DNA of 64,000 nt from Haloferax mucosum ATCC BAA-1512. GTDB lineage: Archaea; Halobacteriota; Halobacteria; Halobacteriales; Haloferacaceae. The position numbers were made by a program, and so were the translations under genes. The notes beneath the pieces are model-generated. The model ran no database searches. It saw only the letters and a list, made by a program, of their open reading frames with translations, and had not been told where the DNA came from. The stretch lies in NCBI RefSeq assembly GCF_000337815.1, contig NZ_AOLN01000018.1:372001-436000 (forward strand), read 5' to 3'. Positions within the stretch are counted from its first letter, which is position 1, and every line of letters begins with the position of its first letter. Positions 1-64,000 of this stretch are shown one piece after another.

Positions 1-951
1 GACGAGATACGCCGCGGCCTCGAAGTCGGCGGTCGATACTTCCCGCGTGAAGTCGTTCGTATCCACGCGAATCCCGAACAAGAGAGCAGTCGCAACTGTC
101 GTGTTGGGGACCATCCCGAAGCGTTCGAGATATTCGGAGAGGAGCGTGCTCGTCGAACCGACGTCCTGACGGAGGTCAACGTAGGCCGCTTGGACCGGCC
201 CGCGGGGCGGGTGGTGGTCGATGACGATATCGATGTCCGTGTCTTCGTGTAAGCGGTCGTTGACGCCGGGACGCGAGTGATCGACGAGCGCGTAGCCGGC
301 GTATTCGTCCTCGTCCGGCACGTCGTCGAGGACGTTCAGGTCCAAATCGAGGAGGTTCACCAGCGCGCGGTTTTCTTGGTGAGAGATGTCGCCAAAGTAG
401 CACACGTCGGCTTCGACGTTCGCTCGCTCGGCGATCGACTGCAACGCGAGGGCGGCGGCAATCGCGTCCGGGTCGGGGTTGTCGTGCATGATAACCGCGA
501 GCGGGCCGTCGAGGTCTCGCAGGACTTGCATGAGACGCTTGAGGCGCTCTGTGTGCGACGTGCCAACGGCATCGAGAATCCGGTCCGAAACGATGCGACG
601 CGAGTCGATGACTTCGTCTGCGATGCGTTCGATTGCCGTTCGGACCGACCTCTCGGCGTCGTCGGCGAGATACACGAGAAGCGACGCTTTTGCAAACCGG
701 TCGTGTGCGGCAACTGCCGCGTCGAGGTTCGCCGCCGCCGACTCGCCGGCAACGATGACGGTGTCGATGTCGTCGGGGTAGTTTGTCGGGTCAGACGGGT
801 CGCCAACCGATGCAGTAATTCCGTCCGCCCGGAGGTCTTCGACCCGCCGTTCCCGTTCACAGATAACAGTGACCGACCCGGGACTCGCGGCGAGCGTTCC
901 GACAAGGTCCCCCCCAACGGAGTCACACCCGAGGACCAGTCGATGTACCAT
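1..951 (-). CDS. DHH family phosphoesterase with N-terminal Rossmann-like domain (3' partial)
   Basis: The reading frame starts at ATG 951 and runs off the window at base 1, so only the first 317 residues are present. An N-terminal Rossmann-like (TrkA-N type) segment of about 120 residues precedes a DHH domain. Metal-binding motifs are visible: HDNPDPD at residues 156-162, DHS at 224-226 and DHH at 245-247, with a QDVGSTS motif near 262. DHH proteins are Mn-dependent phosphoesterases acting on nucleic-acid ends or small nucleotides such as oligoribonucleotides or cyclic dinucleotides. The TrkA-N plus DHH architecture is common in haloarchaea. The true substrate cannot be read from sequence. 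A weak TATA-like stretch lies near 976-983, about 28 bp upstream of the ATG. Confidence 0.85.
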   Translation of the reverse strand, partial: MVHRLVLGCDSVGGDLVGTLAASPGSVTVICERERRVEDLRADGITASVGDPSDPTNYPDDIDTVIVAGESAAANLDAAVAAHDRFAKASLLVYLADDAERSVRTAIERIADEVIDSRRIVSDRILDAVGTSHTERLKRLMQVLRDLDGPLAVIMHDNPDPDAIAAALALQSIAERANVEADVCYFGDISHQENRALVNLLDLDLNVLDDVPDEDEYAGYALVDHSRPGVNDRLHEDTDIDIVIDHHPPRGPVQAAYVDLRQDVGSTSTLLSEYLERFGMVPNTTVATALLFGIRVDTNDFTREVSTADFEAAAYLV

Positions 952-1005
952 ACGCTCACGGTGGGTCTCCGGCCGCAAAACCCTACCGTCATCCCATCCA
1001 GCGAT

Positions 1006-1014
1006 GATATTATG
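1006..1014 (+). promoter_or_regulatory. TATA-like box of the 1042-1425 gene
   Basis: The AT-rich motif GATATTATG sits about 32 bp before ATG 1042, which places a predicted transcription start near 1036. This argues against the in-frame ATG at 1027, which would lie upstream of the transcript. Confidence 0.5.
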
Positions 1015-1016
1015 TC

Positions 1017-1033
1017 GTGTCAATACATGACAC
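1017..1033. promoter_or_regulatory. perfect palindromic operator candidate
   Basis: GTGTCA-ATACA-TGACAC is a perfect inverted repeat with 6-bp arms and a 5-bp spacer. It lies between the TATA-like box (1006-1014) and the predicted start of the 1042-1425 transcript, a classic position for an archaeal repressor to block polymerase. The cognate regulator is unknown; no regulator gene is adjacent. Confidence 0.5.
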
Positions 1034-1041
1034 ATAACAAG

Positions 1042-1425
1042 ATGGAACTCAAATCTCACTTGCTTCCCGAGTCACGCACCGAGTCGTTCGTCCGTGCGTG
1101 CCGAACCGTCGCCGGCGACGACGTCCGAAGTGTGACGTACTTCACGCACGACCGCTTCGAGCAGTTGTACCTCCGGACCGACCTCGAAGCGGACGCCGAC
1201 CTCGCCGGGTTCGTCGAACACGAAACTGACGGCTTCCAGGCGCGGACCGCCTACCGAGGGTCGGAACTCGGCGACTACCAGTACACGGTCCGAGCGTTCG
1301 AACACGGCTACTTGACGCGCGTCACGAACGCCGAGGCAGGAGTGTTTGTCACCACCGACGGGCTAACGCTCCGACGGTCGGAAGAACTCGCGTCGGCGCT
1401 CGGAGAACTACTGCGTTCGAAATAA
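1042..1425 (+). CDS. conserved haloarchaeal protein of unknown function, 127 aa
   Basis: A soluble acidic protein with no signal peptide, membrane segment or motif I recognise. It starts with MELKSH and resembles short haloarchaeal DUF proteins with a few aromatic-rich strands (YFTHDRFEQLYLR near residue 35, then a YQYTVRAFEHGY stretch). ATG 1042 is preferred over the in-frame ATG 1027 because a TATA-like box at 1006-1014 predicts transcription starting between them. It converges on nuoN with a 48-bp gap and diverges from the DHH gene. The palindrome in its promoter suggests specific repression, perhaps by a stress or ligand signal. Function unknown. Confidence 0.65.
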   Translation: MELKSHLLPESRTESFVRACRTVAGDDVRSVTYFTHDRFEQLYLRTDLEADADLAGFVEHETDGFQARTAYRGSELGDYQYTVRAFEHGYLTRVTNAEAGVFVTTDGLTLRRSEELASALGELLRSK

Positions 1426-1473
1426 GAAAGAACGAAAGCGGTTGTGTCGGTTACAGACCGACCAGCAGTGCGC

Positions 1474-2994
1474 TCAGAAGAGCGCCGCGGCGACGGTCTG
1501 TGCGGTTTCGATGACCGGGCGGAATCCGGGCAGAAGCAGGACCGTCCCGACCGCGGCGAAGATGACCGCCACGTACAGGCCGACCGGCTGACTGCCGATT
1601 TCGAGTGGTTCCGACGGCTCTTCGATCCACATCGCCTTCACGACGCGGCTGTAGTAGAACAGCGACAGTGCGCTGTTGACCGCGCCGACGGCGGCGAGCC
1701 ACCAAAAGCCGGATTCGATGGCCGAGAGGAACAGGAAGTACTTCGAGAGGAAGCCACCGAACGGCGGGAGCCCTGCCAGCGAGAACATGAAGACAGTCAT
1801 CGCCGTGGCGGCGATGGGTGCCTTCGATGCAATGCCGTTGTAATCCGCGAAGGTTCGGCCGAGACCCCACTTTTCGACCATGGCGATGAACAGGAACGCA
1901 CCCGTGTTCATGAAGCCGTAGACGAGCAGGTGGGCCATACTCGCGCCGAGGACGTGACCGTTTGCGGCACCACCGTCGGTGGTGATTGCCGCGAGACCGA
2001 TGAGCGCGTACCCTGCGTGACCGATAGAGGAGTACGCGAGCATCCGCTTGACGTTTTCTTGGGTCGCCGCGGCGAAGTTACCGAGCGTCATCGTGACGAC
2101 GGCGAGCACCGCGAACAGAAGCGACCAGTCAACGCCCCCGCCGTTGAGCGAGGTGACGGGGCCGAGCGGGAACGCAACGGTGAAGACGCGGAACGCGACC
2201 GCGAAACCGGCGGCCTTCGAGGCAGACGAGAGGAACGCGCTGACCGGTGCGGGTGCACCCTCGTACGCCTCCGGCGCCCAGAAGTGGAACGGAACGGAGG
2301 CGGTCTTGAAGGCGAAGCCACCCGCAATCATCAGCACACCGAGTCCGAGAACGCCGACGAGGTCGGACGAGACGGACAGGTTGGCCGCGATTTCCGGCAG
2401 GAGTAGCGTGCCGGTGACGGCGTACACGAGGCTGATACCGAACGCGAACACCGCCGACGACAGCGCGCCGATGAGGAAGTACTTCAGACCGGCCTCGATA
2501 CTGCCGCGGTTCTTTTTGAGGAACGCGACGAGCGCGTACGACGGTAGCGACGCGAGTTCGAGGCTGACGAAGACGGTCGCAAGCGAGTTCGACATCGCCA
2601 TGAGGGTCATCCCCGTGGCGGCGAACATGACGAGCGAGTAGAACTCGCCTTGGTAGCGGCGTCCTGCGAGGTAGTCGTAGGACGCGACAGAGACCATCGC
2701 GGCGACGCTCGTGAAGATGAGCGTGAAGAACAGGCTCATCCCGTCGATGACGAGCGCGTCACCGTACAGCGTGATTGCGCCGCCAGACGATTCCATCCCG
2801 GTTCCCTGAGTGAGGAACCAGCCGGCGACACCGCCAGCGGCGAGCGACCCGAGCGTCGAGAGTCCGGCGAGAAGGCCGTTGCTCGACGTGTCGGGGTCGA
2901 TGGTGTCGATGAGCAGTAAGGCGAGACCCGTCACCGCGAGGATGATTGCGGGTGCCGCCGCCGTCCACTCGGGGGCGGTTTGGAGTGGCGTCAT
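1474..2994 (-). CDS. nuoN: NADH dehydrogenase-like complex subunit N
   Basis: A 506-residue polytopic membrane protein, one of the three antiporter-like proton-pumping subunits of complex I. The family hallmarks are present: a membrane glutamate at 146 in SLELASLPSYAL, lysines at 171 and 230 (FKTASVPFHFW), and K316 in VKRMLAYSS followed by the GHAGYAL helix. It is the last gene of the eleven-gene nuo operon and begins immediately after the nuoM stop codon. The operon codes for the membrane arm and quinone module only, so electrons probably enter from ferredoxin, F420H2 or another donor rather than from an NADH module. Length is normal for the family. Confidence 0.96.
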   Translation of the reverse strand: MTPLQTAPEWTAAAPAIILAVTGLALLLIDTIDPDTSSNGLLAGLSTLGSLAAGGVAGWFLTQGTGMESSGGAITLYGDALVIDGMSLFFTLIFTSVAAMVSVASYDYLAGRRYQGEFYSLVMFAATGMTLMAMSNSLATVFVSLELASLPSYALVAFLKKNRGSIEAGLKYFLIGALSSAVFAFGISLVYAVTGTLLLPEIAANLSVSSDLVGVLGLGVLMIAGGFAFKTASVPFHFWAPEAYEGAPAPVSAFLSSASKAAGFAVAFRVFTVAFPLGPVTSLNGGGVDWSLLFAVLAVVTMTLGNFAAATQENVKRMLAYSSIGHAGYALIGLAAITTDGGAANGHVLGASMAHLLVYGFMNTGAFLFIAMVEKWGLGRTFADYNGIASKAPIAATAMTVFMFSLAGLPPFGGFLSKYFLFLSAIESGFWWLAAVGAVNSALSLFYYSRVVKAMWIEEPSEPLEIGSQPVGLYVAVIFAAVGTVLLLPGFRPVIETAQTVAAALF

Positions 2995-4524
2995 TTAGAA
3001 CGCACCTCCCAGTTCGAGAATCGGATTAACCGCGTCCTGAATCATGGTGAAGAAGATGTCCGGAGAGACACCGAGCACGATGGTCAAGAGGAGAAGCACC
3101 GCGAGCGGCGCGACATCGTGGAACGGCGCGCTGGTGACGTCGTAGTCGCCATCGAACTCGAACGGTCCGAACAGAGTCCGCTGCATCGCGAACAGCAGGT
3201 AGCCCGCGACGATGACGATACCGAACATCGCCGCACCGGTAAAGAGCGGCATCGCCTCCATCACCGTGGACTCAAACGCGCCCTTGAAGATGAAGAACTC
3301 GGCCGCGAAGCCGGCCATGAGCGGGAGACCCATGTATCCGAACGCGCCGGCGACGAAGATACCCGCCGTGACGGGCATTCGGTCAGCAACGCCTGACATG
3401 TCCGTCACCATACGCGTGTGCGTCGTGTTGTAGATGACGCCGACGGCCATGAACATCAGACCGGAGATGAGACCGTGGGCGACCATCTGGAAGGTCGCAC
3501 CGCCGACACCGTAGGTGGTGTAGGCGATGAGACCGAGGATGACGTACCCCATCGACGAGACGGAGGAGTACGCGACGATGCGCTTGAGGTCCTGCTGTGC
3601 CAACGCGAGCAGTGCGCCGTAGATGACGCTCGCAACGGCGAGCAGGGCGATGGGGAGCGCGAAGCTTCGTGCCGTCTCCGGGAGCATCGTGAAGTTGAAC
3701 CGGAGCAGGGCGTAGGTACCCATCTTCAGGAGGACGCCGGCCAGCATCACGGAGACTGGCGTCGGCGCCTCAACGTGTGCGTCCGGGAGCCACGTGTGGA
3801 GCGGGGCGACCGGGACTTTCACCGCGAATCCGAAGAACATCGCAATGAACGCGACCGACGCGAGCGCGCCAGCCGAGAGTCCGGCGAAGCCGCCGAGTTG
3901 GCCCGCCTGCAACGCTTGTGCAATCTCGGGGAGTCGGAGCGACGAGATGGAATCGCCGAGACCGAACACCAGCGAGATGAAGCCGATGAACATCACGAGC
4001 GACGCGATGTTCGTGTAGACGAAGAACTTGATCGCCGCGTACTTGCGGCGGGGACCGCCCCAGACACCGATGAGGAAGTACATCGGGACGAGCACGGCCT
4101 CCCAGAAGATGAACCAGACGAAGAAGTCGAGCGCCGTGAAGACGCCGAGAAGGTTCGCCTCCATGAAGAGCATCAGGCCGAAGAACTGGGACTGACGCTC
4201 TGCGATGGGCGTCCACGCGCTGACGATTGCGAGCGTGGTGAGGATGGTCGTCAGGACGATAAGCGGCATGCTGATGCCGTCAACGCCGACCATCCAGTGG
4301 AGGTCGTACTGGCCGAGTTGGAGCCAGACGACGTCTGTTTCGAACGCGACCGTCCCGCCCAAGAGGGCGTTCCCGCTCGCGTCGTACTGTTGCCACATAA
4401 AGAGACTCCCGACGACGGGAATCAGACTCAGCGCGAAGGCCGCCTTACCGGCGTACCGGTCCGGTAGGACGAACGTGACCAGCGCGGCGAGGAACGTGAC
4501 TGCGATGAGCGCTTCGATTATCAT
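2995..4524 (-). CDS. nuoM: NADH dehydrogenase-like complex subunit M
   Basis: An antiporter-like proton-translocating subunit of about 509 residues and some 14 membrane helices. Conserved segments include the WEAVLVPMYFLIG helix with its key glutamate, the FAVKVPVAPLHTWLPDAHVEAPTPVS loop region and KRIVAYSSVSSMGY. The ATG at 4524 overlaps the nuoL stop codon as ATGA; an upstream TTG at 4533 in the same frame is less likely. The gene lies between nuoL and nuoN, as usual in complex I operons. Confidence 0.95.
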   Translation of the reverse strand: MIIEALIAVTFLAALVTFVLPDRYAGKAAFALSLIPVVGSLFMWQQYDASGNALLGGTVAFETDVVWLQLGQYDLHWMVGVDGISMPLIVLTTILTTLAIVSAWTPIAERQSQFFGLMLFMEANLLGVFTALDFFVWFIFWEAVLVPMYFLIGVWGGPRRKYAAIKFFVYTNIASLVMFIGFISLVFGLGDSISSLRLPEIAQALQAGQLGGFAGLSAGALASVAFIAMFFGFAVKVPVAPLHTWLPDAHVEAPTPVSVMLAGVLLKMGTYALLRFNFTMLPETARSFALPIALLAVASVIYGALLALAQQDLKRIVAYSSVSSMGYVILGLIAYTTYGVGGATFQMVAHGLISGLMFMAVGVIYNTTHTRMVTDMSGVADRMPVTAGIFVAGAFGYMGLPLMAGFAAEFFIFKGAFESTVMEAMPLFTGAAMFGIVIVAGYLLFAMQRTLFGPFEFDGDYDVTSAPFHDVAPLAVLLLLTIVLGVSPDIFFTMIQDAVNPILELGGAF

Positions 4525-6542
4525 GCGAACCAACCTCCAATCAGACCGAGACCGATGATCAACGCCGTCAGTCCGAGCGTGAGCAGTGCGGCGTAGTTGC
4601 TCACCACACCAGTCTGGAGGCGCTTGATGCGGCCGCCAGCGAACAGGCTCACGCTGGAGAGACCGTTGACGACGCCGTCAACGATACCTTGGTCGAACTT
4701 ATCGAGGGCGCGAGAGATAGGCTGGACGATGCCAGTGGCGATCCAGACCTGATACTCGTCCTGATAGTAGTTGTTGTACAGTGTGGTCTTGATGCCGCCG
4801 AGCTTGTCGGTGTGTTCGACAGGCTCGGGGACGTTGTACAGGCGGTGAGCGAGTCCGGCACCGGCGAGTGCGAGACCGAGGGAGACGGCCGCGCCAATCG
4901 CGACGGTTCCCGTCTCGCCGCCGATGTATCCCGAGCTGTACGGCATAAGCTCGGCGTAGTGGTGTGCGTTCAGCGAGCTGAAGCTCCCGTCGAGGAACTG
5001 GTGTAGGAAGTCGATTCCCTTGATGCCGAAGAGCTTCTCGACCGGGACCATGTTGACGAGTCCGGCCGTCGCGGCGAGCACGCCGAGGACGGCGAGTGGA
5101 CCCTTGACGTTCCATCGAACGCCGTGGGGGTCACGCGCCGTTCCAGACCGCGGCTCACCGTGGAAGGTGAGGAACACCATCCGGAAGGTGTAGAATCCCG
5201 TGAAGAACACGGCGAGCAGACCCATCGCGTACGCGGCGAGCAGAATCGGACTGCCGCCGAGTCCGTGAATGAGCGTCTCGTACAGAACCTCGTCTTTCGA
5301 CCAGAAGCCGGCGAAGGGGACGATGCCAGCGAGGGCGAGCGACCCCGAGAGGAACGCGTAGTAGGTCACGGGCATCTTGTCTTTGAGACCGCCCATGTCC
5401 CACATGTCCTCGTTGTGATGCATCGCGATGATGACCGAACCGGCACCGAGGAACAACAGCGCCTTGAAGAAGGCGTGCGTCATGAGGTGGAACGTCGCCG
5501 CGACGTAGCCACCGGCACCGAGACCGAGCATCATGTAGCCGTACTGGCTGATAGTCGAGTACGCGAGTACCTGCTTGATCTCCTTTTTGACGACACCCAT
5601 CGTCGCCGCGAAGAGGGCGGTGAATCCGCCAATGAGGGCGATGATGGCGAGCGTCGTCGGCGTCAGCACGTAGAAACCGTACATCCGGGCGACGAGGTAG
5701 ACACCGGCCGCGACCATCGTCGCTGCGTGGATGAGTGCGGAAACCGGGGTCGGACCTTCCATCGCGTCCGGAAGCCACGTGTGCAGGGGGAACTGCGCGG
5801 ACTTGCCGACGACGCCTCCGAGAACGAGGAGACCGACGACAGTGAACCACGCCTGTTCACCCATTCCGAGGAACGTGTTGACCGAGTGTTCGCCGTGGAG
5901 CGCTTCCTCGGCGAGCACCGGGAAGGCGTCCGGTCCGGCGAAGGCGGCGGAGCCGAACGTCGCAAAGACTGCGACGACACCGATGAGGAAGAAGTAGTCA
6001 CCGAATCGGGTGACGAGGAACGCCTTCTTCGCGGCACTCGGCGGACCATCCTGCCGGAAGTGGAATCCGATGAGCAGGTAGGAACACAGGCCCACCAGCT
6101 CGAAGAACATGAACGCCATGAGTAGGTTGTCGGCGACGACGAACCCGAGCATGGAGGCGGTGAACAGGCCGAGACCGGCGTAGTAGCGCGGCAGACCCGT
6201 CTCGCCTTCGTCGTTCATGTAGCCGAGACTGAAGACGTGGACGAGGAAGGCGACGAGCGTCACGATGACGAGCATCATCGCCGAAAGCGGGTCGATGAGC
6301 AGACCGAACGTCAGGTTGACCGCGTCGAGACCCTCCGCCCACGTGTAAATCGTTTGGTTGTAGTTCTGTCCACCACTGACGGCGAAGAACGTCGCCACGG
6401 AGAGTGCGAATGACCCCGCCGTCGCGCCGATACCCGCCAGCGCACCGCCCTTCGGCATGTACCGTCCCGCTCCAAGTGCGATCAGGAACGAGAGGAATGG
6501 GAGGAGGACGATGGCCGGAGCGAATTCGAGAATACCTGCCAT
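4521..6542 (-). CDS. nuoL: NADH dehydrogenase-like complex subunit L
   Basis: A 673-residue membrane protein, the distal antiporter-like pump of complex I. It carries the diagnostic PLHTWLPDAMEGPTPVSALIHAAT region, an EIKQVLAYSTISQYGYM helix and a long C-terminal part matching the lateral helix that runs along the membrane arm. The size exceeds NuoM and NuoN, as expected for L. It starts 4 bp after the nuoK stop and overlaps nuoM by 4 bp (ATGA). The order L-M-N is conserved in nearly all nuo operons. Confidence 0.96.
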   Translation of the reverse strand: MAGILEFAPAIVLLPFLSFLIALGAGRYMPKGGALAGIGATAGSFALSVATFFAVSGGQNYNQTIYTWAEGLDAVNLTFGLLIDPLSAMMLVIVTLVAFLVHVFSLGYMNDEGETGLPRYYAGLGLFTASMLGFVVADNLLMAFMFFELVGLCSYLLIGFHFRQDGPPSAAKKAFLVTRFGDYFFLIGVVAVFATFGSAAFAGPDAFPVLAEEALHGEHSVNTFLGMGEQAWFTVVGLLVLGGVVGKSAQFPLHTWLPDAMEGPTPVSALIHAATMVAAGVYLVARMYGFYVLTPTTLAIIALIGGFTALFAATMGVVKKEIKQVLAYSTISQYGYMMLGLGAGGYVAATFHLMTHAFFKALLFLGAGSVIIAMHHNEDMWDMGGLKDKMPVTYYAFLSGSLALAGIVPFAGFWSKDEVLYETLIHGLGGSPILLAAYAMGLLAVFFTGFYTFRMVFLTFHGEPRSGTARDPHGVRWNVKGPLAVLGVLAATAGLVNMVPVEKLFGIKGIDFLHQFLDGSFSSLNAHHYAELMPYSSGYIGGETGTVAIGAAVSLGLALAGAGLAHRLYNVPEPVEHTDKLGGIKTTLYNNYYQDEYQVWIATGIVQPISRALDKFDQGIVDGVVNGLSSVSLFAGGRIKRLQTGVVSNYAALLTLGLTALIIGLGLIGGWFA

Positions 6543-6546
6543 AATG

Positions 6547-6849
6547 TTACCACCTCATCGTGGTCGCGTTCATCACGTCCACGTCGTCGAAGTTGCGGTA
6601 GAGTGTGAGTATGATACCGATACCGACTGCGACTTCGGCGGCGGCGAGCGCCAGCACGAAGAGACCGAACGTCTGGCCCGTCACGTTGCCCCAGTAGTAG
6701 GAGAACGCGACGAGGTTGATGTTCGCGGCGTTCAGCATCAGCTCGACCGACATCAGGAACAACAGCGCGTTCCGGCGGGTCAAGAGCCCGAAGATGCCGA
6801 TACAGAAGATGGCCGCAGACAGCACGAGGTAGTACTGCGGTGGGACCAT
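6547..6849 (-). CDS. nuoK: NADH dehydrogenase-like complex subunit K
   Basis: A 100-residue protein with three membrane helices. The two conserved membrane glutamates of NuoK are visible in the MSVELMLNAANINLVAF helix (about residue 36) and in the AAAEVAVGIGI helix (about residue 70). It works with NuoJ, A and H in the link between the quinone site and the pumps. The start codon overlaps the stop of nuoJ2. Confidence 0.95.
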   Translation of the reverse strand: MVPPQYYLVLSAAIFCIGIFGLLTRRNALLFLMSVELMLNAANINLVAFSYYWGNVTGQTFGLFVLALAAAEVAVGIGIILTLYRNFDDVDVMNATTMRW

Positions 6850-7217
6850 CAGTTCTCACCCTCCGTGTCGTCGAAGAGCGTCTGCTTGAGTTCGCGGCCG
6901 CCGTCGGTCAGAATGGTTCGCATTTGGCCGGCTTCGTCCTCGCGGCGTGCGAGGAGCACGGCACCGACGAGCGCCGCGACGAGCACGAGGTCGATGATTT
7001 CGAACGCGACCAGCATGCTCTCGCCCGCGACGTCTCCGAAGTCGAGATTGAACATCGAATAGCCGATGCTCGCGGTTATGTTGGCACCCTCTGCGAACCC
7101 TTGTGGGTCCGGGAACGATGCACCGAGGAACACGACTGCCATTACGACGAACAACGCGGCGGCAGCGAGTCCGGGTACGAGATGCGAACCGAGTTTCAGT
7201 TGCGGTTTCGTTGTCAT
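6849..7217 (-). CDS. nuoJ2: NADH dehydrogenase-like complex subunit J, second half
   Basis: A 122-residue membrane protein corresponding to the C-terminal part of bacterial NuoJ. It has an N-terminal helix (VPGLAAAALFVVMAVVFLG), a central loop and a further long helix (LVAFEIIDLVLVAALVGAVLLA) that keeps the NuoJ 'E-x-x-x-L-x-L-x-A-A-x-x-G' pattern. In haloarchaea NuoJ is encoded as two genes. It overlaps nuoJ1 by 4 bp and touches nuoK, so the three are surely co-translated. Confidence 0.85.
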   Translation of the reverse strand: MTTKPQLKLGSHLVPGLAAAALFVVMAVVFLGASFPDPQGFAEGANITASIGYSMFNLDFGDVAGESMLVAFEIIDLVLVAALVGAVLLARREDEAGQMRTILTDGGRELKQTLFDDTEGEN

Positions 7218-7474
7218 GTACTACTCACCTCCGGCTCGATACGCGTCAGCATCACGGCGAACGTGATGAGAATCAGTACCCCGCCGACGTAGACGAGGAC
7301 CTGCATGGCGGCGACGAACTCCGCCTGCAACATCACGTAATGCACCGCGACGCTCAAGAGCGCGCCCCCGAGCAGGAGTGCGGAATGCCAGATGTCCCGC
7401 ACGAGGACGACGCCCAGGCTGCACCCTACGGTGACGAGGGCGAACAGCGCGAACGCGATGGTTTCATAAACCAT
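7214..7474 (-). CDS. nuoJ1: NADH dehydrogenase-like complex subunit J, first half
   Basis: An 86-residue membrane protein matching the N-terminal half of NuoJ. The conserved YVGGVLILITFAVML helix (about residues 60-74), with the pi-bulge region important for coupling, is intact. It is followed by nuoJ2 through an ATGA overlap, so the split lies between the third helix and the remainder. A good ribosome site (AAGGAGA) precedes the ATG at 7474, needed because it follows a 105-bp gap after nuoI. Confidence 0.88.
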   Translation of the reverse strand: MVYETIAFALFALVTVGCSLGVVLVRDIWHSALLLGGALLSVAVHYVMLQAEFVAAMQVLVYVGGVLILITFAVMLTRIEPEVSST

Positions 7475-7524
7475 TGTGTATGTCTCCTTGAGATATCCCT
7501 TTGAACATTTCGAGAACGTCCTCA

Positions 7525-7542
7525 GCGTCCGATAGCGGACGC
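7525..7542. promoter_or_regulatory. hairpin in the nuoI-nuoJ1 gap
   Basis: GCGTCCG-ATAG-CGGACGC is a perfect stem of 7 bp with a 4-nt loop. It is in the only sizeable gap (7475-7579) inside the nuo operon. On the minus strand an 18-codon reading frame (7522-7578, beginning MTASESF) directly follows nuoI and ends at the base of the stem. The hairpin could be an RNA processing or stability element that sets the ratio of upstream to downstream subunits. There is no U-run after it, so it is not an obvious terminator. Confidence 0.4.
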
Positions 7543-7579
7543 AGGCTGACGGTACTCGAACGATTCACTCGCGGTCATG

Positions 7580-8041
7580 TTACTGATAATCGACCTCTCC
7601 TTCGCCCTCGCCGATCCACGCGTTGCGGTCGGGGTTTCGTGAGTTGAGCGGGTCGATATCCTTGTACCACGGGACGTTCTTGAGCTGTTCTTTGTTGTAG
7701 ACGAAGTCGTTCTTCGTGTCCGCCGTGAACTCGAAGTTCTGTGTGAGCAGAATGGCGTCAACGGGACAGACCTCCTCGCACAGTCGGCAGTAGATACACT
7801 GGCCGATGTGTAGGTTGTACTGCTCGCCGTTGCGCTTGTCGTCCTGAACGATCTGAATCGTGTCGTTCGGACAGACGTTCTCACACTGACGGCACCAGAT
7901 ACACCGCTCTTGGCTGAACTTGTGGACGCCACGGAAACGCGGACTCACTTCGGGCGCGGTCTCGGGGTACTCGACCGTAAACGTCTGCCCGTCGAGTGCG
8001 TGCTTCAGCGTCACTGCCATGCCTTTCAGAATTCCGATCAT
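7580..8041 (-). CDS. nuoI: NADH dehydrogenase-like complex subunit I, 2x[4Fe-4S] ferredoxin
   Basis: A 153-residue protein with two full [4Fe-4S] motifs, CIWCRQCENVCP and CIYCRLCEEVCP, which bind clusters N6a and N6b between the electron-input side and NuoB. The ATG at 8041 overlaps the nuoH stop codon; longer in-frame extensions lie inside nuoH and are unlikely. An N-terminal amphipathic stretch (MIGILKGMAVTLKHAL) matches the membrane-docking helix of NuoI. Since nuoE/F/G are missing, this ferredoxin-like subunit is the probable entry point for electrons from an external donor. Confidence 0.95.
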   Translation of the reverse strand: MIGILKGMAVTLKHALDGQTFTVEYPETAPEVSPRFRGVHKFSQERCIWCRQCENVCPNDTIQIVQDDKRNGEQYNLHIGQCIYCRLCEEVCPVDAILLTQNFEFTADTKNDFVYNKEQLKNVPWYKDIDPLNSRNPDRNAWIGEGEGEVDYQ

Positions 8042-9090
8042 GCAATCACCCCCACGATGATGGCCGTGAGAACCAGGTTGGCGAAGGACAACACGAGCAT
8101 GCCCTTCCAACCGATGTCGAGGAACTGGTCAACACGAAGGCGCGGCACTGCGGAACGCGCCCACTGTGTGAACAGGAAGAACGCCCAGATTTTGATGACG
8201 AACCAGACGAATCCGGGCAGGAATGGCCCTGCTGGACCGCCGAGGAACAGCGTCGCCGCGAGCGCACCGCCGAGGAAGATGTGGATGAACTCACCGAGGT
8301 AGATGAGCACGAAGTACGCAGACGAGTACTCTGTCTGGTACCCAGCAACAATCTCGGTCGGCGCCTCGGGAATGTCGAACGGGTTCCGTCCGATTTCTGC
8401 GAGGTTCGCCACCATGAACAGCGCGAACGCGAACGGATTCACGAACGCGAACCACGTCGGAATCGTGATACCGGCGACGGAGACGAGTGGTTCTGCCTGC
8501 ACGGCGACGATTTCGCTCATCCGAAGCGAGCCGGTGAAGATAACGACCGATGCGGCGGTGATAACGAGCGGAATCTCGTAGGCGATGTTCGCCGCGACCG
8601 CACGGAGCGCACCGATGAGCGAGAACTTGTTGTTCGACGCGTAGCCCGTCATGACGATACCGAGCGACGCGATAGACGCCACGGCGAAGGCGAACGCGAG
8701 ACCGGTCTCGGGGTCGGCCAGTTGGATGCCGTTACCCATCGGGATAACAGCGAAGCCGAGCAACGCCGAGAACGGAATGACCATCGGAGCGATGTCCCAT
8801 GCGGGACGGTCAACGCCTTCCGGAACGATGAGTTCCTTCGACAGCAGTCGCACAGCGTCCGTGACGATGGTCAAGAGACCGAACGGCCCGATACGGTTGA
8901 CGGCGATACGGTCACCGAACGCGGCCGTGATTTTCCGCTTTGCCCATGGACCGGCGAACGCCGTCATGATGAGCATGATGTTGGCGACGAGGAATGCGCC
9001 AACGAGTCCACCAACGACATCTCCGATGACGCCGTCGAGACCGAGGAGACCGCTGATAGTCTCCGAGAGTGTCGTGGTTTGCAGATACAT
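8038..9090 (-). CDS. nuoH: NADH dehydrogenase-like complex subunit H
   Basis: A membrane protein of about 350 residues that forms the quinone channel at the base of the membrane arm. Family motifs are present: DRIAVNRIGPFGLL near residue 70, the E-rich loop region MSEIV, and NPFDIPEAPTEIVAGYQTEYS near 240, which carries the conserved acidic residues of the E-channel. The ATG at 9090 overlaps the nuoCD stop; a TTG one codon upstream is less likely. Neighbours nuoCD and nuoI both overlap it. Confidence 0.95.
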   Translation of the reverse strand: MYLQTTTLSETISGLLGLDGVIGDVVGGLVGAFLVANIMLIMTAFAGPWAKRKITAAFGDRIAVNRIGPFGLLTIVTDAVRLLSKELIVPEGVDRPAWDIAPMVIPFSALLGFAVIPMGNGIQLADPETGLAFAFAVASIASLGIVMTGYASNNKFSLIGALRAVAANIAYEIPLVITAASVVIFTGSLRMSEIVAVQAEPLVSVAGITIPTWFAFVNPFAFALFMVANLAEIGRNPFDIPEAPTEIVAGYQTEYSSAYFVLIYLGEFIHIFLGGALAATLFLGGPAGPFLPGFVWFVIKIWAFFLFTQWARSAVPRLRVDQFLDIGWKGMLVLSFANLVLTAIIVGVIA

Positions 9091-10766
9091 CAACGGTCCA
9101 CCTCACCGAGGACGATGTCGAGACTACCGAGCGAGGCGATCATGTCGGGGATGTACTCGCCTTCGGACATCTCGGGGAGCGTCTGGAGATTCGAGAAACA
9201 TGGGCTCCGAATCTTGAAGCGCGCCGGCTTGTCGGTGCCGTCGGCGCGGATGTAGATGCCGAGTTCACCCTTCGCGCCTTCGACGGCGCGGTAGATTTCG
9301 GTGTCTTCGTCCGGCTTGAGCGTGCGCGGCACGTTCGACTGGATGTTGCGCTCGTCTTCGGGCCAGTCTTCGAGCAGATCGACACACTGCTGGATAATCT
9401 TCGCCGACTCCTCGACCTCGCGCATCCGCACGAGCAGACGCGAGAAGTTGTCACAGCCGTCTTCGACGACGACGTCCCAGTCGAGTTCGTCGTAGTAGCC
9501 GTAGGAGTCGTCACGGCGAAGGTCGTAGTCGATGCCGGAGCCGCGGGCGACCGGTCCGGTCGCACCGTAGCTCTTTGCGACTTCCGGCGGCAGGACGCCC
9601 GTCCCGACCGTACGTGCCTGCAGAATTTCGTTCGAGGTGATCATGTCGTGGTACTCCTCGAGCGCTTCCGGAAGCCCGTCGAGGAAGTCACGAATCTTCT
9701 CGAAGAACTCTTCGCGGGGTTCGGGAAGGTCCCACACGACGCCGCCGAGCCGGAAGTAGTTGAACATCATGCGCTGACCGGTGAGGTCCTCCAGAATGTT
9801 CTGAACGATTTCGCGGTCCCGCATGGCGTACATGAAGATGGCGGTGAAGTCGCCGTAGACGTCCAGCGCAAACGTGCCGAGCGCAATCATGTGCGATGCG
9901 ATACGGCACAGTTCGGCACCGAGCGTCCGGATGATTTGTGCGTATTCGGGGACGTCGATGTCCGCGAGGTCCTCCGCAGCGCGGGCGTAGGCCCACTCGT
10001 TCAGGAGACCGGCCGAGATGTAGTCCCAACGGTCGGGATACGGCATAATCTGATGCCGGTAGGTCCCCTGCTGGCACATCTGTTCTTCGCAGCGGTGCAG
10101 GTAGCCGATGTCGGGGTTGAGGTCAACGACCTGCTCACCGTCGACGACCGTCTCGACGTGAAGCACGCCGTGGGTCGCAGGGTGGTGCGGGCCGATGTTG
10201 ACGTACATCGTGTTCCCTTGTTCTGCACGCTGGTCCTTTTCGAGCGGATTCGCGTGCTCGCGGAGCGTCGCAATCTGCGGCCGCTCTTGGTCGTAATCGA
10301 GACCCAGCGGGTGGCCCTGCCACGTCTCGGGGAGGAGAATGCGGCGGAGGTCCGGATGGCCCTCGTACTGGATTCCCACGAGGTCGTACGCCTCGCGTTC
10401 GTGCCAGTCCGCGGTCCGATAGACGGGTTCGGCCGACTGGCTGACCGGGTTGTCCTTCGACGTGGGAACGACGACGCTTACCTCGTCGGTTCGGTCGTCG
10501 AAGCTCGTGAGGTGGTAGATGGACTCGTATCGGTCCTCGTACTCCTGTGCGGTCAGACACGAGAGGTGGTCAAACCCGGCTTCGTCACGAAGCTTGAACA
10601 GCGCTTCTTGGACCTCGTCTGGGCGAACGACGAGACCCGGCGCGTTCATGTGTTCTTCGCGGCCGATGACGAGGTCGCCGAGCAGTTCGGCGAGTTCGTC
10701 GCCGCGACTAACTGCGGCTTCGAGTTCCGCGGGGTCGTCGTCGGGTTGTTGTTCTTCGAGGCTCAT
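9090..10766 (-). CDS. nuoCD: NADH dehydrogenase-like complex fused subunit C/D
   Basis: A 558-residue fusion of NuoC (30 kDa-like, residues about 1-175, with WHEREAYDLVGIQYEGHPDLRRILL) and NuoD (49 kDa-like, residues about 180-558). The NuoD quinone-site residues are in place: histidines in GPHHPATHG and the tyrosine of DRWDY at residue 249, equivalent by motif to Tyr87 of Thermus Nqo4. GSGIDYDLRRDD and RADGTDKPARFKIR are further NuoD landmarks. NuoCD fusion is usual in haloarchaea. A second copy lies at 26064-27737. It overlaps nuoB by 4 bp and nuoH by a few bases. Confidence 0.96.
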   Translation of the reverse strand: MSLEEQQPDDDPAELEAAVSRGDELAELLGDLVIGREEHMNAPGLVVRPDEVQEALFKLRDEAGFDHLSCLTAQEYEDRYESIYHLTSFDDRTDEVSVVVPTSKDNPVSQSAEPVYRTADWHEREAYDLVGIQYEGHPDLRRILLPETWQGHPLGLDYDQERPQIATLREHANPLEKDQRAEQGNTMYVNIGPHHPATHGVLHVETVVDGEQVVDLNPDIGYLHRCEEQMCQQGTYRHQIMPYPDRWDYISAGLLNEWAYARAAEDLADIDVPEYAQIIRTLGAELCRIASHMIALGTFALDVYGDFTAIFMYAMRDREIVQNILEDLTGQRMMFNYFRLGGVVWDLPEPREEFFEKIRDFLDGLPEALEEYHDMITSNEILQARTVGTGVLPPEVAKSYGATGPVARGSGIDYDLRRDDSYGYYDELDWDVVVEDGCDNFSRLLVRMREVEESAKIIQQCVDLLEDWPEDERNIQSNVPRTLKPDEDTEIYRAVEGAKGELGIYIRADGTDKPARFKIRSPCFSNLQTLPEMSEGEYIPDMIASLGSLDIVLGEVDR

Positions 10767-11464
10767 GGCGAATCAGCCCAGTTGTACCGCATGACGAGGT
10801 CGTCTTCGTCGATCTGTGCGGCGAGCTTATCGACGATTTCGTCGCGTTCGAGGTCGCCGAACTGCTCCAGTTCGTACGGTTTAACCGTCACGGGGCTGGA
10901 CTCGCCGTTTGCGATTCGCTCTTGGAGCTTCGCAATGCCGTAGATGAGCGCTTCCGGGCGCGGCGGGCAACCGGGGATGTGGATGTCCACCGGGATGACC
11001 TCTTCTGCGCCCTTGATAACGTTGTAGCCCTCCTGGAACGGTCCGCCGGAGATGGTGCACGACCCCATGCCGACGACGAATTTCGGTTCGGGCATCTGGT
11101 CGTAGACGCGCTTCATACGCGGGGCGAACTTCGAAACGATGGTCCCCGGAACGATAATCACGTCCGCCTGCCTCGGCGACGCACGCGGGACACCGGCCGC
11201 GAAGCGGTCCAGGTCGTGCTTGATGGCGTACGTGTGCATCATCTCGATACTGCAGCACGCGATACCGAACTGCAGCATGAACATCGAGGACCCGCGGACC
11301 CAGTTCATGAACTTGTCGAACTTCGTGAGAATGAACGGTGACGAGCCGAACGCCTCCCGAAGCTTCGAGTTGAACCGGTCGTCCGCACCCGCCATGCGGG
11401 CGTCGCGGGTCTCGGTCTGTACCTGTGTATCGTCGGTGACGAATGGTTTCTGTTCGCTACTCAT
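10763..11464 (-). CDS. nuoB: NADH dehydrogenase-like complex subunit B
   Basis: A 233-residue protein that holds cluster N2, the direct electron donor to quinone. The cysteine ligands are visible: the adjacent pair in GIACCSIEMMH, one in GSCTISGGPF and one in VPGCPPRPEAL. A hydrophilic N-terminal extension of about 50 residues precedes the core. The start ATG 11464 overlaps the nuoA stop codon. As N2 faces the NuoD tyrosine, the subunit pairs with NuoCD in the quinone module. Confidence 0.96.
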   Translation of the reverse strand: MSSEQKPFVTDDTQVQTETRDARMAGADDRFNSKLREAFGSSPFILTKFDKFMNWVRGSSMFMLQFGIACCSIEMMHTYAIKHDLDRFAAGVPRASPRQADVIIVPGTIVSKFAPRMKRVYDQMPEPKFVVGMGSCTISGGPFQEGYNVIKGAEEVIPVDIHIPGCPPRPEALIYGIAKLQERIANGESSPVTVKPYELEQFGDLERDEIVDKLAAQIDEDDLVMRYNWADSP

Positions 11465-11877
11465 GCATCTTGCCTCTCTGTCTTACGACGGTTCGCCTGC
11501 GGGCTTTTGACCCACTTGACGGCGCCGTTGCGCCACGCCCAGACGAGGCCGACGACGAGGACACCGATGAACAGCAACATCGGCACCAGAACCGTCGCCA
11601 GCGACGCGCCCTGTTCGAGGGCGGAGCGGTAAATGACTGTCCACGGGAAAATGAGGACAGTCTCGATGTCGAACACGACGAACAGCAACGCGACCATGTA
11701 GTACTGAATGTTAAACTGGACGCGCGCTGTGCCGGTCGGCACCTCACCACTCTCGTAGGTGGCACTCTTTCCTTGTTCCGGTACGCTTGGGCGCAATAGC
11801 GCCGACACCGTCATCATCGCTAACGGTATGCCGACACCGACAAGCCCCATCGCACCGATTGCAATCCAATCACTCAT
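11461..11877 (-). CDS. nuoA: NADH dehydrogenase-like complex subunit A
   Basis: A 138-residue membrane protein with three helices; the conserved loop KSATYESGEVPTGTARVQFNIQYYMVALLFVVFDIETVLIFPW is recognisable in parts (YESGE and FDIETV). It is the first gene of the operon. A ribosome-binding GGGAG lies shortly upstream of the ATG, and a TATA-like GTTTATAG at 11918-11926 predicts a short leader of roughly 20 nt. All eleven downstream genes run in the same direction, largely overlapping. Confidence 0.95.
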   Translation of the reverse strand: MSDWIAIGAMGLVGVGIPLAMMTVSALLRPSVPEQGKSATYESGEVPTGTARVQFNIQYYMVALLFVVFDIETVLIFPWTVIYRSALEQGASLATVLVPMLLFIGVLVVGLVWAWRNGAVKWVKSPQANRRKTERQDA

Positions 11878-11917
11878 GCCGTAGTCTCCCTGACGTGCGG
11901 CGGTTAGAAGCGCTCCC

Positions 11918-11926
11918 CTATAAACA
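11918..11926 (-). promoter_or_regulatory. TATA-like box of the nuo operon
   Basis: On the minus strand the sequence reads GTTTATAGG about 45 bp before the nuoA ATG. It predicts a start near 11896 and a leader of about 20 nt containing GGGAG. It is the only clear promoter seen for the eleven nuo genes. Confidence 0.6.
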
Positions 11927-12017
11927 TTGATTTGTGTGTTTCGGGCGCGAGAAGGCTTCTATTTGGAAAATACGCGAGAGACGCCCGGAACCGTGCGCCG
12001 GGAGGGTTTCGCCCAGA

Positions 12018-12048
12018 AAAAACGGCCGCTCGGAACGGAAAAAGCAAC
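12018..12048 (-). terminator. U-rich terminator of purKE
   Basis: Beyond the purE stop the minus strand carries two T-runs, of five and six bases, the second following a GC-rich GAGCGGCCG segment. Archaeal termination needs only such U-tracts, so this is the likely end of the purK-purE transcript. Confidence 0.5.
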
Positions 12049-12068
12049 CGCAGACGTGATGTGCTCGC

Positions 12069-12683
12069 CTATCGGGACGATTCTCTAAATCCCGCCACGC
12101 CGAGGTCGTGGAGCGCCGCGGAGGTCTCGGCCACGTCGGCGACGAGGGATTCGTGATACGCAACCAGTCGGGTTTCGAGTTCGGGGAAGCCGCGCGCGAG
12201 CATCTGGACCGCCGAGAGCGCCGCGTTAAACGACTTTCCGGCATCGACGGCGACGATTGGCGCGCCGGTGGGCATACCGATGACGGAATCGACCGATTTC
12301 TCTTGGACCGGCACGCCGACGACGGGTGTCGGATACGCGATAGACGCCGTCATGTTCGGCAAGTCGGCGGATTTCCCGCCCGCGCCGGCGATGATAACTT
12401 CGATGCCGCGGTCGGCGGCCGTCTCGCCGTACGCGTACAGCAAGTCGGGCGTTCGGTGGGCCGAGACGACGTACGTCTCGTAGGTAAAGCGCGCCTCGGG
12501 TGGGTTCTCGTACTTCGTCTGCTCGCCGAACCCGAGGGTGTCCAGCGCCTCGTGCGCGCCGGACATCACGTCGAGGTCGGAGTCGGACCCCATGATGATG
12601 CCCACGTCGGGCGTCGTCTCTGGGTCGCGGTCGGAATCGGCCTGTGCGTGCAGTTCGTCGATGAGGTCCTGTTCGGTCGTCAT
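12069..12683 (-). CDS. purE: N5-carboxyaminoimidazole ribonucleotide mutase
   Basis: A 204-residue PurE. It converts N5-CAIR, made by PurK, to CAIR in purine synthesis. The signature GIIMGSDSDLDVM, the YVVSAHRTPDLLY segment with the catalytic histidine, and GAGGKSADLPNM are all present. The ATG at 12683 is chosen because the family begins shortly before the GSDSD loop; upstream codons are low-complexity Thr/Pro. About 25 acidic residues precede the core, a usual halophilic extension. It lies 67 bp after purK on the same strand. Confidence 0.95.
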   Translation of the reverse strand: MTTEQDLIDELHAQADSDRDPETTPDVGIIMGSDSDLDVMSGAHEALDTLGFGEQTKYENPPEARFTYETYVVSAHRTPDLLYAYGETAADRGIEVIIAGAGGKSADLPNMTASIAYPTPVVGVPVQEKSVDSVIGMPTGAPIVAVDAGKSFNAALSAVQMLARGFPELETRLVAYHESLVADVAETSAALHDLGVAGFRESSR

Positions 12684-12750
12684 TGGTGTTGGTGTCAGGT
12701 TCGAAGGTGGCGTCGGTGTGTCGGTTCCGTTGGGAGTTGCGTGTGTTCGC

Positions 12751-13929
12751 TCAGTCGAATCGGAGACCGTCCCGGAGTTCGCTCGCACGGGCAAGCAGTG
12801 TCTCAACGTCGTCCGTCTCGTCGTCGCCGACGACGGTGAGATGACCCATTTTGCGAAGCGGTCGAGCCTCGTCTTTGCCGTACCAGTGGAGCGAGACGCC
12901 CGGTTCGGAGAGTGGTTCGTCCAATCCGCCGAGACGCGCCGGACGTGGTTCGGAAACAGTGCTGAGCACGTTCGTCATCACAGTCGGCGAGCGTCGTGTC
13001 GTCGCACCGAGTGGCCACCCGAGGACGGCGCGCACGTGTTGTTCGAACTGGGAGCAGAGTGCGCCCTCGATGGTCCAGTGGCCCGAGTTGTGCGGGCGCG
13101 GCGCGACCTCGTTTACGAGCACGTCACCGTCTGTGGTCTCGAACAGTTCGATGCCGAACACGCCGCGACCGGGGAGATGCGAAAGCACCTCGCGTGCGAC
13201 CCGGTCGGCTTCGGCCCGAACGTCGTCTGTCGTCCGCGCCGGGACGACCGTCTCGCGGAGAATCTCCGCTTCGTGGACGTTCTCGCCGACGGGGAAGGTC
13301 CGAATCTCGTCGTCGCCGCGGACGCCGATAACGGACAGTTCGCGCTCGAAGTCGACGAAGGCCTCGGCCATCGCCGGGCCGCCGACGGCCTCGATTGCAT
13401 CGGCCGCGTCGTCGGGGTCGGTGACGGGGACGTTGCCGCGACCGTCGTAGCCGCCAGTTCGGGCCTTCAGCATGACCGACCCGAACTCGTCGAGGGCGGC
13501 GCGAAGGTCGGCCGCATTATCGACGCGGTGGAACGGCGGAATCGGAATCCCCGCGTCGCCGAACGTCCGCTTCTGGACGAGTTTGTCCTCGATGGTCCGG
13601 AGCGCGTCGGGTGACGGGTGAACGTCGATTCCCTCCTCGGCGGCGAGTTCGTCGAGTAGGTCTGGCTCTGCGAGTTCGATTTCGAACGTCAGTGCATCGG
13701 CCCGTGCGGCGAGTGCTGCCATCGCCTCGGGGTCGTCGAAGTCGCCGACGATTTGGTCGGCGACAGCCGCGGCCGGGCAGTCTGGTGTCGGGTCGAGTAC
13801 GACGAGTTCGACGCCGAGCGGAGCGGCGGCCTCGCCGAGCATACGCCCGAGTTGGCCCCCACCGACGACGCCGAGTGTGGGTCCGGGTACAGTGACGGTC
13901 ACACCCGCCGATTTAGGATGTCGATGCAT
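12751..13929 (-). CDS. purK: 5-(carboxyamino)imidazole ribonucleotide synthase
   Basis: An ATP-grasp enzyme of about 392 residues that carboxylates AIR with bicarbonate and ATP. Visible motifs are LGVVGGGQLGRM (nucleotide-binding Rossmann start), KARTGGYDGRG (ATP-grasp loop), FERELSVIGVRG and NEVAPRPHNSGHWT (metal and substrate loop). ATG 13929 lies about 25 bp after a TATA-like CTATTTAA (13951-13958), which fits leaderless translation. GTG 13902 is an alternative because another AT-rich box (TTTATGC near 13930) precedes it. PurK consumes bicarbonate, which is notable beside the bicarbonate-handling genes elsewhere in the window. Confidence 0.94.
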   Translation of the reverse strand: MHRHPKSAGVTVTVPGPTLGVVGGGQLGRMLGEAAAPLGVELVVLDPTPDCPAAAVADQIVGDFDDPEAMAALAARADALTFEIELAEPDLLDELAAEEGIDVHPSPDALRTIEDKLVQKRTFGDAGIPIPPFHRVDNAADLRAALDEFGSVMLKARTGGYDGRGNVPVTDPDDAADAIEAVGGPAMAEAFVDFERELSVIGVRGDDEIRTFPVGENVHEAEILRETVVPARTTDDVRAEADRVAREVLSHLPGRGVFGIELFETTDGDVLVNEVAPRPHNSGHWTIEGALCSQFEQHVRAVLGWPLGATTRRSPTVMTNVLSTVSEPRPARLGGLDEPLSEPGVSLHWYGKDEARPLRKMGHLTVVGDDETDDVETLLARASELRDGLRFD

Positions 13930-13950
13930 AAACGTTGCCACCCCACCCGA

Positions 13951-13958
13951 TTAAATAG
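13951..13958 (-). promoter_or_regulatory. TATA-like box of purKE
   Basis: The minus strand reads CTATTTAA about 25 bp before ATG 13929, ideal for a leaderless transcript. Confidence 0.55.
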
Positions 13959-14025
13959 ACACTATCGTGTATAGAGTGGGGTCGTCCCCGACGGCAGGCC
14001 GTGAAACTGTACGGCGAGATTCGAC

Positions 14026-15774
14026 TCAGCCCTGCGTCGCGTTCGCCCTGTCGAGGGCGTCCCGGTCGATGAAGACGACGGCGTCTTCGTTCCACAGCTT
14101 GAACGCGTGCTGTCGGACGACGTAGCCGTCGAGTTCGGGTTCGATTTCGTCGCGGTCCCAGTCGTAGGCGACGACGACCGGCGGCGGGTTCTCTAACGTC
14201 TTTGTGACGTTCGCATCCGGTGGGCTACTGGTTCGGTTCACGTTGTCCCCTTCGAAGTACCACGGAAGCGGGAGGCGGCTGTGCCACGATGGCCCGCGAA
14301 GCGGATGCGACTCGTTTGCGACGTAGAAGTGCGTCTCGTCGCTGTTCGGCGGGTTCGTCCCGTACAACAGCACGTCCGTGCCGCTGTTCGTGGCGGCCAC
14401 GCGGCTCACGTCGTCGAGCGTCCCTTTGAGGTCGTTTTCGGGTTGTGCCCACTGGAGGACGACATCGTCCTCGCCGGTCGAGGCGTTCCAGTAATCGACG
14501 TTTGCGGCCGCGACGCCGCCGACGGACGCGAGCAAGACGACCGCCGCGAGACCGACGCCGACCGTGTCTTTCGACGCTAACGCGGTCATCCCGGAGCGGA
14601 AGACGAACGCGGCCCCGACCGCGGCCGGAATCGCCAACGGGACGACCGCGTGCACGACGACCCACGGGGCCTGAATGTCGGTCGCAAGCGGGTAGCCGAA
14701 GATGCTCACGACGCCCCAGTAGGTTGCGAACGCGACGAGCCAGCGGATTCTGTCGGCGACGACGCCGTAGCGGTCAACGACGATGCCGACGAGGGCGAAG
14801 ACGATGAGCACCGGCGCGCCGTAGACGAACGTTTCGAGGAAGTCCTTCAGATACGGGAGGTAGTCGTGAGACTGGTGTCCGCCACCAACCCAACTGCTCA
14901 CCGTCTCCGAGACCGCGCCGATGGTTCCGGCTTCGACAACGCCGAGCAGTGCGGTCGCACTGTCGAACGCGCCCCAGATGTCCGGGCGCGGCGCGTAGAA
15001 GAACACGAAGACGGTGACGAACGCGAGGAGCCCGCCGAGGACGCCGAGAACGAAGCGCGCGGCGCCGTTTCCGAAACTCCCCGCGCCGCGTTTACGGAGA
15101 CTTGCCTTCCAGTTCGACGGAATCTCGGTGAAGAGGATGTCGCGTGGCGACCCGCCGGCCGAGGTGCGCGCGAGCAGTCGGTGGTCGAAGACGAGAAACG
15201 CCGCGCCGAGGAAACACAGGAGGTAGACGACGTAGTTCTCTTTTGCCGCCGCGCCGGTGGCAAAGGAGGCCCCGGCCGGGATGAGATACGCGAGGCGCCC
15301 TGTGTCGTAGGCGCGGACGACGAACCCGAGCGCGAAGACCGAGAATACCGCCACGAGGATGTCGTTGCGCATGAACCGCGAGTAGTAGACGAGAAGCGGG
15401 TTCGCCGCGAAGAAGACCGCGAGCGCGACCATCTCGTCGCGGCGGAGGTGCTTGCGGAAGAGCCACACCGAAAGCGGGAGGAGTCCGCCGACGACGGCGA
15501 CCGGGAGGCGGGCGCTGAAGTCGGTCGCCGGAAGCACCGCGAAGATGTAGTCGTTTACCACCGGCAGAAACGGACCGTGGATTATCGGGCGGTACGCGAA
15601 CTCGTTGGTCTCGTGATAGCGGAGAATCCAGTAGCCGACGCGCCCTTCGTCCCAATGGAAAATCCGGCCGCCGAGAGAGACCAGACGGACGAGGAGAGCG
15701 CCGACGACAGTGACGAGGAGTGCCAGGAGGGCACGGGACCGGGTCACCGTCTCGGTCCCACTGTCAGTACTCAT
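14026..15774 (-). CDS. Agl23-like polytopic glycosyltransferase-type membrane protein
   Basis: A 582-residue membrane protein with some 11-12 helices and a GT39/PMT-like start: FHWDEGRVGYWILRY at about residues 35-50 supplies the acidic pair in the first external loop. It resembles the TIGR03663 family, named Agl23 (flippase-activity associated protein) in haloarchaea and linked to N-glycosylation of surface proteins. A catalytic sugar-transfer role is plausible but unproved. The ATG at 15774 is preferred over an earlier in-frame start; an AT-rich GTTGTATTG lies about 26 bp upstream. The C-terminal soluble part of about 150 residues ends near an FIDRDALDRAN segment. It is isolated from other glycosylation genes here. 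Confidence 0.75.
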   Translation of the reverse strand: MSTDSGTETVTRSRALLALLVTVVGALLVRLVSLGGRIFHWDEGRVGYWILRYHETNEFAYRPIIHGPFLPVVNDYIFAVLPATDFSARLPVAVVGGLLPLSVWLFRKHLRRDEMVALAVFFAANPLLVYYSRFMRNDILVAVFSVFALGFVVRAYDTGRLAYLIPAGASFATGAAAKENYVVYLLCFLGAAFLVFDHRLLARTSAGGSPRDILFTEIPSNWKASLRKRGAGSFGNGAARFVLGVLGGLLAFVTVFVFFYAPRPDIWGAFDSATALLGVVEAGTIGAVSETVSSWVGGGHQSHDYLPYLKDFLETFVYGAPVLIVFALVGIVVDRYGVVADRIRWLVAFATYWGVVSIFGYPLATDIQAPWVVVHAVVPLAIPAAVGAAFVFRSGMTALASKDTVGVGLAAVVLLASVGGVAAANVDYWNASTGEDDVVLQWAQPENDLKGTLDDVSRVAATNSGTDVLLYGTNPPNSDETHFYVANESHPLRGPSWHSRLPLPWYFEGDNVNRTSSPPDANVTKTLENPPPVVVAYDWDRDEIEPELDGYVVRQHAFKLWNEDAVVFIDRDALDRANATQG

Positions 15775-15932
15775 GTCCACCCATCCCCGCGCCGGCAATA
15801 CAACTGTTATGTTTGTGGGTCGGCGGCACGGTACTGCTCACCGGCGGCACGATGCTGTCTGTCTGGTTGTCTGTCGGCGGCGCGTCGTTCGTCCATCGCC
15901 GACGCGGGTAATTTCGGTGGGTGTCGGTAGTT

Positions 15933-15940
15933 CTTTTATC
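15933..15940 (+). promoter_or_regulatory. TATA-like box of ribH-aminotransferase operon
   Basis: CTTTTATC is centred about 24-25 bp before ATG 15961 and predicts a leaderless mRNA. Confidence 0.6.
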
Positions 15941-15960
15941 CGGCACGGGAAGGGTCGGCT

Positions 15961-16365
15961 ATGGTCTCTCTCGGACTCGTAGTGGCCCGATTCAACTCGT
16001 CGGTCACCGACCCAATGAAAGAGGCGGCGCTCGACGCCGCCGACGAACGCGACGCCGAGGTCGTCGAGACGGTGCGCGTTCCCGGCGCGTACGACTCCCC
16101 CCTCGCGGCCGACCGACTCGCCCGACGCGACGATATCGACGCCGTCGCCGTCGTCGGCGCAATCGTCACTGGCGACACCGACCACGACAACGTCATCGCC
16201 GACGCGACGGCCAAGTCGCTGACGGAGGTCTCGTTGAACCGCGATACGCCCGTCACGTTCGGTGTCTCCGGACCGGGAATGAGCGGCGCTGAAGCACGCG
16301 AGCGCGTCAGCAAAGGTGCGGAAGCGGTTTACGCCGCGACTGATATGGTGGAGGCGTTGGCATGA
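15961..16365 (+). CDS. ribH: 6,7-dimethyl-8-ribityllumazine synthase
   Basis: A 134-residue lumazine synthase that joins 3,4-dihydroxy-2-butanone 4-phosphate to the ribitylamino-pyrimidine, the penultimate step of riboflavin synthesis. Motifs: VVARFNSSVTDPM (substrate-binding Phe near residue 9), VPGAYDSPLAA, GAIVTGDTDHDNVI with the catalytic His region, and PVTFGVSG. The short archaeal form assembles into capsids or decamers. It overlaps the next gene by ATGA, so both are translated from one leaderless transcript. Confidence 0.95.
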   Translation: MVSLGLVVARFNSSVTDPMKEAALDAADERDAEVVETVRVPGAYDSPLAADRLARRDDIDAVAVVGAIVTGDTDHDNVIADATAKSLTEVSLNRDTPVTFGVSGPGMSGAEARERVSKGAEAVYAATDMVEALA

Positions 16366-17516
16366 ACTTCGATTTCAGTGACCGAGTTGGGCGGGTCGAA
16401 CCGAGCGCGACGCTCGCCATCTCGAACCTCGCAAGCGAACTGGAGGCGCAGGGCGAAGACGTCGTTGACCTCTCGGTCGGGGCACCGGACTTCCCGACGC
16501 CGGACAACATCACCCAAGCGGCGAAAGACGCGATGGACGCCGGACACACGGGCTACACCTCGTCGAACGGAATTCCGGAACTCAAGGAGGCAATCGCGGA
16601 GAAACTCTGCGGCAACGGCGTCGATGCCGAGGCCGACGAAGTTATCGTCACGCCCGGCGGCAAGCAGGCGCTCTACGAGACGTTCCAGACGCTCGTCGGC
16701 GACGGAGACGAGGTCGTCTTGCTGGACCCCGCGTGGGTCTCCTACGAAGCGATGGTCAAGCTTGCGGGCGGGTCCCTACAGCGCGTTGACCTCGCACAGC
16801 ACGACTTCCGTCTCGAACCTGCGCTCGACGAACTCGCCGAGACGGTCTCCGACGAGACCAAACTGCTCGTCGTCAACTCGCCGTCGAACCCGACCGGCGG
16901 CGTCTTCTCCGACGCGGCGCTCGAAGGCGTCCGCGACCTCGCGGTCGAACACGACATCGCCGTCATCTCCGACGAGATTTACGAGCGTATCACCTACGAC
17001 GGGTTCGAGCACACCTCGCTCGGCTCGCTCGACGGGATGGAAGACAGAACAATCACCATCAACGGATTTTCCAAGGCGTTCTCGATGACGGGCTGGCGGC
17101 TCGGGTACCTCCACGCTCCGTCGGACCTCATCTCGCAGGCCGGTAAACTGCACTCGCATTCTGTTTCCTGTGCCGTGAACTTTGTCCAGCACGCCGGCGT
17201 CGAGGCGCTCTCGGAGCGCACCGACGACTCGGTCGAAGAGATGCGCGAGGCGTTCGAGGCCCGCAGAGACATGCTCGTTGACCTCCTCGCCGAACACGAC
17301 GTTGACGTTGCCGTCCCGAAAGGCGCGTTCTACATGATGCTCCCGGTCGATGACGACGACCAGGCGTGGTGTGAGGGCGCGATTCAGGACGCGAAGGTTG
17401 CGACCGTCCCCGGAAGCGCGTTCAACGCGCCGGGCTACGCCCGCATCTCCTACGCCGCCAGCGAAGAGCGGCTCCGCGAAGCCGTCGAGCGCCTCGCAGA
17501 GCACGACTACATCTGA
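16362..17516 (+). CDS. PLP-dependent aminotransferase, class I (aspartate aminotransferase-like)
   Basis: A 384-residue fold-type I aminotransferase. The Schiff-base lysine is in INGFSKAFSMTGWRLGY (about residue 235), with NSPSNPTGG (pyridine-ring Asn) and SDEIYERITYDG before it; the substrate-carboxylate Arg is in PGYARISYA near the C-terminus. The family includes aspartate, alanine and aromatic aminotransferases, so the exact substrate is not determined by sequence. It shares four bases with the end of ribH and is followed by a strong terminator. Confidence 0.9.
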   Translation: MNFDFSDRVGRVEPSATLAISNLASELEAQGEDVVDLSVGAPDFPTPDNITQAAKDAMDAGHTGYTSSNGIPELKEAIAEKLCGNGVDAEADEVIVTPGGKQALYETFQTLVGDGDEVVLLDPAWVSYEAMVKLAGGSLQRVDLAQHDFRLEPALDELAETVSDETKLLVVNSPSNPTGGVFSDAALEGVRDLAVEHDIAVISDEIYERITYDGFEHTSLGSLDGMEDRTITINGFSKAFSMTGWRLGYLHAPSDLISQAGKLHSHSVSCAVNFVQHAGVEALSERTDDSVEEMREAFEARRDMLVDLLAEHDVDVAVPKGAFYMMLPVDDDDQAWCEGAIQDAKVATVPGSAFNAPGYARISYAASEERLREAVERLAEHDYI

Positions 17517-17518
17517 AG

Positions 17519-17540
17519 CGGCCGGTCCGGCCGACTTTTT
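17519..17540 (+). terminator. hairpin plus T-run after the aminotransferase gene
   Basis: CGGCCGG-T-CCGGCCG is a perfect 15-base palindromic stem, followed after two bases by TTTTT. It starts three bases beyond the stop codon and looks like an intrinsic terminator. Confidence 0.7.
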
Positions 17541-17636
17541 CAGCGACTCGACAACCCCGAGCGACCAGTAAATGAAACACGATTGAACAATATTCGTGAC
17601 AACACTGTAATAATTGTTGTACTTTCTGTGGTTAGA

Positions 17637-17643
17637 TTTATAC
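17637..17643 (+). promoter_or_regulatory. TATA-like box of the pilin gene
   Basis: TTTATAC inside a markedly AT-rich stretch (17575-17665). It predicts a start near 17665 and a leader of about 65 nt, unlike the mostly leaderless neighbours. A longer leader would allow post-transcriptional control of the pilin. Confidence 0.6.
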
Positions 17644-17732
17644 ACTTCCAAAACCAAATACCGGTAGCACATACCGGTTCACGTTACTGGGTTAGTGGGT
17701 GTGGGCCGAGTATGGTCGCAACAAAGCTAATT

Positions 17733-18170
17733 ATGAAACTTAGACAATTCCTTTCCGACGAAGACGCGGTATCGCCGGTCATCGGCGTTATTCTGATGGT
17801 TGCCATCACGGTCATCCTCGCGGCGGTCATCGGGTCGTTCGTCCTCGGACTGGGCGACCAAGTAAACGAGACGGCCCCGCAGGCGAGCTTCAGCTTCGAA
17901 TACGAGACAGGAAGCCCGAACAACCTGACTATCACGCACGAAAGCGGCGATGCGATTGACGCCGCACGAGTGACAATCGTCGGTGGCGGTCTCGACGCCA
18001 ACTGGTCCGACGGAACCGGTTCAGCCGGCCAGATTTCCGCGGGCGATTCGACCACGTTCGACAGTGACGGTGACCTCGACGTTAGCTCAGGAGACACCGT
18101 TCGCGTCGTCTGGACTTCCCAAAGCGGAAGCACGTCCGCGACGATCCAAAGCTGGACCTACGAAGGCTAA
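17733..18170 (+). CDS. pilA: type IV pilin (PilA-type adhesion pilin)
   Basis: A 145-residue pre-pilin. A short class III signal peptide (MKLRQFLSDEDA) precedes the highly conserved haloarchaeal PilA core AVSPVIGVILMVAITVIL, the pilus-forming helix; the prepilin peptidase PibD should cut near residue 12. The rest is a Ser/Thr/Gly-rich beta domain ending WTYEG, with possible N-glycosylation sequons (NET at 45-47, NLT, NWS). I prefer ATG 17733 to ATG 17712 because it gives the canonical signal length. In position and sequence it resembles PilA1 of Haloferax volcanii. It is monocistronic with its own terminator. Confidence 0.92.
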   Translation: MKLRQFLSDEDAVSPVIGVILMVAITVILAAVIGSFVLGLGDQVNETAPQASFSFEYETGSPNNLTITHESGDAIDAARVTIVGGGLDANWSDGTGSAGQISAGDSTTFDSDGDLDVSSGDTVRVVWTSQSGSTSATIQSWTYEG

Positions 18171-18187
18171 CTGAAGCGACTCGACGG

Positions 18188-18219
18188 AACCCGAACGGAG
18201 TCGGGTTTGGACTCTTTTT
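18188..18219 (+). terminator. pilin terminator hairpin
   Basis: AACCCGA and TCGGGTT form a 7-bp stem with a 6-nt loop, followed by a T-run at 18215-18219. It lies between the pilin gene and the converging ABC permease gene. Confidence 0.65.
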
Positions 18220-18241
18220 ATCGGTCGACGCTATCGAACCG

Positions 18242-19387
18242 TCACTTCCGAAGCGCTTCTACCGGACGCTCGTTGGCCGCTTTCCACGCCGGATAGAGTC
18301 CCGAGAGGACGCTCGTTCCGACGCCGAACACGACGGCGAGGAAGATGTAGACGAAGTTCGCCGCTTGGAACGTCGAAAGCGGGTCGTTCAGGACGACCGC
18401 GTTGAGCACGACGCCCGCGCCGACCGCGAGAACCGCCCCGATGAGACCTCCGGTGACACCCAACAGTCCCGCTTCGGCGAGAATCATCCGAACCACGTCG
18501 CCGCGCTGGACACCGACGGCGCGGAGCACGCCGATTTCTTGACGTCGTTCGATGGTGCTCATGAGCATGACGTTGAGGATGCTGACGCCCGCGACGACGA
18601 GCGAGATAGAGCCGATACCGATGAGGAACGTGTTCAGGATGCCGAAAAACTGGTTGATTCCCGACGTGATGGTCTGAAGCTCGAAGACCGAAACCCGCTC
18701 TTCGCGGTCGTTTAACGACTCGCGGATGGCGACCGCCGATTCGTTGGCGGCCTGTCCGGACTCGGCGTTGACGACGACCTGCGAGTAGCCGGTTCCGTTG
18801 ACATCGTCGAGAGGGACGACGACCGCGTTGTTCGGGTTGACGAGCGAGAGGCCCTGTTGTTGGGCGAGAACGGCGCTGACGCGGTAGGTCCGGCCATCGA
18901 CCGAGATGGTGTTTCCGGGTTCGACGTCGAGTAGCGTCGCGGTTCCGGACCCGACGAGCGCATCCTTTCGGAGTCGGTCGGGGACGCGGCCATCCTCCGC
19001 TTCGTATATCGCGCCGGGGTTTTCCATTCCGTACACTGTCGCCACCGTCTGTCGGTCTCCGCGGCCGACACGAAGCGTCTCGGAGCGGACGGGGACGACC
19101 GACCCGTCGGTGACGGCGCGACGTATCTGATCGACGTCGCGGTCGGTCAACTCCTCGACGCCTTCCTGCAGGTTCGGCGAGATGCTGATTTCGTTCCCGA
19201 TATCGCCGAGTTGTTGGGTCGCACCAGCTCGAAGCGTCGTCCCGAACATGCCGAGCGACGCGATTGCGAGGACGCCGATGATGATGCCGAGAACCGCGAG
19301 ACTCGTGCGGATACGGTTCCGCGAGAGGTTCCGTCGGGCCATCAACAGCGCCGGCACGCGCCGAAAGAGGTCGTCGAGTGGACTCAC
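18242..19387 (-). CDS. MacB/FtsX-type ABC transporter permease
   Basis: A 381-residue permease with one N-terminal helix (LAVLGIIIGVLAIASLGMFG, about 30-50), a large extracytoplasmic domain of about 200 residues, and three C-terminal helices: the MacB_PCD plus FtsX architecture. Such permeases act by mechanotransmission rather than classic transport. Translation starts with GTG, overlapping the ATPase stop (GTGA). Together with the ATPase and the upstream CARDB-domain protein it makes a three-gene module; its substrate (lipid, peptide or cell-surface process) is unknown. Confidence 0.88.
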   Translation of the reverse strand: MSPLDDLFRRVPALLMARRNLSRNRIRTSLAVLGIIIGVLAIASLGMFGTTLRAGATQQLGDIGNEISISPNLQEGVEELTDRDVDQIRRAVTDGSVVPVRSETLRVGRGDRQTVATVYGMENPGAIYEAEDGRVPDRLRKDALVGSGTATLLDVEPGNTISVDGRTYRVSAVLAQQQGLSLVNPNNAVVVPLDDVNGTGYSQVVVNAESGQAANESAVAIRESLNDREERVSVFELQTITSGINQFFGILNTFLIGIGSISLVVAGVSILNVMLMSTIERRQEIGVLRAVGVQRGDVVRMILAEAGLLGVTGGLIGAVLAVGAGVVLNAVVLNDPLSTFQAANFVYIFLAVVFGVGTSVLSGLYPAWKAANERPVEALRK

Positions 19388-20049
19388 TGAATCCTCCCGT
19401 CGATGAGTTCGACAGTTCTGTCGGTGTAGTTGCTGAGTTGCGGGTCGTGAGTGACCGCGATGACCGCGACGTCGTCCTCGCGGCGAATCTCGTCGAACAG
19501 GTCGAGGACACTGCGGCCGGTCTCTTGGTCGAGGTTCCCCGTCGGTTCGTCGGCGAGCAGAATCTGCGGTTCGTTGATGAGCGCTCGTGCGATGGCGACG
19601 CGCTGTTTTTGCCCGCCGGAGAGTTGGTCCGGTCGGTGGTCGAGACGGTCGCCGAGACCGACCCGTTCGAGCAACTCGGTCGCTCGGTCGCGGGCCGTCG
19701 GGTCGTCACCGAACAGCGTCGGCACTTCCACGTTTTCCAGCGCGGAAAGCGTCGGAATCAGATGAAAGCTCTGGAAGATAAAGCCGATAAATCGCTTCCG
19801 TTGGGTCGTCATCTCGCGGTCTGAGAGGTCGGTGACGTCCTGTCCGTCGAGGAGGACGGTTCCCTCCGAAGGCGTGTCGAGCAGGCCGAGCACGTTGAGC
19901 ATCGTGGACTTACCGCTCCCGGAGGGTCCCATGACGGAGACGAACTCTCCCGGTTCGGCGTGGAAGTGCACGTCTTTGAGCGCCTCGACCACTTCGCCAC
20001 CGGTGTCGTACCGCTTCCAAACGTCTCGAAGTTCGATAATGTTGGACAT
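19384..20049 (-). CDS. LolD/MacB-type ABC transporter ATP-binding protein
   Basis: A 221-residue ABC ATPase. Walker A is GPSGSGKST (about 41-49), the Q-loop is [10 protein letters not shown], the signature is [15 protein letters not shown], Walker B is [12 protein letters not shown] and the switch His is VTHDP. GNLD after Walker B is typical of the LolD/MacB/FtsE group. It sits six bases after the CARDB gene and overlaps the permease gene, so all three are translated together. Confidence 0.95.
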
Positions 20050-20055
20050 CTCGAA

Positions 20056-21507
20056 TCAGCGCCGTCGGTACGCGTAGATACTGACGCCGACCACGACGAG
20101 GAAGGCGAGTAGCCCACCACCGACGAGAAGCGCCGACACGATGCCACCGCCGCCGTTGCCGCTGGCGTTCTGTTCTGGCACCCCGGACACGTCGGAAACG
20201 TCAACCGAGGTTTCGACGGTCCGCCTGCGTCCGTCGGCGAGATACGACACTTCGACGGGAACGCTCGTCACGCCGCCTTCGACGGCGGCGTAGAGGTCGA
20301 ACGAGGCGAAGTCGCTCGCGGGGACGGTCCCGACGAAGTACTCCTTGTACGGTCGCGCGGGAACGACGCCCTCGGCCGGGACGACGCGGACGATGACGCT
20401 CTGTGCGTCGCTGAGACCGACGTTACTCGCGCTTCCCGAGATGTGGATGTCGCCTTCTTCCCGTTCGACGTCGATGCCAGTCAACTCGATTTGGCCGGGT
20501 GAGGCGGTGTAGTCGATCGTCGTTTCCGCCGTCCCGTCTCGACTGCCGGTCTCGTAGGAGGCGACGACGTCGAGCGTCGCGCGGTCAACCGAAGAGACGT
20601 TCAACAGAATCGTTCGGTCGGACTCGGGGGCGACGGTTCCGGCCGGTTTTCCGAGGACCGTCGTATCGTCGTCGCGGAGCGTGAGAACGAGGTCTTCGAG
20701 CGGTGCGTTCCCGAGGTTCGTCACATCGACGCGGACGGGTGGGTGTGCGCCCTCACCGAGCGTCGCGTCAAGACGGACCTCCTCGCGCAACGCTTCTGCG
20801 ACGATAGGAGCGGTCGCCGTCACTGTTCGCGCGTTGCCGTCGGCGGTGGTGTACTGGAGACTCGCAACGAGTTCCGACTCGGCGGTCTCGGGCGCGACGC
20901 TGAACTGGAACGTTTGGGACTGTCCGGAGTCGAGTTTCGGAACGACCCGCGTGTCGTTTTTCACCGGCGCACTGTCGGCGCTGACAGAGAGTCGAAGGTT
21001 TCGAGCGACGGTGTCCTCACCGTTCGAGACGGTGACGCGAACCGGCGTGTCGGTGCCGATAACGGCGTCACCGACCTCGACGGAGACCTGTGGGCCGCCT
21101 TCGCGGACGCGGACGATGACGGGGTATTCGAGTCGCTGGACCTTACCGTCACTTCGGCCGACGACCGTCACCCGGAGATTGTAGGTTCCCGCGTCTTCGA
21201 GTCGCATCGAGAGCGGAACGCGAAGGTCGCTTCCGGGCGGAATCGTCCCGAGGTCTTCGACGCGAGCGAGGTCTTTCGAGTTGCCCGCAGACCGCACGTA
21301 CATGTCGGTTATCTTGAGATTCGACGGGCTGTTTTCGGCGTTCTGGACGACCGTGACGAGCGAGAATCGCTCGCCGGGCGTGGGTTGTGCGGGCGAAATC
21401 GTGACGTCGTCGATGTAGGCGGTCGCCTCTGCTCCGAGGGCGGGGACCGGAATCCCGGCGAGAACGACGACGAACAAAAGCGCGACTGGGAGAGCACGGG
21501 TAGTCAT
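20056..21507 (-). CDS. exported CARDB/COG1361-type surface protein with C-terminal anchor
   Basis: A 483-residue protein with a Sec signal peptide (about residues 1-26, ending PALGAEA), several CARDB-like beta-sandwich repeats of roughly 100 residues each (the PGERFSLVTVVQN and VTVSNGEDTVARNLRL type of pattern), and a C-terminal glycine-rich linker with one membrane helix and RRR stop-transfer tail (LLAFLVVVGVSIYAYRRR). It should sit outside the cell, anchored in the membrane. Its position first in an operon with a MacB-like ATPase and permease suggests it plays the part of the adaptor protein in bacterial MacAB, but this is inference. Confidence 0.8.
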   Translation of the reverse strand: MTTRALPVALLFVVVLAGIPVPALGAEATAYIDDVTISPAQPTPGERFSLVTVVQNAENSPSNLKITDMYVRSAGNSKDLARVEDLGTIPPGSDLRVPLSMRLEDAGTYNLRVTVVGRSDGKVQRLEYPVIVRVREGGPQVSVEVGDAVIGTDTPVRVTVSNGEDTVARNLRLSVSADSAPVKNDTRVVPKLDSGQSQTFQFSVAPETAESELVASLQYTTADGNARTVTATAPIVAEALREEVRLDATLGEGAHPPVRVDVTNLGNAPLEDLVLTLRDDDTTVLGKPAGTVAPESDRTILLNVSSVDRATLDVVASYETGSRDGTAETTIDYTASPGQIELTGIDVEREEGDIHISGSASNVGLSDAQSVIVRVVPAEGVVPARPYKEYFVGTVPASDFASFDLYAAVEGGVTSVPVEVSYLADGRRRTVETSVDVSDVSGVPEQNASGNGGGGIVSALLVGGGLLAFLVVVGVSIYAYRRR

Positions 21508-21810
21508 ATTGGATACTAGTATTGGTAAGAGTACTCAAATATCTGCCGCGCACGCGTTTCTCACGCCCCGGTTGCCCCGTTTTCCAGTATCAGTTCGGGG
21601 ACGCTTCTCGCCGCGACGTGGCACGAGGGTGGGGTGGGAGTTCGGTTCTACGGGTGTTTCGAGCGCTCCGGGTACGTGCGGGTTCGACATACGACTGCGT
21701 CTCTGTCGGGAGCGCGTATAGACGGCACACGCGTTTCTCTCCGTCGGAAAGTCGTCGACGACGCCGGTCGGCGAAGAGATTTATGTGAACACGAACCCAG
21801 TGTGTGGCAG
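21508..21810. other. divergent intergenic region with promoter elements
   Basis: About 300 bp between the CARDB gene and the helicase gene. It contains the 10-bp palindrome ATACTAGTAT (21514-21523) between the CARDB ATG and an AT-rich GATATTTGAG box on the minus strand, and a TTTATG box at 21780-21785 for the helicase. The middle part (about 21560-21770) has no recognisable gene, RNA or repeat; open frames across it lack codon-usage support. Confidence 0.5.
21780..21785 (+). promoter_or_regulatory. TATA-like box of the helicase gene
   Basis: TTTATG centred about 29 bp before ATG 21811, implying a leaderless transcript and supporting that start over upstream in-frame codons. Confidence 0.55.
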
Positions 21811-23730
21811 ATGCGCGTGAACGACCTTCCGCTTCCGGCGGGCCTCGTCAAACACTACGAGTCGAACGGTATCGAGGAACTCTACCCGCCGCAGGCGGCC
21901 GCCGTCGAGGCAGGCGTCGCCGAAGGCGGCCGGGTCGTCGCCGCGATTCCGACCGCCAGCGGCAAGACGTTCATCGCTGAACTCGCCATGCTCACTGCCG
22001 ACGGGCCGGCGCTCTACATCGTTCCGCTTCGCGCGCTCGCCCGCGAGAAATACGAGACGTTCGACGAACTGCCTGGCGTGAGCGTCGGCATCTCGACCGG
22101 CGACTTCGACGCCGCAGAAGACGACCTCGGCGACCACGACATCGTCGTCGCCACGAGCGAGAAAGTCGATTCGGCGATTCGAAACGGCGCGTCGTGGGTC
22201 GAACGACTCGCCTGTGTCGTCGTTGACGAGGTGCACTTACTCGGCGCACTCGGCCGCGGGCCGACGCTCGAAGTCACGCTGGCGACGCTCCAGCGCCGCG
22301 TTCCCGACCTCCAACTCGTCGCGCTCTCGGCGACAGTCGATAACCCCGAGGAAATCGCCGCGTGGCTCGACGCCGAACTCGTCGAAAGTACGTGGCGGCC
22401 GGTCTCTCTCAGGACCGGCGTCTACGCCGACGAATCGGTCGAGTTCGACGACGACTCGACGCTCGGCGTTGCGGTGCCGCCGACCGGCCCAAACGACGAC
22501 GAGGCGACCGAAGCGGCCGTCGCGCTCGTCGCCGACGCGGTTGAAAACGGCGGCCAGTGTCTCGCATTCGTCCGCTCTCGGCGCGAAGCGGAAGCACTCG
22601 CTGACCGACTCGCGGACGAAGACCTCTCGCCCGCGCCCGACCTCGGGGACGAACTGGCTGAACTGGGCGGGACGACCACGGGGCGTCAGCTCGCCGAGTG
22701 CGCCCGGACCGGCGTCGGCTTCCACCACGCGGGATTGCGAAGTACGCACCGCGTCGCGGTCGAGAACGCCTTTCGAGACCGCAAACTCTCGGTTATCTGT
22801 GCGACGCCGACGCTCGCGGCGGGCGTCAACGTCCCGGCGCGCCGCGTCGTCATCCGCGACCAGAAACGCTATACTGGAGAGTCGATGGCGTGGATTCCGG
22901 TCCTCGACGTCCACCAGATGTGCGGCCGCGCCGGACGCCCGCACCTCGACCCGTTCGGCGAGGCGGTCCTCGTCGGCGACGGCGACACGAAAGCCGAACT
23001 CGTCGAGCGATACGTCACCGCCGACGCGGAGGCGGTCGATTCCCAGTTCGCCGACGAGGAGGCGCTTCGAACGCACGTGCTCTCTGTCGTCGCGTCGGGC
23101 TTTGCCGACTGTCTCGACGGCGTCGCCGACGTGTTTTCTGCGACCTACTACGCCCACCAGAACCCCGACGTTGACCTCGCGGAACTCGTCGGCGACGTGG
23201 TGGCCGACCTCGAATCCATGGAACTGCTCGCCGTCGATGGCGACTCGCTTTCGGCGACGACGCTCGGCGCGCAAACCTCCAGACAGTACGTCTCGCCGAC
23301 GACCGGCGCGCGAATCATCGCTGGCGTGCGAACCATCGAGTCGATGTCGGACGAAAACGTGACGGCTCGGACCGCACTGGAAGTCGTCTGCGACACGCCT
23401 GACATGCTCGACACCTACCTCGGTAACCGCGAGCGGGCAGACATGTATCAGTACGCCCGGACCCACAGCGCGGAGTTCACCACGGCGATGCACGAGGCGG
23501 ACCCGTTCGAGGAGTGGCTGACGGCGGTCAAGACCGCCCGCATCCTCCACGAGTGGACCGATGGCTCGGACATCGAAACCCTCGTCGAGCGCTACCGAAT
23601 CGGCCCGGGCGACGTCGAATCCCGCGTCGAACGCGCCGAGTGGCTCTTGGGTGCGGCGGACGCGCTCTGTGCCGCGCTCGATACGGGCGTTCCCGAGTTC
23701 CGCGAAGTTCGGGCGCTGTTGTCACCCTGA
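21811..23730 (+). CDS. Hel308-family SF2 DNA helicase, short form
   Basis: A 639-residue Ski2-like helicase. Motif I is IPTASGKT (46-53), Ia PLRALAREKYE, II DEVHLLG (about 138), III LSATVDN, IV-VI around ATPTLAAGVNVPARRVVIRD and QMCGRAGRPHLDPFG (about 370). A winged-helix domain and a helical 'ratchet' segment (ETLVERYRIGPGDVESRVERAEWLL) follow, as in Hel308, which unwinds lagging strands at stalled forks. The protein ends soon after the ratchet domain, so the C-terminal helix-loop-helix brake domain of full-length Hel308 seems absent; it may be the second haloarchaeal paralogue (Hel308b type). Confidence 0.82.
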   Translation: MRVNDLPLPAGLVKHYESNGIEELYPPQAAAVEAGVAEGGRVVAAIPTASGKTFIAELAMLTADGPALYIVPLRALAREKYETFDELPGVSVGISTGDFDAAEDDLGDHDIVVATSEKVDSAIRNGASWVERLACVVVDEVHLLGALGRGPTLEVTLATLQRRVPDLQLVALSATVDNPEEIAAWLDAELVESTWRPVSLRTGVYADESVEFDDDSTLGVAVPPTGPNDDEATEAAVALVADAVENGGQCLAFVRSRREAEALADRLADEDLSPAPDLGDELAELGGTTTGRQLAECARTGVGFHHAGLRSTHRVAVENAFRDRKLSVICATPTLAAGVNVPARRVVIRDQKRYTGESMAWIPVLDVHQMCGRAGRPHLDPFGEAVLVGDGDTKAELVERYVTADAEAVDSQFADEEALRTHVLSVVASGFADCLDGVADVFSATYYAHQNPDVDLAELVGDVVADLESMELLAVDGDSLSATTLGAQTSRQYVSPTTGARIIAGVRTIESMSDENVTARTALEVVCDTPDMLDTYLGNRERADMYQYARTHSAEFTTAMHEADPFEEWLTAVKTARILHEWTDGSDIETLVERYRIGPGDVESRVERAEWLLGAADALCAALDTGVPEFREVRALLSP

Positions 23731-23772
23731 GGGAGCTTTTAGGTCGTCTCGCGGAGAGGTTCATACAACGAC

Positions 23773-24693
23773 ATGTTCGTCGAGGTCGCGCTCTTCGTCG
23801 TCGGACTCGCCGCGCTCGTCTTCGGTGCCGACAGAGCGGTGACCGCCGCGGCCGAAGTCGCCCGTTTCTACGGCGTCTCACAGTTCTTCATCGGCGTGAC
23901 GCTCATCTCCGTCGGGACGTCGATTCCGGAGATGACGACCTCGATCTACGCGGCCACCTACGGTGCTGGCGACCTCGTCGTCGGCAACATCATCGGCTCC
24001 GAGACCTCGCAAATTACCCTCGCCATCGGCATCGTCGCGCTCGTCGCGCCCATCGTGGCGAATCGGCGGGACGTGATGGTCTACGGCGGCGCGATGACCC
24101 TTGCGATGATTATCATGCTCCTCACGCTCGAAGACGGCGTGGTCCAGCGCTCCGAGGGCTTTCTGATGATGCTCGCGTACGTCAACTTCATCTACACGCT
24201 CTACACTAACGAGGGCGGCGAGGAAATCGCCGAGGAGATCGTCGAAGAGGAAGCAACACCCGAACGCGGACTGCCGCGTGTTCTGTTCGGCTTGCTTCTC
24301 GTCGTGGTCGGCGGGCAGGTGATGGTGACAAACGGCGTGGCGCTGGGCCGACTGGTCGGCATCTCGGAGTACCTCGTCGGGTTTCTCACCGGTCTCGGAA
24401 CGACGGCTCCCGAAATCGTCGTCGCCAGTATCGCCGCCAAGGAGGGTCGAAGCGGCATCTCCGTCGGGTCGATTCTCGGAAGCAACATCACGGACCCGGT
24501 GTTCTCGCTCGGCATCGGTGCGCTGGTCGCGGACGTGGTGGTGACGGACCTCACGTCGGTGACGTTTTCGGGGCTATACATGCTCGTCGTCTCGCTCGCC
24601 GTCTTGGCGCTGTTCTACTGGCGGGAAGGCATCGACCGTCGCGCGGCGATACTCTGTCTCGCGTTGTACCTTCCGACGTTCGTCGTGCTGTGA
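23773..24693 (+). CDS. CaCA-family Na+/Ca2+ antiporter, YrbG type
   Basis: A 306-residue membrane protein with ten predicted helices in two inverted halves. Both alpha-repeats are clear: VGTSIPEMTTSIYA with GNIIGSETSQI in the first half and GLGTTAPEIVVASIAA with GSILGSNITDP in the second; the ion-binding glutamates are the E of PEM and PEI. A short acidic cytosolic loop (EEIAEEIVEEEA) separates the halves. It would extrude Ca2+ or another cation in exchange for Na+ or H+. It starts 42 bp after the helicase gene. Confidence 0.92.
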   Translation: MFVEVALFVVGLAALVFGADRAVTAAAEVARFYGVSQFFIGVTLISVGTSIPEMTTSIYAATYGAGDLVVGNIIGSETSQITLAIGIVALVAPIVANRRDVMVYGGAMTLAMIIMLLTLEDGVVQRSEGFLMMLAYVNFIYTLYTNEGGEEIAEEIVEEEATPERGLPRVLFGLLLVVVGGQVMVTNGVALGRLVGISEYLVGFLTGLGTTAPEIVVASIAAKEGRSGISVGSILGSNITDPVFSLGIGALVADVVVTDLTSVTFSGLYMLVVSLAVLALFYWREGIDRRAAILCLALYLPTFVVL

Positions 24694-24758
24694 TTGCCGG
24701 CGAACAACTCGAACCGTGTTCGTTCGCACTCTCCCCTGAAAACCGCTTCGGGATGCCG

Positions 24759-24765
24759 TTTTAAG
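24759..24765 (+). promoter_or_regulatory. TATA-like box of the RuBisCO gene
   Basis: TTTTAAG, centred 28 bp before ATG 24790; predicts a leaderless RuBisCO mRNA. Confidence 0.6.
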
Positions 24766-24789
24766 CACTGTGGGGGCGTAGGCGAGGCT

Positions 24790-26034
24790 ATGGGTATCAC
24801 GTACGAAGACTTCCTCGACCTCGACTACGAACCGACTTCCGAGGACCTCGTTTGCACCTTCCGTATCGACCCCGCGACGGGCATGTCAACGGAGGCGGCC
24901 GCGAGTCGCGTCGCGTCGGAGTCCTCAAACGGAACGTGGGCGGCGCTCCAGACCGGTGCAGACTTCACCGACATGGGCGCGACGACCTTCGCTATCGACG
25001 GCGACAGTATTCAGGTCGCCTACCCAACCGGGCTGTTCGAACCCGGCAACATGCCGCAGGTGCTCTCCTGTATCGCCGGGAACATCATGGGGATGAAGGC
25101 GGTCGATAGCATCCGCCTCATGGACTGCGAGTGGCCCGAGTCCGTCGTCTCGTCGTACCCCGGGCCGCTTTACGGGTCGTCGGTCCGCGAGGAGGTGTTC
25201 GGCGTCAGCGACCGCCCAATCACGGCGACGGTGCCAAAGCCGAAAGTTGGTCTCTCGACGGCCGCACACGCGCAAGTCGGCTACGACGCGTGGGTCGGCG
25301 GCGTGGACCTGTTGAAAGACGACGAGAACCTGACCGACCAAGCGTTCAACCCCTTCGCCGACCGCCTCACTGAGTCGCTGTCGCTCCGCGACGATGCCGA
25401 AGACGAGACCGGCGAAAAGAAATCGTATCTCATCAACGTCACCGCCGACACCCAAACGATGCTTGACCGGGTTGACGAAGTGGCCGCACAGGGCGGTGAG
25501 TACGTGATGGTTGACATCATCACTGCCGGGTGGGCCGGTCTCCAGACCGTCCGCGAGCGCACCGAAAAACACGGTCTCGCAATCCACGCCCACCGCGCCA
25601 TGCACGCCGCCTTCGACCGACTGCCGACTCACGGCGTCTCGATGCGGGTGCTCGCACAGATTTCGCGGCTCTGCGGTGTGGACCAACTCCACACCGGGAC
25701 CGCCGGACTCGGAAAACTCGCAAACGAGGATACCGTCGGTATCAACGACTGGCTACGACGCGACCTCTACGGCGCGAACGACGTGCTTCCGGTGGCCTCC
25801 GGCGGTCTGCACCCGGGACTCCTGCCCGACTTGCTCGACGCGACGGGGACGAACGTCTGTATCCAACTCGGCGGGGGAATCCACGGCCATCCCGACGGCA
25901 CCAAAGCGGGCGCAGTGGCGCTTCGGTCGGCCATCGACGCCTACGTCGAAGGGACGTCGATTACCGAGGCCGCCGACGAAACGCCCGAACTCGCGGTCGC
26001 CCTCGACAAGTGGGGCACCGAGACGCCACGATAG
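24790..26034 (+). CDS. rbcL: type III ribulose-1,5-bisphosphate carboxylase/oxygenase
   Basis: A 414-residue form III RuBisCO. Active-site residues can all be placed: K150 and K152 (TVPKPKVG), the carbamylated K176 with D178 and E179 (GGVDLLKDDEN), H268 (IHAHRAMHA), loop-6 K309 (GTAGLGKLAN) and S337 (ASGGLHPG). In archaea lacking phosphoribulokinase this enzyme fixes CO2 on ribulose-1,5-bisphosphate derived from AMP, yielding two 3-phosphoglycerates. The two upstream enzymes of that route are encoded at 28535-29488 and 29578-31056. The gene has its own promoter and a T-run after the stop. Confidence 0.96.
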   Translation: MGITYEDFLDLDYEPTSEDLVCTFRIDPATGMSTEAAASRVASESSNGTWAALQTGADFTDMGATTFAIDGDSIQVAYPTGLFEPGNMPQVLSCIAGNIMGMKAVDSIRLMDCEWPESVVSSYPGPLYGSSVREEVFGVSDRPITATVPKPKVGLSTAAHAQVGYDAWVGGVDLLKDDENLTDQAFNPFADRLTESLSLRDDAEDETGEKKSYLINVTADTQTMLDRVDEVAAQGGEYVMVDIITAGWAGLQTVRERTEKHGLAIHAHRAMHAAFDRLPTHGVSMRVLAQISRLCGVDQLHTGTAGLGKLANEDTVGINDWLRRDLYGANDVLPVASGGLHPGLLPDLLDATGTNVCIQLGGGIHGHPDGTKAGAVALRSAIDAYVEGTSITEAADETPELAVALDKWGTETPR

Positions 26035-26046
26035 TCCCGGACTGAC

Positions 26047-26064
26047 CGCTCCGAGCCGTTTTTT
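26047..26064 (+). terminator. T-run after rbcL
   Basis: A TTTTTT tract 25-30 bases beyond the rbcL stop follows a GC-rich segment. It lies at the convergent junction with the second nuoCD, whose stop codon begins at the end of the tract. Confidence 0.45.
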
Positions 26065-27737
26065 CAACGGTCAACTTCGCCCATAATCGCGTCCAGACTC
26101 CCGATTGCCGCGATGAGGTCGGGGATGTGTTCGCCTTCGGCCATCTCCGGGAGCGCCTGCAAGTTCGAAAACGACGGGCCGCGAATCTTGAAGCGCGCCG
26201 GCTTGTCGGTGCCGTCGGCGCGGATGTAGATTCCGAGTTCGCCTTTCGCCGCCTCGACGGCGCGATAGACCTCTGTGTCTTCGTCCGGCTTGAGCGTGCG
26301 CGGCACGTTCGATTGGAGCGTGCGCTCGCTTTCCGGCCAGTCTTCGAGTAAGTCGAGACACTGGTCGATTATCTTCGCCGACTCCTCGACCTCGCGCATC
26401 CGCACGAGCAGACGCGAGAAGTTGTCACAGCCGTCTTCGACGACGACGTCCCAGTCGAGTTCGTCGTAGTAGCCGTAGGGGTCGTCTCGGCGGAGGTCGT
26501 AATCGATGCCGGACCCACGAGCGACCGGGCCGGTGACTCCGTACTGCTTTGCGACCTCGGGTGGCAACACCCCCGTATCGACCGTCCGAATCTGGAGTAT
26601 CTCGTTCGCCGTCAGCAGGTCGTGGTACTCTTCGAGCCGTTCGGGGAGACCGTCGAGAAATTCGCGCGCCTTCTCGAAGAACGCCGCGCGCGGTTCGGGG
26701 AGGTCCCACACGACGCCGCCGAGTCGGAAGTAGTTGAACATCAACCGCTGGCCGGTGAGGTCTTCGAGGATGTTCTGGACGAGTTCGCGGTCCCGCATCG
26801 CGTACATGAACGTCGCGGTGAAATCGCCGGTGATGTCGAGAGCGTACGCGGCGAGCGCGAGCATGTGCGAGAGGATGCGACTCAGTTCGGCGGCCATCGT
26901 CCGGAGAACCTGTGCGTACGCTGGAACGTCGATATCGGCTAGCGCCTCCGCGGTACGGGCGTACGCCCACTCGTTCAACAGTCCGCCGCCGCCCCAGTCC
27001 CAGCGGTCGGGATACGGCATGATTTGGTGTCGATAGGTCCCCTGCTGGCACATCTGCTCTTCACAGCGGTGGATGTAGCCGATGTCGGGTTCGACGTCTA
27101 CGACCTGTTCGCCGTCGAGTGCGACCTGCAAGTGCAAGACGCCGTGGGTCGCGGGATGGTGCGGGCCGATGTTGAGTAGCATCGTGTCCCGCCCGTCACG
27201 TCCGTCTTCGTGGAGCGGGTTCGCGTTCTCGTCGTACCGGACTATCTGCGGGCGGTTCTGTTCGTAATCGAGACCCAGCGGATGGCCCTGCCACGTCTCG
27301 GGGAGGAGGATACGGCGGAGGTTCGGGTGGTCTTCGTACTGGATTCCCACGAGGTCGTACGCCTCGCGTTCGTGCCAGTCCGCGGTCCGAAACACTGGCG
27401 CGGCGGACTGGCTCACCGGGTCCGACCGGGCCGTCGGGACGACGACGCTCACCTCTCGGGTCGGGTCGTCGTAGGATTTGAGGTGGTAGATAGACTCGTA
27501 GCGGTCTTCGTACTCCTGTGCGGTCACACACGAGAGGTGGTCGTAGCCGAGTTCGTCGCGGAGCGTCGTCAGCGACGACTGTACCTCGTCCGGTCGAATC
27601 TCGATTGCCGGCGCGTGGACGTGGTCATCGACGGTGAGGACGGCGTCGCCGAGTGCTCGTCGCAGTGCGTCTATCGACGCTTGTCGGTCGCCGTCGTCGT
27701 CGCGCTCTCGTCTCGCAGGCGGGCGTTCGAGTGACAT
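26064..27737 (-). CDS. nuoCD2: second, stand-alone NuoCD-like protein
   Basis: A 557-residue paralogue of the operon-encoded NuoCD (558 residues), collinear from about residue 45 to the end. NuoC and NuoD domains and the GPHHPATHG motif are conserved. However, the NuoD quinone-site tyrosine is replaced: the operon copy has DRWDYISAGLLNE, this copy DRWDWGGGGLLNE (Trp248, codon at 26994-26996). Long stretches are identical to the operon copy at DNA level, while the N-terminal 40 residues differ completely. It lies alone between rbcL (convergent) and a Bat-type regulator (divergent), with no other nuo gene near. It may be an alternative subunit with modified quinone or electron-donor contacts, or a decaying duplicate; the intact frame argues for function. 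Confidence 0.93.
   Translation of the reverse strand: MSLERPPARRERDDDGDRQASIDALRRALGDAVLTVDDHVHAPAIEIRPDEVQSSLTTLRDELGYDHLSCVTAQEYEDRYESIYHLKSYDDPTREVSVVVPTARSDPVSQSAAPVFRTADWHEREAYDLVGIQYEDHPNLRRILLPETWQGHPLGLDYEQNRPQIVRYDENANPLHEDGRDGRDTMLLNIGPHHPATHGVLHLQVALDGEQVVDVEPDIGYIHRCEEQMCQQGTYRHQIMPYPDRWDWGGGGLLNEWAYARTAEALADIDVPAYAQVLRTMAAELSRILSHMLALAAYALDITGDFTATFMYAMRDRELVQNILEDLTGQRLMFNYFRLGGVVWDLPEPRAAFFEKAREFLDGLPERLEEYHDLLTANEILQIRTVDTGVLPPEVAKQYGVTGPVARGSGIDYDLRRDDPYGYYDELDWDVVVEDGCDNFSRLLVRMREVEESAKIIDQCLDLLEDWPESERTLQSNVPRTLKPDEDTEVYRAVEAAKGELGIYIRADGTDKPARFKIRGPSFSNLQALPEMAEGEHIPDLIAAIGSLDAIMGEVDR
26371..26479. repeat. 109-bp tract identical to 9397-9505
   Basis: This stretch of nuoCD2 is base-for-base identical to 9397-9505 in nuoCD (constant offset 16974), including synonymous positions, whereas flanking parts differ. 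A second identical tract is 26182-26231 with 9208-9257. The pattern suggests gene conversion between the two copies. Confidence 0.8.
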
Positions 27738-27802
27738 AGCGAGTAGTACGCAACTGTTCGCCCGAAACCGGGTTCGGCGTTCTGCCTCACAGGTGTGGTC
27801 GA

Positions 27803-27810
27803 TTTTTATA
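27803..27810 (+). promoter_or_regulatory. TATA-like box of the Bat-type regulator gene
   Basis: TTTTTATA, centred 27 bp upstream of ATG 27834; predicts a leaderless transcript divergent from nuoCD2. Confidence 0.6.
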
Positions 27811-27833
27811 CCCACATCGGACTACATCGACTC

Positions 27834-28496
27834 ATGAAATCGGTCGGACTGCGACTCACGCCCGACGAGGACCACATCCATCCGATGCACGAGTTCGTCG
27901 TCGAACACGAGGGCTTCGAACGGACCAAGTTGCATCACTGGAACCCGACGATGGGCGAGACGAACACCATCGTCTTCGAAATCGTCGGCTCCGACATCGA
28001 TGCCTATCAAGCGGCGCTCGAAGCCACGCCGACGGTTCTGTCGTCCGAAGTGGCGCAGATGCCGGGCGACTCCTTTTTCATCGTCGTCAAAGAGCGACTG
28101 GACGCCGCGGGCGCGCGCCAAACGACGGCGTTCACGCAGGACGGTCTGGTCGTCGTCCCGCCGGTCGTCTTCGAGGGTGACGGAACGATTTCGGTCACCA
28201 TCGTCGGCACTGACGCCGCCTTACAGTCGGCGGTTGACCAAACGCCGGGCGACATCGACATCGAAGTCAGAAAGGTGCGCGAGTACACCGGGCCGGGAGA
28301 CTTCACGCCGGCGTCGTTGTCGCCGCGCCAACGCGAGGCGGTCGAGGCCGCGGTCGCGTGCGGGTACTACCACGAGTCGAGAGACGGGTCCGTCGCGGAC
28401 GTGGCGACGCAACTGGACTGTTCGACCGGAACGGCCGCAGAACACCTCCGGAAAGCCGAGATGAAGGTCATGTCAGCGGTCGTCGAAACCCAGTAG
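27834..28496 (+). CDS. Bat-type helix-turn-helix transcriptional regulator (HTH_10)
   Basis: A 220-residue protein with an N-terminal sensor-like domain typical of the short haloarchaeal Bat relatives and a C-terminal HTH_10 domain (LSPRQREAVEAAVACGYY, then VADVATQLDCSTGTAAEHLRKAEMKVM). These proteins are homologues of the bacterio-opsin activator output domain and regulate genes for energy metabolism, often in response to oxygen, light or redox. It sits between nuoCD2 (divergent) and the gene for ribose-1,5-bisphosphate isomerase (convergent), inside the AMP-pathway block, so it is a candidate regulator of that block. It has no PAS/GAF domain, so the signal is not evident. Confidence 0.88.
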   Translation: MKSVGLRLTPDEDHIHPMHEFVVEHEGFERTKLHHWNPTMGETNTIVFEIVGSDIDAYQAALEATPTVLSSEVAQMPGDSFFIVVKERLDAAGARQTTAFTQDGLVVVPPVVFEGDGTISVTIVGTDAALQSAVDQTPGDIDIEVRKVREYTGPGDFTPASLSPRQREAVEAAVACGYYHESRDGSVADVATQLDCSTGTAAEHLRKAEMKVMSAVVETQ

Positions 28497-28534
28497 GGCG
28501 GCGATGCACCGCGACTGAGCGGACCCCACCGCCC

Positions 28535-29488
28535 TCAGGGTTCGGCCCACGGTTCGGTCGTTCCCTCGCCGAACAGTTCGCGCATCAGGATGACGATGCT
28601 CTCCGGTGGGAACTGCCCGCGCTCGGTGACGATTGCATCGACGTAGCGCGGCGGCGTCACGTCGAACGCGGGATTTCTGACCGTCGGGTTGCCGAGTTCG
28701 GCGAGCGTGTCGGCGTCAAGTATCTCTTCGGTGTCTCGCATCTCGATATCGACGGTGTGGCCCGTCAGCGTGTCGGGGTGGAGTTTGAGCGTCTGTGCGG
28801 CGACCATGATAGGCGTCCCGCGGTCCCGGGCGTTGACGGCGAGTCCGCTCGTCCCGATTTTGTTGATGACGCTCCCGTCGGCCGCGACGGCGTCCGCGCC
28901 GACGAGTACGTGGTCTACGTCGTTGAGGTAGCGCCGGGCCGCCGAATCGACGACGAGCGTGACGGGGACCCCCATCTCGTGGAGTTCCTGCGCGGTGATG
29001 TGACCCTGATTCCGGGGCCGCGTCTCCTTGACGATGGCCTCGATGTGCTTTCCCTGTTTGACCGCGGCTTCGACGCACGCGAGGGCGTCCGTCGAGTGAC
29101 AGTGGGTCATGATGGTGTCACCGTCGCGGAGGCGGTTCGCGCCGACCTGTCCGAGGTCCGCTTGCGCTCGTTCGAGTCGGTCGCAGAACTCGTCGGCCGA
29201 TTCGACGACGTTCTGTCGTAGTCCTTCGACCGTCGTGTTCGACATACCGCGGAGGACGTACCGGAGCGCGTTGGGGAGGCTCACCGCCGTCGGACGCGTC
29301 TCGTAGAGCGTCCGCGCGGCGGCGCGGAGTTCTGATTTGAACGCCTCGGGCGTGTCGGCGTCGCTCGCCGTGGCCTGTCTCCGAAGCGCATGCGCGGCCG
29401 CCTCTGCGATGGTCGCCGCGCCGCGAATCTCCATCGTGTCGATTTCGTCCGCGGTGTCTCGAACCGCGGCGTGTACGCGCTCTTCCAT
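28535..29488 (-). CDS. ribose-1,5-bisphosphate isomerase
   Basis: A 317-residue member of the eIF2B-alpha/MtnA/R15Pi family. The two catalytic residues established in the Thermococcus enzyme (a Cys and an Asp 69 residues apart) match C130 in IMTHCHSTDAL and D199 in VLVGADAV, also exactly 69 apart, which separates it from plain eIF2B-like proteins. It turns ribose-1,5-bisphosphate from AMP phosphorylase into ribulose-1,5-bisphosphate for RuBisCO. ATG 29488 has a TTTTTGC box about 28 bp upstream, so it has its own promoter although it follows the AMP phosphorylase gene on the same strand by 89 bp. Confidence 0.92.
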   Translation of the reverse strand: MEERVHAAVRDTADEIDTMEIRGAATIAEAAAHALRRQATASDADTPEAFKSELRAAARTLYETRPTAVSLPNALRYVLRGMSNTTVEGLRQNVVESADEFCDRLERAQADLGQVGANRLRDGDTIMTHCHSTDALACVEAAVKQGKHIEAIVKETRPRNQGHITAQELHEMGVPVTLVVDSAARRYLNDVDHVLVGADAVAADGSVINKIGTSGLAVNARDRGTPIMVAAQTLKLHPDTLTGHTVDIEMRDTEEILDADTLAELGNPTVRNPAFDVTPPRYVDAIVTERGQFPPESIVILMRELFGEGTTEPWAEP

Positions 29489-29512
29489 GCCGGTAGCTAC
29501 GCCCGTGGGATG

Positions 29513-29532
29513 CAAAAAGGGTCGCCGCGGCG
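29513..29532 (-). promoter_or_regulatory. GC stem plus T-run, terminator/promoter between deoA and the isomerase gene
   Basis: On the minus strand CGCCGCGGCG (self-complementary) is followed by GACC and then TTTTT. The T-run is positioned both to end the upstream AMP phosphorylase transcript and to act as TATA-like element about 28 bp before ATG 29488. Confidence 0.4.
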
Positions 29533-29577
29533 GAACGCGGGTACGCGGGTGAAGGCGGTTCCGGCGGTTCCGGCGGT

Positions 29578-31056
29578 TTAGATTCGCTCGACGAGCGCCT
29601 CGTCGGGGTGTCGAACCCGAATCATTTCGACGCGTTCCAACAGGGCGACGGCGTCGGCGAGTTTGTCCGTCGATTCCGCGTGGACGGTGGCGAGCAGTTC
29701 GTCGGTCGTGGTCGTCTCGCCGACGCCGCGGTGGAGTTTGAGTCCTGCCCCGTGGTCTTTCGGCGCGCCGGCCCGTCTGGCGACTTCGTTGACCAACCGG
29801 TTGTTGATGTGCGTCACTACGCCGTCGCGGTCGGCGTGGACGGGTTGGGTGTGGCGGCCGGGCGAGAGGTCGGCGATTTCGACGCCCGGGTCGCCGTTCT
29901 GCGCGGCGAGTATCTCTCGGAACGTCGCGTCGGCCGCGCCCGAATCGAGGAGTTCCTCGGCGTCGGCATCGACGCCGACCGATTCGAACAGGAGGTCGGC
30001 GAGTCGAATCGCCTTCAGGCGCAGGTCGTTCGGACCGTCGCCGTCGAGTGTGGCGAGCACTTCGCGCGCTTCGAAAACCGGGCCGATAGCCGTGCCGACG
30101 GGCGCGGACCCGTTCGTGATGGCGCATTCGGTCGTCATTTCGAGGTGGTCGCTCACGCGGTTGAAGTCCTCCGCGAGTTCGCGCGCTTCCGCGAGGCTTT
30201 CGACCTTCGCGCCCTCGCCGTACGGGATGTCGATGACGATGTGGGTCGAACCGGCGCTCTTTTTCTTCGAGAGGACGGAGGCGATGAGTTGGCCCACGGG
30301 GTCGAGCGAAAGCGGCGTCTCGGCCCGGATAATTTGGTCATCGACCGGCGAGAGGTTCACCGCGCCGCCCCAGACGAGACAGCCGCCGGTCGTCTCGACG
30401 ATTTCCCGAATCTCGCCGATGGAGAACTCGACGTCGCAGAGGACCTCCATCGTGTCGGCGGTTCCGGACGCCGAGGTGACCGCCCGCGACGACGTTTTCG
30501 GAATCTTCACTCCCGCGGCCGCGACGATGGGGACGAGTATCGGCGTGATTCGGTTCCCAGCGACGCCGCCGATCGAGTGCTTGTCGGCGATAATCTCGTC
30601 GTCCCACGAAATCGTCTCGCCGATGTTCGCCATACACGACGTGAGGTGCATCGTCTCTTCCATCGACAAGCCGTTCGTGTACATCGCAGAGACGTACGCG
30701 CCGAGTTCGATGTCCGCGAGTCGCTCCTCGTAGATGTCGCGGACGATACATTCGAGTTCCCGGCGTTCGAGTTCTATGTCGTCGAGTTTCTTGCGGATGT
30801 AGTAGACCGAGTTGGGTTGCGGCGCGACCGACACCGTAACCGTGCCGTCGATGTGCCCGAGACGACGCGTCACGCCGAGTGTTCCCTCCGGGATGAGTTC
30901 GTCTGTCAACTCCACGATGCCGATAGTCGTCTTCCCGTCGCGTCGCAGTTGGATGCGTTCGAGCGCGTGCACCCCGAGTTCCGCGGCGTCGGCCTCGTTG
31001 AGGAGGACTGTCGGCGCGCGCGTCCCGATGTCGATTGATTCGGCGACCAGTTCCAT
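29578..31056 (-). CDS. deoA: AMP phosphorylase
   Basis: A 492-residue enzyme of the thymidine/AMP phosphorylase family. It has the archaeal N-terminal domain of about 85 residues (ELVAESIDIGTRAPTVLLN), the glycosyltransferase-like core (LSMEETMHLTSCMANIGETI; DKHSIGGVAGNRITPI, a phosphate-binding stretch; KTSSRAVTSASGTADTME) and the C-terminal alpha/beta domain. The extra N-terminal domain distinguishes AMP phosphorylases from bacterial thymidine phosphorylase. It phosphorolyses AMP (also CMP/UMP) to ribose-1,5-bisphosphate and base, the entry to the RuBisCO pathway. TTTATG at 31080-31085 lies 27 bp before ATG 31056, supporting a leaderless start. Confidence 0.94.
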   Translation of the reverse strand: MELVAESIDIGTRAPTVLLNEADAAELGVHALERIQLRRDGKTTIGIVELTDELIPEGTLGVTRRLGHIDGTVTVSVAPQPNSVYYIRKKLDDIELERRELECIVRDIYEERLADIELGAYVSAMYTNGLSMEETMHLTSCMANIGETISWDDEIIADKHSIGGVAGNRITPILVPIVAAAGVKIPKTSSRAVTSASGTADTMEVLCDVEFSIGEIREIVETTGGCLVWGGAVNLSPVDDQIIRAETPLSLDPVGQLIASVLSKKKSAGSTHIVIDIPYGEGAKVESLAEARELAEDFNRVSDHLEMTTECAITNGSAPVGTAIGPVFEAREVLATLDGDGPNDLRLKAIRLADLLFESVGVDADAEELLDSGAADATFREILAAQNGDPGVEIADLSPGRHTQPVHADRDGVVTHINNRLVNEVARRAGAPKDHGAGLKLHRGVGETTTTDELLATVHAESTDKLADAVALLERVEMIRVRHPDEALVERI

Positions 31057-31151
31057 ACTAGATAGTAAGATATGAGAGGCATAAACAGACACGAATCGAG
31101 GGGTGGCGTGGTTCGATCCCGAAAAACCGAGAACCGAATCAGTCGTCTCGC

Positions 31152-31577
31152 TTACGCGAGGTGCGAGTCGATGAGACCTTTCAGGTCGTCGTAGCCGCGG
31201 ACGCCGACGATCTGTTCGACCGCTTCGCCGTCGGCGAAAAGAACCATCGTCGGTACGCCGCGGACCTGATACTGTGCGGCGAGTTCCTGATTCCGGTCAA
31301 CATCGACTTTCGCAACCGCTGCCTCCGTGTTCGCCGCGAGCTTTTCGACCGTCGGTTCGAGCATCTTGCACGGACCACACCAGTCCGCGTAGAAATCGGC
31401 GAGCACGACGTCGTGGGACGAAACGATATCACCGAGTTCGTTCGACCCGTTTACGCCGACGGGCGAGTTGGGTGCAGACTGTGTCTCTTCCGCAGAAGTG
31501 CCGCCATCGACGCGAGCCTTCGATTCGAGCTGTTCGCGTTTCTGTTTCCGGATTTCGGATAGTTCGTCGTCGGACAT
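31152..31577 (-). CDS. thioredoxin
   Basis: A 141-residue thioredoxin with the active site ADWCGPCKM (Cys pair about residues 75 and 78) and the cis-Pro motif RGVPTMVLF. An N-terminal charged extension of about 45 residues, likely helical (SDDELSEIRKQKREQLESKA), precedes the fold. ATG 31577 is chosen because TGTTATTA at 31601-31609 lies about 27 bp upstream. It is next to the AMP phosphorylase gene on the same strand but with separate promoters; thiol control of the pathway is possible but unproved. Confidence 0.93.
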   Translation of the reverse strand: MSDDELSEIRKQKREQLESKARVDGGTSAEETQSAPNSPVGVNGSNELGDIVSSHDVVLADFYADWCGPCKMLEPTVEKLAANTEAAVAKVDVDRNQELAAQYQVRGVPTMVLFADGEAVEQIVGVRGYDDLKGLIDSHLA

Positions 31578-31751
31578 ACCTACTGGTACCGGCCGCACGG
31601 TAATAACAGTTTTGTGTATTTTGAACAATAGCAACTCGAAGTCTCAGCTGGGTTGGTCGCGGCAGACCCACCCGTTGCTAGCGAACGTGGGTTCGAGAGT
31701 CGATGTGGCTGAAAACGGGACTCGGGCGGTTCACATCGGGTGGCGCGGTGG

Positions 31752-32042
31752 CTACTCGACGTAGAGCGAGTAGGTGATGACGGCGAACCCGAGGAACGTC
31801 AGTATCGAGTCGATGAGGACGCCGGTTGCAAGATCGACGGAGAGAAGCACGTCGGACGCGCCGGCGAGCAGTGCACCGGTGGTGATGATGCCGAATCCGA
31901 TTGCTAAGGCTCGAAGCGCCGGCGAGCCGGTGTTACGATACGCCTTGAAACTGAAGTAAGTGATGAGACCGCCGAGGACGAGAATCCCCGTCTTGACGAT
32001 GATGATGAACGTGGCGACTGTGGGTGATGCGGTGTGTACCAT
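31752..32042 (-). CDS. small haloarchaeal membrane protein (DUF7521-like)
   Basis: A 96-residue protein with three helices: ATFIIIVKTGILVLGGLITYF, ALAIGFGIITTGALLAGA and a last one ending SLYVE. No catalytic motif is visible. It starts one base after the stop of the winged-helix gene, and this regulator/membrane-protein pair is frequent in haloarchaeal genomes, so the two probably work together, perhaps as membrane sensor and transcription factor. Confidence 0.75.
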   Translation of the reverse strand: MVHTASPTVATFIIIVKTGILVLGGLITYFSFKAYRNTGSPALRALAIGFGIITTGALLAGASDVLLSVDLATGVLIDSILTFLGFAVITYSLYVE

Positions 32043-32043
32043 A

Positions 32044-32418
32044 TTACGTCTCCTTTCGGACTTGCGACCAGATGTCCGCGATTCGTTCGTCTGGCGACTT
32101 TTCGGGGCGACCGACGGCGACGTCGAAGTCTCGGTCCTCGTTGAGACCGATTCGAACCTCGTCGAAAGAGACCTCGTAGGTCGTCGCGTGGTGGCCGTCC
32201 GACCGAATCTGTGTCCCCTCCGAGAGAAGGCCCGCGTCGGTTAGTAAATCCAACTTCCGGTACGTCGTCGAAAGGGGAATATCACACGTTTCTGAAATTT
32301 CACTGGCCGTCATGGGTTCTTCGAGTCCTCTAATGATGGCTCGTGCGTCCGCGTCGTCGAGCGCGTTGAGCACCGCCGTCAGTTCGGCCGACTCCATCGC
32401 GGACCGGTCGCGCGCCAT
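32044..32418 (-). CDS. ArsR-like winged helix-turn-helix transcriptional regulator
   Basis: A 124-residue protein. The winged helix is visible in ALDDADARAIIRGLEEPM, then ASEISETCDIPLSTTYRKLDLL and AGLLSEGTQIRSDGHHATTYE (wing). TTAAATAA at 32442-32449 centres 28 bp before ATG 32418, which supports that start rather than ATG 32397. It is co-transcribed with the small membrane protein gene at 31752-32042. Confidence 0.88.
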   Translation of the reverse strand: MARDRSAMESAELTAVLNALDDADARAIIRGLEEPMTASEISETCDIPLSTTYRKLDLLTDAGLLSEGTQIRSDGHHATTYEVSFDEVRIGLNEDRDFDVAVGRPEKSPDERIADIWSQVRKET

Positions 32419-32445
32419 TACCCCGAGACTCTGTGAGGGACTTAT

Positions 32446-33792
32446 TTAACCCTCTGGGTCACCCTTGGTTTCGCCAGCGTTTTCAGAGGTTCTAACGTAC
32501 TCGCCCTGCTTTTTGAGCCGTCCTGCGCGAGACAACACCGTGGGCGTGCGACAGACGCCGCCCGCACCGGTCACCTGCGGGACGGCGCAGTTGTTGCAAC
32601 TCTCACAGACGACGCGCACGTCTCGTTCGGTCTCGCGTCCGAGGAGCCGCGCCGGGAGTTCCGGCTCCGCGTAGAAGGGCCGCGCCATCCCGACGGCGTC
32701 GCAGGCGTCGCCGAGCAGTCGGTCCATCTCGCCACGCTCTCGAATGCCACCCTCGCAGAGTACCGGGACCGAAACGACCTCGCGGACGCGACGACACAGC
32801 GCCGCGTTCCACGCCGGGTCGAAATCGTACCACGCCGCTTCGAGTCGGTTCCCGAGTTCGACGAGTCGCGCCCGGAGCGGGCCGCCGAACGCCGCGGCGT
32901 AGCCGTCGCGGAATCGCTCGTCGTCCCACGCGCGGGCCGGAAACGACCCCCGAACGATGCTCGCGTCCCAAAACACCGACCCCGAGACCGGAACGAGCGC
33001 GTCGTACCCGGCGTCGTCCAATCGACGACATATCTCAACCGTCGCATCTTCGGTCAGGTGACGACGGATGCCGGGAGGTGCGGCCGTCTCTGCGGGCACT
33101 TTCGTCATCAGGGGCACGTCGCCCGCCCGCGCTCGGATTTCGTTGGCGACGACTTCGAGGAACCGAACGCCGTCGCCGAACTCGTCGTCGCGGTGGTTGT
33201 AGAACGGCGAGAGGAACTGGTGGATGATACCCATGTTCGCGCCGGCGAGGTGGACGATGTCGTAGCCGGCGTCGGTCGCCATCGCCGCGGCGCGCCCGAA
33301 GTCGGCCGCGAGGTCGTACACCTCCGCGGTCGTCATGACGCGCGCGTCGTAGTCGAGAAAGCCGAGACGGTCGAGCAGTCGGAGGAGTCGCGGCGGGCGC
33401 GACACGGCGAGTTGCCGGAGCGCCGGATGCTCGCGCCGGTACTCGGCATGCCACGTCTCCATGCTCCGGAGACCGCCGTGTTCCAACTGAATGGCGATGG
33501 CGGCGCCGTGGTCGTGAACGGTCTCCGTCACTGCCTCCAACGAGGCGACGAACTCCGGGTCGGCGACGCGGGTCATTCCCGGCGCGGCACACCCGCCCGT
33601 CTCGCGGACGATTGTCGCACCCTGACAGACGAGACCCGCGCCGGCCCGCGCGGCAGGTTCGAGTTCCGCGGCGAGGCGGCCCGGCGCGTCCGGTCCGGAC
33701 CCCGCACATTCGAGGAGCGGCGCGCGGTACAGCCGGTTTCGAAGCGTCACCCCGCCGATTTCGACCGGGTCATCGAGCCGTGGGGAGGCCAT
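32446..33792 (-). CDS. Old-yellow-enzyme family NADH:flavin oxidoreductase
   Basis: A 448-residue FMN-dependent TIM-barrel oxidoreductase (PVEIGGVTLRNRLYRAPL at the start, QLEHGG in the middle, PVLCEGGI and GMARPF at the phosphate site). Near the C-terminus cysteines stand as C-x2-C-x2-C (VCESCNNCAV) with another in GVCRTP about 15 residues on, recalling the [4Fe-4S] binding region of the dienoyl-CoA reductase subgroup. The second, pyridine-nucleotide domain of that subgroup is absent, so electrons would come from another protein. It is last in an operon with a macro-domain protein and an aldo/keto reductase. Substrate unknown. Confidence 0.85.
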   Translation of the reverse strand: MASPRLDDPVEIGGVTLRNRLYRAPLLECAGSGPDAPGRLAAELEPAARAGAGLVCQGATIVRETGGCAAPGMTRVADPEFVASLEAVTETVHDHGAAIAIQLEHGGLRSMETWHAEYRREHPALRQLAVSRPPRLLRLLDRLGFLDYDARVMTTAEVYDLAADFGRAAAMATDAGYDIVHLAGANMGIIHQFLSPFYNHRDDEFGDGVRFLEVVANEIRARAGDVPLMTKVPAETAAPPGIRRHLTEDATVEICRRLDDAGYDALVPVSGSVFWDASIVRGSFPARAWDDERFRDGYAAAFGGPLRARLVELGNRLEAAWYDFDPAWNAALCRRVREVVSVPVLCEGGIRERGEMDRLLGDACDAVGMARPFYAEPELPARLLGRETERDVRVVCESCNNCAVPQVTGAGGVCRTPTVLSRAGRLKKQGEYVRTSENAGETKGDPEG

Positions 33793-33833
33793 ACGTGACC
33801 AAGGGGTTGGGGCGACGTAAATCGACGCGCGGG

Positions 33834-34337
33834 CTAGGCAGTTTCCGTGGCAACCCGCGAGACCGTGTCGAATTCGTCGTCGTCGTAGGCGACGAACCGA
33901 ACCTCGCGGAGCGACGCCGGGTCGAACGTGCGAATCGTCTCGCAGATGATTCGCGCGCCGTCTTCGAGGTCGAATCCGGCAACACCACAGCCGAGCGCGG
34001 GAACAACGAGCGATTCGCAACCGCGGTCGTCGGCGGCTTCCAGCGCGTTGCGGGTCGCATCGCGGATGCTCTCGGCTGTCGCCTGCCCGTCGCCGTAGTG
34101 GGGCATCGCCGCCGCGTGAATCACGACGTCGGCGTCGAGGTCGAACGCGTCGGTGACGGCGACGTCGCCGAGTTCGACCGGTCCCTTCGCCATCGCCGCC
34201 TCGTTCAACTCCGGGCCGCCACCCCGACGGAGCGCGCCGGCGACGCCGGACCCCATCCGGAGACTCGTTCCCGCGGCGTTGACGAGCGCGTCGGCCGATT
34301 GCGCGGCGATGTCGCCGCGGACGACGGTGAACTCCAT
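33834..34337 (-). CDS. macro-domain protein (ADP-ribose deacylase type)
   Basis: A 167-residue macro domain. Landmark residues: VRGDIAAQSADALVNAAGTSLRMGSGVAGALRRGGG (ADP-ribose loop with the conserved Asn), VIHAAAMP and VVPALGCGVAGFD (phosphate loop). The family hydrolyses O-acetyl-ADP-ribose or mono-ADP-ribose from proteins. It is two bases downstream of the aldo/keto reductase gene and 41 bp ahead of the flavin oxidoreductase gene, suggesting a function tied to pyridine-nucleotide breakdown products, but that is inference. Confidence 0.9.
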   Translation of the reverse strand: MEFTVVRGDIAAQSADALVNAAGTSLRMGSGVAGALRRGGGPELNEAAMAKGPVELGDVAVTDAFDLDADVVIHAAAMPHYGDGQATAESIRDATRNALEAADDRGCESLVVPALGCGVAGFDLEDGARIICETIRTFDPASLREVRFVAYDDDEFDTVSRVATETA

Positions 34338-34339
34338 CG

Positions 34340-35194
34340 TTACGAGTCGAGCGCGGCCATATCCTCGTCGTCGAGGTCGATGTGTGAGGCCGCGATATTG
34401 TCTCTGAGATGCGCGACGCTCGACGTGCCCGGAATGGGAAGCATCACGTCGGAGCGGTGGAGCAACCACGCGAGAGCGACCTGTTGTGCCGTCGCGTCGT
34501 GTTTCGTTGCGACGGCGGCCACGTCGTCCGCCTTGTCACCGAGGTCGCCGCCGCCGAGCGGGAAGTAGGGGATAAAGCCGATACCGTGTTTCTCGCACGC
34601 GTCGATGACCGCCTCGTCCTCGCGGGTTGCGACGTTGTAGTGGTTCTGTACGGTTGCAATCTCGACGATATCGCGTGCTTCGTCGAGGTGTTCAACCGAG
34701 ACGTTCGAGAGACCGACGTGTCGAATCTGGCCGGCGTCTTTCAACTCCGCGAGGGCGTGAACGGAGTCTTCGAGAGAGACGTCAGGGTCCGGGTCGGGAC
34801 AGTGCAGTTGATAGAGGTCGAGTGTATCCGTCCGGAGTCGGTCGAGACTCCCGAGAACCGCGTTGCGAAGGTAGTCCGGGTCGGCCCGTGGAATCCAGTC
34901 GCCGTCGGTGTTTCGGAGGAAGCCACCTTTCGTCGCAACCACGAGGTTGTCGGGGTAGGGTGCAAGCGCCTCGCCGATGAGTCGCTCCGAGACGCCGGGA
35001 CCGTAGGAATCCGCCGTGTCAATGAAGTTGATACCGCGCGCGAGGGCCTCGTGGAGGACCTTTCTCGCGTTCTCCTCGTCGTCCGGCGTTCCGATAATCT
35101 GCTCGCCCGTGATTCGCATCGCGCCGAAGCCGAGCCGACGGACCGTCAGTTCCCCACCGATGTCGAACGTGCCGCTTGCGTTGTCGAGGCTCAT
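34340..35194 (-). CDS. aldo/keto reductase
   Basis: A 284-residue (alpha/beta)8 NADPH-dependent reductase. The catalytic tetrad is visible: D and Y in INFIDTADSYGPG, K in VATKGGF and H in YQLHCPDPD; the cofactor segment is IPGTSSVAHLRDNI. It resembles general-stress AKRs acting on aldehydes; the substrate is not predictable. It is the first gene of a minus-strand set with the macro-domain and OYE-type genes. Confidence 0.92.
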   Translation of the reverse strand: MSLDNASGTFDIGGELTVRRLGFGAMRITGEQIIGTPDDEENARKVLHEALARGINFIDTADSYGPGVSERLIGEALAPYPDNLVVATKGGFLRNTDGDWIPRADPDYLRNAVLGSLDRLRTDTLDLYQLHCPDPDPDVSLEDSVHALAELKDAGQIRHVGLSNVSVEHLDEARDIVEIATVQNHYNVATREDEAVIDACEKHGIGFIPYFPLGGGDLGDKADDVAAVATKHDATAQQVALAWLLHRSDVMLPIPGTSSVAHLRDNIAASHIDLDDEDMAALDS

Positions 35195-35314
35195 ACAATT
35201 TTGATTGATTCCCAACAAGATGGTCGTTTCGGCGGGCGGTGTGCCGTCGAGACGGCGGCACCGTTCGTCTCGAACCGCCGAAACCCACTCCCTGTGTGGG
35301 TTCGTAGGGCCGGT

Positions 35315-36001
35315 ATGGACCTGCTTTCGATGCGCTGGCGGCACACGCTGTTCGCACACTGGCCCGTTGCCCCCGCGGTCGTGGACGCGCATCTCCCGGA
35401 CCAACTCTCGGTAGCGACCGCCGACGGGTCGGCGTGGCTCGGCGTCGTCTCGTTCGACATGGTCGATATTCGTCCGCGCCGGTCACCCATCGGCTTGGCG
35501 TTTCCCGAGGTGAATCTCCGAACCTACGTCGAACCCACCGACGGCGGCGAGAGGGGCGTCTACTTCTTCACGCTCGAAGCCGCGGACCGCCTCGGCGTGT
35601 CGATGGCTCGATTGGGGTATCGGCTCCCGTATCACTACGCGTCCATGTCCGCGACCGAACGGGGTGAGACGGTCGAATTTCGGAGCTATCGCGCGCCGGC
35701 CGACGACTCGCCGGGTGCGCGGTTCGAAGCAACCTACCGGCCGACGGACGAGCCAGAACGCGTCGAACCGGGGTCGCTCGCCGCGTTTCTCATCGAGAAC
35801 TACCGCTTTTACACCGACGACTGGCCGGTCGTCATCGGCGTCATCGACCACGACCCGTGGCCGGTACAGGACGCCGCCGTCGAAATCGAGGCGAATACGC
35901 TGTTCGAGGCCTGCGGCTTCGAACACCCCGGAGGTGACCCGCTCGTCCACTACGCGCGAGACCTCGAAGTCACCGCGAAGCCGCCGGCGATTCTTCACTG
36001 A
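35315..36001 (+). CDS. DUF2071 (YqjF) family protein
   Basis: A 228-residue protein of the DUF2071 family: it begins MRWRHTLFAHWPVAPAVVDAHLP and has EVNLRTYV, GVYFFTLEA and the RLGYRLPYHYA segment, all family landmarks. These proteins have an acetoacetate-decarboxylase-like fold, but their activity is unknown. Start ATG 35315 suits the family N-terminus; longer in-frame reading upstream lies antisense to the aldo/keto reductase gene. It is divergent from that gene. Confidence 0.85.
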   Translation: MDLLSMRWRHTLFAHWPVAPAVVDAHLPDQLSVATADGSAWLGVVSFDMVDIRPRRSPIGLAFPEVNLRTYVEPTDGGERGVYFFTLEAADRLGVSMARLGYRLPYHYASMSATERGETVEFRSYRAPADDSPGARFEATYRPTDEPERVEPGSLAAFLIENYRFYTDDWPVVIGVIDHDPWPVQDAAVEIEANTLFEACGFEHPGGDPLVHYARDLEVTAKPPAILH

Positions 36002-36055
36002 CGAGCCGGGCGGCCAGACAGCGGTCGCGTCGCAGACCCCGCGTCGGAGTCGGCT

Positions 36056-38197
36056 TCAGTCGTCGCTCTCCGTGGCCGGGTCGTGGCGGTCGTACCAGTC
36101 GAGAATCGCTTCGAACCGGTGTGTCGCGCGCTTGGGGTCCGTGATTCCGTGGTGTTCGTCGGGGTAGACGACGAGTTTGGCATCGACGCCCTGCGCCTTG
36201 GCGGCGACATAGAGCTGTTCCGACTGCGTCGGCGGGCACCGCCAGTCCTGCCCACCGGCCATGACGAGAAGCGGCGTGTCGATGTGTTCGGCGTCAGTGA
36301 GCGAGGAGGCGGCGTCGAACGTGTCCGGGTCTTCCCACGGGCGGCCGAACTCGTGTTCGTTCCAGAGGCGACTGTCACCGGTCCCGTAGTCCGAAGCGAG
36401 GTCGTAGATACCGTGTTCCGGGACGGCGGCGGTCAGGAGGTCGGTTTGGGTCACGAGGAAGCCCTGTGCGATACCGCCGTACGAAAAGCCGTACCCGAAG
36501 ACGCGCTCGGCGTCGGTCCACCCGCGCTCGGCGAGAGATTCGACGCCCGCGGCGATGTCATCGACTTCGACCGTTCCCCACTGCCCGTGGAGTTCTTCGG
36601 TGAATGTACGTCCGTAGGAGGTTCCGCCGCGGTAGTTCGGCCGGAAGACGAGATAGCCGCGCGACGTGAAAAGCGAGTGTTCGAATTTGAACTCGGGTTC
36701 GTCGTAGGACATCGGCCCGCCGTGAATACCGACGACCGTCGGACGTGGGTCGGGGTCGTCGAAGTCGAAATCGGCGGGCGCGTAGACGATGCCTTCGACC
36801 TCCCACCCGTCGCTTTCGAACGTAACTCGCGTCGTCTTCGGTATCTCGTACTCGTCGGTGAGTTCGGTGTTGAGCGCAGAGAGCCGAACGAACGACTCGG
36901 CTTCCGTCTCGTCGGCCGCGTCGATGTCGTCGAGCGAGAGGCCGTAGATGTCCCAGCCGTCGGTCGGGTCCGAGACGAGGACCGCCGCGCGGTCGCCCGC
37001 GATGGAGAGCCGTTGAATGGCGCGCAAATCCCCCTGCGCGTCGAACACGCGTTCGGGGGCGTCGGCGCGGGGGTCGAGGCGGACGAGTCTGGACCGGCCC
37101 TCGTCGGCGACGAGCGCGTACAGTTCGTCGTCGGAAGCCCACTGCGGTTGTGCGAACCACGCGAGTGTCCGGTCCAACGACGCCGAGAGCGTCCGGGTCT
37201 CGTCGGTTTCGAGGTCGGCCACGCGAACCGTTTGCGGGATATAATAGTTCGTCGGGTGGCCGACCTGAAACGCGAGTTGCGTCCCGTCGGGTGACCATTT
37301 CGGCGACCGACATACGTACTCGCCGTCGGTCAACTTCTCCACGTTCGCGCCGTCGGGGTCAGTGACGAACACGTCCTGAACGAGCGTGTCGTCGGGTTCG
37401 TCGGCGTCGCACGTGACGTACGCGATTCGGTCGTCGGGTCCCCACGCCGGTTGCAGACCGCCAAGGTCGGCGAACGCGCCGGCCGCCGCCGCGTCGTCCA
37501 ATCGCTCGGTCTCGCCGGTGTCGATGTCAACCACGAACAGGTAGGTCGTCACCGTGTCGGTCCAGCCGACGCCGTCTATCTTGTGTTGGAGGCGCTCTGT
37601 CTCGATTGGGCCGCCGTCCTCGCGTTGGTCGAGATACGCTCGTTCTTCGTCGGTCGGGTCGCGGGCGGAGACGACGAGACGGTCGCCGTCTGGAGACCAA
37701 TCGAACTCCGAGATGCCCTCGTCGAAGTCGGTGTACTGTGTCGGGTCGCCGCCGAGTTCGAGGTCGAAACACCACACCTGCGACTTCGGGTCGTCGGACG
37801 CAGACGCCGCGTTCGCGTCGTCGCTGTCGTCGTCCGATACGTCGCCGCCCGTGTTCGCGTCGTCGTCTGCGTTCGCATCGTCGTCCGCGCTCGTTTCGGC
37901 TTCTGGGTCGGCTTGTCGCCCGACGCGACGCGAAACGTCCTCGTCGCGGGTGCCAATGAACGCGAGTCGATTTCCGTCCGATGACCACTTCGGCGACGAC
38001 GCCCCCGGCAGACGTGTCAAGCGGTGGGGTTCACGAGAGCCGTCCGCAGGGACCACGTAGAGCGACGACAGCCGTTCGTCTTCGGCGGGGTCTGACTCCG
38101 AGACGACGAACGCAATCCAGTCGCCGTCGGGTGAGATTGCGACTTCCGACGGCATCGAGAGGTCGTAAAACGCCTCTACTGGAATTTCATCTGACAT
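36056..38197 (-). CDS. S9 family prolyl oligopeptidase-like peptidase
   Basis: A 713-residue protein with a beta-propeller (residues about 15-430, WD40-like PD repeats such as SPDGDWIAF and SPDGTQLAF) and a C-terminal alpha/beta hydrolase domain. The catalytic triad can be placed: S572 (GFSYGG), D651 (GGQDW) and H683 (DEHHG). Family members cleave short peptides or act as acylaminoacyl peptidases. Residues 97-138 form an unusual Asp/Ala-rich insert (DDDANADDDAN repeats). No signal peptide, so cytoplasmic. Confidence 0.92.
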   Translation of the reverse strand: MSDEIPVEAFYDLSMPSEVAISPDGDWIAFVVSESDPAEDERLSSLYVVPADGSREPHRLTRLPGASSPKWSSDGNRLAFIGTRDEDVSRRVGRQADPEAETSADDDANADDDANTGGDVSDDDSDDANAASASDDPKSQVWCFDLELGGDPTQYTDFDEGISEFDWSPDGDRLVVSARDPTDEERAYLDQREDGGPIETERLQHKIDGVGWTDTVTTYLFVVDIDTGETERLDDAAAAGAFADLGGLQPAWGPDDRIAYVTCDADEPDDTLVQDVFVTDPDGANVEKLTDGEYVCRSPKWSPDGTQLAFQVGHPTNYYIPQTVRVADLETDETRTLSASLDRTLAWFAQPQWASDDELYALVADEGRSRLVRLDPRADAPERVFDAQGDLRAIQRLSIAGDRAAVLVSDPTDGWDIYGLSLDDIDAADETEAESFVRLSALNTELTDEYEIPKTTRVTFESDGWEVEGIVYAPADFDFDDPDPRPTVVGIHGGPMSYDEPEFKFEHSLFTSRGYLVFRPNYRGGTSYGRTFTEELHGQWGTVEVDDIAAGVESLAERGWTDAERVFGYGFSYGGIAQGFLVTQTDLLTAAVPEHGIYDLASDYGTGDSRLWNEHEFGRPWEDPDTFDAASSLTDAEHIDTPLLVMAGGQDWRCPPTQSEQLYVAAKAQGVDAKLVVYPDEHHGITDPKRATHRFEAILDWYDRHDPATESDD

Positions 38198-38333
38198 GAG
38201 TGGTAGGCTCTCATCCCACAAAGAAATATGTTTGCGTCGGCGACCCCGCTGTCGGTTTTCGAGACTGAGACGGAGTTCGAACGGCCGACCCGAAGGTGAA
38301 ACCTTCAAGCATCGCTGAACTAACCCGACGAAC

Positions 38334-38795
38334 ATGGTACTCATCGATACTATCATGGCGACAGTTCACCTGCTGGTCGGGGGACTGTGGACCGGGAGCG
38401 TGCTCTTTTTCGCGCTTGCCGTGCTTCCGACCGCCCGCGCAGGCGACATTCGCGCCAGTGTCTTCGAGTCGATAACGTCCCGTCTCACGACGTGGTCGCG
38501 TCTCGCGTCGGTCTTGATGTTCGCAACCGGTGGCCACCTCGCCGGGAGTCGCTACACCGTCGGGAGCCTGTTCGGGTCGGGTCGCGGCCACCTCGTCCTC
38601 TCGATGCTCGCGCTCTGGCTCGCGCTCACCGGTCTCGTCGAAGTCGGCCGTGCGCGAGCGAAAGACGGGATTGCCGAGAAGAAAGTTCGTACGCCGGCCG
38701 AAAACGCCGCTCCGTTCTACCTCGGAGCCACCGGCGCCGCCGTCCTGTTGCTCGTGGTCGCCGGACTCCTCCTCAACCCGGGGCTTCTCAACTGA
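38334..38795 (+). CDS. CopD-like membrane protein
   Basis: A 153-residue protein with four predicted helices. The first contains HLLVGGLWTGSVLFF, the H..W.G pattern of CopD-type copper or heme-related membrane proteins; later helices are LASVLMFATGG, LVLSMLALWLALTG and GAAVLLLVVAGLLL. No extracellular copper-binding domain is attached, so a transport role is tentative. It diverges from the S9 peptidase gene and is followed directly by a perfect inverted repeat. Confidence 0.65.
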   Translation: MVLIDTIMATVHLLVGGLWTGSVLFFALAVLPTARAGDIRASVFESITSRLTTWSRLASVLMFATGGHLAGSRYTVGSLFGSGRGHLVLSMLALWLALTGLVEVGRARAKDGIAEKKVRTPAENAAPFYLGATGAAVLLLVVAGLLLNPGLLN

Positions 38796-38813
38796 CTATT
38801 GACGCCTCAATAG
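38796..38813. terminator. perfect inverted repeat after the CopD-like gene
   Basis: CTATTGA-CGCC-TCAATAG, a 7-bp stem with 4-nt loop, begins right after the stop codon. It is followed by AT-rich DNA rather than a clean T-run, so it may be a terminator, an mRNA 3' stabiliser or a protein-binding site. Confidence 0.45.
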
Positions 38814-38833
38814 ACTATACATAGCTACCTCAT

Positions 38834-38883
38834 AAAATATATATTTTGTACGATATGTTTATTTCCCCGCTACCGGTGGGTAG
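38834..38883 (+). promoter_or_regulatory. promoter of the 41-aa ORF/metallophosphoesterase operon
   Basis: An AT-rich block with the 14-bp palindrome AAAATATATATTTT (38834-38847), a TATA-like TTTATTT (38858-38864) centred 29 bp before ATG 38890, and the inverted repeat CTACC-GGTG-GGTAG (38870-38883) over the expected transcription start. The layout suggests an activator site upstream and a repressor site downstream of the TATA box. Confidence 0.5.
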
Positions 38884-38889
38884 ACCTGT

Positions 38890-39015
38890 ATGCAAGGGGA
38901 CGAGTCACGCGTCACCGAGACGTCACTTCAAATCGAGTTGTGTCCCGAGACCGGGGAAATCCGCGTCCACAGAGCTACTGTATTGGGGACGTTCACGCGG
39001 ACGATCGACCGATGA
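38890..39015 (+). CDS. small ORF (41 aa), leaderless, coupled to the metallophosphoesterase gene
   Basis: ATG 38890 opens a 41-codon frame ending in TGA at 39013-39015, which overlaps the ATG of the next gene (39012) as ATGA. A TATA-like box centred 29 bp upstream puts the transcript start at this ATG. The product (MQGDESRVTETSLQIELC to FTRTIDR) is acidic in its first half and basic at the end, without membrane helix or known motif. It could be a real microprotein or a leader whose translation delivers ribosomes to the downstream start. Confidence 0.5.
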   Translation: MQGDESRVTETSLQIELCPETGEIRVHRATVLGTFTRTIDR

Positions 39016-40010
39016 GAGCCGCTCGTCAGCAGTCGCCGGGACCGGTGCTCGCTCGTCTCGCGCGACCGGTGTCGCGGACGCCAACTCGGATTGCAATCGT
39101 CTCCGACCCGCACGTGACGCCGACCGGGACCGGAACGTGGAAAGTCTACCACCGGACCGAAAACAGACTTCGAACCGCCGTCTCGACCATCTCGGACCTC
39201 GACGCGGACGCGACGGTTCTCCTCGGCGACCTGACGCGGGACGGTCGCCCGGGTGAATACGATGTCGTTGACGAAATCCTCGCCGACCTGCCGGACCCGT
39301 GGCTCTCCGTTCCGGGCAACCACGACGTACCAAAGCGGTGGGACGACTACGAGGTCCCAACACCGGGACGGTTCGCCGACCGATACGCGACCGGCGAACT
39401 GCCGTGTACGCGTCGCGTCGGCGGCATCGACGTCATCGGTCTCGACTCGGCCAGTGGCGGATGCAACCTCGGACTCTACGAGTCCCACGAGGGGGTCATT
39501 CCCGAACCGCACCTCCGCTGGTTGGACGAACACCTCGCTGACGCGACGACGCCGCTCGTCGTCCTCCATCACAACCTCTACCACCCGCGCCAACACACCG
39601 GGCAGTTCCCCGACGGCGACTTCTACCAACTTCGAAACGCCGACGAACTCCGCGAGATACTCGCCAGCCACGGCGTTCCCCTCGTCTTTTCGGGCCACAT
39701 TCACTGGCCGGCGACCGCGGTTCGAGACGGCGTCCGCGAGATAACCGCGCCCGCGACGTGTTCGTTTCCGCAGTCCTTCCTGCTCGTCGAAATCGACCGA
39801 AGCGGGACGACGATTCGACTCGTCCCACTCGCCGGTCCGAAAGGGATGGCTGAAGCCTACACACTCGCGTCGAGCGGGAGCGCCCACGGACAGGGAATCG
39901 CGGCGCACGCCGACCGCGGCCTCCTCTCGACGCTCCCGCTCGTCGACGAGCGGACGCCGCCCAGCCAGTCGGTCGGCGGAAACGTCTCGGAGGCGGTTCG
40001 ATGGCGGTGA
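39012..40010 (+). CDS. calcineurin-like metallophosphoesterase
   Basis: A 332-residue enzyme with the five metallophosphoesterase motifs: IVSDPHV (D-x-H), LLGDLTRDG (GD), VPGNHDVP (GNHD), VLHHNLY (H) and SGHIHWP (GHxH). Two metal ions would be bound in the cytoplasm. The substrate may be a cyclic nucleotide, phospholipid or nucleotide; it is not determined by the motifs. ATG 39012 is supported by the ATGA overlap with the small upstream ORF. The C-terminal 50 residues are less conserved and overlap the next gene by 10 bp. Confidence 0.88.
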   Translation: MRAARQQSPGPVLARLARPVSRTPTRIAIVSDPHVTPTGTGTWKVYHRTENRLRTAVSTISDLDADATVLLGDLTRDGRPGEYDVVDEILADLPDPWLSVPGNHDVPKRWDDYEVPTPGRFADRYATGELPCTRRVGGIDVIGLDSASGGCNLGLYESHEGVIPEPHLRWLDEHLADATTPLVVLHHNLYHPRQHTGQFPDGDFYQLRNADELREILASHGVPLVFSGHIHWPATAVRDGVREITAPATCSFPQSFLLVEIDRSGTTIRLVPLAGPKGMAEAYTLASSGSAHGQGIAAHADRGLLSTLPLVDERTPPSQSVGGNVSEAVRWR

Positions 40011-40762
40011 GTCTCGACCGGCTCGACGCCGCTCGTCAGAACCTCCGCGAAGAACGCCGGCGGTGCGTGGACGAACGAGCGGCGTTTCTCGCGTTCCAGA
40101 AAGACGTCGCGGCGGTGAAAGCGACCGCGCCCGCGGCGACGCCGATGGCCGTAACCGCTATCGGACGCAGACAGCACTCCGACGGCGCACTCGCTCGTGT
40201 CCGCCGCGCCTACGAGCGGACCGTCATGTCGGTCCCACATTACGACGAGGAGTACGACGACTCCTTCGAAGACAGCGTCTCGGCCGAGTTCGGTCCCGAC
40301 GTTGCTACCGCGTTCCGGTCCGCGAGCGTCTTCTCGCCCGCGCTCCGGCAGACGGTGGCCTCGGCGGCCGCCACCGCGGTCTCCGAACGCGCCGAGTTCA
40401 TTCGCGTCGTCGATGAAGAGATCGACTCCATCGAGTCGATGCACGACGACATCGCGTCGCTCACCGCACGGCTCTCCGAATTCGACGACACGCCACTTTC
40501 CGACCGCGGCTTCGACGAACTACTGGCGTTGCACGACGGGTTGGCGGACCTCCGTGGCCGGTTGGATGCACTCGTCGTGGAGCGACAGGCGACGATAGCG
40601 AATCATCGACGGGCGCTTTCCTCGCTTGACCACGACGTGACGGAGTTCCTGTACGAGAATCTCTCGGTTCGCTATCCTGTCTTGGCGACGGCCGCGGCTG
40701 TCGCGGCGGCCCTCGACACCGCCACGGGCCGGGTCGAAACGTGGCTCGCTTCGACACCGTAG
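40001..40762 (+). CDS. haloarchaeal coiled-coil protein (DUF7260-like)
   Basis: A 253-residue soluble protein rich in charged helices. Segments at residues 4-40 (LDRLDAARQNLREERRRCVDERAAF) and 125-215 (IRVVDEEIDSIESMHDDIASLTARL and following) look like coiled coils. No enzyme motif. It overlaps the metallophosphoesterase gene by 10 bp, so it is translationally coupled and may be its partner. It resembles uncharacterised proteins found only in haloarchaea. Confidence 0.7.
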   Translation: MAVSLDRLDAARQNLREERRRCVDERAAFLAFQKDVAAVKATAPAATPMAVTAIGRRQHSDGALARVRRAYERTVMSVPHYDEEYDDSFEDSVSAEFGPDVATAFRSASVFSPALRQTVASAAATAVSERAEFIRVVDEEIDSIESMHDDIASLTARLSEFDDTPLSDRGFDELLALHDGLADLRGRLDALVVERQATIANHRRALSSLDHDVTEFLYENLSVRYPVLATAAAVAAALDTATGRVETWLASTP

Positions 40763-40778
40763 CCCGATTCGGCCACAG

Positions 40779-40786
40779 TTATTTAT
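40779..40786 (+). promoter_or_regulatory. TATA-like box of the PH-domain operon
   Basis: TTATTTAT predicts a start near 40811-40814, at or just before a 9-codon mini-ORF that precedes the first gene. Confidence 0.55.
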
Positions 40787-40813
40787 CCGTTCACGGTGAC
40801 GCCGGAGTATAGT

Positions 40814-40843
40814 ATGTTCACGTTCTCGGAGGGATACCGATGA
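40814..40843 (+). promoter_or_regulatory. leader mini-ORF (9 aa) overlapping the PH-domain gene
   Basis: ATG 40814 reads MFTFSEGYR then TGA, the stop overlapping ATG 40840 as ATGA. The mini-ORF contains a Shine-Dalgarno-like GGAGGG shortly before that ATG. As the transcript should start at the mini-ORF, it may be a leaderless loading site for the downstream gene. Confidence 0.4.
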
Positions 40844-41304
40844 ATCGCCTCCACCCCCGCATCCGTCTTCTTTGGGTCGCCCGCGCGGTCGTCTTCGCGC
40901 TCGTCGCTGGCGGCGTCACCGGTGCCGGCGTCGTGTTCGCGCCGATATCTATTCCGCCACTCGCACCCGTCGCGGTCGCTGTGACGCTCCTCGTCGTTGG
41001 TGTCCCCTACGCACTGCTCCGCTATCGCGCGTGGGGCTACGAGGTCCGCGACGACTCGTTGTACCTCCAACGCGGCGTCTTGACCAAGGTCAACACCGTC
41101 GTCCCGTTCGTTCGCGTCCAGCACGTCGATTCGACGCGGGGGCCGCTCGAACGACTCGTCGGTCTGGCATCGACTATCGTCTACACGGCCGGCTCACGCG
41201 GGGCCGACGTTGCGATTCCCGGCCTGACGCCTGACGGGGCCGAAGACCTTCAAGACCGGCTGAAACGCCTCGCAATCCGCGCCGAGGGCGACGACGCGGT
41301 ATGA
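40840..41304 (+). CDS. PH domain membrane protein, YdbS type
   Basis: A 154-residue protein with two N-terminal helices (VARAVVFALVAGGVTGAGVVF and LAPVAVAVTLLVVGVPYALL) and one bacterial PH (bPH2/DUF304) domain: YEVRDDSLYLQRGVLTKVNTVVPFVRVQHVDSTRGPLERLVGL. Such proteins are cytoplasmic-facing membrane-anchored modules of unknown activity. It overlaps the next, larger PH-domain gene by ATGA, the same YdbS-YdbT arrangement as in Bacillus. Confidence 0.85.
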   Translation: MNRLHPRIRLLWVARAVVFALVAGGVTGAGVVFAPISIPPLAPVAVAVTLLVVGVPYALLRYRAWGYEVRDDSLYLQRGVLTKVNTVVPFVRVQHVDSTRGPLERLVGLASTIVYTAGSRGADVAIPGLTPDGAEDLQDRLKRLAIRAEGDDAV

Positions 41305-43028
41305 CGAACCTGTCGCCACTCTCGGTGCCCTACCGAGCGGCACAACGGAGCGTCAGCATCGTGTTCGCGCTCGCGTTCATCGCCTTCTCTGGCGGGACCG
41401 CACTCGGTGGATTCGTCGGCGCGCTCGGAGGAGCCGCGCTTCTCGGTGTCGTCGTGCTCACCATCGGCGGGTACGAACTCGCGTACTATCGCCGCTTCGA
41501 GTACGAACTCACGCCCGATACGCTCGACATCCGGTCCGGCGTCTTCTCCCGACGCAACCGCGAGATTCCCTATCGGCGCATCCAAAACGTCGATATCTCC
41601 CGCAACGTCGCCCAGCGGCTCTTCGGGCTCGCCGCCGTCAACCTCGAAACCGCGGGCGGCGGCGAAACCGAGGGGAGCCTTCGGTTCGTCACCTACGAGG
41701 AGGCCCGTCGCATCCAGAAGGAGGTTGCTCGCCTGAAACGCGGCGACACGGAGGCAGATGCGTCGGAACCGGACCAAGAACTCCTCTTCGAGTTGAACCC
41801 GCGCGAACTCGCTATCGTCGGTGCGCTCTCGTTCGACATGCGACTACCCGGTCTCGTTTTCGTCTTCGGGTCGAGCATCTTCCCCGTCGTCACCTCGTTC
41901 GTTGACGTTCCAATCCCGACGAGCGGCGTCGTCGCGGCGACGCTCGGACTCGTCGGCTTCGTCCTTCTCGTCACGGCCGTCTCGTGGGCCACGGGCTTCG
42001 TCTCGGCGGTGGTGAACTACTACGGCTTCCGACTCACCCGCGTCGGCGACGAACTCCAGTACGAACGCGGCCTGCTCCAGCGATACAACGGCTCGATTCC
42101 CATCGACAAACTCCAGACGCTCACGGTCGAAGACAACCCGCTGAAGCGACGGTTCGGCTACGCCACGCTCCTCGTCGAGACGGCGGGATACGCACCGGGA
42201 GCCGAGAGTTCGAACGGTTCTGGTGCCGCCGGTCGAGGGTCGGAAGCGGCGATTCCGCTCGCCCGACGCGACCGCGTGTACTCCCTCGTCGAAGAACTCG
42301 AAGGCGTCTCGAAACCGACGTTCGAACGACCGCCGTCGCGCATCCGCCGACGCTACGCCGTCCGGTACTCGCTCGCGCTCGGCGCGGTGACGCTGGCACT
42401 CTACGGCGCGAACACGCTCCTTCCACAGCAGATTCCGTGGTACCTCCCATTGGTGCTCGTTCCCGTCGCGGCCGTCGCCGGCGTCTATCAGTGGCGACAT
42501 CGCGGTCACGCCCTCGCGGACGACACCTTCGTCACCCGAAACGGCTTCTGGAAGCGCGAGATTCGGTTCGTCCCATACTATCGGGTACAGACCGTCATCG
42601 AGACGCGGACTATCTTCCAGCGTCGGTGGCGGGTCTCGACGGTCACGGCCGACACCGCCGGAAGCCTCTCGCTCGTCGGTGGCGATGCGAAAGCCGTCGA
42701 TATCGAAGCGACGGCGGCGAGCGACCTCCGCGAGACGCTGAACGACCGGCTTCGGGCGTCGTTGGTCGCACGGCGAGAAGAGCGCCGCCGCGCACGACAG
42801 GCGGCCCTCGGTGTCGGCGCGACGGACGACCCCACATTGGACGACGACAGACCGACAGACTCCCCCACCGAGTCGGCAGACACGGATGACTCCTTTATCT
42901 GGGGCGACGCTGTGGTCGGACCCGATGAGAAAGACGAGAGTTCCGTCGAAGAGAACTCCGAATCCGATGAAGAGGGCCTCCGCGACGCCGACCCCGATAG
43001 TCACTCCGAGTCGGATGCCGACCGCTGA
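41301..43028 (+). CDS. PH domain membrane protein, YdbT type (three bPH2 domains)
   Basis: A 575-residue membrane protein with paired helices separating three bPH2 domains: YELTPDTLDIRSGVFSRRNREIPYRRIQNVD (about 65-95), FRLTRVGDELQYERGLLQRYNGSIPIDKLQTL (about 245-275) and FVTRNGFWKREIRFVPYYRVQTV (about 410-435). The last 80 residues are a disordered acidic tail (from about DDPTLDDDRPTDS). It pairs with the YdbS-like protein in an overlapping operon. In Bacillus the pair is linked to resistance to antimicrobial peptides; whether that holds in archaea is unknown. Confidence 0.85.
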   Translation: MTNLSPLSVPYRAAQRSVSIVFALAFIAFSGGTALGGFVGALGGAALLGVVVLTIGGYELAYYRRFEYELTPDTLDIRSGVFSRRNREIPYRRIQNVDISRNVAQRLFGLAAVNLETAGGGETEGSLRFVTYEEARRIQKEVARLKRGDTEADASEPDQELLFELNPRELAIVGALSFDMRLPGLVFVFGSSIFPVVTSFVDVPIPTSGVVAATLGLVGFVLLVTAVSWATGFVSAVVNYYGFRLTRVGDELQYERGLLQRYNGSIPIDKLQTLTVEDNPLKRRFGYATLLVETAGYAPGAESSNGSGAAGRGSEAAIPLARRDRVYSLVEELEGVSKPTFERPPSRIRRRYAVRYSLALGAVTLALYGANTLLPQQIPWYLPLVLVPVAAVAGVYQWRHRGHALADDTFVTRNGFWKREIRFVPYYRVQTVIETRTIFQRRWRVSTVTADTAGSLSLVGGDAKAVDIEATAASDLRETLNDRLRASLVARREERRRARQAALGVGATDDPTLDDDRPTDSPTESADTDDSFIWGDAVVGPDEKDESSVEENSESDEEGLRDADPDSHSESDADR

Positions 43029-43073
43029 CCGGCGGAGCAAAATACCTTTTTCCGGTCCTGCGTACGTACTGAC

Positions 43074-43556
43074 ATGGCTAACGACGACATCGACGACGTA
43101 GACCGCTCGATTCTCCACGCCTTGCAGGACGACGCTCGGAACATGTCGTCCGGCGATATCGCCGAGCGGGCGGGTACCTCGGGGAGTACGGTCCGAAAGC
43201 GAATCCAGCGCCTCGAAGACCACTCGGTCATCAAGGGGTACCGCGCCGAAATCGACTATCAGGCCTCCGGGTATCCGCTTCGGATGCTGTTGTTCTGTAC
43301 CGCACCGATACCCGAACGCGGAGCCATAATCGACGACGTCCTCGCTATCGACGGCGTCGTCTCCGTGCAGGAACTCGTCACGGGTGAGAAGAACCTCCTC
43401 GTAACCGTCATCGGCGAAAACGACGACGACGTCACGCCGGTTGCACAGGAGTTGCTCGAACTCGGACTGACCGTCGCCGACGAGGTACTCGTTCGAAGCC
43501 ACAAGACGACGCCCTTCGGCGGGTTCAACAGCGACCAGTCCTCGACGACCGAGTGA
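43074..43556 (+). CDS. Lrp/AsnC family transcriptional regulator
   Basis: A 160-residue protein with the AsnC-type helix-turn-helix (DVDRSILHALQDDARNMSSGDIAERAGTSGSTVRKRIQRLE, about 8-48) and a C-terminal RAM-like ligand domain (about 60-135; LVTGEKNLLVTVIGEND). These form octamers and respond to amino acids or other small ligands. The palindrome GTACGTAC just upstream of the ATG may be an autoregulatory site. It is immediately upstream of, and co-directional with, the dab operon, so it is the best local candidate for control of dab. Confidence 0.92.
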   Translation: MANDDIDDVDRSILHALQDDARNMSSGDIAERAGTSGSTVRKRIQRLEDHSVIKGYRAEIDYQASGYPLRMLLFCTAPIPERGAIIDDVLAIDGVVSVQELVTGEKNLLVTVIGENDDDVTPVAQELLELGLTVADEVLVRSHKTTPFGGFNSDQSSTTE

Positions 43557-43918
43557 CCGGGTTCTCGTCGCCACGGCAAACGACTACTTTCTCCTCCACT
43601 CTGAATCCAGCCGAACGGTTTGATTGCAGAATTCCAGAGGCACGAACAGTTTGTGAACCACGGGTCGGGTTGCTTTGAACGACGAGCGAGAGCGAGACGA
43701 CACACCCCGGGTGAACCGTGTGTTCAGTCTGGAAACGCCGATATAACGTTATTCGGTAACATAGACCATAATGTTCTTCCATGCGCAATATAGAGAACAA
43801 ATTGTTCGGATAGAAGGTTTTAATAGCGAATATGTTCGTTCTACAGGCGAGAAAAAACAGTCAGTGATTGGCCTACCCGCGTCGAGGGTGGCTCACGGAC
43901 TGCGACAGCCCACAAACG
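43557..43918. promoter_or_regulatory. 362-bp regulatory region upstream of dabB
   Basis: No gene or RNA is recognisable. The first 180 bp are GC-rich; from about 43740 the DNA becomes AT-rich and holds a cluster of symmetrical elements: ATAACGTTAT (43743-43752), the TGTTCT/AGAACA pair (43772-43777 and 43794-43799, centres 22 bp apart), the palindrome GAACAA-A-TTGTTC (43795-43807), and TGTTCG again at 43833. A TATA-like TTTTAATA (43818-43825) predicts a start near 43847 and a leader of about 70 nt before ATG 43919. Confidence 0.55.
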
Positions 43919-45406
43919 ATGACAGACGAGACGAAATTCACTCGGGTCGGATCGCTACCGAAGACGACGACGGCGACGTCGCGGCTCCCGCTCGTTCTCA
44001 CGCGAATCGTGTGGGTCCTGTGGGCGCTGAGTCTCGTGGTTGCCACCCTCCGACTGTCTAGTTCCGAGAGCTGGTCGCTTTTGGGACTGTTCTCTATCGA
44101 CGGCCTGACAGTCGTGATGTGGGTCGTCGTGACGTTCTTCAGCGGAATCGTCCACAGTTACTCGCGGCGCTATATGGCCGGCGATAGCGCGCTCGACAAA
44201 TTCTTCGGCAACGTGTTCGCGTTCACGCTCGTCGTGATGGCGCTGGTTGCGACGGACTCGCTCGTCGTGTTCGTAGCGCTGTGGCTAACGATGGGACTGG
44301 TAATGTCCGCCCTCATCGGCCACGTGGACGCGTGGGACCACGCGCGGACGGCGGCTACACACGCACTTCGGTACTTTACGGGGAGCAGTGCACTGCTGGC
44401 GGTCTCCTTCGCGGCCTTGTGGTGGCAAACCGGCGCGTCAACGGTCTCTGCTGTCGCCTCGGCAGAAATTGAACCCTCCGGAGCCGTTCTGTTTGCGGTT
44501 GCGATGCTGTTGCTGGCGGCGATGATTCAGTCCGCACTGCTCCCGTTCCACACGTGGTTGCTGTCGTCGATGACGGCGCCGACGCCCGCGTCGGCGTTGA
44601 TGCACGCCGGGTTCGTCAACGCGGGCGGCATCCTGTTACTCCGGTTCGCGCCGGTCGTTACCGCCGACGGTAGTTTCATGCTGGCAATCGTGGCCGTGGG
44701 CGCGACGAGTGCCCTCGTCGGAAAGCTCCTCAAATCCGTCCAGACGGACGTCAAGGGGAAACTCGGCTGTTCGACCGTCGGGCAGATGGGGTTCATGTTC
44801 ATGCAGGCGGGACTCGGGTTCTTCGGCGCCGCCATCACCCACCTCATCGTACACGGATTCTACAAAGCGTATCAGTTCCTCTCCGCCGGCGGCACTGTCG
44901 AACACGCCAGTCCCGATGGGACGTACGCCGCGAAACAACCGGTGGGAGTCGTCGGGTTCGCGGTGACCGTCCTGACGGCACTCGCAGGCGGCGTCCTGTT
45001 CGCCGTCACAACTGGGGAGGGAACCGCCTTCGATAGCGGCGTACTACTCGCGGGACTCGTCGTGCTGACCACGATGCACGCCACCCGCGAGATGGTACGC
45101 CACGCGGCGCTTCCCGCGTTCCTTCGGTACGGAGCCATTCCGCTCGTGTTCCTGCCAGCAATCGGGGTGTACGCGCTGGTGTACAAGGCCATCGAGCACG
45201 CGTTAGTCGGGGTTCCGTTCGTCACGGCACCCACCGAACTGACACCCGTTCACGCCGTCGTCGCCGCGGCGTTCGTCTTGGCGTACGTCACCATCGAAAG
45301 CGGGGTCTACCGCCGTAGCACCCGCCTATATATGGCGCTCGTGAATGCGACGCGCCCCGCGTCCGGAACCATCGTAACAACCAGAGAGGAGTACAATGAG
45401 CACTAA
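43919..45406 (+). CDS. dabB: inorganic carbon transporter subunit DabB
   Basis: A 495-residue membrane protein of the NuoL/MrpA antiporter family: about 13 helices, LPFHTWLLSSMTAPTPASALMHAG (the HTW...PTP loop), GKLGCSTVGQMGFM and HGFYKAYQFLSAGGTVE. The FYKAYQFLSAG segment and the DabA-type neighbour separate it from complex I subunits. In the DAB system this subunit is thought to couple cation flow to CO2 hydration by DabA. Start ATG 43919 fits the length; an upstream TTG in frame is unlikely. It overlaps dabA by 11 bp. Confidence 0.93.
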   Translation: MTDETKFTRVGSLPKTTTATSRLPLVLTRIVWVLWALSLVVATLRLSSSESWSLLGLFSIDGLTVVMWVVVTFFSGIVHSYSRRYMAGDSALDKFFGNVFAFTLVVMALVATDSLVVFVALWLTMGLVMSALIGHVDAWDHARTAATHALRYFTGSSALLAVSFAALWWQTGASTVSAVASAEIEPSGAVLFAVAMLLLAAMIQSALLPFHTWLLSSMTAPTPASALMHAGFVNAGGILLLRFAPVVTADGSFMLAIVAVGATSALVGKLLKSVQTDVKGKLGCSTVGQMGFMFMQAGLGFFGAAITHLIVHGFYKAYQFLSAGGTVEHASPDGTYAAKQPVGVVGFAVTVLTALAGGVLFAVTTGEGTAFDSGVLLAGLVVLTTMHATREMVRHAALPAFLRYGAIPLVFLPAIGVYALVYKAIEHALVGVPFVTAPTELTPVHAVVAAAFVLAYVTIESGVYRRSTRLYMALVNATRPASGTIVTTREEYNEH

Positions 45407-47882
45407 CGAAACAGTCCGCGACACCATCGAACAGGCAGCAACCAGCGTCGGGTCAGTCTGGCCGCTTCACTCCTTCGTGACGGCCAACCCGCTCAGCGGG
45501 TTCGAAGACCGCCCGTTCCACGAGGCCGTCCAACAGGCCGAACGCCTGTTCGGCGGCCGCGGCTATCCGAGTGCAGACGTGTTCCGTGCCGCGCTCGACA
45601 CGGGTCAAATCGACCGGGAAACGCTTCGAAGCGAACTGCGCGCACACGGCTACGAGGAAGACCCATCGACCCTCTTGGCGCGCATGGAGACCCAATCGGA
45701 GTCGGCCACCGAGGACGACGAGTCGAGCGAACACGACGTCGTTGACGCGGTCTTGACGAAGTGGCTCGCCGCCTTCCTCGACGAGGGACACGCTTCGTGG
45801 TCGATGCCGAACCGCGACCACGGGTTCTACGCCGCGTTCCGTTCCGTGGCGCGCCACGACGGGGCGCTTCCTGACCCGAGCGCCGTCGCCACCTATCCGG
45901 ACGACCCGACCGAAGCAATCGAACAGGTCGTCTCGGCGTATCCACGCGACCAGTTGGTGGACCTCTTCGAGTTCCACTTCGGCAGACTGCCGGGGTGGAC
46001 CGGATTCGTCAAACAGCGGGCCAAAAGCGGAGGCGACTGGCAGGCGACGTACCCCATCACGCTCACTGAGTATCTGGCCGTCCGGCTGGTTCTCACGGAC
46101 CTCTTCGACGCGCCGCTCGGCCCGACGGATTCCACGGAAGAATCGATAGGGACCGAACGTGGTCTCCACCGCGACGCCGAAGTCCCGCTTCCCGAACTCT
46201 GGTTGACCGCGTGGGAGACCACGTATCGCACCGAACTGGTCGAGGCGATTGCCGACCAGAATCAATCGACAGCCGCGTCGGAAGGCGGCGAGCCAGCCAT
46301 CGCGCTCGAAGACGGTGGTCGCCCAGATGCACAGCTCGTCTTCTGTATCGACACGCGTTCGGAGGTCATCCGTCGGCACGTCGAGAACGCCGGTGCCTAC
46401 GAGACCTACGGCTACGCGGGCTTCTTCGGCATTCCGATGCGCTACGAGGCCTACGACGCCGAGGTCACGACAGATGCTTGCCCACCGATTCTCGACGCAC
46501 AACACTACGTCGCCGACCGTCCGTCCGAGGGATGCGACCACGAACACGAGCGGTACGACACGTGGTCGAACACGACCAGTGCCGCCGGGAACGTCCTCAA
46601 GTCACTCACCTCGAACGCGGCGACCGTATTCAGCTTCGTCGAGAGCACCGGCGTCGGCTACGGGGCCGCACTCACGGCGCGGACGCTCTTTCCGTCGCGC
46701 GTGTACGACTTCCTCACCGGTGCTTCAGAGCGGGTCCCATCCCACACAGACTTCTGCGAACCGGCACTCGACCACGACCCGACCGCCGACGGCGACCTGC
46801 CACGCGGCCTGTCCACGGCGGAGAAAGTCGAGTACGCCGCGACCGCGTTCGAACTGATGGGATGGGACGAATTCGCGCGCATCGTCGCGTTCGTCGGCCA
46901 CGCCAGTCAGACCGCGAACAACCCGTTCGAATCCAGCCTTGACTGTGGTGCCTGCGCCGGAAACGCCGGCGGCCCGAACGCTCGTGTCCTCGCGGCCATC
47001 TGCAACGACGACGAGGTCAAGGCCGCACTCCGCGACCGCGGATTCGACATTCCCTCGGACACCATCTTCGTCGCCGGCGAACACAACACGACGACGGACG
47101 AGGTGACGCTCTTTACCGAATCTGTTCCGGAGAGTCACGAGGCCGACATCGAACAGCTTCGTTCCGACCTCGAAACGGCCCGGGACGGTTCGGCCGCAGA
47201 GCGGACTGAATCGATGGACACGTCGTCACCGGGAACTCGGGAAGTCGAACGCCGCGCCGCAGACTGGGCCGAGACGCGCCCGGAGTGGGGACTCGCCGGT
47301 AACGCCGGCTTCGTCGTTGGTCCCCGGTCGCTGACGCAGGGTTTCGACCTCGACGGTCGTTCGTTCCTTCACTCGTACGACTGGCGGGACGACGAGTCGG
47401 GCGAGGCCCTCGCGGCCATCGTGTCCGGGCCTATGGTCGTCACCCAGTGGATAAACATGCAGTACTACTTCTCGACCGTAGATAACGCGGTCTACGGGAG
47501 CGGGTCGAAAATCACCCACAACCCGGTCGGGAACGTCGGCGTCTATCAGGGGAACGGAGGCGACCTGATGACCGGACTGCCGCTCCAGTCGGTCATGGCG
47601 GCCGACGACGACCCGTATCACCAACCGCTCCGTCTCTCGGTGGTGATTCACGCCCCGGTCGAACGCGTGACGTCCGTCCTCGCGGAGAACGCCGCAGTCA
47701 CCGAACTCCTGGACAACGGCTGGCTCTCGCTAACCGTCGTTGACCCGACACAGAACGCCACTGCGTTCGAGTACGACGAGGACCTAACGTGGGTGGCCAC
47801 CGAGGCCGACGACAGACGCGACGGGGCCGAGACACCGGAACCGACCGCCGAACGTGTCGCGCCGCCTGCGGCAGACGACTGA
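45396..47882 (+). CDS. dabA: inorganic carbon transporter subunit DabA (DUF2309)
   Basis: An 828-residue soluble protein of the DUF2309 family. The carbonic-anhydrase-like zinc site is recognisable: C317 and D319 (VFCIDTRSE), H502 (FVGHAS) and C517 (LDCGAC). The C-x-D spacing and the 15-residue H-to-C spacing equal those of the Halothiobacillus protein. The N-terminus has the family start VWPLHSFVTANPLSGFEDRPF. DabAB is proposed to hydrate CO2 vectorially to bicarbonate in the cytoplasm using the ion gradient. GAGGAG precedes the ATG inside dabB. The C-terminal 35 residues are acidic and low-complexity, a halophilic tail. Confidence 0.94.
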   Translation: MSTNETVRDTIEQAATSVGSVWPLHSFVTANPLSGFEDRPFHEAVQQAERLFGGRGYPSADVFRAALDTGQIDRETLRSELRAHGYEEDPSTLLARMETQSESATEDDESSEHDVVDAVLTKWLAAFLDEGHASWSMPNRDHGFYAAFRSVARHDGALPDPSAVATYPDDPTEAIEQVVSAYPRDQLVDLFEFHFGRLPGWTGFVKQRAKSGGDWQATYPITLTEYLAVRLVLTDLFDAPLGPTDSTEESIGTERGLHRDAEVPLPELWLTAWETTYRTELVEAIADQNQSTAASEGGEPAIALEDGGRPDAQLVFCIDTRSEVIRRHVENAGAYETYGYAGFFGIPMRYEAYDAEVTTDACPPILDAQHYVADRPSEGCDHEHERYDTWSNTTSAAGNVLKSLTSNAATVFSFVESTGVGYGAALTARTLFPSRVYDFLTGASERVPSHTDFCEPALDHDPTADGDLPRGLSTAEKVEYAATAFELMGWDEFARIVAFVGHASQTANNPFESSLDCGACAGNAGGPNARVLAAICNDDEVKAALRDRGFDIPSDTIFVAGEHNTTTDEVTLFTESVPESHEADIEQLRSDLETARDGSAAERTESMDTSSPGTREVERRAADWAETRPEWGLAGNAGFVVGPRSLTQGFDLDGRSFLHSYDWRDDESGEALAAIVSGPMVVTQWINMQYYFSTVDNAVYGSGSKITHNPVGNVGVYQGNGGDLMTGLPLQSVMAADDDPYHQPLRLSVVIHAPVERVTSVLAENAAVTELLDNGWLSLTVVDPTQNATAFEYDEDLTWVATEADDRRDGAETPEPTAERVAPPAADD

Positions 47883-47942
47883 TTGGCTGGGTCATCGCCG
47901 CCCTTCAGCAGTGATGCCCTGCGGTGAACTGTTTCCCTCCGA

Positions 47943-47950
47943 GATATTTA
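47943..47950 (+). promoter_or_regulatory. TATA-like box of the carbonic anhydrase gene
   Basis: GATATTTA centred about 29 bp before ATG 47976. The gene can be transcribed on its own, leaderless, besides read-through from dabBA. Confidence 0.55.
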
Positions 47951-47975
47951 CCGCAGGAGAGCGTAGTCCGACACA

Positions 47976-48671
47976 ATGGCGAATCCGGTACTAGAGTCGC
48001 TCGTGGCTGGAAACAAATACCACGTCGAGCACTTAGACGTAGACTACTTCGAAGGCGTTCGGGACACGCAAAGACCACAGATCGTCTCTATCGGGTGCTC
48101 TGACTCTCGGGTACCCGTCGAAGCACTCTGGAACACCAACAAGGCGGGGGAACTGTTCAAGTCGGTCAACGTCGCCAACCAGGTCTGGACAGCAGTCAAC
48201 GACACACTCGTCGTCAACGACGTCGTCGGCTATGCGGTGGCCTCACTCGGCGTCTCGGATATCGTCGTCCTCGGACACACCGGGTGCGGCGGCATCAAAG
48301 CGGCCTACGAGTTCGTCGTCGGTGACGACGCGAAAGACCTCCCGGTGGCCCTCGAAGCCGCCGTCTCGCGTCTCGTTCCGCTGGTCAAAGAGGCACGAGA
48401 ATTGGGCCTCTTCGACGAAGAGACCTCGACTGACGACGCCGTCAACCGACTGGTCGAGTACTCGGTCGTCCGCCAAGTCGAGTTCCTCGTCGAGAGCGAC
48501 GAGGTCCCCGAATCCACCGACTGCTGGGGGTTCGTCTACGACTTCCAGCATGCCTACGGCGACGACGACGGCGCGGCGTACCTCGTCGCCGCGAACGGCG
48601 ATTCGGACCCAGAAACTATCGTCGAGCGGGTCCCCGACGAGTTCGCTGACCGCGTGAAATCGCTTCGGTAG
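47976..48671 (+). CDS. beta-class carbonic anhydrase
   Basis: A 231-residue beta-carbonic anhydrase. Zinc ligands C41, H101 and C104 (GCSDSR and GHTGCGG) and the catalytic D43/R45 dyad are present. It would equilibrate CO2 and bicarbonate in the cytoplasm. The family's usual RNAGN segment is here SVNVANQV (63-70), so it is a divergent member. No signal peptide. A cytoplasmic carbonic anhydrase would leak an accumulated bicarbonate pool back to CO2, so its pairing with DabAB needs explaining: supplying CO2 to RuBisCO is one possibility, differential expression another. Confidence 0.92.
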   Translation: MANPVLESLVAGNKYHVEHLDVDYFEGVRDTQRPQIVSIGCSDSRVPVEALWNTNKAGELFKSVNVANQVWTAVNDTLVVNDVVGYAVASLGVSDIVVLGHTGCGGIKAAYEFVVGDDAKDLPVALEAAVSRLVPLVKEARELGLFDEETSTDDAVNRLVEYSVVRQVEFLVESDEVPESTDCWGFVYDFQHAYGDDDGAAYLVAANGDSDPETIVERVPDEFADRVKSLR

Positions 48672-48684
48672 ACCGTCGAATCGG

Positions 48685-49344
48685 TTACTCGGCTCGCGCG
48701 TCGTCGATAAGCCGCGAGAACTCGCGGGCCGTCTCGGTGATGGATTCGAACTCGCCGTTTTCGATTGCTTCGTCGTCCATGAGCGCGCCGCCCGCGCCGA
48801 CGACGACCGCACCGGCTTCGATGTAGTCCGTGGCGTTGTCGAGTCCGACGCCGCCGGTCGGCATCATCGGAATCTGCGGGAGCGGGCCTTTCATGCTCTT
48901 GAGATGCCCCGGTCCGAGCGAGGATGCGGGAAAGACCTTCACGAAGTCCGCGCCCGCGGCGTAGGCGTCGGTCGCCTCGGTCGGCGTCATGATGCCGGGT
49001 GCGACGAGCGTCCCGTAGCGGTTGCAGGTCTCGATGACGCCCTCGTCGAAGTTCGGGCCGACGACGAACTCGGCACCGGCCTGGATGGCCGCATTGGCAG
49101 TCGGTGCGTCGAGGACCGTCCCCGCGCCGACGATGGCCTCGCGGTCCGAAAACGACGCCGACACCTCGCTGATGAGGTCCATCGCGTCCGGGTTGTCGGC
49201 GGTGATTTCGTAGGCCGTGATGCCGCCCTCGTAGAGCGCGTCAGCCACGTCGATGATGGTGTCGGCGTCCGCGCCGCGCATCACCGCGACGACGCCGCTG
49301 TCGGCGAGTCGTTGCATGTCCTCGTGTACGTCGAGTGCGACCAT
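48685..49344 (-). CDS. kdgA: 2-dehydro-3-deoxy-(phospho)gluconate aldolase, bacterial type
   Basis: A 219-residue class I aldolase of the KDPG/KHG family. Motifs: SGVVAVMRGADAD (start of the barrel), EITADNPDAM, GAGTVLDAP, the Schiff-base lysine in DFVKVFPAS and PTGGVGLDNA. It splits KDPG into pyruvate and glyceraldehyde-3-phosphate in the semi-phosphorylative Entner-Doudoroff pathway that haloarchaea use for glucose. ATG 49344 has an ATTTATTA box about 30 bp upstream (49371-49378). It converges on the carbonic anhydrase gene with a 13-bp gap. Confidence 0.93.
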   Translation of the reverse strand: MVALDVHEDMQRLADSGVVAVMRGADADTIIDVADALYEGGITAYEITADNPDAMDLISEVSASFSDREAIVGAGTVLDAPTANAAIQAGAEFVVGPNFDEGVIETCNRYGTLVAPGIMTPTEATDAYAAGADFVKVFPASSLGPGHLKSMKGPLPQIPMMPTGGVGLDNATDYIEAGAVVVGAGGALMDDEAIENGEFESITETAREFSRLIDDARAE

Positions 49345-49551
49345 TGTCGGTTCGGTGTTTACTACATGCGTTAATAAATTTGGGCCTCGGAGCGGGCGAT
49401 GCGAACGGCGTCCACGGCGAGTGCGGCCCGGTACGTCCGGAACCGCGGAACGTCTTGTATAATGATAACAGACGACATGTTCAAATTCGCTGAGTACTAA
49501 CCCGAGGTAAGCGACGGTTGCGGAGCGTGTCGCCCGCACCGACGCACCACC

Positions 49552-50607
49552 ATGTCTCTCGAACCCGACTTCGAAGCGCTGTACCGCGACGTTATTCCGT
49601 CAGTCGTCTCCGTCTACGTGGGCGGCCGCCATCGACGCGGCGGTGCCGGGAGCGCTTTCGTCTACGACGACAAGCATCTCGTGACCAACGAACACGTCTC
49701 CAGACTCGCCAGCGGGAGCGACGGCGGCCGCGTCGAACTCCGGTTCGCCGACGGGTCGTGGCGCGTGGGTGAGGTCGTCGGAGGCGACGCTTACACCGAC
49801 CTCGCGGTCGTCGCCGTCGAGACGCTTCCGGCGGACGCGGCCGCGCTTCCGTTGGCGACCGAAAACCCCGCACCCGGCCGCGCCGTCGCCGCGCTCGGCA
49901 ATCCGCTCGGACTCGACGGGTCCATCTCGGCGGGCATCGTCTCCGGGGCGAATCGGTCGCTTCCGACCTCTAACGGCTTTGCCATCCCAGACGTCGTCCA
50001 GACGGACGCCCCCATCAACCCCGGCAACTCGGGCGGGCCGCTCGTCGGACTCGTCTCGGATGCCGACGCCGAGCGCGGCGAAGACAGCACTGGCTCCTCG
50101 TACGAAGTCGTCGGCGTCAACCGAGCGAAACAGGGGGACAACATCGGGTTCGCTGTCTCACCCGTCATCGCCAACCGAATCCTGCCAGCCCTCGTCTCGG
50201 ACGGCCGCTACCGCCACTCGTACCTCCGGGCGCGGACCCTGGACGTGACACCGACTGTCGCCGAAGCGAACAGGCTCGATGCACCGCGCGGCGTACTCGT
50301 CGTCGATGCCGCTGGTGCCGACACGAGCGACGAGTCCCTCAGCGGCTGTCACGGAACGGCCCGCCACCGCGGGTCAAACATTCCCGTCGGCGGCGACGTT
50401 ATCGTCGCTATCGAAGGTAACTCGGTTCGAACCCACGAGGAGTTGATGCGCTATCTCATCACCGAGACGCGCCCCGGCGAACCGATTGCGGTCGATATCC
50501 TCCGCGACGGCGACCCCATGACGCTCGTCGTCCAACTGGACGAGCGACCCGCTACGGGGGGAAGGCGTGACGGCCGAGATGGTGGAAGCCAGATTCCAGT
50601 GGAGTAG
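49552..50607 (+). CDS. HtrA/DegP-like S1C serine protease with PDZ domain
   Basis: A 351-residue protein. The catalytic triad is H48 (TNEHVS), D83 (YTDLAV) and S160 (NPGNSGGPL); residues about 245-335 form a PDZ domain (PVGGDVIVAIEGNSVRTHEEL). No signal peptide or membrane anchor precedes the protease domain, so it should be cytoplasmic, unlike most HtrA proteins. It would degrade misfolded proteins or process specific targets. Its start is confirmed by the conserved SVVSVYV strand near residue 17. It diverges from the aldolase gene across 207 bp with an AT-rich TTGTATAATGAT element near 49453. Confidence 0.92.
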   Translation: MSLEPDFEALYRDVIPSVVSVYVGGRHRRGGAGSAFVYDDKHLVTNEHVSRLASGSDGGRVELRFADGSWRVGEVVGGDAYTDLAVVAVETLPADAAALPLATENPAPGRAVAALGNPLGLDGSISAGIVSGANRSLPTSNGFAIPDVVQTDAPINPGNSGGPLVGLVSDADAERGEDSTGSSYEVVGVNRAKQGDNIGFAVSPVIANRILPALVSDGRYRHSYLRARTLDVTPTVAEANRLDAPRGVLVVDAAGADTSDESLSGCHGTARHRGSNIPVGGDVIVAIEGNSVRTHEELMRYLITETRPGEPIAVDILRDGDPMTLVVQLDERPATGGRRDGRDGGSQIPVE

Positions 50608-50621
50608 TCGTTCCGGGGGTC

Positions 50622-50629
50622 AGTTATTT
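50622..50629 (+). promoter_or_regulatory. TATA-like box of the 50654-51058 gene
   Basis: TATTTGTC is centred near 28 bp before GTG 50654, which would allow a leaderless GTG start. A second AT-rich stretch (ATTTTTAATTT, 50635-50645) is also present. Confidence 0.4.
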
Positions 50630-50653
50630 GTCAAACATTTTTAATTTAGTTCC

Positions 50654-51058
50654 GTGTCTCCTCACTCCGTCACTTCGACCGATGACCCGCTGGATACAAT
50701 CCCACCGGAACAACCACTGTTCGACGCAACCGCTCCGCTACGGCTCGCCGCAGGTGTGTCTTCTGCGCATCCGCCGTCGGTCGGTCTGTACGCCGCCGGT
50801 TGGGTTTCGCCGAGGCTTCCGGCTGTCGTCGGTTCCGCGGCCCTCTGTCTCGCCACCCTCAGCAATGGATTCACCCCGTTTAACAGGACGTTGGCGCACC
50901 GTGCCGGGCTGTCGGCGGGATTCCTCGTCTGGGGAGGGCTCCGACTGTGGGTCGGCGGCCGCGGCATACTCCCGTGTTTCATCTGCGTACTCGGCACGAT
51001 TGGACTGCTCGTCTACGGGCGGCGTGTACTCCACGACGGACTTCGGACGACGGCCTGA
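50654..51058 (+). CDS. small membrane protein of unknown function, 134 aa
   Basis: Starting with GTG 50654, this frame gives a 134-residue protein with a hydrophilic N-terminal third and three or four helices (SVGLYAAGWV, AVVGSAALCLATL, AGLSAGFLVWGGLRLWV and LPCFICVLGTIGLLVYG). Two cysteines in PCFICV could be redox or metal active, but there is no recognised family. The gene follows the protease gene on the same strand after 46 bp and converges on uspA. Codon use is less strongly biased than in its neighbours; it may be a genus-specific gene. Confidence 0.55.
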   Translation: MSPHSVTSTDDPLDTIPPEQPLFDATAPLRLAAGVSSAHPPSVGLYAAGWVSPRLPAVVGSAALCLATLSNGFTPFNRTLAHRAGLSAGFLVWGGLRLWVGGRGILPCFICVLGTIGLLVYGRRVLHDGLRTTA

Positions 51059-51095
51059 GTCGTCTCGCGTATCGCTCTCGAAGTCCCCGGCAAAC

Positions 51096-51527
51096 TCACG
51101 CTCGAACCGTCAACACGGGCACATCAGAGAGTCGGACGACGCGCTCAGTCGTGCTTCCGAGAATCGCGTGTTCGAGTCCCGTCCGTCCGTGGGTTGCCAT
51201 CACCACGAGGTCGGCATCGATGTCGTCGGCGACGGCGAGAATCTCCCGAGCTGGAACGCCGATTCGAACGTCGGTCTCACAGACGACGCTGTCAGCCTCC
51301 GAGAGCGCCGCGATTTCTTCGACCGCCGTCCGGGCGGTGTCTCGAAGTCCGTCCTGAACCTGTTCGACCGGCACGTCGGAGGAGGTCCATAGCCCGAGGT
51401 CGCCGGCGTCGATAACCGACAGCGCATGAATCGTCGCACCGTACGCGTCGGCAAGCGCGAGGGCGTGGCGAGCCGCCGTCCGAGCGCGGTCGCTCCCGTC
51501 AGTCGGAACGAGAATCGTGTCGTACAT
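51096..51527 (-). CDS. universal stress protein (UspA family)
   Basis: A 143-residue Usp-fold protein. It has the N-terminal strand YDTILVPTDGSDRA and the ATP-binding loop GRTGLEHAILGSTTERV (G-2x-G-9x-G(S/T) pattern), so it likely binds ATP. Haloarchaeal genomes carry dozens of these; the physiological role of any one is seldom known. It is monocistronic. Confidence 0.93.
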   Translation of the reverse strand: MYDTILVPTDGSDRARTAARHALALADAYGATIHALSVIDAGDLGLWTSSDVPVEQVQDGLRDTARTAVEEIAALSEADSVVCETDVRIGVPAREILAVADDIDADLVVMATHGRTGLEHAILGSTTERVVRLSDVPVLTVRA

Positions 51528-51664
51528 GTCACTCTGTTGGTGTTCCGGGCGTATGATGTTTCGCGTCAGCGGAACCGTACGACGCTTCGGTTGGGGCGTT
51601 GGTGCGGCCGCTCACGTTACTGAGTTCGAGAGAATGGAGGTGTTGGAACCGCCGCCGAACGCGC

Positions 51665-51886
51665 TCAAATACGGGTCCGCGGCTTGGGGGCGACTTTGCG
51701 GATTGCGGCCGCGGAGACGACCAGAATCCCGCCGAAGAGGACGGAGACGAAGAGTTCGGGCGCGACAGTCAGCCCGTCGATACCGCCGAACGTCGTTAGC
51801 AGGGCGTATCCGGCGACCGCCGTGAGAGCGAGTCCGATGACGACCGCAAGACCGATACCGGCTTTCATCAGGTCGAAGTTGCGCAT
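51665..51886 (-). CDS. small two-helix membrane protein (73 aa)
   Basis: A 73-residue protein beginning MRNFDLMKAG with two helices (GIGLAVVIGLALTAVAGYALL and LFVSVLFGGILVVSAAAI) and a basic C-terminal tail (RKVAPKPRTRI) that should face the cytoplasm. ATG 51886 is chosen because a TATA-like TATATTG (51914-51920) lies about 30 bp upstream; longer in-frame starts (TTG) are unlikely. No family recognised. It lies beyond two hairpins that follow the cox operon on the same strand. Confidence 0.6.
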   Translation of the reverse strand: MRNFDLMKAGIGLAVVIGLALTAVAGYALLTTFGGIDGLTVAPELFVSVLFGGILVVSAAAIRKVAPKPRTRI

Positions 51887-51932
51887 GATCACGTGCAACT
51901 ACGGTGGGGAGTTCAATATAGCCGGAGACTCC

Positions 51933-51980
51933 TTCCCAAAATTCGGGAAATTGCCAGCTGTGGCCCCCGATATGCGGGGG
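51933..51980 (-). terminator. two hairpins downstream of the cox operon
   Basis: CCCCCG-ATATG-CGGGGG (51964-51980) is a strong 6-bp GC stem and TTCCC-AAAATTC-GGGAA (51933-51949) a weaker one. They separate the cox operon from the 51665-51886 gene. The first is preceded by ATAATAT on the minus strand but lacks a following U-run, so it may end or stabilise the cox mRNA. Confidence 0.4.
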
Positions 51981-52092
51981 ATATTATACGTCAGTCGAGC
52001 GACGACGACGGAGACCGAAACACCGGTGTGTCCCGTCGAAGCAGGTGAAAAATCAGTTGAGGCCGAAGCCGTCGAGACTGTCGCGTCGTCGC

Positions 52093-52287
52093 CTATGCCG
52101 GGGATTCCGAGCCTTCGCCGTAGAGTCCGTACAGGACGAACAGCAGGGCGAGGAACAAGAACTCGATCACCGCGACTGCGATGAGCGGCAACTCGACGTT
52201 GAAGAAGCCGGCAACCGTCCGCAGTTCGATGGCGAGCGGAACGCTGAACGCGATGAGGACGAGTGCTCGTGCCTTCGTGAACTTCAT
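52093..52287 (-). CDS. small cox-cluster membrane protein (64 aa)
   Basis: A 64-residue protein with two helices (ALVLIAFSVPLAIELRTVAGFF and LIAVAVIEFLFLALLFVLYGLYG). It overlaps the end of coxA by ATGA, so it is translated with the oxidase and is likely an accessory or small structural subunit comparable to other small subunits of ba3-type oxidases. No cofactor-binding residue is apparent. Confidence 0.7.
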   Translation of the reverse strand: MKFTKARALVLIAFSVPLAIELRTVAGFFNVELPLIAVAVIEFLFLALLFVLYGLYGEGSESPA

Positions 52288-54053
52288 GCGATCACCCCCA
52301 GCAGGGTGTTGAACGCGCTCGAAACCGTCACGACCACGAAGTCGAGACCCGCCGAGAGCGTGGCGGGAACGGGCAGTCCGCCGCCGAACAGTCCGCCGCC
52401 GTTCTGGATGATACCAGCCAACGGAAGCGTGTAGGCGAGTATGACTAGAAGCGCGGCGATACCGGTCCACATGGCGAGGTTGTCGAGGATTCGGGGGCTT
52501 CCCTCGGGACCCGAGAGAGGTTCGGGAAGTGCCGCATCGACCGGGCGGTCCGATTCGTCGCCGAGGGAGGTCAGGAGGATGTTAAAGAGGAACAACACCA
52601 CCGACAGGAACAACAGCGTGCCGCCGAGGGCGATCTGCACGCGGAGTTCGAAGATGCTCCCGATGGGCGTCAGGAACTCGAAGTTCTGGTACTGCGGTTC
52701 TGCGGTCCGGCGCGGGATACCCGCCAGCCCGGCGCGGTGCATCGCGTTCGACATGAACACCATGCCGACGAACCACATGATGACCTGCAGGAGACCGATC
52801 GGTCGGCTGTAGAGTTTTGTTCCAGTGACCTGCGGAACGAGCCAGTACGACCCCGCCATCATCGTCAGTGCGACGGCGGTCCCGACTGTCAGATGGAAGT
52901 GGCCGGGCACCCACAGCGTGTTGTGGATGAGGTAGTTGATGTTCATGCCGGCGTTTATCATGCCGGAGAAGCCGCCTGCGGCGAACATCGCACCGGCGAG
53001 GGCCATGCCCGTAAACGCCGGGTCACGCCACGGGAGCGCACCGAGCCATCGGACGTACCCCTTTCCGCCGCGCTGGCGTGCGCCGTGTTCCATGCTGGCG
53101 ACGACAGTAAACGCCGTGAGAAGCGACGGCAACAGCAGGAACATCGTATTCGTCATGGCGATGAACTTGAAGCCCTCCGCGATGCCGGGGTCGAGATACT
53201 GGTGGTGAATCCCGACCGGCGTCGAAAGCAAGAGGAAAAGGAGGAACACGACACGTGCGAGCGGGTCACTGAACAGTCGTCCGCCGGCGAGTTTCGGCAG
53301 GACGGTGTACCACATGAGGTACGCCGGCATCAACCAGAAGTAGACGATTGGGTGGCCGAAGTACCAAAAGAGCGTCCGGGTGAGAAGCGGGTTGACGCTC
53401 TCGATGAGTCCGAGCGACCACGGGATGAGGAAGAACACGACCGAGACGGCGACACCGATAGTCGAGACGTACCACATAATCATGGTCGTCAGAACCATGA
53501 ACGTCTGCAACGGGATGCGTTCACCGGAGTTGTTCGCCCGCCACGCGCGGTACGAGAGGAACCAATCGGCACCCGCGAGCCACGTTCCGACGATGAACAT
53601 TGCCAGCCCGATGTAGAACAGCGGGTGTGCCTGAAGCGGCGCGTAGAAGGTAAACAGCACGTCCGCGCTCATGCCGAGGTTCGGGACGAGACCACCGAGG
53701 ATGGCGACGGTCGTAAGGACCGTTCCGGTCGTCATCAACCCGACCCACGCCCACGAGAACAATCTGCTCTCTGCGGGGCGGTTGAGACTTCGTGCGACGG
53801 CCCAGTGGAAGACGCCGCAGAGGAAGAAGATGGTAAAGACGATGGCCAAGAGGACCCCGTGGCCCGTCAGCATCGTGTAGTAGTCCGCGGACTCGATGAC
53901 CCGAAGGACGTTGGTCCGGTGAAGCGCCTGAATCAGTCCGAAGAACGCGCCGATGCCGAGGGCGACGAACGCGACGAGGAACGTCGCCTTGACGATGGCC
54001 GCCTCGTGGGGGAACTTATCGACGAACGCGCGGTCGCTCCGTGTGGTCGCCAT
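52284..54053 (-). CDS. coxA: ba3-type cytochrome c oxidase subunit I
   Basis: A 589-residue heme-copper oxidase subunit I. Ligands: H65 (TGHGVLLA, low-spin heme), the FGHPIVYFWLMPAYLMWY helix (CuB His and cross-linked Tyr region), the His pair in GIHHQYLDPG and VPGHFHLTVG (heme ligands). HPIVY instead of HPEVY and the YFWLMPAY continuation place it in the B (ba3) family, which has a single proton channel and high oxygen affinity. It overlaps subunit II by one base and the next small gene by four. Confidence 0.95.
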   Translation of the reverse strand: MATTRSDRAFVDKFPHEAAIVKATFLVAFVALGIGAFFGLIQALHRTNVLRVIESADYYTMLTGHGVLLAIVFTIFFLCGVFHWAVARSLNRPAESRLFSWAWVGLMTTGTVLTTVAILGGLVPNLGMSADVLFTFYAPLQAHPLFYIGLAMFIVGTWLAGADWFLSYRAWRANNSGERIPLQTFMVLTTMIMWYVSTIGVAVSVVFFLIPWSLGLIESVNPLLTRTLFWYFGHPIVYFWLMPAYLMWYTVLPKLAGGRLFSDPLARVVFLLFLLLSTPVGIHHQYLDPGIAEGFKFIAMTNTMFLLLPSLLTAFTVVASMEHGARQRGGKGYVRWLGALPWRDPAFTGMALAGAMFAAGGFSGMINAGMNINYLIHNTLWVPGHFHLTVGTAVALTMMAGSYWLVPQVTGTKLYSRPIGLLQVIMWFVGMVFMSNAMHRAGLAGIPRRTAEPQYQNFEFLTPIGSIFELRVQIALGGTLLFLSVVLFLFNILLTSLGDESDRPVDAALPEPLSGPEGSPRILDNLAMWTGIAALLVILAYTLPLAGIIQNGGGLFGGGLPVPATLSAGLDFVVVTVSSAFNTLLGVIA

Positions 54054-54595
54054 CAGTTCTCACCCCCCGTCTGTTGCTCCTGTTGTTCGTACCAACTGTC
54101 GAATTCGCTCTGTTCCATGACCAGAATCGTTCCTTCCATGACGTGGTGGCCCGAACCGCAGTACTCGTTGCACAGAATACCGTACTCACCGGCTTCGTCG
54201 AATTCGACCGTAAACTCGGCCACTTGACCGGGAATCGCCATCGTGTTCGCGTTCGTGCCGACGACTTCGAAGCCGTGGATGACGTCGGCGGCCGTCACGT
54301 GGAACGTGACGGTGCTTCCTTCGGGCACGCGAAGCGGCTCCGACGTGCCGGGTTCGAAGACGAACTGTCTGGCGACGACGTACACATCGTACTGGTTCTC
54401 GCCGGTCTTTTCGATGCCGGGGTCACCGAACTTCGGGTGTTCGTCGAGCGTCGCCGGGTCAACGGTTCCGCCCTTGTCGTCTATCATGTCGATGCCAGGA
54501 CCGGCTGACGCGCCGTACGCAATCGTCGCAATGAAGCCGACGATAAGAACGAGCGAGAGCGCCAGCCAAACCTTCTCGTAGGTGTGTATCTCCAC
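54053..54595 (-). CDS. coxB: cytochrome c oxidase subunit II (CuA)
   Basis: A 180-residue protein with one N-terminal helix (VWLALSLVLIVGFIATIAYG) and a cupredoxin domain outside the membrane. The CuA ligands are visible: His in DVIHGFEV, both Cys and the Glu in CNEYCGSGHH, plus His and Met in HHVM. It accepts electrons from halocyanin or a similar blue copper protein and passes them to subunit I. The single-helix anchor is typical of ba3-type oxidases. Confidence 0.95.
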   Translation of the reverse strand: MEIHTYEKVWLALSLVLIVGFIATIAYGASAGPGIDMIDDKGGTVDPATLDEHPKFGDPGIEKTGENQYDVYVVARQFVFEPGTSEPLRVPEGSTVTFHVTAADVIHGFEVVGTNANTMAIPGQVAEFTVEFDEAGEYGILCNEYCGSGHHVMEGTILVMEQSEFDSWYEQQEQQTGGEN

Positions 54596-54596
54596 G

Positions 54597-54893
54597 TTAG
54601 CCCACCACCGTTAGTCCCCGTCCGAGGAACTCGATGAAGTACATGAACACCCACATCCCGATGAGAATCGACATGTAGATGAGCACGAGTACGAGCGTCC
54701 CGACCGGGTCGAAATCGTCGTGTTCAATCTCGCGTACGATATCGTCGTCGGCCGCTCCGACGATGGAATCGGCGCGAGGGTCCGCCTGCCCAGAACTGCT
54801 TTGGGATGCCGCGTCTGCCGGCACGCCTTCGGTATCGGAGGCGTGTGACGCCGGGGCCGCGGCGGCTCCCTCAGCTGTCGAATCAACGGCCAT
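54597..54893 (-). CDS. cytochrome oxidase small subunit, first gene of the cox operon
   Basis: A 98-residue protein: 55 disordered acidic, Ala/Ser-rich residues, then one helix (GTLVLVLIYMSILIGMWVFMYF) and a short tail. A single-helix protein encoded just before subunit II corresponds in position to subunit IIa (CbaD) of ba3 oxidases, which supplies the helix missing from subunit II. A CTTATA box lies about 20 bp upstream, rather close, so the start may be slightly different. Confidence 0.65.
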   Translation of the reverse strand: MAVDSTAEGAAAAPASHASDTEGVPADAASQSSSGQADPRADSIVGAADDDIVREIEHDDFDPVGTLVLVLIYMSILIGMWVFMYFIEFLGRGLTVVG

Positions 54894-54992
54894 ACCCGGT
54901 CATGAGGAAGTATAAGACTTGAAGACAGCAGGCCATTCCCATTCCGTTGGAATCGACGAAATCCGAAACAGGGTGGTCACGAATCATCCGAT
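54894..54992. promoter_or_regulatory. divergent promoter region of the two cox-related operons
   Basis: 99 bp between the oxidase genes (minus) and the copper-supply genes (plus). It holds CTTATA at 54911-54916 (minus) and the inverted repeat ATTCC-GTT-GGAAT (54941-54953) midway. A shared regulator could bind the repeat and control both directions. No clear TATA box is seen for the plus strand. Confidence 0.45.
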
Positions 54993-55223
54993 ATGGAACT
55001 CACGCCACGGCTCGCCGGAACCATCGCACTACTCGCGCTCCTACCGGCAATCGTCTTCGGTGTGACGAAAAACCCACTCGCAGGGGTCGTCACCGCCACC
55101 AACGTCCTTCTCATCTCGACAATCATCTACCTCTTGATGAGTCCGACCGAGGGCGGACACGACCACGACGCCGACTCGGAGACCGACCGCGACGCCGACC
55201 ACGACCACGCCGACACCGCCTGA
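54993..55223 (+). CDS. small cox-cluster membrane protein with His/Asp-rich tail
   Basis: A 76-residue protein with two helices (LAGTIALLALLPAIVFGV and VVTATNVLLISTIIYLLM) and a C-terminal tail rich in His and Asp (GGHDHDADSETDRDADHDHADTA). The tail could bind copper or another metal ion and hand it on, in keeping with the next two genes. It ends one base before the SafE-like gene begins. No database family is recalled with certainty. Confidence 0.65.
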   Translation: MELTPRLAGTIALLALLPAIVFGVTKNPLAGVVTATNVLLISTIIYLLMSPTEGGHDHDADSETDRDADHDHADTA

Positions 55224-55224
55224 G

Positions 55225-56019
55225 ATGGACGGCGGAGCGACACCACCCGCCGTTGACGCCGCCACGCCCGAGGCCGCGGCGTTCCTCCTCGTCGGCCTGC
55301 TCGCCGGTGCACACTGCCTCGGGATGTGCGGGCCGCTCGTCAGCGTCTACGCGGACAGACTGAGCAAACAGGACGGAACGAACGCACTCACGCTTCGCCA
55401 GGTTCGACAGCACGGGCTATTTAACCTCGGGCGGGCCGTGAGCTACGCGTTTATCGGCGGTCTCTTCGCGCTCGCCGGGACGTTGTTTTTCGGCGCGTTC
55501 GACTCGGTGACCGCCGTCGGAAGCGGCGTTCGGGCGACGACGGGACTGCTCGTCGGCACTGCGATTATCCTCACGGGAATCGGGTATCTCGTCGGGCGGT
55601 CGGCCGCGATAGACCGACTGACACCCGATGTGGTCACGCGTTTGTTCGGCCGCATCAGCGGGTGGGCGACCGCGCGCGTAGACACGCTCGTCGGCGGGCC
55701 GCGAATCCTCGGTCTCGGCGCAATACACGGTCTGCTTCCGTGTCCGATTATCTACCCGGCGTATCTCTACGCGTTCGCCACGGGTGCACCGCTTCGGGCG
55801 GCGGCGCTTCTCGGTCTCCTCGGTCTTGGGACGATTCCGACGCTGTTCCTCTACGGGACGCTCCTCGGGCAGGTGTCGGCGCGGCGGCGGGCGACGCTTC
55901 ACCGCGCGCTCGGTGCGGCGTTCCTCGTTCTCGGGTACATCTCGCTGTCGCACGGACTGATGCTTCTCGGCATCCACGTCCCGCACCTGCACATCCCGTT
56001 CTACCAGCCGTTGGGGTAA
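55225..56019 (+). CDS. sulfite exporter TauE/SafE-like membrane protein (COG2836)
   Basis: A 264-residue protein with six to seven helices. It carries HCLGMCGPL near residue 30 and the matching HGLLPCPIIYPAY in the second half, the two cysteine-containing motifs of the DsbD-like COG2836 group. Members of this group are encoded with cytochrome oxidases and copper ATPases (CcoS/CcoI type clusters) and are thought to help copper or heme delivery. Here it stands between the His-rich small protein and the copper ATPase, which supports this role. Confidence 0.85.
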   Translation: MDGGATPPAVDAATPEAAAFLLVGLLAGAHCLGMCGPLVSVYADRLSKQDGTNALTLRQVRQHGLFNLGRAVSYAFIGGLFALAGTLFFGAFDSVTAVGSGVRATTGLLVGTAIILTGIGYLVGRSAAIDRLTPDVVTRLFGRISGWATARVDTLVGGPRILGLGAIHGLLPCPIIYPAYLYAFATGAPLRAAALLGLLGLGTIPTLFLYGTLLGQVSARRRATLHRALGAAFLVLGYISLSHGLMLLGIHVPHLHIPFYQPLG

Positions 56020-56021
56020 TC

Positions 56022-58505
56022 ATGGCGACGAAAACGCGGACACGGGGGGCGGGCGGCGACGAAGACGGAGACGGCACTGACGGCTGTACGCTCTGTGGGT
56101 TGCCGACCCCGAATCCGCCCGTCACGGCCGACGACGACGTCGAAGGCGAGTTCTGCTGTCGTGGCTGTCTCGAAATCAGTCGCGTCCTCGGCGACGCCGT
56201 CAGCGCCGACCCCGAGACGGTCGAGCGAGAACTCGCCGGCGAGGAAGCGACCGTGCCGGACGACGCCGAGCGGACCTACATGGCGGTCGATGGGATGCAC
56301 TGTGCCACCTGTGAGGCGTTCGTCTCGGGGACGGCACGGACCTGCGACGGCGTCTACGCCGCCGAAGCGAGCTATGCAAACGACATGGTTCGCGTCACCT
56401 ACGACCCCGAATCCGCCGACCTCGACGACCTCTTGGGGACGCTCTCTCGCTACGGGTACGGCACCCGCGACCCCGAGGAGCGAAACGCCGCAGAGCGCGG
56501 TGACAACCAGGTCGCTCGGTTCGTCATCGGCGGCGGCGTCTTCGGGATGATGGTCATGATGTGGTACGTCCTGTTTTTGTACCCGACCTACGTCGGCTTC
56601 TCACCAGTTGTCGAACTCGGCGTCTTCGACGGCGTCTACATCCTCGGGAACATCTGGGTGATGACCTCGATTGTCCTGTTTTACACCGGCTTTCCCATCC
56701 TTCGCGGCGCGCTCGTCAGCCTCCGCGCCGGGCAACCGAACATGGACCTCCTCGTCTCGCTCGCGGCGACGAGCGCGTACGTCTACTCGACTGCCGCCGT
56801 CGTCCTCGGGGAGACGCACGTCTACTTCGACGTGACCGTCGCTATCATCCTCGTCGTGACGGTCGGCAACTACTACGAAGACCGAATCAAGCGGAAGGCC
56901 GCAGGAATGCTCTCGGACCTCGCGGCCTCGCGGGTCTCGGAGGCCCGCCGCCGAATCGCCGACGCCGACGAACGGACAGACGACATCGACGACACGGACG
57001 AGAGAACAGACGACATCGACGGCCGCGTCGAGACGGTTCCACTCGACGCACTCGAAGCGGGCGACTACGTCGAAGTCCGGCCCGGAGAGCGCGTTCCGGT
57101 GGACGGAACCGTCGCCGAGGGGACCGCCGCGGTTGACGAAGCGCTCGTCACCGGCGAGTCGATGCCACGGACGAAACGCCCCGGCGACGACATGCTCGGC
57201 GGTACCGTCGTCACGGACCGACCGCTCGTCGTCGAAGTCGGCGCGGACGCCACGAGCACTCTTGACCGACTCGTCGAACTGCTCTGGGACATCCAGAGCG
57301 CCCGCTCGGGCGTCCAACGTCTCGCGGACAAACTGGCGACCGTGTTCGTCCCGACCGTACTCGTCCTCGCGGTCCTCGCCTTTGGCTGGACGCTCTTCGG
57401 CGGCGCGTCGGCGACGGAGGCACTCCTCGTCGGTCTCACCGTGCTCATCGTCTCGTGTCCGTGCGCGCTCGGTCTCGCCACGCCGCTGGCGGTCGCGTCG
57501 GGCATCAAAGCGGCCGCGGGTCGCGGTATCGTCGTCGCCTCCGAAGCCGTCTTCGAGGCGGTTCCGGACGTTGACGTGGTCGTCTTCGACAAGACGGGAA
57601 CCCTCACCGACGGCGACATGACCGTCCTCAGGGCCGTCGGTGAGCGCGCCGACGCCGCACCCGACGACGCGCTCGCGGCGGCCGCGGCGCTCGAACGCTT
57701 CTCGGCGCACCCGCTCGCAACCGCCGTCGTCGAGGCGGCCGAAAAAGCGGGCGTCGATGTGCCGGACATCGCCGCCGACGACGTCGCCGTCCACGACAGA
57801 GGCGTCTCGGGAACGGTCTCGGGCGACGAGTTCGTCGTCGGCCACCCTGACATGCTCCGCGAGCGAGGGCTGACAATCGACGCCGACCTCGAACACGAAA
57901 TCGACGGCGCACGAACCGACGGCGCTGTCCCGGTCGTCGTCGGCCGCGGCGACTGCGCCAGCACGGTCCTCGTCGTCGGCGACGAACCCCGCGAGGCGTG
58001 GGACGACGTGGTTTCGGCCGTCGCCGACGACGGCAACCGAGACGTGGTCGTCCTCACGGGTGACTCGGAGCGTGCCGCGCGGCGCTTCCGCGACCACGCG
58101 GACGTGACCGACGTGTTCGCCGGCGTGCCGCCGGAAGCGAAAGCCGAGACGGTCGAACGACTCCGAAGCCGCGGCACCGTGGCGATGGTCGGCGACGGGA
58201 GCAACGACGCGCCCGCGCTCGCCGCGGCCGACATCGGTATCGCACTCGGCACCGGGACGGATATCGCCGGCGACGCCGCCGACGCGGTGCTCGTCGGCCG
58301 CGATATCGACGCGATTCCCGAGGTGTTTTCGCTTTCGGCCGGAGTGAACCGTCGCATCCGCGGGAACCTGACGTGGGCGTTCGGCTACAACGCGGTCGCC
58401 ATCCCGTTGGCCGCACTCGGCGTTCTCAACCCGCTTTTCGCCGCCGTTGCGATGGGCACGTCGAGTTTGCTCGTCGTCGCCAACTCCGCGCGGTCGCTGG
58501 ACTGA
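56022..58505 (+). CDS. Cu+-type P1B ATPase (CopA/CcoI-like)
   Basis: An 827-residue heavy-metal ATPase. Order: a cysteine-rich N-terminus (CTLCG at 22-26 and CCRGC at 45-49, as in CcoI/FixI proteins), a heavy-metal-associated domain with GMHCATC (C94, C97), eight helices, the TGES phosphatase loop, CPC at 479-481, the phosphorylated D523 (DKTGTLTDGD) and GDGSNDAPAL. The CPC motif indicates Cu+ or Ag+. The CcoI-like N-terminus and place next to the ba3 oxidase suggest export of copper for CuA/CuB assembly rather than detoxification. An imperfect 10-residue tandem repeat lies before the actuator domain. Confidence 0.94.
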   Translation: MATKTRTRGAGGDEDGDGTDGCTLCGLPTPNPPVTADDDVEGEFCCRGCLEISRVLGDAVSADPETVERELAGEEATVPDDAERTYMAVDGMHCATCEAFVSGTARTCDGVYAAEASYANDMVRVTYDPESADLDDLLGTLSRYGYGTRDPEERNAAERGDNQVARFVIGGGVFGMMVMMWYVLFLYPTYVGFSPVVELGVFDGVYILGNIWVMTSIVLFYTGFPILRGALVSLRAGQPNMDLLVSLAATSAYVYSTAAVVLGETHVYFDVTVAIILVVTVGNYYEDRIKRKAAGMLSDLAASRVSEARRRIADADERTDDIDDTDERTDDIDGRVETVPLDALEAGDYVEVRPGERVPVDGTVAEGTAAVDEALVTGESMPRTKRPGDDMLGGTVVTDRPLVVEVGADATSTLDRLVELLWDIQSARSGVQRLADKLATVFVPTVLVLAVLAFGWTLFGGASATEALLVGLTVLIVSCPCALGLATPLAVASGIKAAAGRGIVVASEAVFEAVPDVDVVVFDKTGTLTDGDMTVLRAVGERADAAPDDALAAAAALERFSAHPLATAVVEAAEKAGVDVPDIAADDVAVHDRGVSGTVSGDEFVVGHPDMLRERGLTIDADLEHEIDGARTDGAVPVVVGRGDCASTVLVVGDEPREAWDDVVSAVADDGNRDVVVLTGDSERAARRFRDHADVTDVFAGVPPEAKAETVERLRSRGTVAMVGDGSNDAPALAAADIGIALGTGTDIAGDAADAVLVGRDIDAIPEVFSLSAGVNRRIRGNLTWAFGYNAVAIPLAALGVLNPLFAAVAMGTSSLLVVANSARSLD
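56967..57020 (+). repeat. tandem duplication in the copper ATPase gene
   Basis: Two 24-bp units starting at 56967 and 56997 (period 30 bp) encode DERTDDID twice. They are nearly identical and lie in the cytoplasmic linker before the actuator domain; the frame is kept. Confidence 0.7.
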
Positions 58506-58581
58506 CCCGCGACTGGTTTGCCCGTCGTGACCATCGCCGGGAACGTATCAGTCAAGTCACTTCGTCACGTCGGGGGAGACG

Positions 58582-58905
58582 ATGACCGACGACCCCTTCT
58601 CGCTCACCATTCCGGAGGGGTGGACCGTCGAAACAGACGGAGACACCGACGACGCGAGCGCACAGACGATATACGAGTCACCGGACGCCGACTACCGGGT
58701 CGTAGTCACCGAGTTCGCGCGCGGCCTCACGCTCTACTGGTGGGTTGACATCTTCGCCCACGCGGACGGCGAGTGGCACCGACGCGAGGTCGGATTCGGC
58801 GACTCCTACCGCGACCCCGAGAAAGTCACTGCGGCCGCACAGGACGCGGTTGACCAGCTCGCACCGACGACCGACGGGCACCTCCAGTCGTTCGCTGACA
58901 ACTGA
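58582..58905 (+). CDS. acidic protein of unknown function, 107 aa
   Basis: A soluble 107-residue acidic protein (FSLTIPEGWTVETDGD at the start, VTEFARGLTLYWWVDIF in the middle). No motif or family is recognised; a beta-rich fold is likely. GGGGGAG lies just upstream of ATG 58582. It follows the copper ATPase gene by 76 bp on the same strand. Confidence 0.65.
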   Translation: MTDDPFSLTIPEGWTVETDGDTDDASAQTIYESPDADYRVVVTEFARGLTLYWWVDIFAHADGEWHRREVGFGDSYRDPEKVTAAAQDAVDQLAPTTDGHLQSFADN

Positions 58906-58935
58906 CTTATCATCCCCACCGAGTGACGTTCTAGT

Positions 58936-59412
58936 ATGTATCTCGTCGCATACGACGGCTCTCAGTTGGCGAACGCGGCGCTCTCTCGGGCGTCGAACTT
59001 CGCAAAACAGGCAGGCACGGAGGTCCTCGCCGCCGCAGTCGTCCCCGACGACCCAAGGTATGCCGTCGAGGCGGGGTGGGTTCCGACGAAGGCATCGTTC
59101 GACCGAAGCGCCGTCGTGGGCGAACTCCACCGAACCGTCGTGAAAGTCGCGCCGTCGGCGTCGTTCCGAGCGGTTCCGACCAGACGGAACCCCGCACCGG
59201 GAAACATCGTTGCGAAGCTCAAAGACGTCGCTCACGAAAAAGATGCCACTATCGTGTTCGTCGGCAGTGAAAACGCCGGGCGGGTCGTCGTGCCGCTCGT
59301 CAGTATCGGTGGCAACGTTGCGAGCGACGACGACTACAACGTCCACATCGTCCGGCACGCGCCGCCGCACATCCGCGAGCGGTATCCGAAGTCTGAATTC
59401 TATCTTCCCTAA
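58936..59412 (+). CDS. divergent universal stress protein
   Basis: A 158-residue Usp-like protein: MYLVAYDGSQLANAALSRAS at the N-terminus and a degenerate nucleotide loop (VGSENAGRVVVPLVS) in place of the usual G-2x-G-9x-GS pattern, so it may not bind ATP. A TATA-like TTATCATC near 58909 lies about 25 bp before the ATG, consistent with a leaderless start. It is a third, most divergent member of the family in this window. Confidence 0.75.
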   Translation: MYLVAYDGSQLANAALSRASNFAKQAGTEVLAAAVVPDDPRYAVEAGWVPTKASFDRSAVVGELHRTVVKVAPSASFRAVPTRRNPAPGNIVAKLKDVAHEKDATIVFVGSENAGRVVVPLVSIGGNVASDDDYNVHIVRHAPPHIRERYPKSEFYLP

Positions 59413-59486
59413 CCGGGAGACCGAACACGGCTGAGTCACACAGAGACGCACCACCGTTTCATGTGACGAGAGCGCAAACTGCCCGT

Positions 59487-59927
59487 ATGCGAGATATCAA
59501 CTACGTCTACACCGTCGGGATGGACGACGAGACTGTCGCCGAGCGGTTGGCCGACGCGTCGTCCGGTGTGCTCTCACTCGCCGACGGGAACCGTTCGTAC
59601 GCGATTCCGGCGCACGTCCACCACGACGCCGACGGCGGCCGACTCCTGTTTCGACTCACCGACGACGGAACGAGCGAGAAGTTCGCGTTCATCGAGGCGA
59701 CCGACGAAGCGACGTTCGTCTGTTACGACGACGCCGGAGCGGACTCGTGGAGCATCCTCGCCCGCGGGCCGGTTCGTCTGATACCGGACGACGAGCGACC
59801 CGACGACGCGACCATCAACGAGCGGTACGGCGGCGTGCGCGTCTTCGACGAGGAAATCGACGACCTCGACATCCACATCGTCGAACTCGAACTCGACGAA
59901 CTGACCGGCCGCGAAACGGCGCGGTAA
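59487..59927 (+). CDS. pyridoxamine 5'-phosphate oxidase-fold FMN-binding protein
   Basis: A 146-residue split-barrel protein. Segments typical of the PNPOx-like family: GVLSLADGNRSYAIPAHVHHD (strands 1-2), GRLLFRLTDDGTSEKFAFI (flavin phosphate contact region) and ATFVCYDDAGADSWSILARGPV. Such proteins bind FMN, F420 or heme; the class here is not resolved. ATG 59487 is preferred to an upstream in-frame GTG because family members start just before the first strand. Confidence 0.82.
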   Translation: MRDINYVYTVGMDDETVAERLADASSGVLSLADGNRSYAIPAHVHHDADGGRLLFRLTDDGTSEKFAFIEATDEATFVCYDDAGADSWSILARGPVRLIPDDERPDDATINERYGGVRVFDEEIDDLDIHIVELELDELTGRETAR

Positions 59928-59979
59928 CTCGGGGTGGGACGTCCGTGTATCGCCGACTGCAACGACCTGAAAATCGCCG

Positions 59980-62766
59980 GTGGACATACGTCCCAGCGTG
60001 TCGTTCATCCGAACTGTGCACGAGCAGACGCCGGTCCCGGTGGCGGAAGACGACGACCGAGAGGACGTTCAGTGGCACGCTCTCGGCCCCGAGGCGGCGC
60101 TTTCGACACTCGACGCCAGTGCCGACGGTCTCGAAGACGACGAGGCCGCACGCCGACTCGACGCCCACGGCCCGAACAAACTGACCGAGGAAGACGGCGT
60201 CTCGCCGCTTTCGCTTCTCGTCTCGCAGTTCACCGGCCCGCTCATCCTCCTGTTGTTCGTCGCCGCCGGGCTGTCGCTGGCCGTCGGGTTCCTCCCCGGC
60301 CGCGAACCGGGCTACACCGACGCGGCACTCATCCTTCTCATTCTCTTCGGAAACGGGCTGTTCGGCTTCGTGCAGGACTTCCGCGCGGAACGGGCGCTCG
60401 CCGCACTACGGGAGATGTCAACGCCGGATGCAACCGTTCGACGCGGCGGAGCGATACGTGAGATTCCCGCCGACGAGGTCGTTCCGGGCGACATCGTCAT
60501 CGTCGAAGCGGGTGACGCAGTGCCCGCAGACGCCCGGATTCTCAGCGCCGCGGACTGCCGCGCCGACGAGTCAACCCTGACCGGAGAGAGCGTCCCGGTC
60601 GGGAAATCCTCGGTCGCCGTCGATTCCGACGCGGCGTTGGGAGACCACGAAAGCGTCCTCCACGCGGGGACGACGGTGGTTCGCGGGCGGGCGGAAGCGG
60701 TCGTGGTCTCGACCGGGATGGACACAGAACTCGGAGCCATCGCAGACCAACTCGGGCAGGTTCGACAGCGCGAGACTCCGTTCGAAATCGAGGTTGACCG
60801 ACTCGGACGCCGCATCGGCATCGGTATCGTCGCGCTCATCCTCGCCATCGCCGCGATTCAGCTGTTCGCCACCGCGACGGACCCCGTTATCGTCCTTCTC
60901 GTCGCCGTCACGCTCGCCGTCGCCGCCGTCCCCGAGGGTCTCCCCGCGGTCGTCACGCTCACCCTCGCGTTGGGGTCGCGGACGCTTCTCGAACGAAACG
61001 CGCTCGTCCGCAACCTCTCTGTCGTCGAGAGCCTCGGCTCGGTGGACGCTATCGTCACCGATAAGACGGGCACGCTGACCGAAAATCGCATGACTGTCAC
61101 GCGGGCGTGGCTCCCCGGCGACCGGGCGGTCGAACTCGATGCCGACACCGTGAATCCCGATTCCGGACTGTCGGCGCTGATTGCCTGCGGGTCTCGCTGT
61201 AACGATGCCGGCGAACTCGCCGACGGCGGCTATCGCGGCGACCCGACCGAGGTGGCGCTCGTGCGCGTCGCGGCCGAACTCGGAGTCGGGCGCGAGGCCG
61301 GCGACGGACGCGTCGAGCGTGGAAGCGGACGCGACACCGACGACGACAGACTCAGAGAACTCTCGTTTACCTCCGAACGAAAGCGGATGACCGTCGTCGT
61401 TGACGCGTTCGACGCCCCCGGCGACGGCCCGTTCGCGCTCACGAAAGGCGCGCCGGAGGTGGTGCTCGACCGGTGTGACCGCGTGCTCATCGACGGCGCT
61501 ATCGAACCACTCACAGAAGCACACAGACGCCACGTCGAGGCGGCGGTAGCCGACTTCGCCGCCGACGCGCTCCGGGTGCTGGGATTCGCCTACGCCCCGG
61601 ACGCCGACCCGGACGCCGACGAATCGACTCTCGAATCCGAACTCGTCTTCCTCGGCCTGCAAGGGATGACCGACCCGCCGCGAGACGGCGTCGCCGAAGC
61701 GGTCGAAGACTGCCGAAACGCCGGGATTCGCGTGACGATGGCGACCGGCGATACGCCGCAGACGGCCCGCGCAATCGCACGCGAGGTCGGCATCGACGAC
61801 TCGTCGGTCCGCACCGGCGTCGAAGTCGCCGGGATGAGCGACGACGAACTCCACCGTGCCGTCGCAGAAACGCGCGTGTTCGCCCGCGTCTCGCCCGAAC
61901 ACAAGGTCCGAATCCTCAGAGCGCTCCAAGACGCGGGCGACACGGTTGCGATGACCGGCGACGGCGTCAACGACGCGCCAGCACTCGGCAACGCGGACGT
62001 CGGCATCGCCATGGGCAAACGGGGCACGCAGGTCGCACAGGGCGCGTCCGACGTGGTGCTCCGAGACGACAACTTCGTCACCATCCGCGACGCCATCGCC
62101 GAGGGGCGCGGCATCTTCGACAACATCCGCAAGTTCGTCAACTACCTCCTCTCTGCGAACGCCGGTGAGGTGCTCGTCGTGTTCCTCGGGACGCTCCTCG
62201 GCGCGTTCTTTTTTCCCGACGCGTTCAGCACCGAATCCGCGCTCGTCATCACACCCGTCGCGCTCTTGTGGCTTAATCTCGTCACCGACGGCTTTCCCGC
62301 GCTCGCACTCGGCGCGGACCCGAAGTCGGACGACGTGATGAATCGCCCGCCGCGACCGCGACACGAGGGCGTTCTCGACGCTCGAACCATCGTCTCGATT
62401 CTTGGCATCGGCGTGGCGCTCACCGCGACTGGACTGGCCGTGTTCTTCTACGCGCTCGCCGAGACAGGCGACCTCGTCGTCGCTCAGACGGTTCTGTTTA
62501 CGTTCCTCGTGACCGGCGAGTTAGTCCGCACTCAGTCGGTTCGGCTTCGGTATCGGCTCTCTCCGACCTCGAACCCGTGGCTTCTCGGTGCAGTCGGGCT
62601 TTCGCTCGCGCTCCAGCTCGTGTTGCTTTACACGCCGGCGGCGTCGATTTTCGGCGTCGTCCCGCTCGGACTCGAAGCGTGGGGGTGGATCGCCGGGGCG
62701 TTCGTCCCCTTCCTCGTCGCAAACCTGCTTCTCGTCCGCCTCAACGACCGAGTGTTCGAGTCGTGA
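59980..62766 (+). CDS. P2-type cation ATPase (Ca2+-transporting type)
   Basis: A P-type ATPase of about 928 residues. It has an N-terminal cation_ATPase_N domain (HALGPEAALSTLDASADGL), LTGES loop, membrane motif VAAVPEGLPAVVTL, phosphorylation site D361 (DKTGTLTENRM), KGAPEVVLDRC (ATP-binding) and MTGDGVNDAPALG. PEGLP is characteristic of Ca2+/Na+/H+ P2 pumps. No ATG is near the start: GTG 59980 is used, but GTG 59998 or 60016 are equally possible. The C-terminus overlaps the converging TVP38-type gene by 26 bp. Confidence 0.93.
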   Translation: MDIRPSVSFIRTVHEQTPVPVAEDDDREDVQWHALGPEAALSTLDASADGLEDDEAARRLDAHGPNKLTEEDGVSPLSLLVSQFTGPLILLLFVAAGLSLAVGFLPGREPGYTDAALILLILFGNGLFGFVQDFRAERALAALREMSTPDATVRRGGAIREIPADEVVPGDIVIVEAGDAVPADARILSAADCRADESTLTGESVPVGKSSVAVDSDAALGDHESVLHAGTTVVRGRAEAVVVSTGMDTELGAIADQLGQVRQRETPFEIEVDRLGRRIGIGIVALILAIAAIQLFATATDPVIVLLVAVTLAVAAVPEGLPAVVTLTLALGSRTLLERNALVRNLSVVESLGSVDAIVTDKTGTLTENRMTVTRAWLPGDRAVELDADTVNPDSGLSALIACGSRCNDAGELADGGYRGDPTEVALVRVAAELGVGREAGDGRVERGSGRDTDDDRLRELSFTSERKRMTVVVDAFDAPGDGPFALTKGAPEVVLDRCDRVLIDGAIEPLTEAHRRHVEAAVADFAADALRVLGFAYAPDADPDADESTLESELVFLGLQGMTDPPRDGVAEAVEDCRNAGIRVTMATGDTPQTARAIAREVGIDDSSVRTGVEVAGMSDDELHRAVAETRVFARVSPEHKVRILRALQDAGDTVAMTGDGVNDAPALGNADVGIAMGKRGTQVAQGASDVVLRDDNFVTIRDAIAEGRGIFDNIRKFVNYLLSANAGEVLVVFLGTLLGAFFFPDAFSTESALVITPVALLWLNLVTDGFPALALGADPKSDDVMNRPPRPRHEGVLDARTIVSILGIGVALTATGLAVFFYALAETGDLVVAQTVLFTFLVTGELVRTQSVRLRYRLSPTSNPWLLGAVGLSLALQLVLLYTPAASIFGVVPLGLEAWGWIAGAFVPFLVANLLLVRLNDRVFES

Positions 62767-63466
62767 CCGTCGAGACGGCCGAGAGTAACTGGTCTCGATA
62801 GAGATACCCGAGGACCGAGGCGGCGACGAGAAGCGTGAGGAGGACGGCGGTCAAAAACGGGTCGCCGTCGGCGGCCGCGGCACCCGCCGAGTTGACGAGG
62901 AAAAAGCCCGGAAAGCGACCGATTGCGGCCACGAGAACGATTCGTCGAACCGGGATGTCGGTGAGTCCGGCGGCGAAACAGAGGGCGTCGTCGGGGAGTC
63001 CCGGGACGAGAAAGACGAGGAAGATGACGGCAAGACCGTGGTTGGCCATCATGCCGTCGAAGGACGCGAGCGCGTCGGCGGTGATGACGCGCTCGACGTA
63101 CGGGCGGCCGAACAACCGGGCGAGACTGATAGCGAGGGCCGTGCCGACGACGATACCGACCATACTGTACAGCGTCCCCCATAGTGCGCCGAAGAGATAC
63201 CCACTTGCGAATCCGAGCGCCTGTCCGGGGACGGGGGCGACGAGCACCTGCGCGATTTGCACCGCGATGAACGCGAGCGGAGCGACCGCGCCGTACCCGA
63301 GAAGCCACGTTCGGAGCGCACGCGGGTCGGCGAGAAACGGGAACTGCTCGACGAGCACCGACCCGCCGAGGACCGCGACGGCGACGAGAATCGTCGCAAA
63401 CAGGATCGTCCGCCAGCGGTCGGCCGCCGACTCGAAGAGGACGGGTACGCGAAACACGGATGACAT
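62741..63466 (-). CDS. TVP38/TMEM64 (VTT domain) membrane protein
   Basis: A 241-residue membrane protein of the DedA/VTT superfamily. It has the PGQALGFASGYLFGALWGTLYS helix with the conserved G-rich stretch, then RLFGRPYVERVI and FLVPGLPDDALCFAAGLT, which carry the conserved Arg, Pro and Asp of the family. Relatives act as lipid scramblases or undecaprenyl-phosphate flippases; here the lipid may be dolichyl phosphate or a phospholipid. ATG 63466 gives the normal family length. It ends inside the Ca2+-type ATPase gene, so the two transcripts are antisense at their 3' ends. Confidence 0.9.
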   Translation of the reverse strand: MSSVFRVPVLFESAADRWRTILFATILVAVAVLGGSVLVEQFPFLADPRALRTWLLGYGAVAPLAFIAVQIAQVLVAPVPGQALGFASGYLFGALWGTLYSMVGIVVGTALAISLARLFGRPYVERVITADALASFDGMMANHGLAVIFLVFLVPGLPDDALCFAAGLTDIPVRRIVLVAAIGRFPGFFLVNSAGAAAADGDPFLTAVLLTLLVAASVLGYLYRDQLLSAVSTVTTRTLGR

Positions 63467-63502
63467 AACGACCGCCACGGGCAAAAATCCAACCGCGGGA
63501 AC

Positions 63503-63508
63503 GTTTTG
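63503..63508 (+). promoter_or_regulatory. TATA-like box of the last uspA
   Basis: A TTTTGT motif centred near 63505, 28 bp before ATG 63533. Confidence 0.4.
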
Positions 63509-63532
63509 TGCCGAGCACACGTACCGTCTCCC

Positions 63533-63976
63533 ATGGCAGAGACCATCCTCGTCGCCGTCGATGGGTCCCCGCTGTCCAAGCGAGCGTTCGAAAACGCGGT
63601 CGCTGACGCCGGCTCGACGGTCGTCGCACTGCATGTCATCGACCCGACCGGTCCGGGGTACAGCGCGCCAATCGACGTGGATGTGAGCATGGAACCGCTT
63701 CACGGGTCAGCGGCGTGGTACCAGAAGGCAGAAGCCGTCGCCGACGCGATATTCGAGGCACTCACGGCACTCGCCGACGGAACCGGCGTCGAAATCGAGA
63801 CCGAAACCGTGCGGGGCGACCCAACCCGCGCAATCGTTAGACACGCCCGCGAGAACGACATCGACGCGATATACGTCGGCGGCCACGGCCGCTCCGGCGA
63901 GACAGATATCCTCTTCGGCAGCGTCGCCGAACTCGTCACCGAGCGGTCGCCGGTCAGCGTTACGGTCGTTCGGTGA
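63533..63976 (+). CDS. universal stress protein (UspA family)
   Basis: A 147-residue Usp protein with AETILVAVDGSPLSKRAFENA at the start and the full nucleotide-binding loop GGHGRSGETDILFGSVAELV near residue 115, so ATP binding is likely. It diverges from the TVP38-type gene. ATG 63533 is favoured by the TATA-like box upstream and by the family's short N-terminus. Confidence 0.93.
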   Translation: MAETILVAVDGSPLSKRAFENAVADAGSTVVALHVIDPTGPGYSAPIDVDVSMEPLHGSAAWYQKAEAVADAIFEALTALADGTGVEIETETVRGDPTRAIVRHARENDIDAIYVGGHGRSGETDILFGSVAELVTERSPVSVTVVR

Positions 63977-64000
63977 CCGACAGTCGGTGCCGAAACCACC

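Follow-up and report, generated by a model that had tools for sequence, protein, structure and literature searches.

The locus analyzed here, from the heterotrophic archaeon Haloferax mucosum ATCC BAA-1512, raises the question of whether a DAB-type inorganic-carbon pump and the β-carbonic anhydrase (CA) gene that follows it form one functional unit and, if they do not, what controls the pump. An initial annotation had described the locus as a single inorganic-carbon island consisting of genes for an Lrp regulator, DabB, DabA, and a β-CA. We examined it within a window of 64,000 nucleotides (contig NZ_AOLN01000018.1, positions 372,001 to 436,000). The four genes lie where they had been placed, each with a profile match, and the type III RuBisCO and PurK genes reported in the same window were also confirmed.

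12751-13941: PurK
24694-26034: RuBisCO, type III (TIGR03326, 662 bits)
43074..43556, + strand: Lrp/AsnC-family regulator, predicted to be dedicated to dabBA (Pfam HTH_AsnC-type, 5e-13)
43919..45406, + strand: dabB, NuoL/Mrp-like proton-conducting membrane subunit (PF00361, Proton_antipo_M, 1.8e-35)
45396..47882, + strand: dabA, cytoplasmic β-CA-like catalytic subunit (PF10070, 885 bits, whole profile)
47944..47950, + strand: probable own TATA box of the β-CA gene, ATATTTA, ~28 bp before the ATG (similar boxes in congeners)
47976..48671, + strand: canonical cytoplasmic β-carbonic anhydrase, resident gene (PF00484, 1.5e-25)

The preferred dabB start is the ATG at 43919, which agrees with the N terminus of its relatives. 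The reported overlap of dabB and dabA is borne out (11 bp), as is the 93-bp gap between dabA and the CA gene. Among named species, the DabA proteins most similar to that of the window come from Haloferax larsenii (89%), H. elongans (88%), H. profundi (85%), and H. marinum (83%).

The match of DabA to PF10070 is full length, spanning positions 1 to 747, and both subunits match the solved structures of the Halothiobacillus neapolitanus pump DAB2 (DabA2, 1.2e-103; DabB2, 4.8e-40; PDB 9rd0), which belongs to the same two protein families. DabA residues C317, D319, H502, and C517 align with C351, D353, H524, and C539 of DabA2 (PMC13144422), so that the complete zinc site previously claimed for this protein is upheld. 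The Asp-Arg dyad is formed by D319 and R321; these two residues and C317, H502, and C517 are invariant in 82 haloarchaeal rows. The finger-helix glutamate of DAB2, E444, corresponds to E416, and L633 (L658 of DAB2) occupies the place of the carbonic anhydrase glutamine. All of the mapped DabA residues with a mutational effect in DAB2 are kept (C317, D319, R321, H502, C517, and E416; PMC13144422), and 11 of 14 functional positions checked are identical across 82 haloarchaeal and 7 bacterial rows, the remaining three (S356, R653, and W656) varying in a few rows. The proton path of DabB is likewise invariant at seven of seven positions (S225, H229, K279, S285, H308, H312, and K316; 82 haloarchaeal rows). 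Thus, the set essential in DAB2, comprising the zinc ligands, the Asp-Arg dyad, E444, and the DabB proton path, is conserved in 82/82 haloarchaeal rows. The locus encodes a DAB-type pump with an intact active site, and pumping would be expected of it on the strength of these residues.

The family assignment itself is not new, since a review has already placed DACs in heterotrophic Halobacteria (PMC10880623) and HVO_2410/HVO_2411 of Haloferax volcanii are annotated as dabAB, a predicted CO2 transporter (PMC8305020). The window pump is a further member of this known family and of the same genus, but it represents a separate lineage, sharing ~62% identity with the DAB found in most of the other Haloferax genomes sampled. 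Unlike HVO_2410/HVO_2411, which are known by annotation only and occupy another site, it adjoins the resident CA, and the report on the H. volcanii genes (PMC8305020) contains no description of a regulator or operator. It also differs from DAB2 in that its host is a heterotrophic archaeon without a carboxysome. DAB homologues had been called scattered in archaea. This does not hold within Halobacteria, where DabA was found in 125 of 194 genomes; in a 247-genome sample of the phylum, 27 genomes had a DabA match, and all of the matches listed were from Halobacteria.

Halobacteria live in molar sodium, and one feature of DAB2 is lost throughout the class: the DabB ion pairs K235/D185/R182 are not kept, being Q204, S157, and G155 in the window, with K235 replaced by Q in 81/82 haloarchaeal rows and the ion-pair partners lost too. 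Coupling in haloarchaeal DabB may therefore differ from that in DAB2. Both points would suit a DabB-DabA complex that acts not as a proton-driven vectorial carbonic anhydrase but as a cation-coupled bicarbonate symporter or a membrane-potential device like MpsAB, for which sodium use has been argued in Staphylococcus aureus (PMC13144422). We consider this unlikely, as no variation is seen in the DabA zinc site, the Asp-Arg dyad, E444, or any part of the DabB proton path. Furthermore, the ion-pair positions vary among bacterial DabBs too, and DAB2 ion-pair mutants still function, being partly active (PMC13144422), which suggests a difference of tuning rather than kind, the ion pair being modulatory and not defining.

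A search of the 194 genomes with the Lrp encoded upstream of dabB returned two separated classes among the matches listed, namely, orthologs (at least 64% identity, E<1e-60) and paralogs (at most 52%, E>1e-47). An ortholog is present in 124 of the 125 genomes with DabA and in 1 of the 69 without it (both genes, 124; DabA only, 1; Lrp only, 1; neither, 68), and in 122/124 genomes it immediately precedes dabBA, with both on one strand. The Fisher value for this association, 2e-50, is not a fair probability because the genomes are related, and a within-genus test is fairer: in all 14 of the 14 genera polymorphic for DabA, the presence of Lrp follows that of DabA exactly (p=6e-5). The protein matched the HTH_AsnC-type profile but not the Pfam RAM domain; NCBIfam Lrp-type models align with residues 6 to 128, beyond the helix-turn-helix, with scores below their cutoffs. 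It scored far below the cutoffs of the named haloarchaeal models (LrpA1, 46 bits versus 250; Lrp, 39 bits versus 190), and its identification with either characterized haloarchaeal protein was rejected.

A conserved, operator-like array lies between lrp and dabB. It was absent from the initial annotation.

43762..43839, + strand: conserved three-site operator-like array (model R1, E=1.1e-16)
43761..43779, no strand assigned: array site 1, ATAGACCATAATGTTCTTC (position weight matrix [PWM], 23.7 bits)
43792..43810, no strand assigned: array site 2, AGAGAACAAATTGTTCGGA, a near-perfect palindrome just upstream of the TATA box (PWM, 18.3 bits)
43818..43825, + strand: dabB TATA box, TTTTAATA (from the sequence and a TTTAATA conserved in the alignment)
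43822..43840, no strand assigned: array site 3, AATAGCGAATATGTTCGTT, overlapping the end of the TATA box and the expected start region (PWM, 6.8 bits, weak)

A de novo count of gapped palindromes found CGAAC-n5-GTTCG in 20 of 81 dabB upstream regions, versus at most 2 to 3 in shuffled sequences, with related nested forms in others. The palindromic PWM scored 14 bits or more in 88% of dabB upstream regions, compared with 1.8% of random 300-bp segments from the same loci. When 45 loci were aligned on the central site, three sites emerged, their centers separated by 29 to 31 bp and by 31 bp; a conserved TTTAATA box immediately precedes the third. Site 3 is a weak match in the window; its GTTC core is kept in 90% or more of the aligned loci. 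The composite pattern of sites 1 and 2 occurs once in the genome. The single palindrome GAACANNNTGTTC, which occurs 7 times in the genome, was rejected as too loose a definition of targets; specificity is seen only with the array.

From these 45 loci, we built R1, a model of the array based on sequence only, and searched the 194 genomes with it. At E<1e-6, R1 gave 124 matches in 123 genomes, 123 of them directly upstream of dabBA; the remaining one lies near Lrp on a separate contig from dabBA in a fragmented assembly. The only genome with two strong matches (G049) has two dab loci, and none of the 69 genomes lacking DabA yielded a match at this threshold. Among 50 named loci, R1 found the array in 40/40 haloarchaeal loci with a complete upstream region and in 0/7 bacterial DAB loci; some of the species concerned are also represented in the training set. 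Because 45 of the loci trained R1, the independence of these results is limited, and the nontraining loci and the DabA-less genomes are the only independent tests. Lrp and the array are inherited together with the pump across the class Halobacteria, and a strong array occurs almost nowhere else. Within the open literature searched, this regulator-operator module is undescribed.

We predict that the array is the operator of the adjacent Lrp, a link drawn from their co-occurrence and from the likeness of the array to a tripartite operator already known for an Lrp protein. Ss-LrpB of Sulfolobus solfataricus binds cooperatively to three regularly spaced 15-bp palindromes and wraps the DNA (PMC4046817). 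The predicted operator shares with it an archaeal Lrp-family protein and three regularly spaced palindromic sites; it differs in its consensus and in lying at the promoter of the dabB target, being seemingly single target and class-wide. It could be argued that some other conserved regulator binds the array and that Lrp is a linked passenger or controls other genes, such as the neighboring amidohydrolase. After all, the link between Lrp and the array is statistical, and in many loci a reverse-strand amidohydrolase gene lies between lrp and dabB. We regard this as improbable, given that Lrp and the array are gained and lost together with dabBA, that the geometry of the array fits the Ss-LrpB operator, and that no further strong array targets were found in the genomes searched.

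The CA has its complete set of β-CA residues (zinc ligands C41, H101, and C104; dyad D43 and R45; transition-state glutamine Q32), and its probable TATA box has counterparts, A/T rich and at similar spacing, in two related loci (L033 and L035) and upstream of unlinked Haloferax CA genes (L121 to L124). No array was found with R1 at the window CA gene or at linked CA genes in the loci scanned, and where a CA-like gene lies between lrp and dabB, the R1 matches precede dabB. The array was therefore rejected as a control element of linked CA genes. With its own promoter and no array, the CA would be expressible separately from the pump. Five other Haloferax genomes have the same neighborhood, in the shared order calc-MTF-bPH1-bPH2-CA-KDPG aldolase-HtrA-Usp, without the Lrp-dabB-dabA block, and those five species carry a different DAB lineage located elsewhere. 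This empty site implies that the Lrp-array-dabB-dabA cassette is a movable unit and that the CA is a resident gene, and the description of the locus as a single island that includes the CA is not supported.

The link proposed earlier between the pump and RuBisCO fared similarly. RuBisCO lies ~20 kb from the CA also in Haloferax species whose DAB is elsewhere, so it goes with the CA neighborhood, the distance between RuBisCO and the pump is uninformative, and a functional RuBisCO-DAB linkage was rejected. In addition, the type III RuBisCO of the window has a ribose-1,5-bisphosphate isomerase gene nearby, an indication of the AMP pathway. The earlier interpretation is partly supported. The intact active site, together with PEP carboxylase in the genome and PurK in the window as consumers of bicarbonate, agrees with a DAB-type pump in a heterotroph; the single island and the RuBisCO link are not supported.

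The pairing of a pump with a CA had also been described as one that would normally create a futile cycle. β-CA is present in 175 of the 194 genomes, and the cross-tabulation with DabA (both, 108; DabA only, 17; CA only, 67; neither, 2) makes coexistence the rule in Halobacteria, where 108 of the 125 genomes with DabA also have a β-CA. Of the 19 genomes without a CA, 17 have DabA. In Firmicutes, a DAB-type transporter also provides a heterotroph with inorganic carbon, and MpsAB and CA are interchangeable as its supply; in contrast to Halobacteria, the two rarely coexist there, and their coexpression slightly lowers growth (PMC8552792).

How, then, should the adjacency of pump and CA be read? 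In 32 of 80 loci, dabBA has a β-CA gene no more than ~6 kb away, compared with ~0.4% per locus expected by chance, and the linked CAs are of several lineages and occupy several positions and orientations. Together with the fact that the genes in the window are adjacent and on one strand, with type III RuBisCO and PurK also in the window, this recurrence could be taken to mean that DAB and the CA jointly deliver CO2, partly to the type III RuBisCO 18 kb away. We think that quite unlikely: the CA has its own promoter and lacks the array, it and its neighbors occur without the cassette in five Haloferax genomes, the RuBisCO-CA distance is unchanged where DAB is elsewhere, and the isomerase gene points to the AMP pathway.

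At the other extreme, the adjacency may be accidental, the cassette having landed by a resident CA to which it has no functional coupling in the window. The empty site in other Haloferax genomes, the lack of an array at the CA, and the 48 of 80 loci with no CA nearby make this a serious contender, somewhat short of an even chance. Against it, CA linkage recurs far above the chance level, and in two loci from other genera of the family (L056 and L063) cassettes are again found next to this CA, though in a different slot or orientation, the DabA of L056 being on a different branch from that of the window. Such repeated association suggests selection for proximity.

The reading that we favor, and think likely, is that a relocatable Lrp-array-dabB-dabA cassette beside a resident CA encodes a proton-driven CO2-to-bicarbonate pump under a dedicated Lrp. 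DabB would conduct protons down the membrane gradient and thereby drive DabA, which would hydrate CO2 one way to bicarbonate; the bicarbonate would supply PEP carboxylase, PurK, and other carboxylases of the heterotroph. Three Lrp dimers may bind, probably cooperatively, to the three palindromes, which are spaced by about three helical turns in the region of the dabB TATA box; Lrp would set dabBA expression by a ligand that signals the supply of inorganic carbon. The position of site 3 in the start region suggests repression, which would be favored when the array is fully occupied. Archaeal activators act upstream of the TATA box. With sites 1 and 2 upstream of that box and site 3 in the start region, a two-way switch, activating as well as repressing dabB, is possible.

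A predicted one-regulator, one-target circuit conserved across the class Halobacteria would make of an annotated but unstudied CO2 pump of archaea a genetic switch that can be tested in a tractable genus. It could reveal how a heterotroph senses inorganic carbon and could explain why pump and CA coexist despite their supposed mutual wastefulness, and the operator could serve as a marker for further inorganic-carbon genes.

One genome, G128, has the Lrp ortholog but no DabA, and it also lacks a β-CA. It contains an array-like element (R1, 16 bits, E=0.02; PWM sites of 8.0, 6.2, and 20.5 bits at 30-bp spacing) that precedes genes for a NarK-like MFS transporter, a universal stress protein, and Lrp, and this cluster adjoins cooC/cooS-like CO dehydrogenase genes. 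The arrangement is a single case. It is conceivable, though doubtful, that Lrp is a dedicated inorganic-carbon sensor-regulator, that its operator finds unknown transporters, and that the G128 MFS protein is a new kind of bicarbonate importer. As a general replacement for DAB, the MFS gene was rejected: its relatives (22 genomes) occur in DabA-positive genomes as well and, where checked, are unlinked to DAB, so that the G128 transporter stays a lead only.

Beyond the archaea, the place that Lrp occupies in the window is taken by a LysR gene in five DAB loci on bacterial plasmids. A parallel in gene order, a plasmid DAB locus of Mycolicibacterium aubagnense (NZ_CP122998.1), is bacterial and differs from the window in having a divergent CA, a 106-amino-acid protein between DabA and the CA, and no annotated Lrp; as in the window, DabB and DabA are followed by a CA on the same strand.

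The window DabB (43919-45406) carries Q204 at the position equivalent to K235 of Halothiobacillus neapolitanus DAB2, a position occupied by glutamine in 81 of 82 haloarchaeal DabBs. This substitution may alter ion coupling in the haloarchaeal proteins.

At other loci, the following genes were found between lrp and dabB:

L045, L046, L074, L087, L094 and L100: β-carbonic anhydrase-like genes
L120, 3100-4116, reverse strand: amidohydrolase gene (example)

The β-carbonic anhydrase-like proteins, of which the L045 copy is truncated, form a deep, separate clade that is spread over five families. They retain Cys-His-Cys at the Zn-ligand positions and lack the Asp-Arg dyad and the Gln, such that CSDSR is replaced by CSMEG and similar sequences. 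The amidohydrolase, which is chlorohydrolase/deaminase-like, is encoded on the reverse strand at about one-quarter of the haloarchaeal loci.

Genome G178 has a second DAB copy (L096), 48 to 50% identical and ordered dabA then dabB, at which neither Lrp nor the array was found. L223 is an Lrp-dabB-dabA locus of the haloarchaeal type (60% identity) on contig JAQCND010000525.1, which is labeled as part of a Bradymonadaceae MAG and is probably a mis-binned haloarchaeal contig.

Two further arrangements involved the regulator and the pump-anhydrase pairing:

L159, 3482-6087 and 6222-9061 (genome G128): array-like element preceding a cluster of NarK-like MFS transporter, Usp and DAB-type Lrp
L114, 2454-7465 (Mycolicibacterium plasmid): dabB, dabA, 106-aa protein gene and carbonic anhydrase gene in series

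The G128 cluster adjoins cooC/cooS-like genes, in a genome that has neither DabA nor β-carbonic anhydrase. The Mycolicibacterium plasmid, which is mobilizable, provides a bacterial counterpart to the pairing of DAB with carbonic anhydrase, with the 106-aa protein gene intervening.
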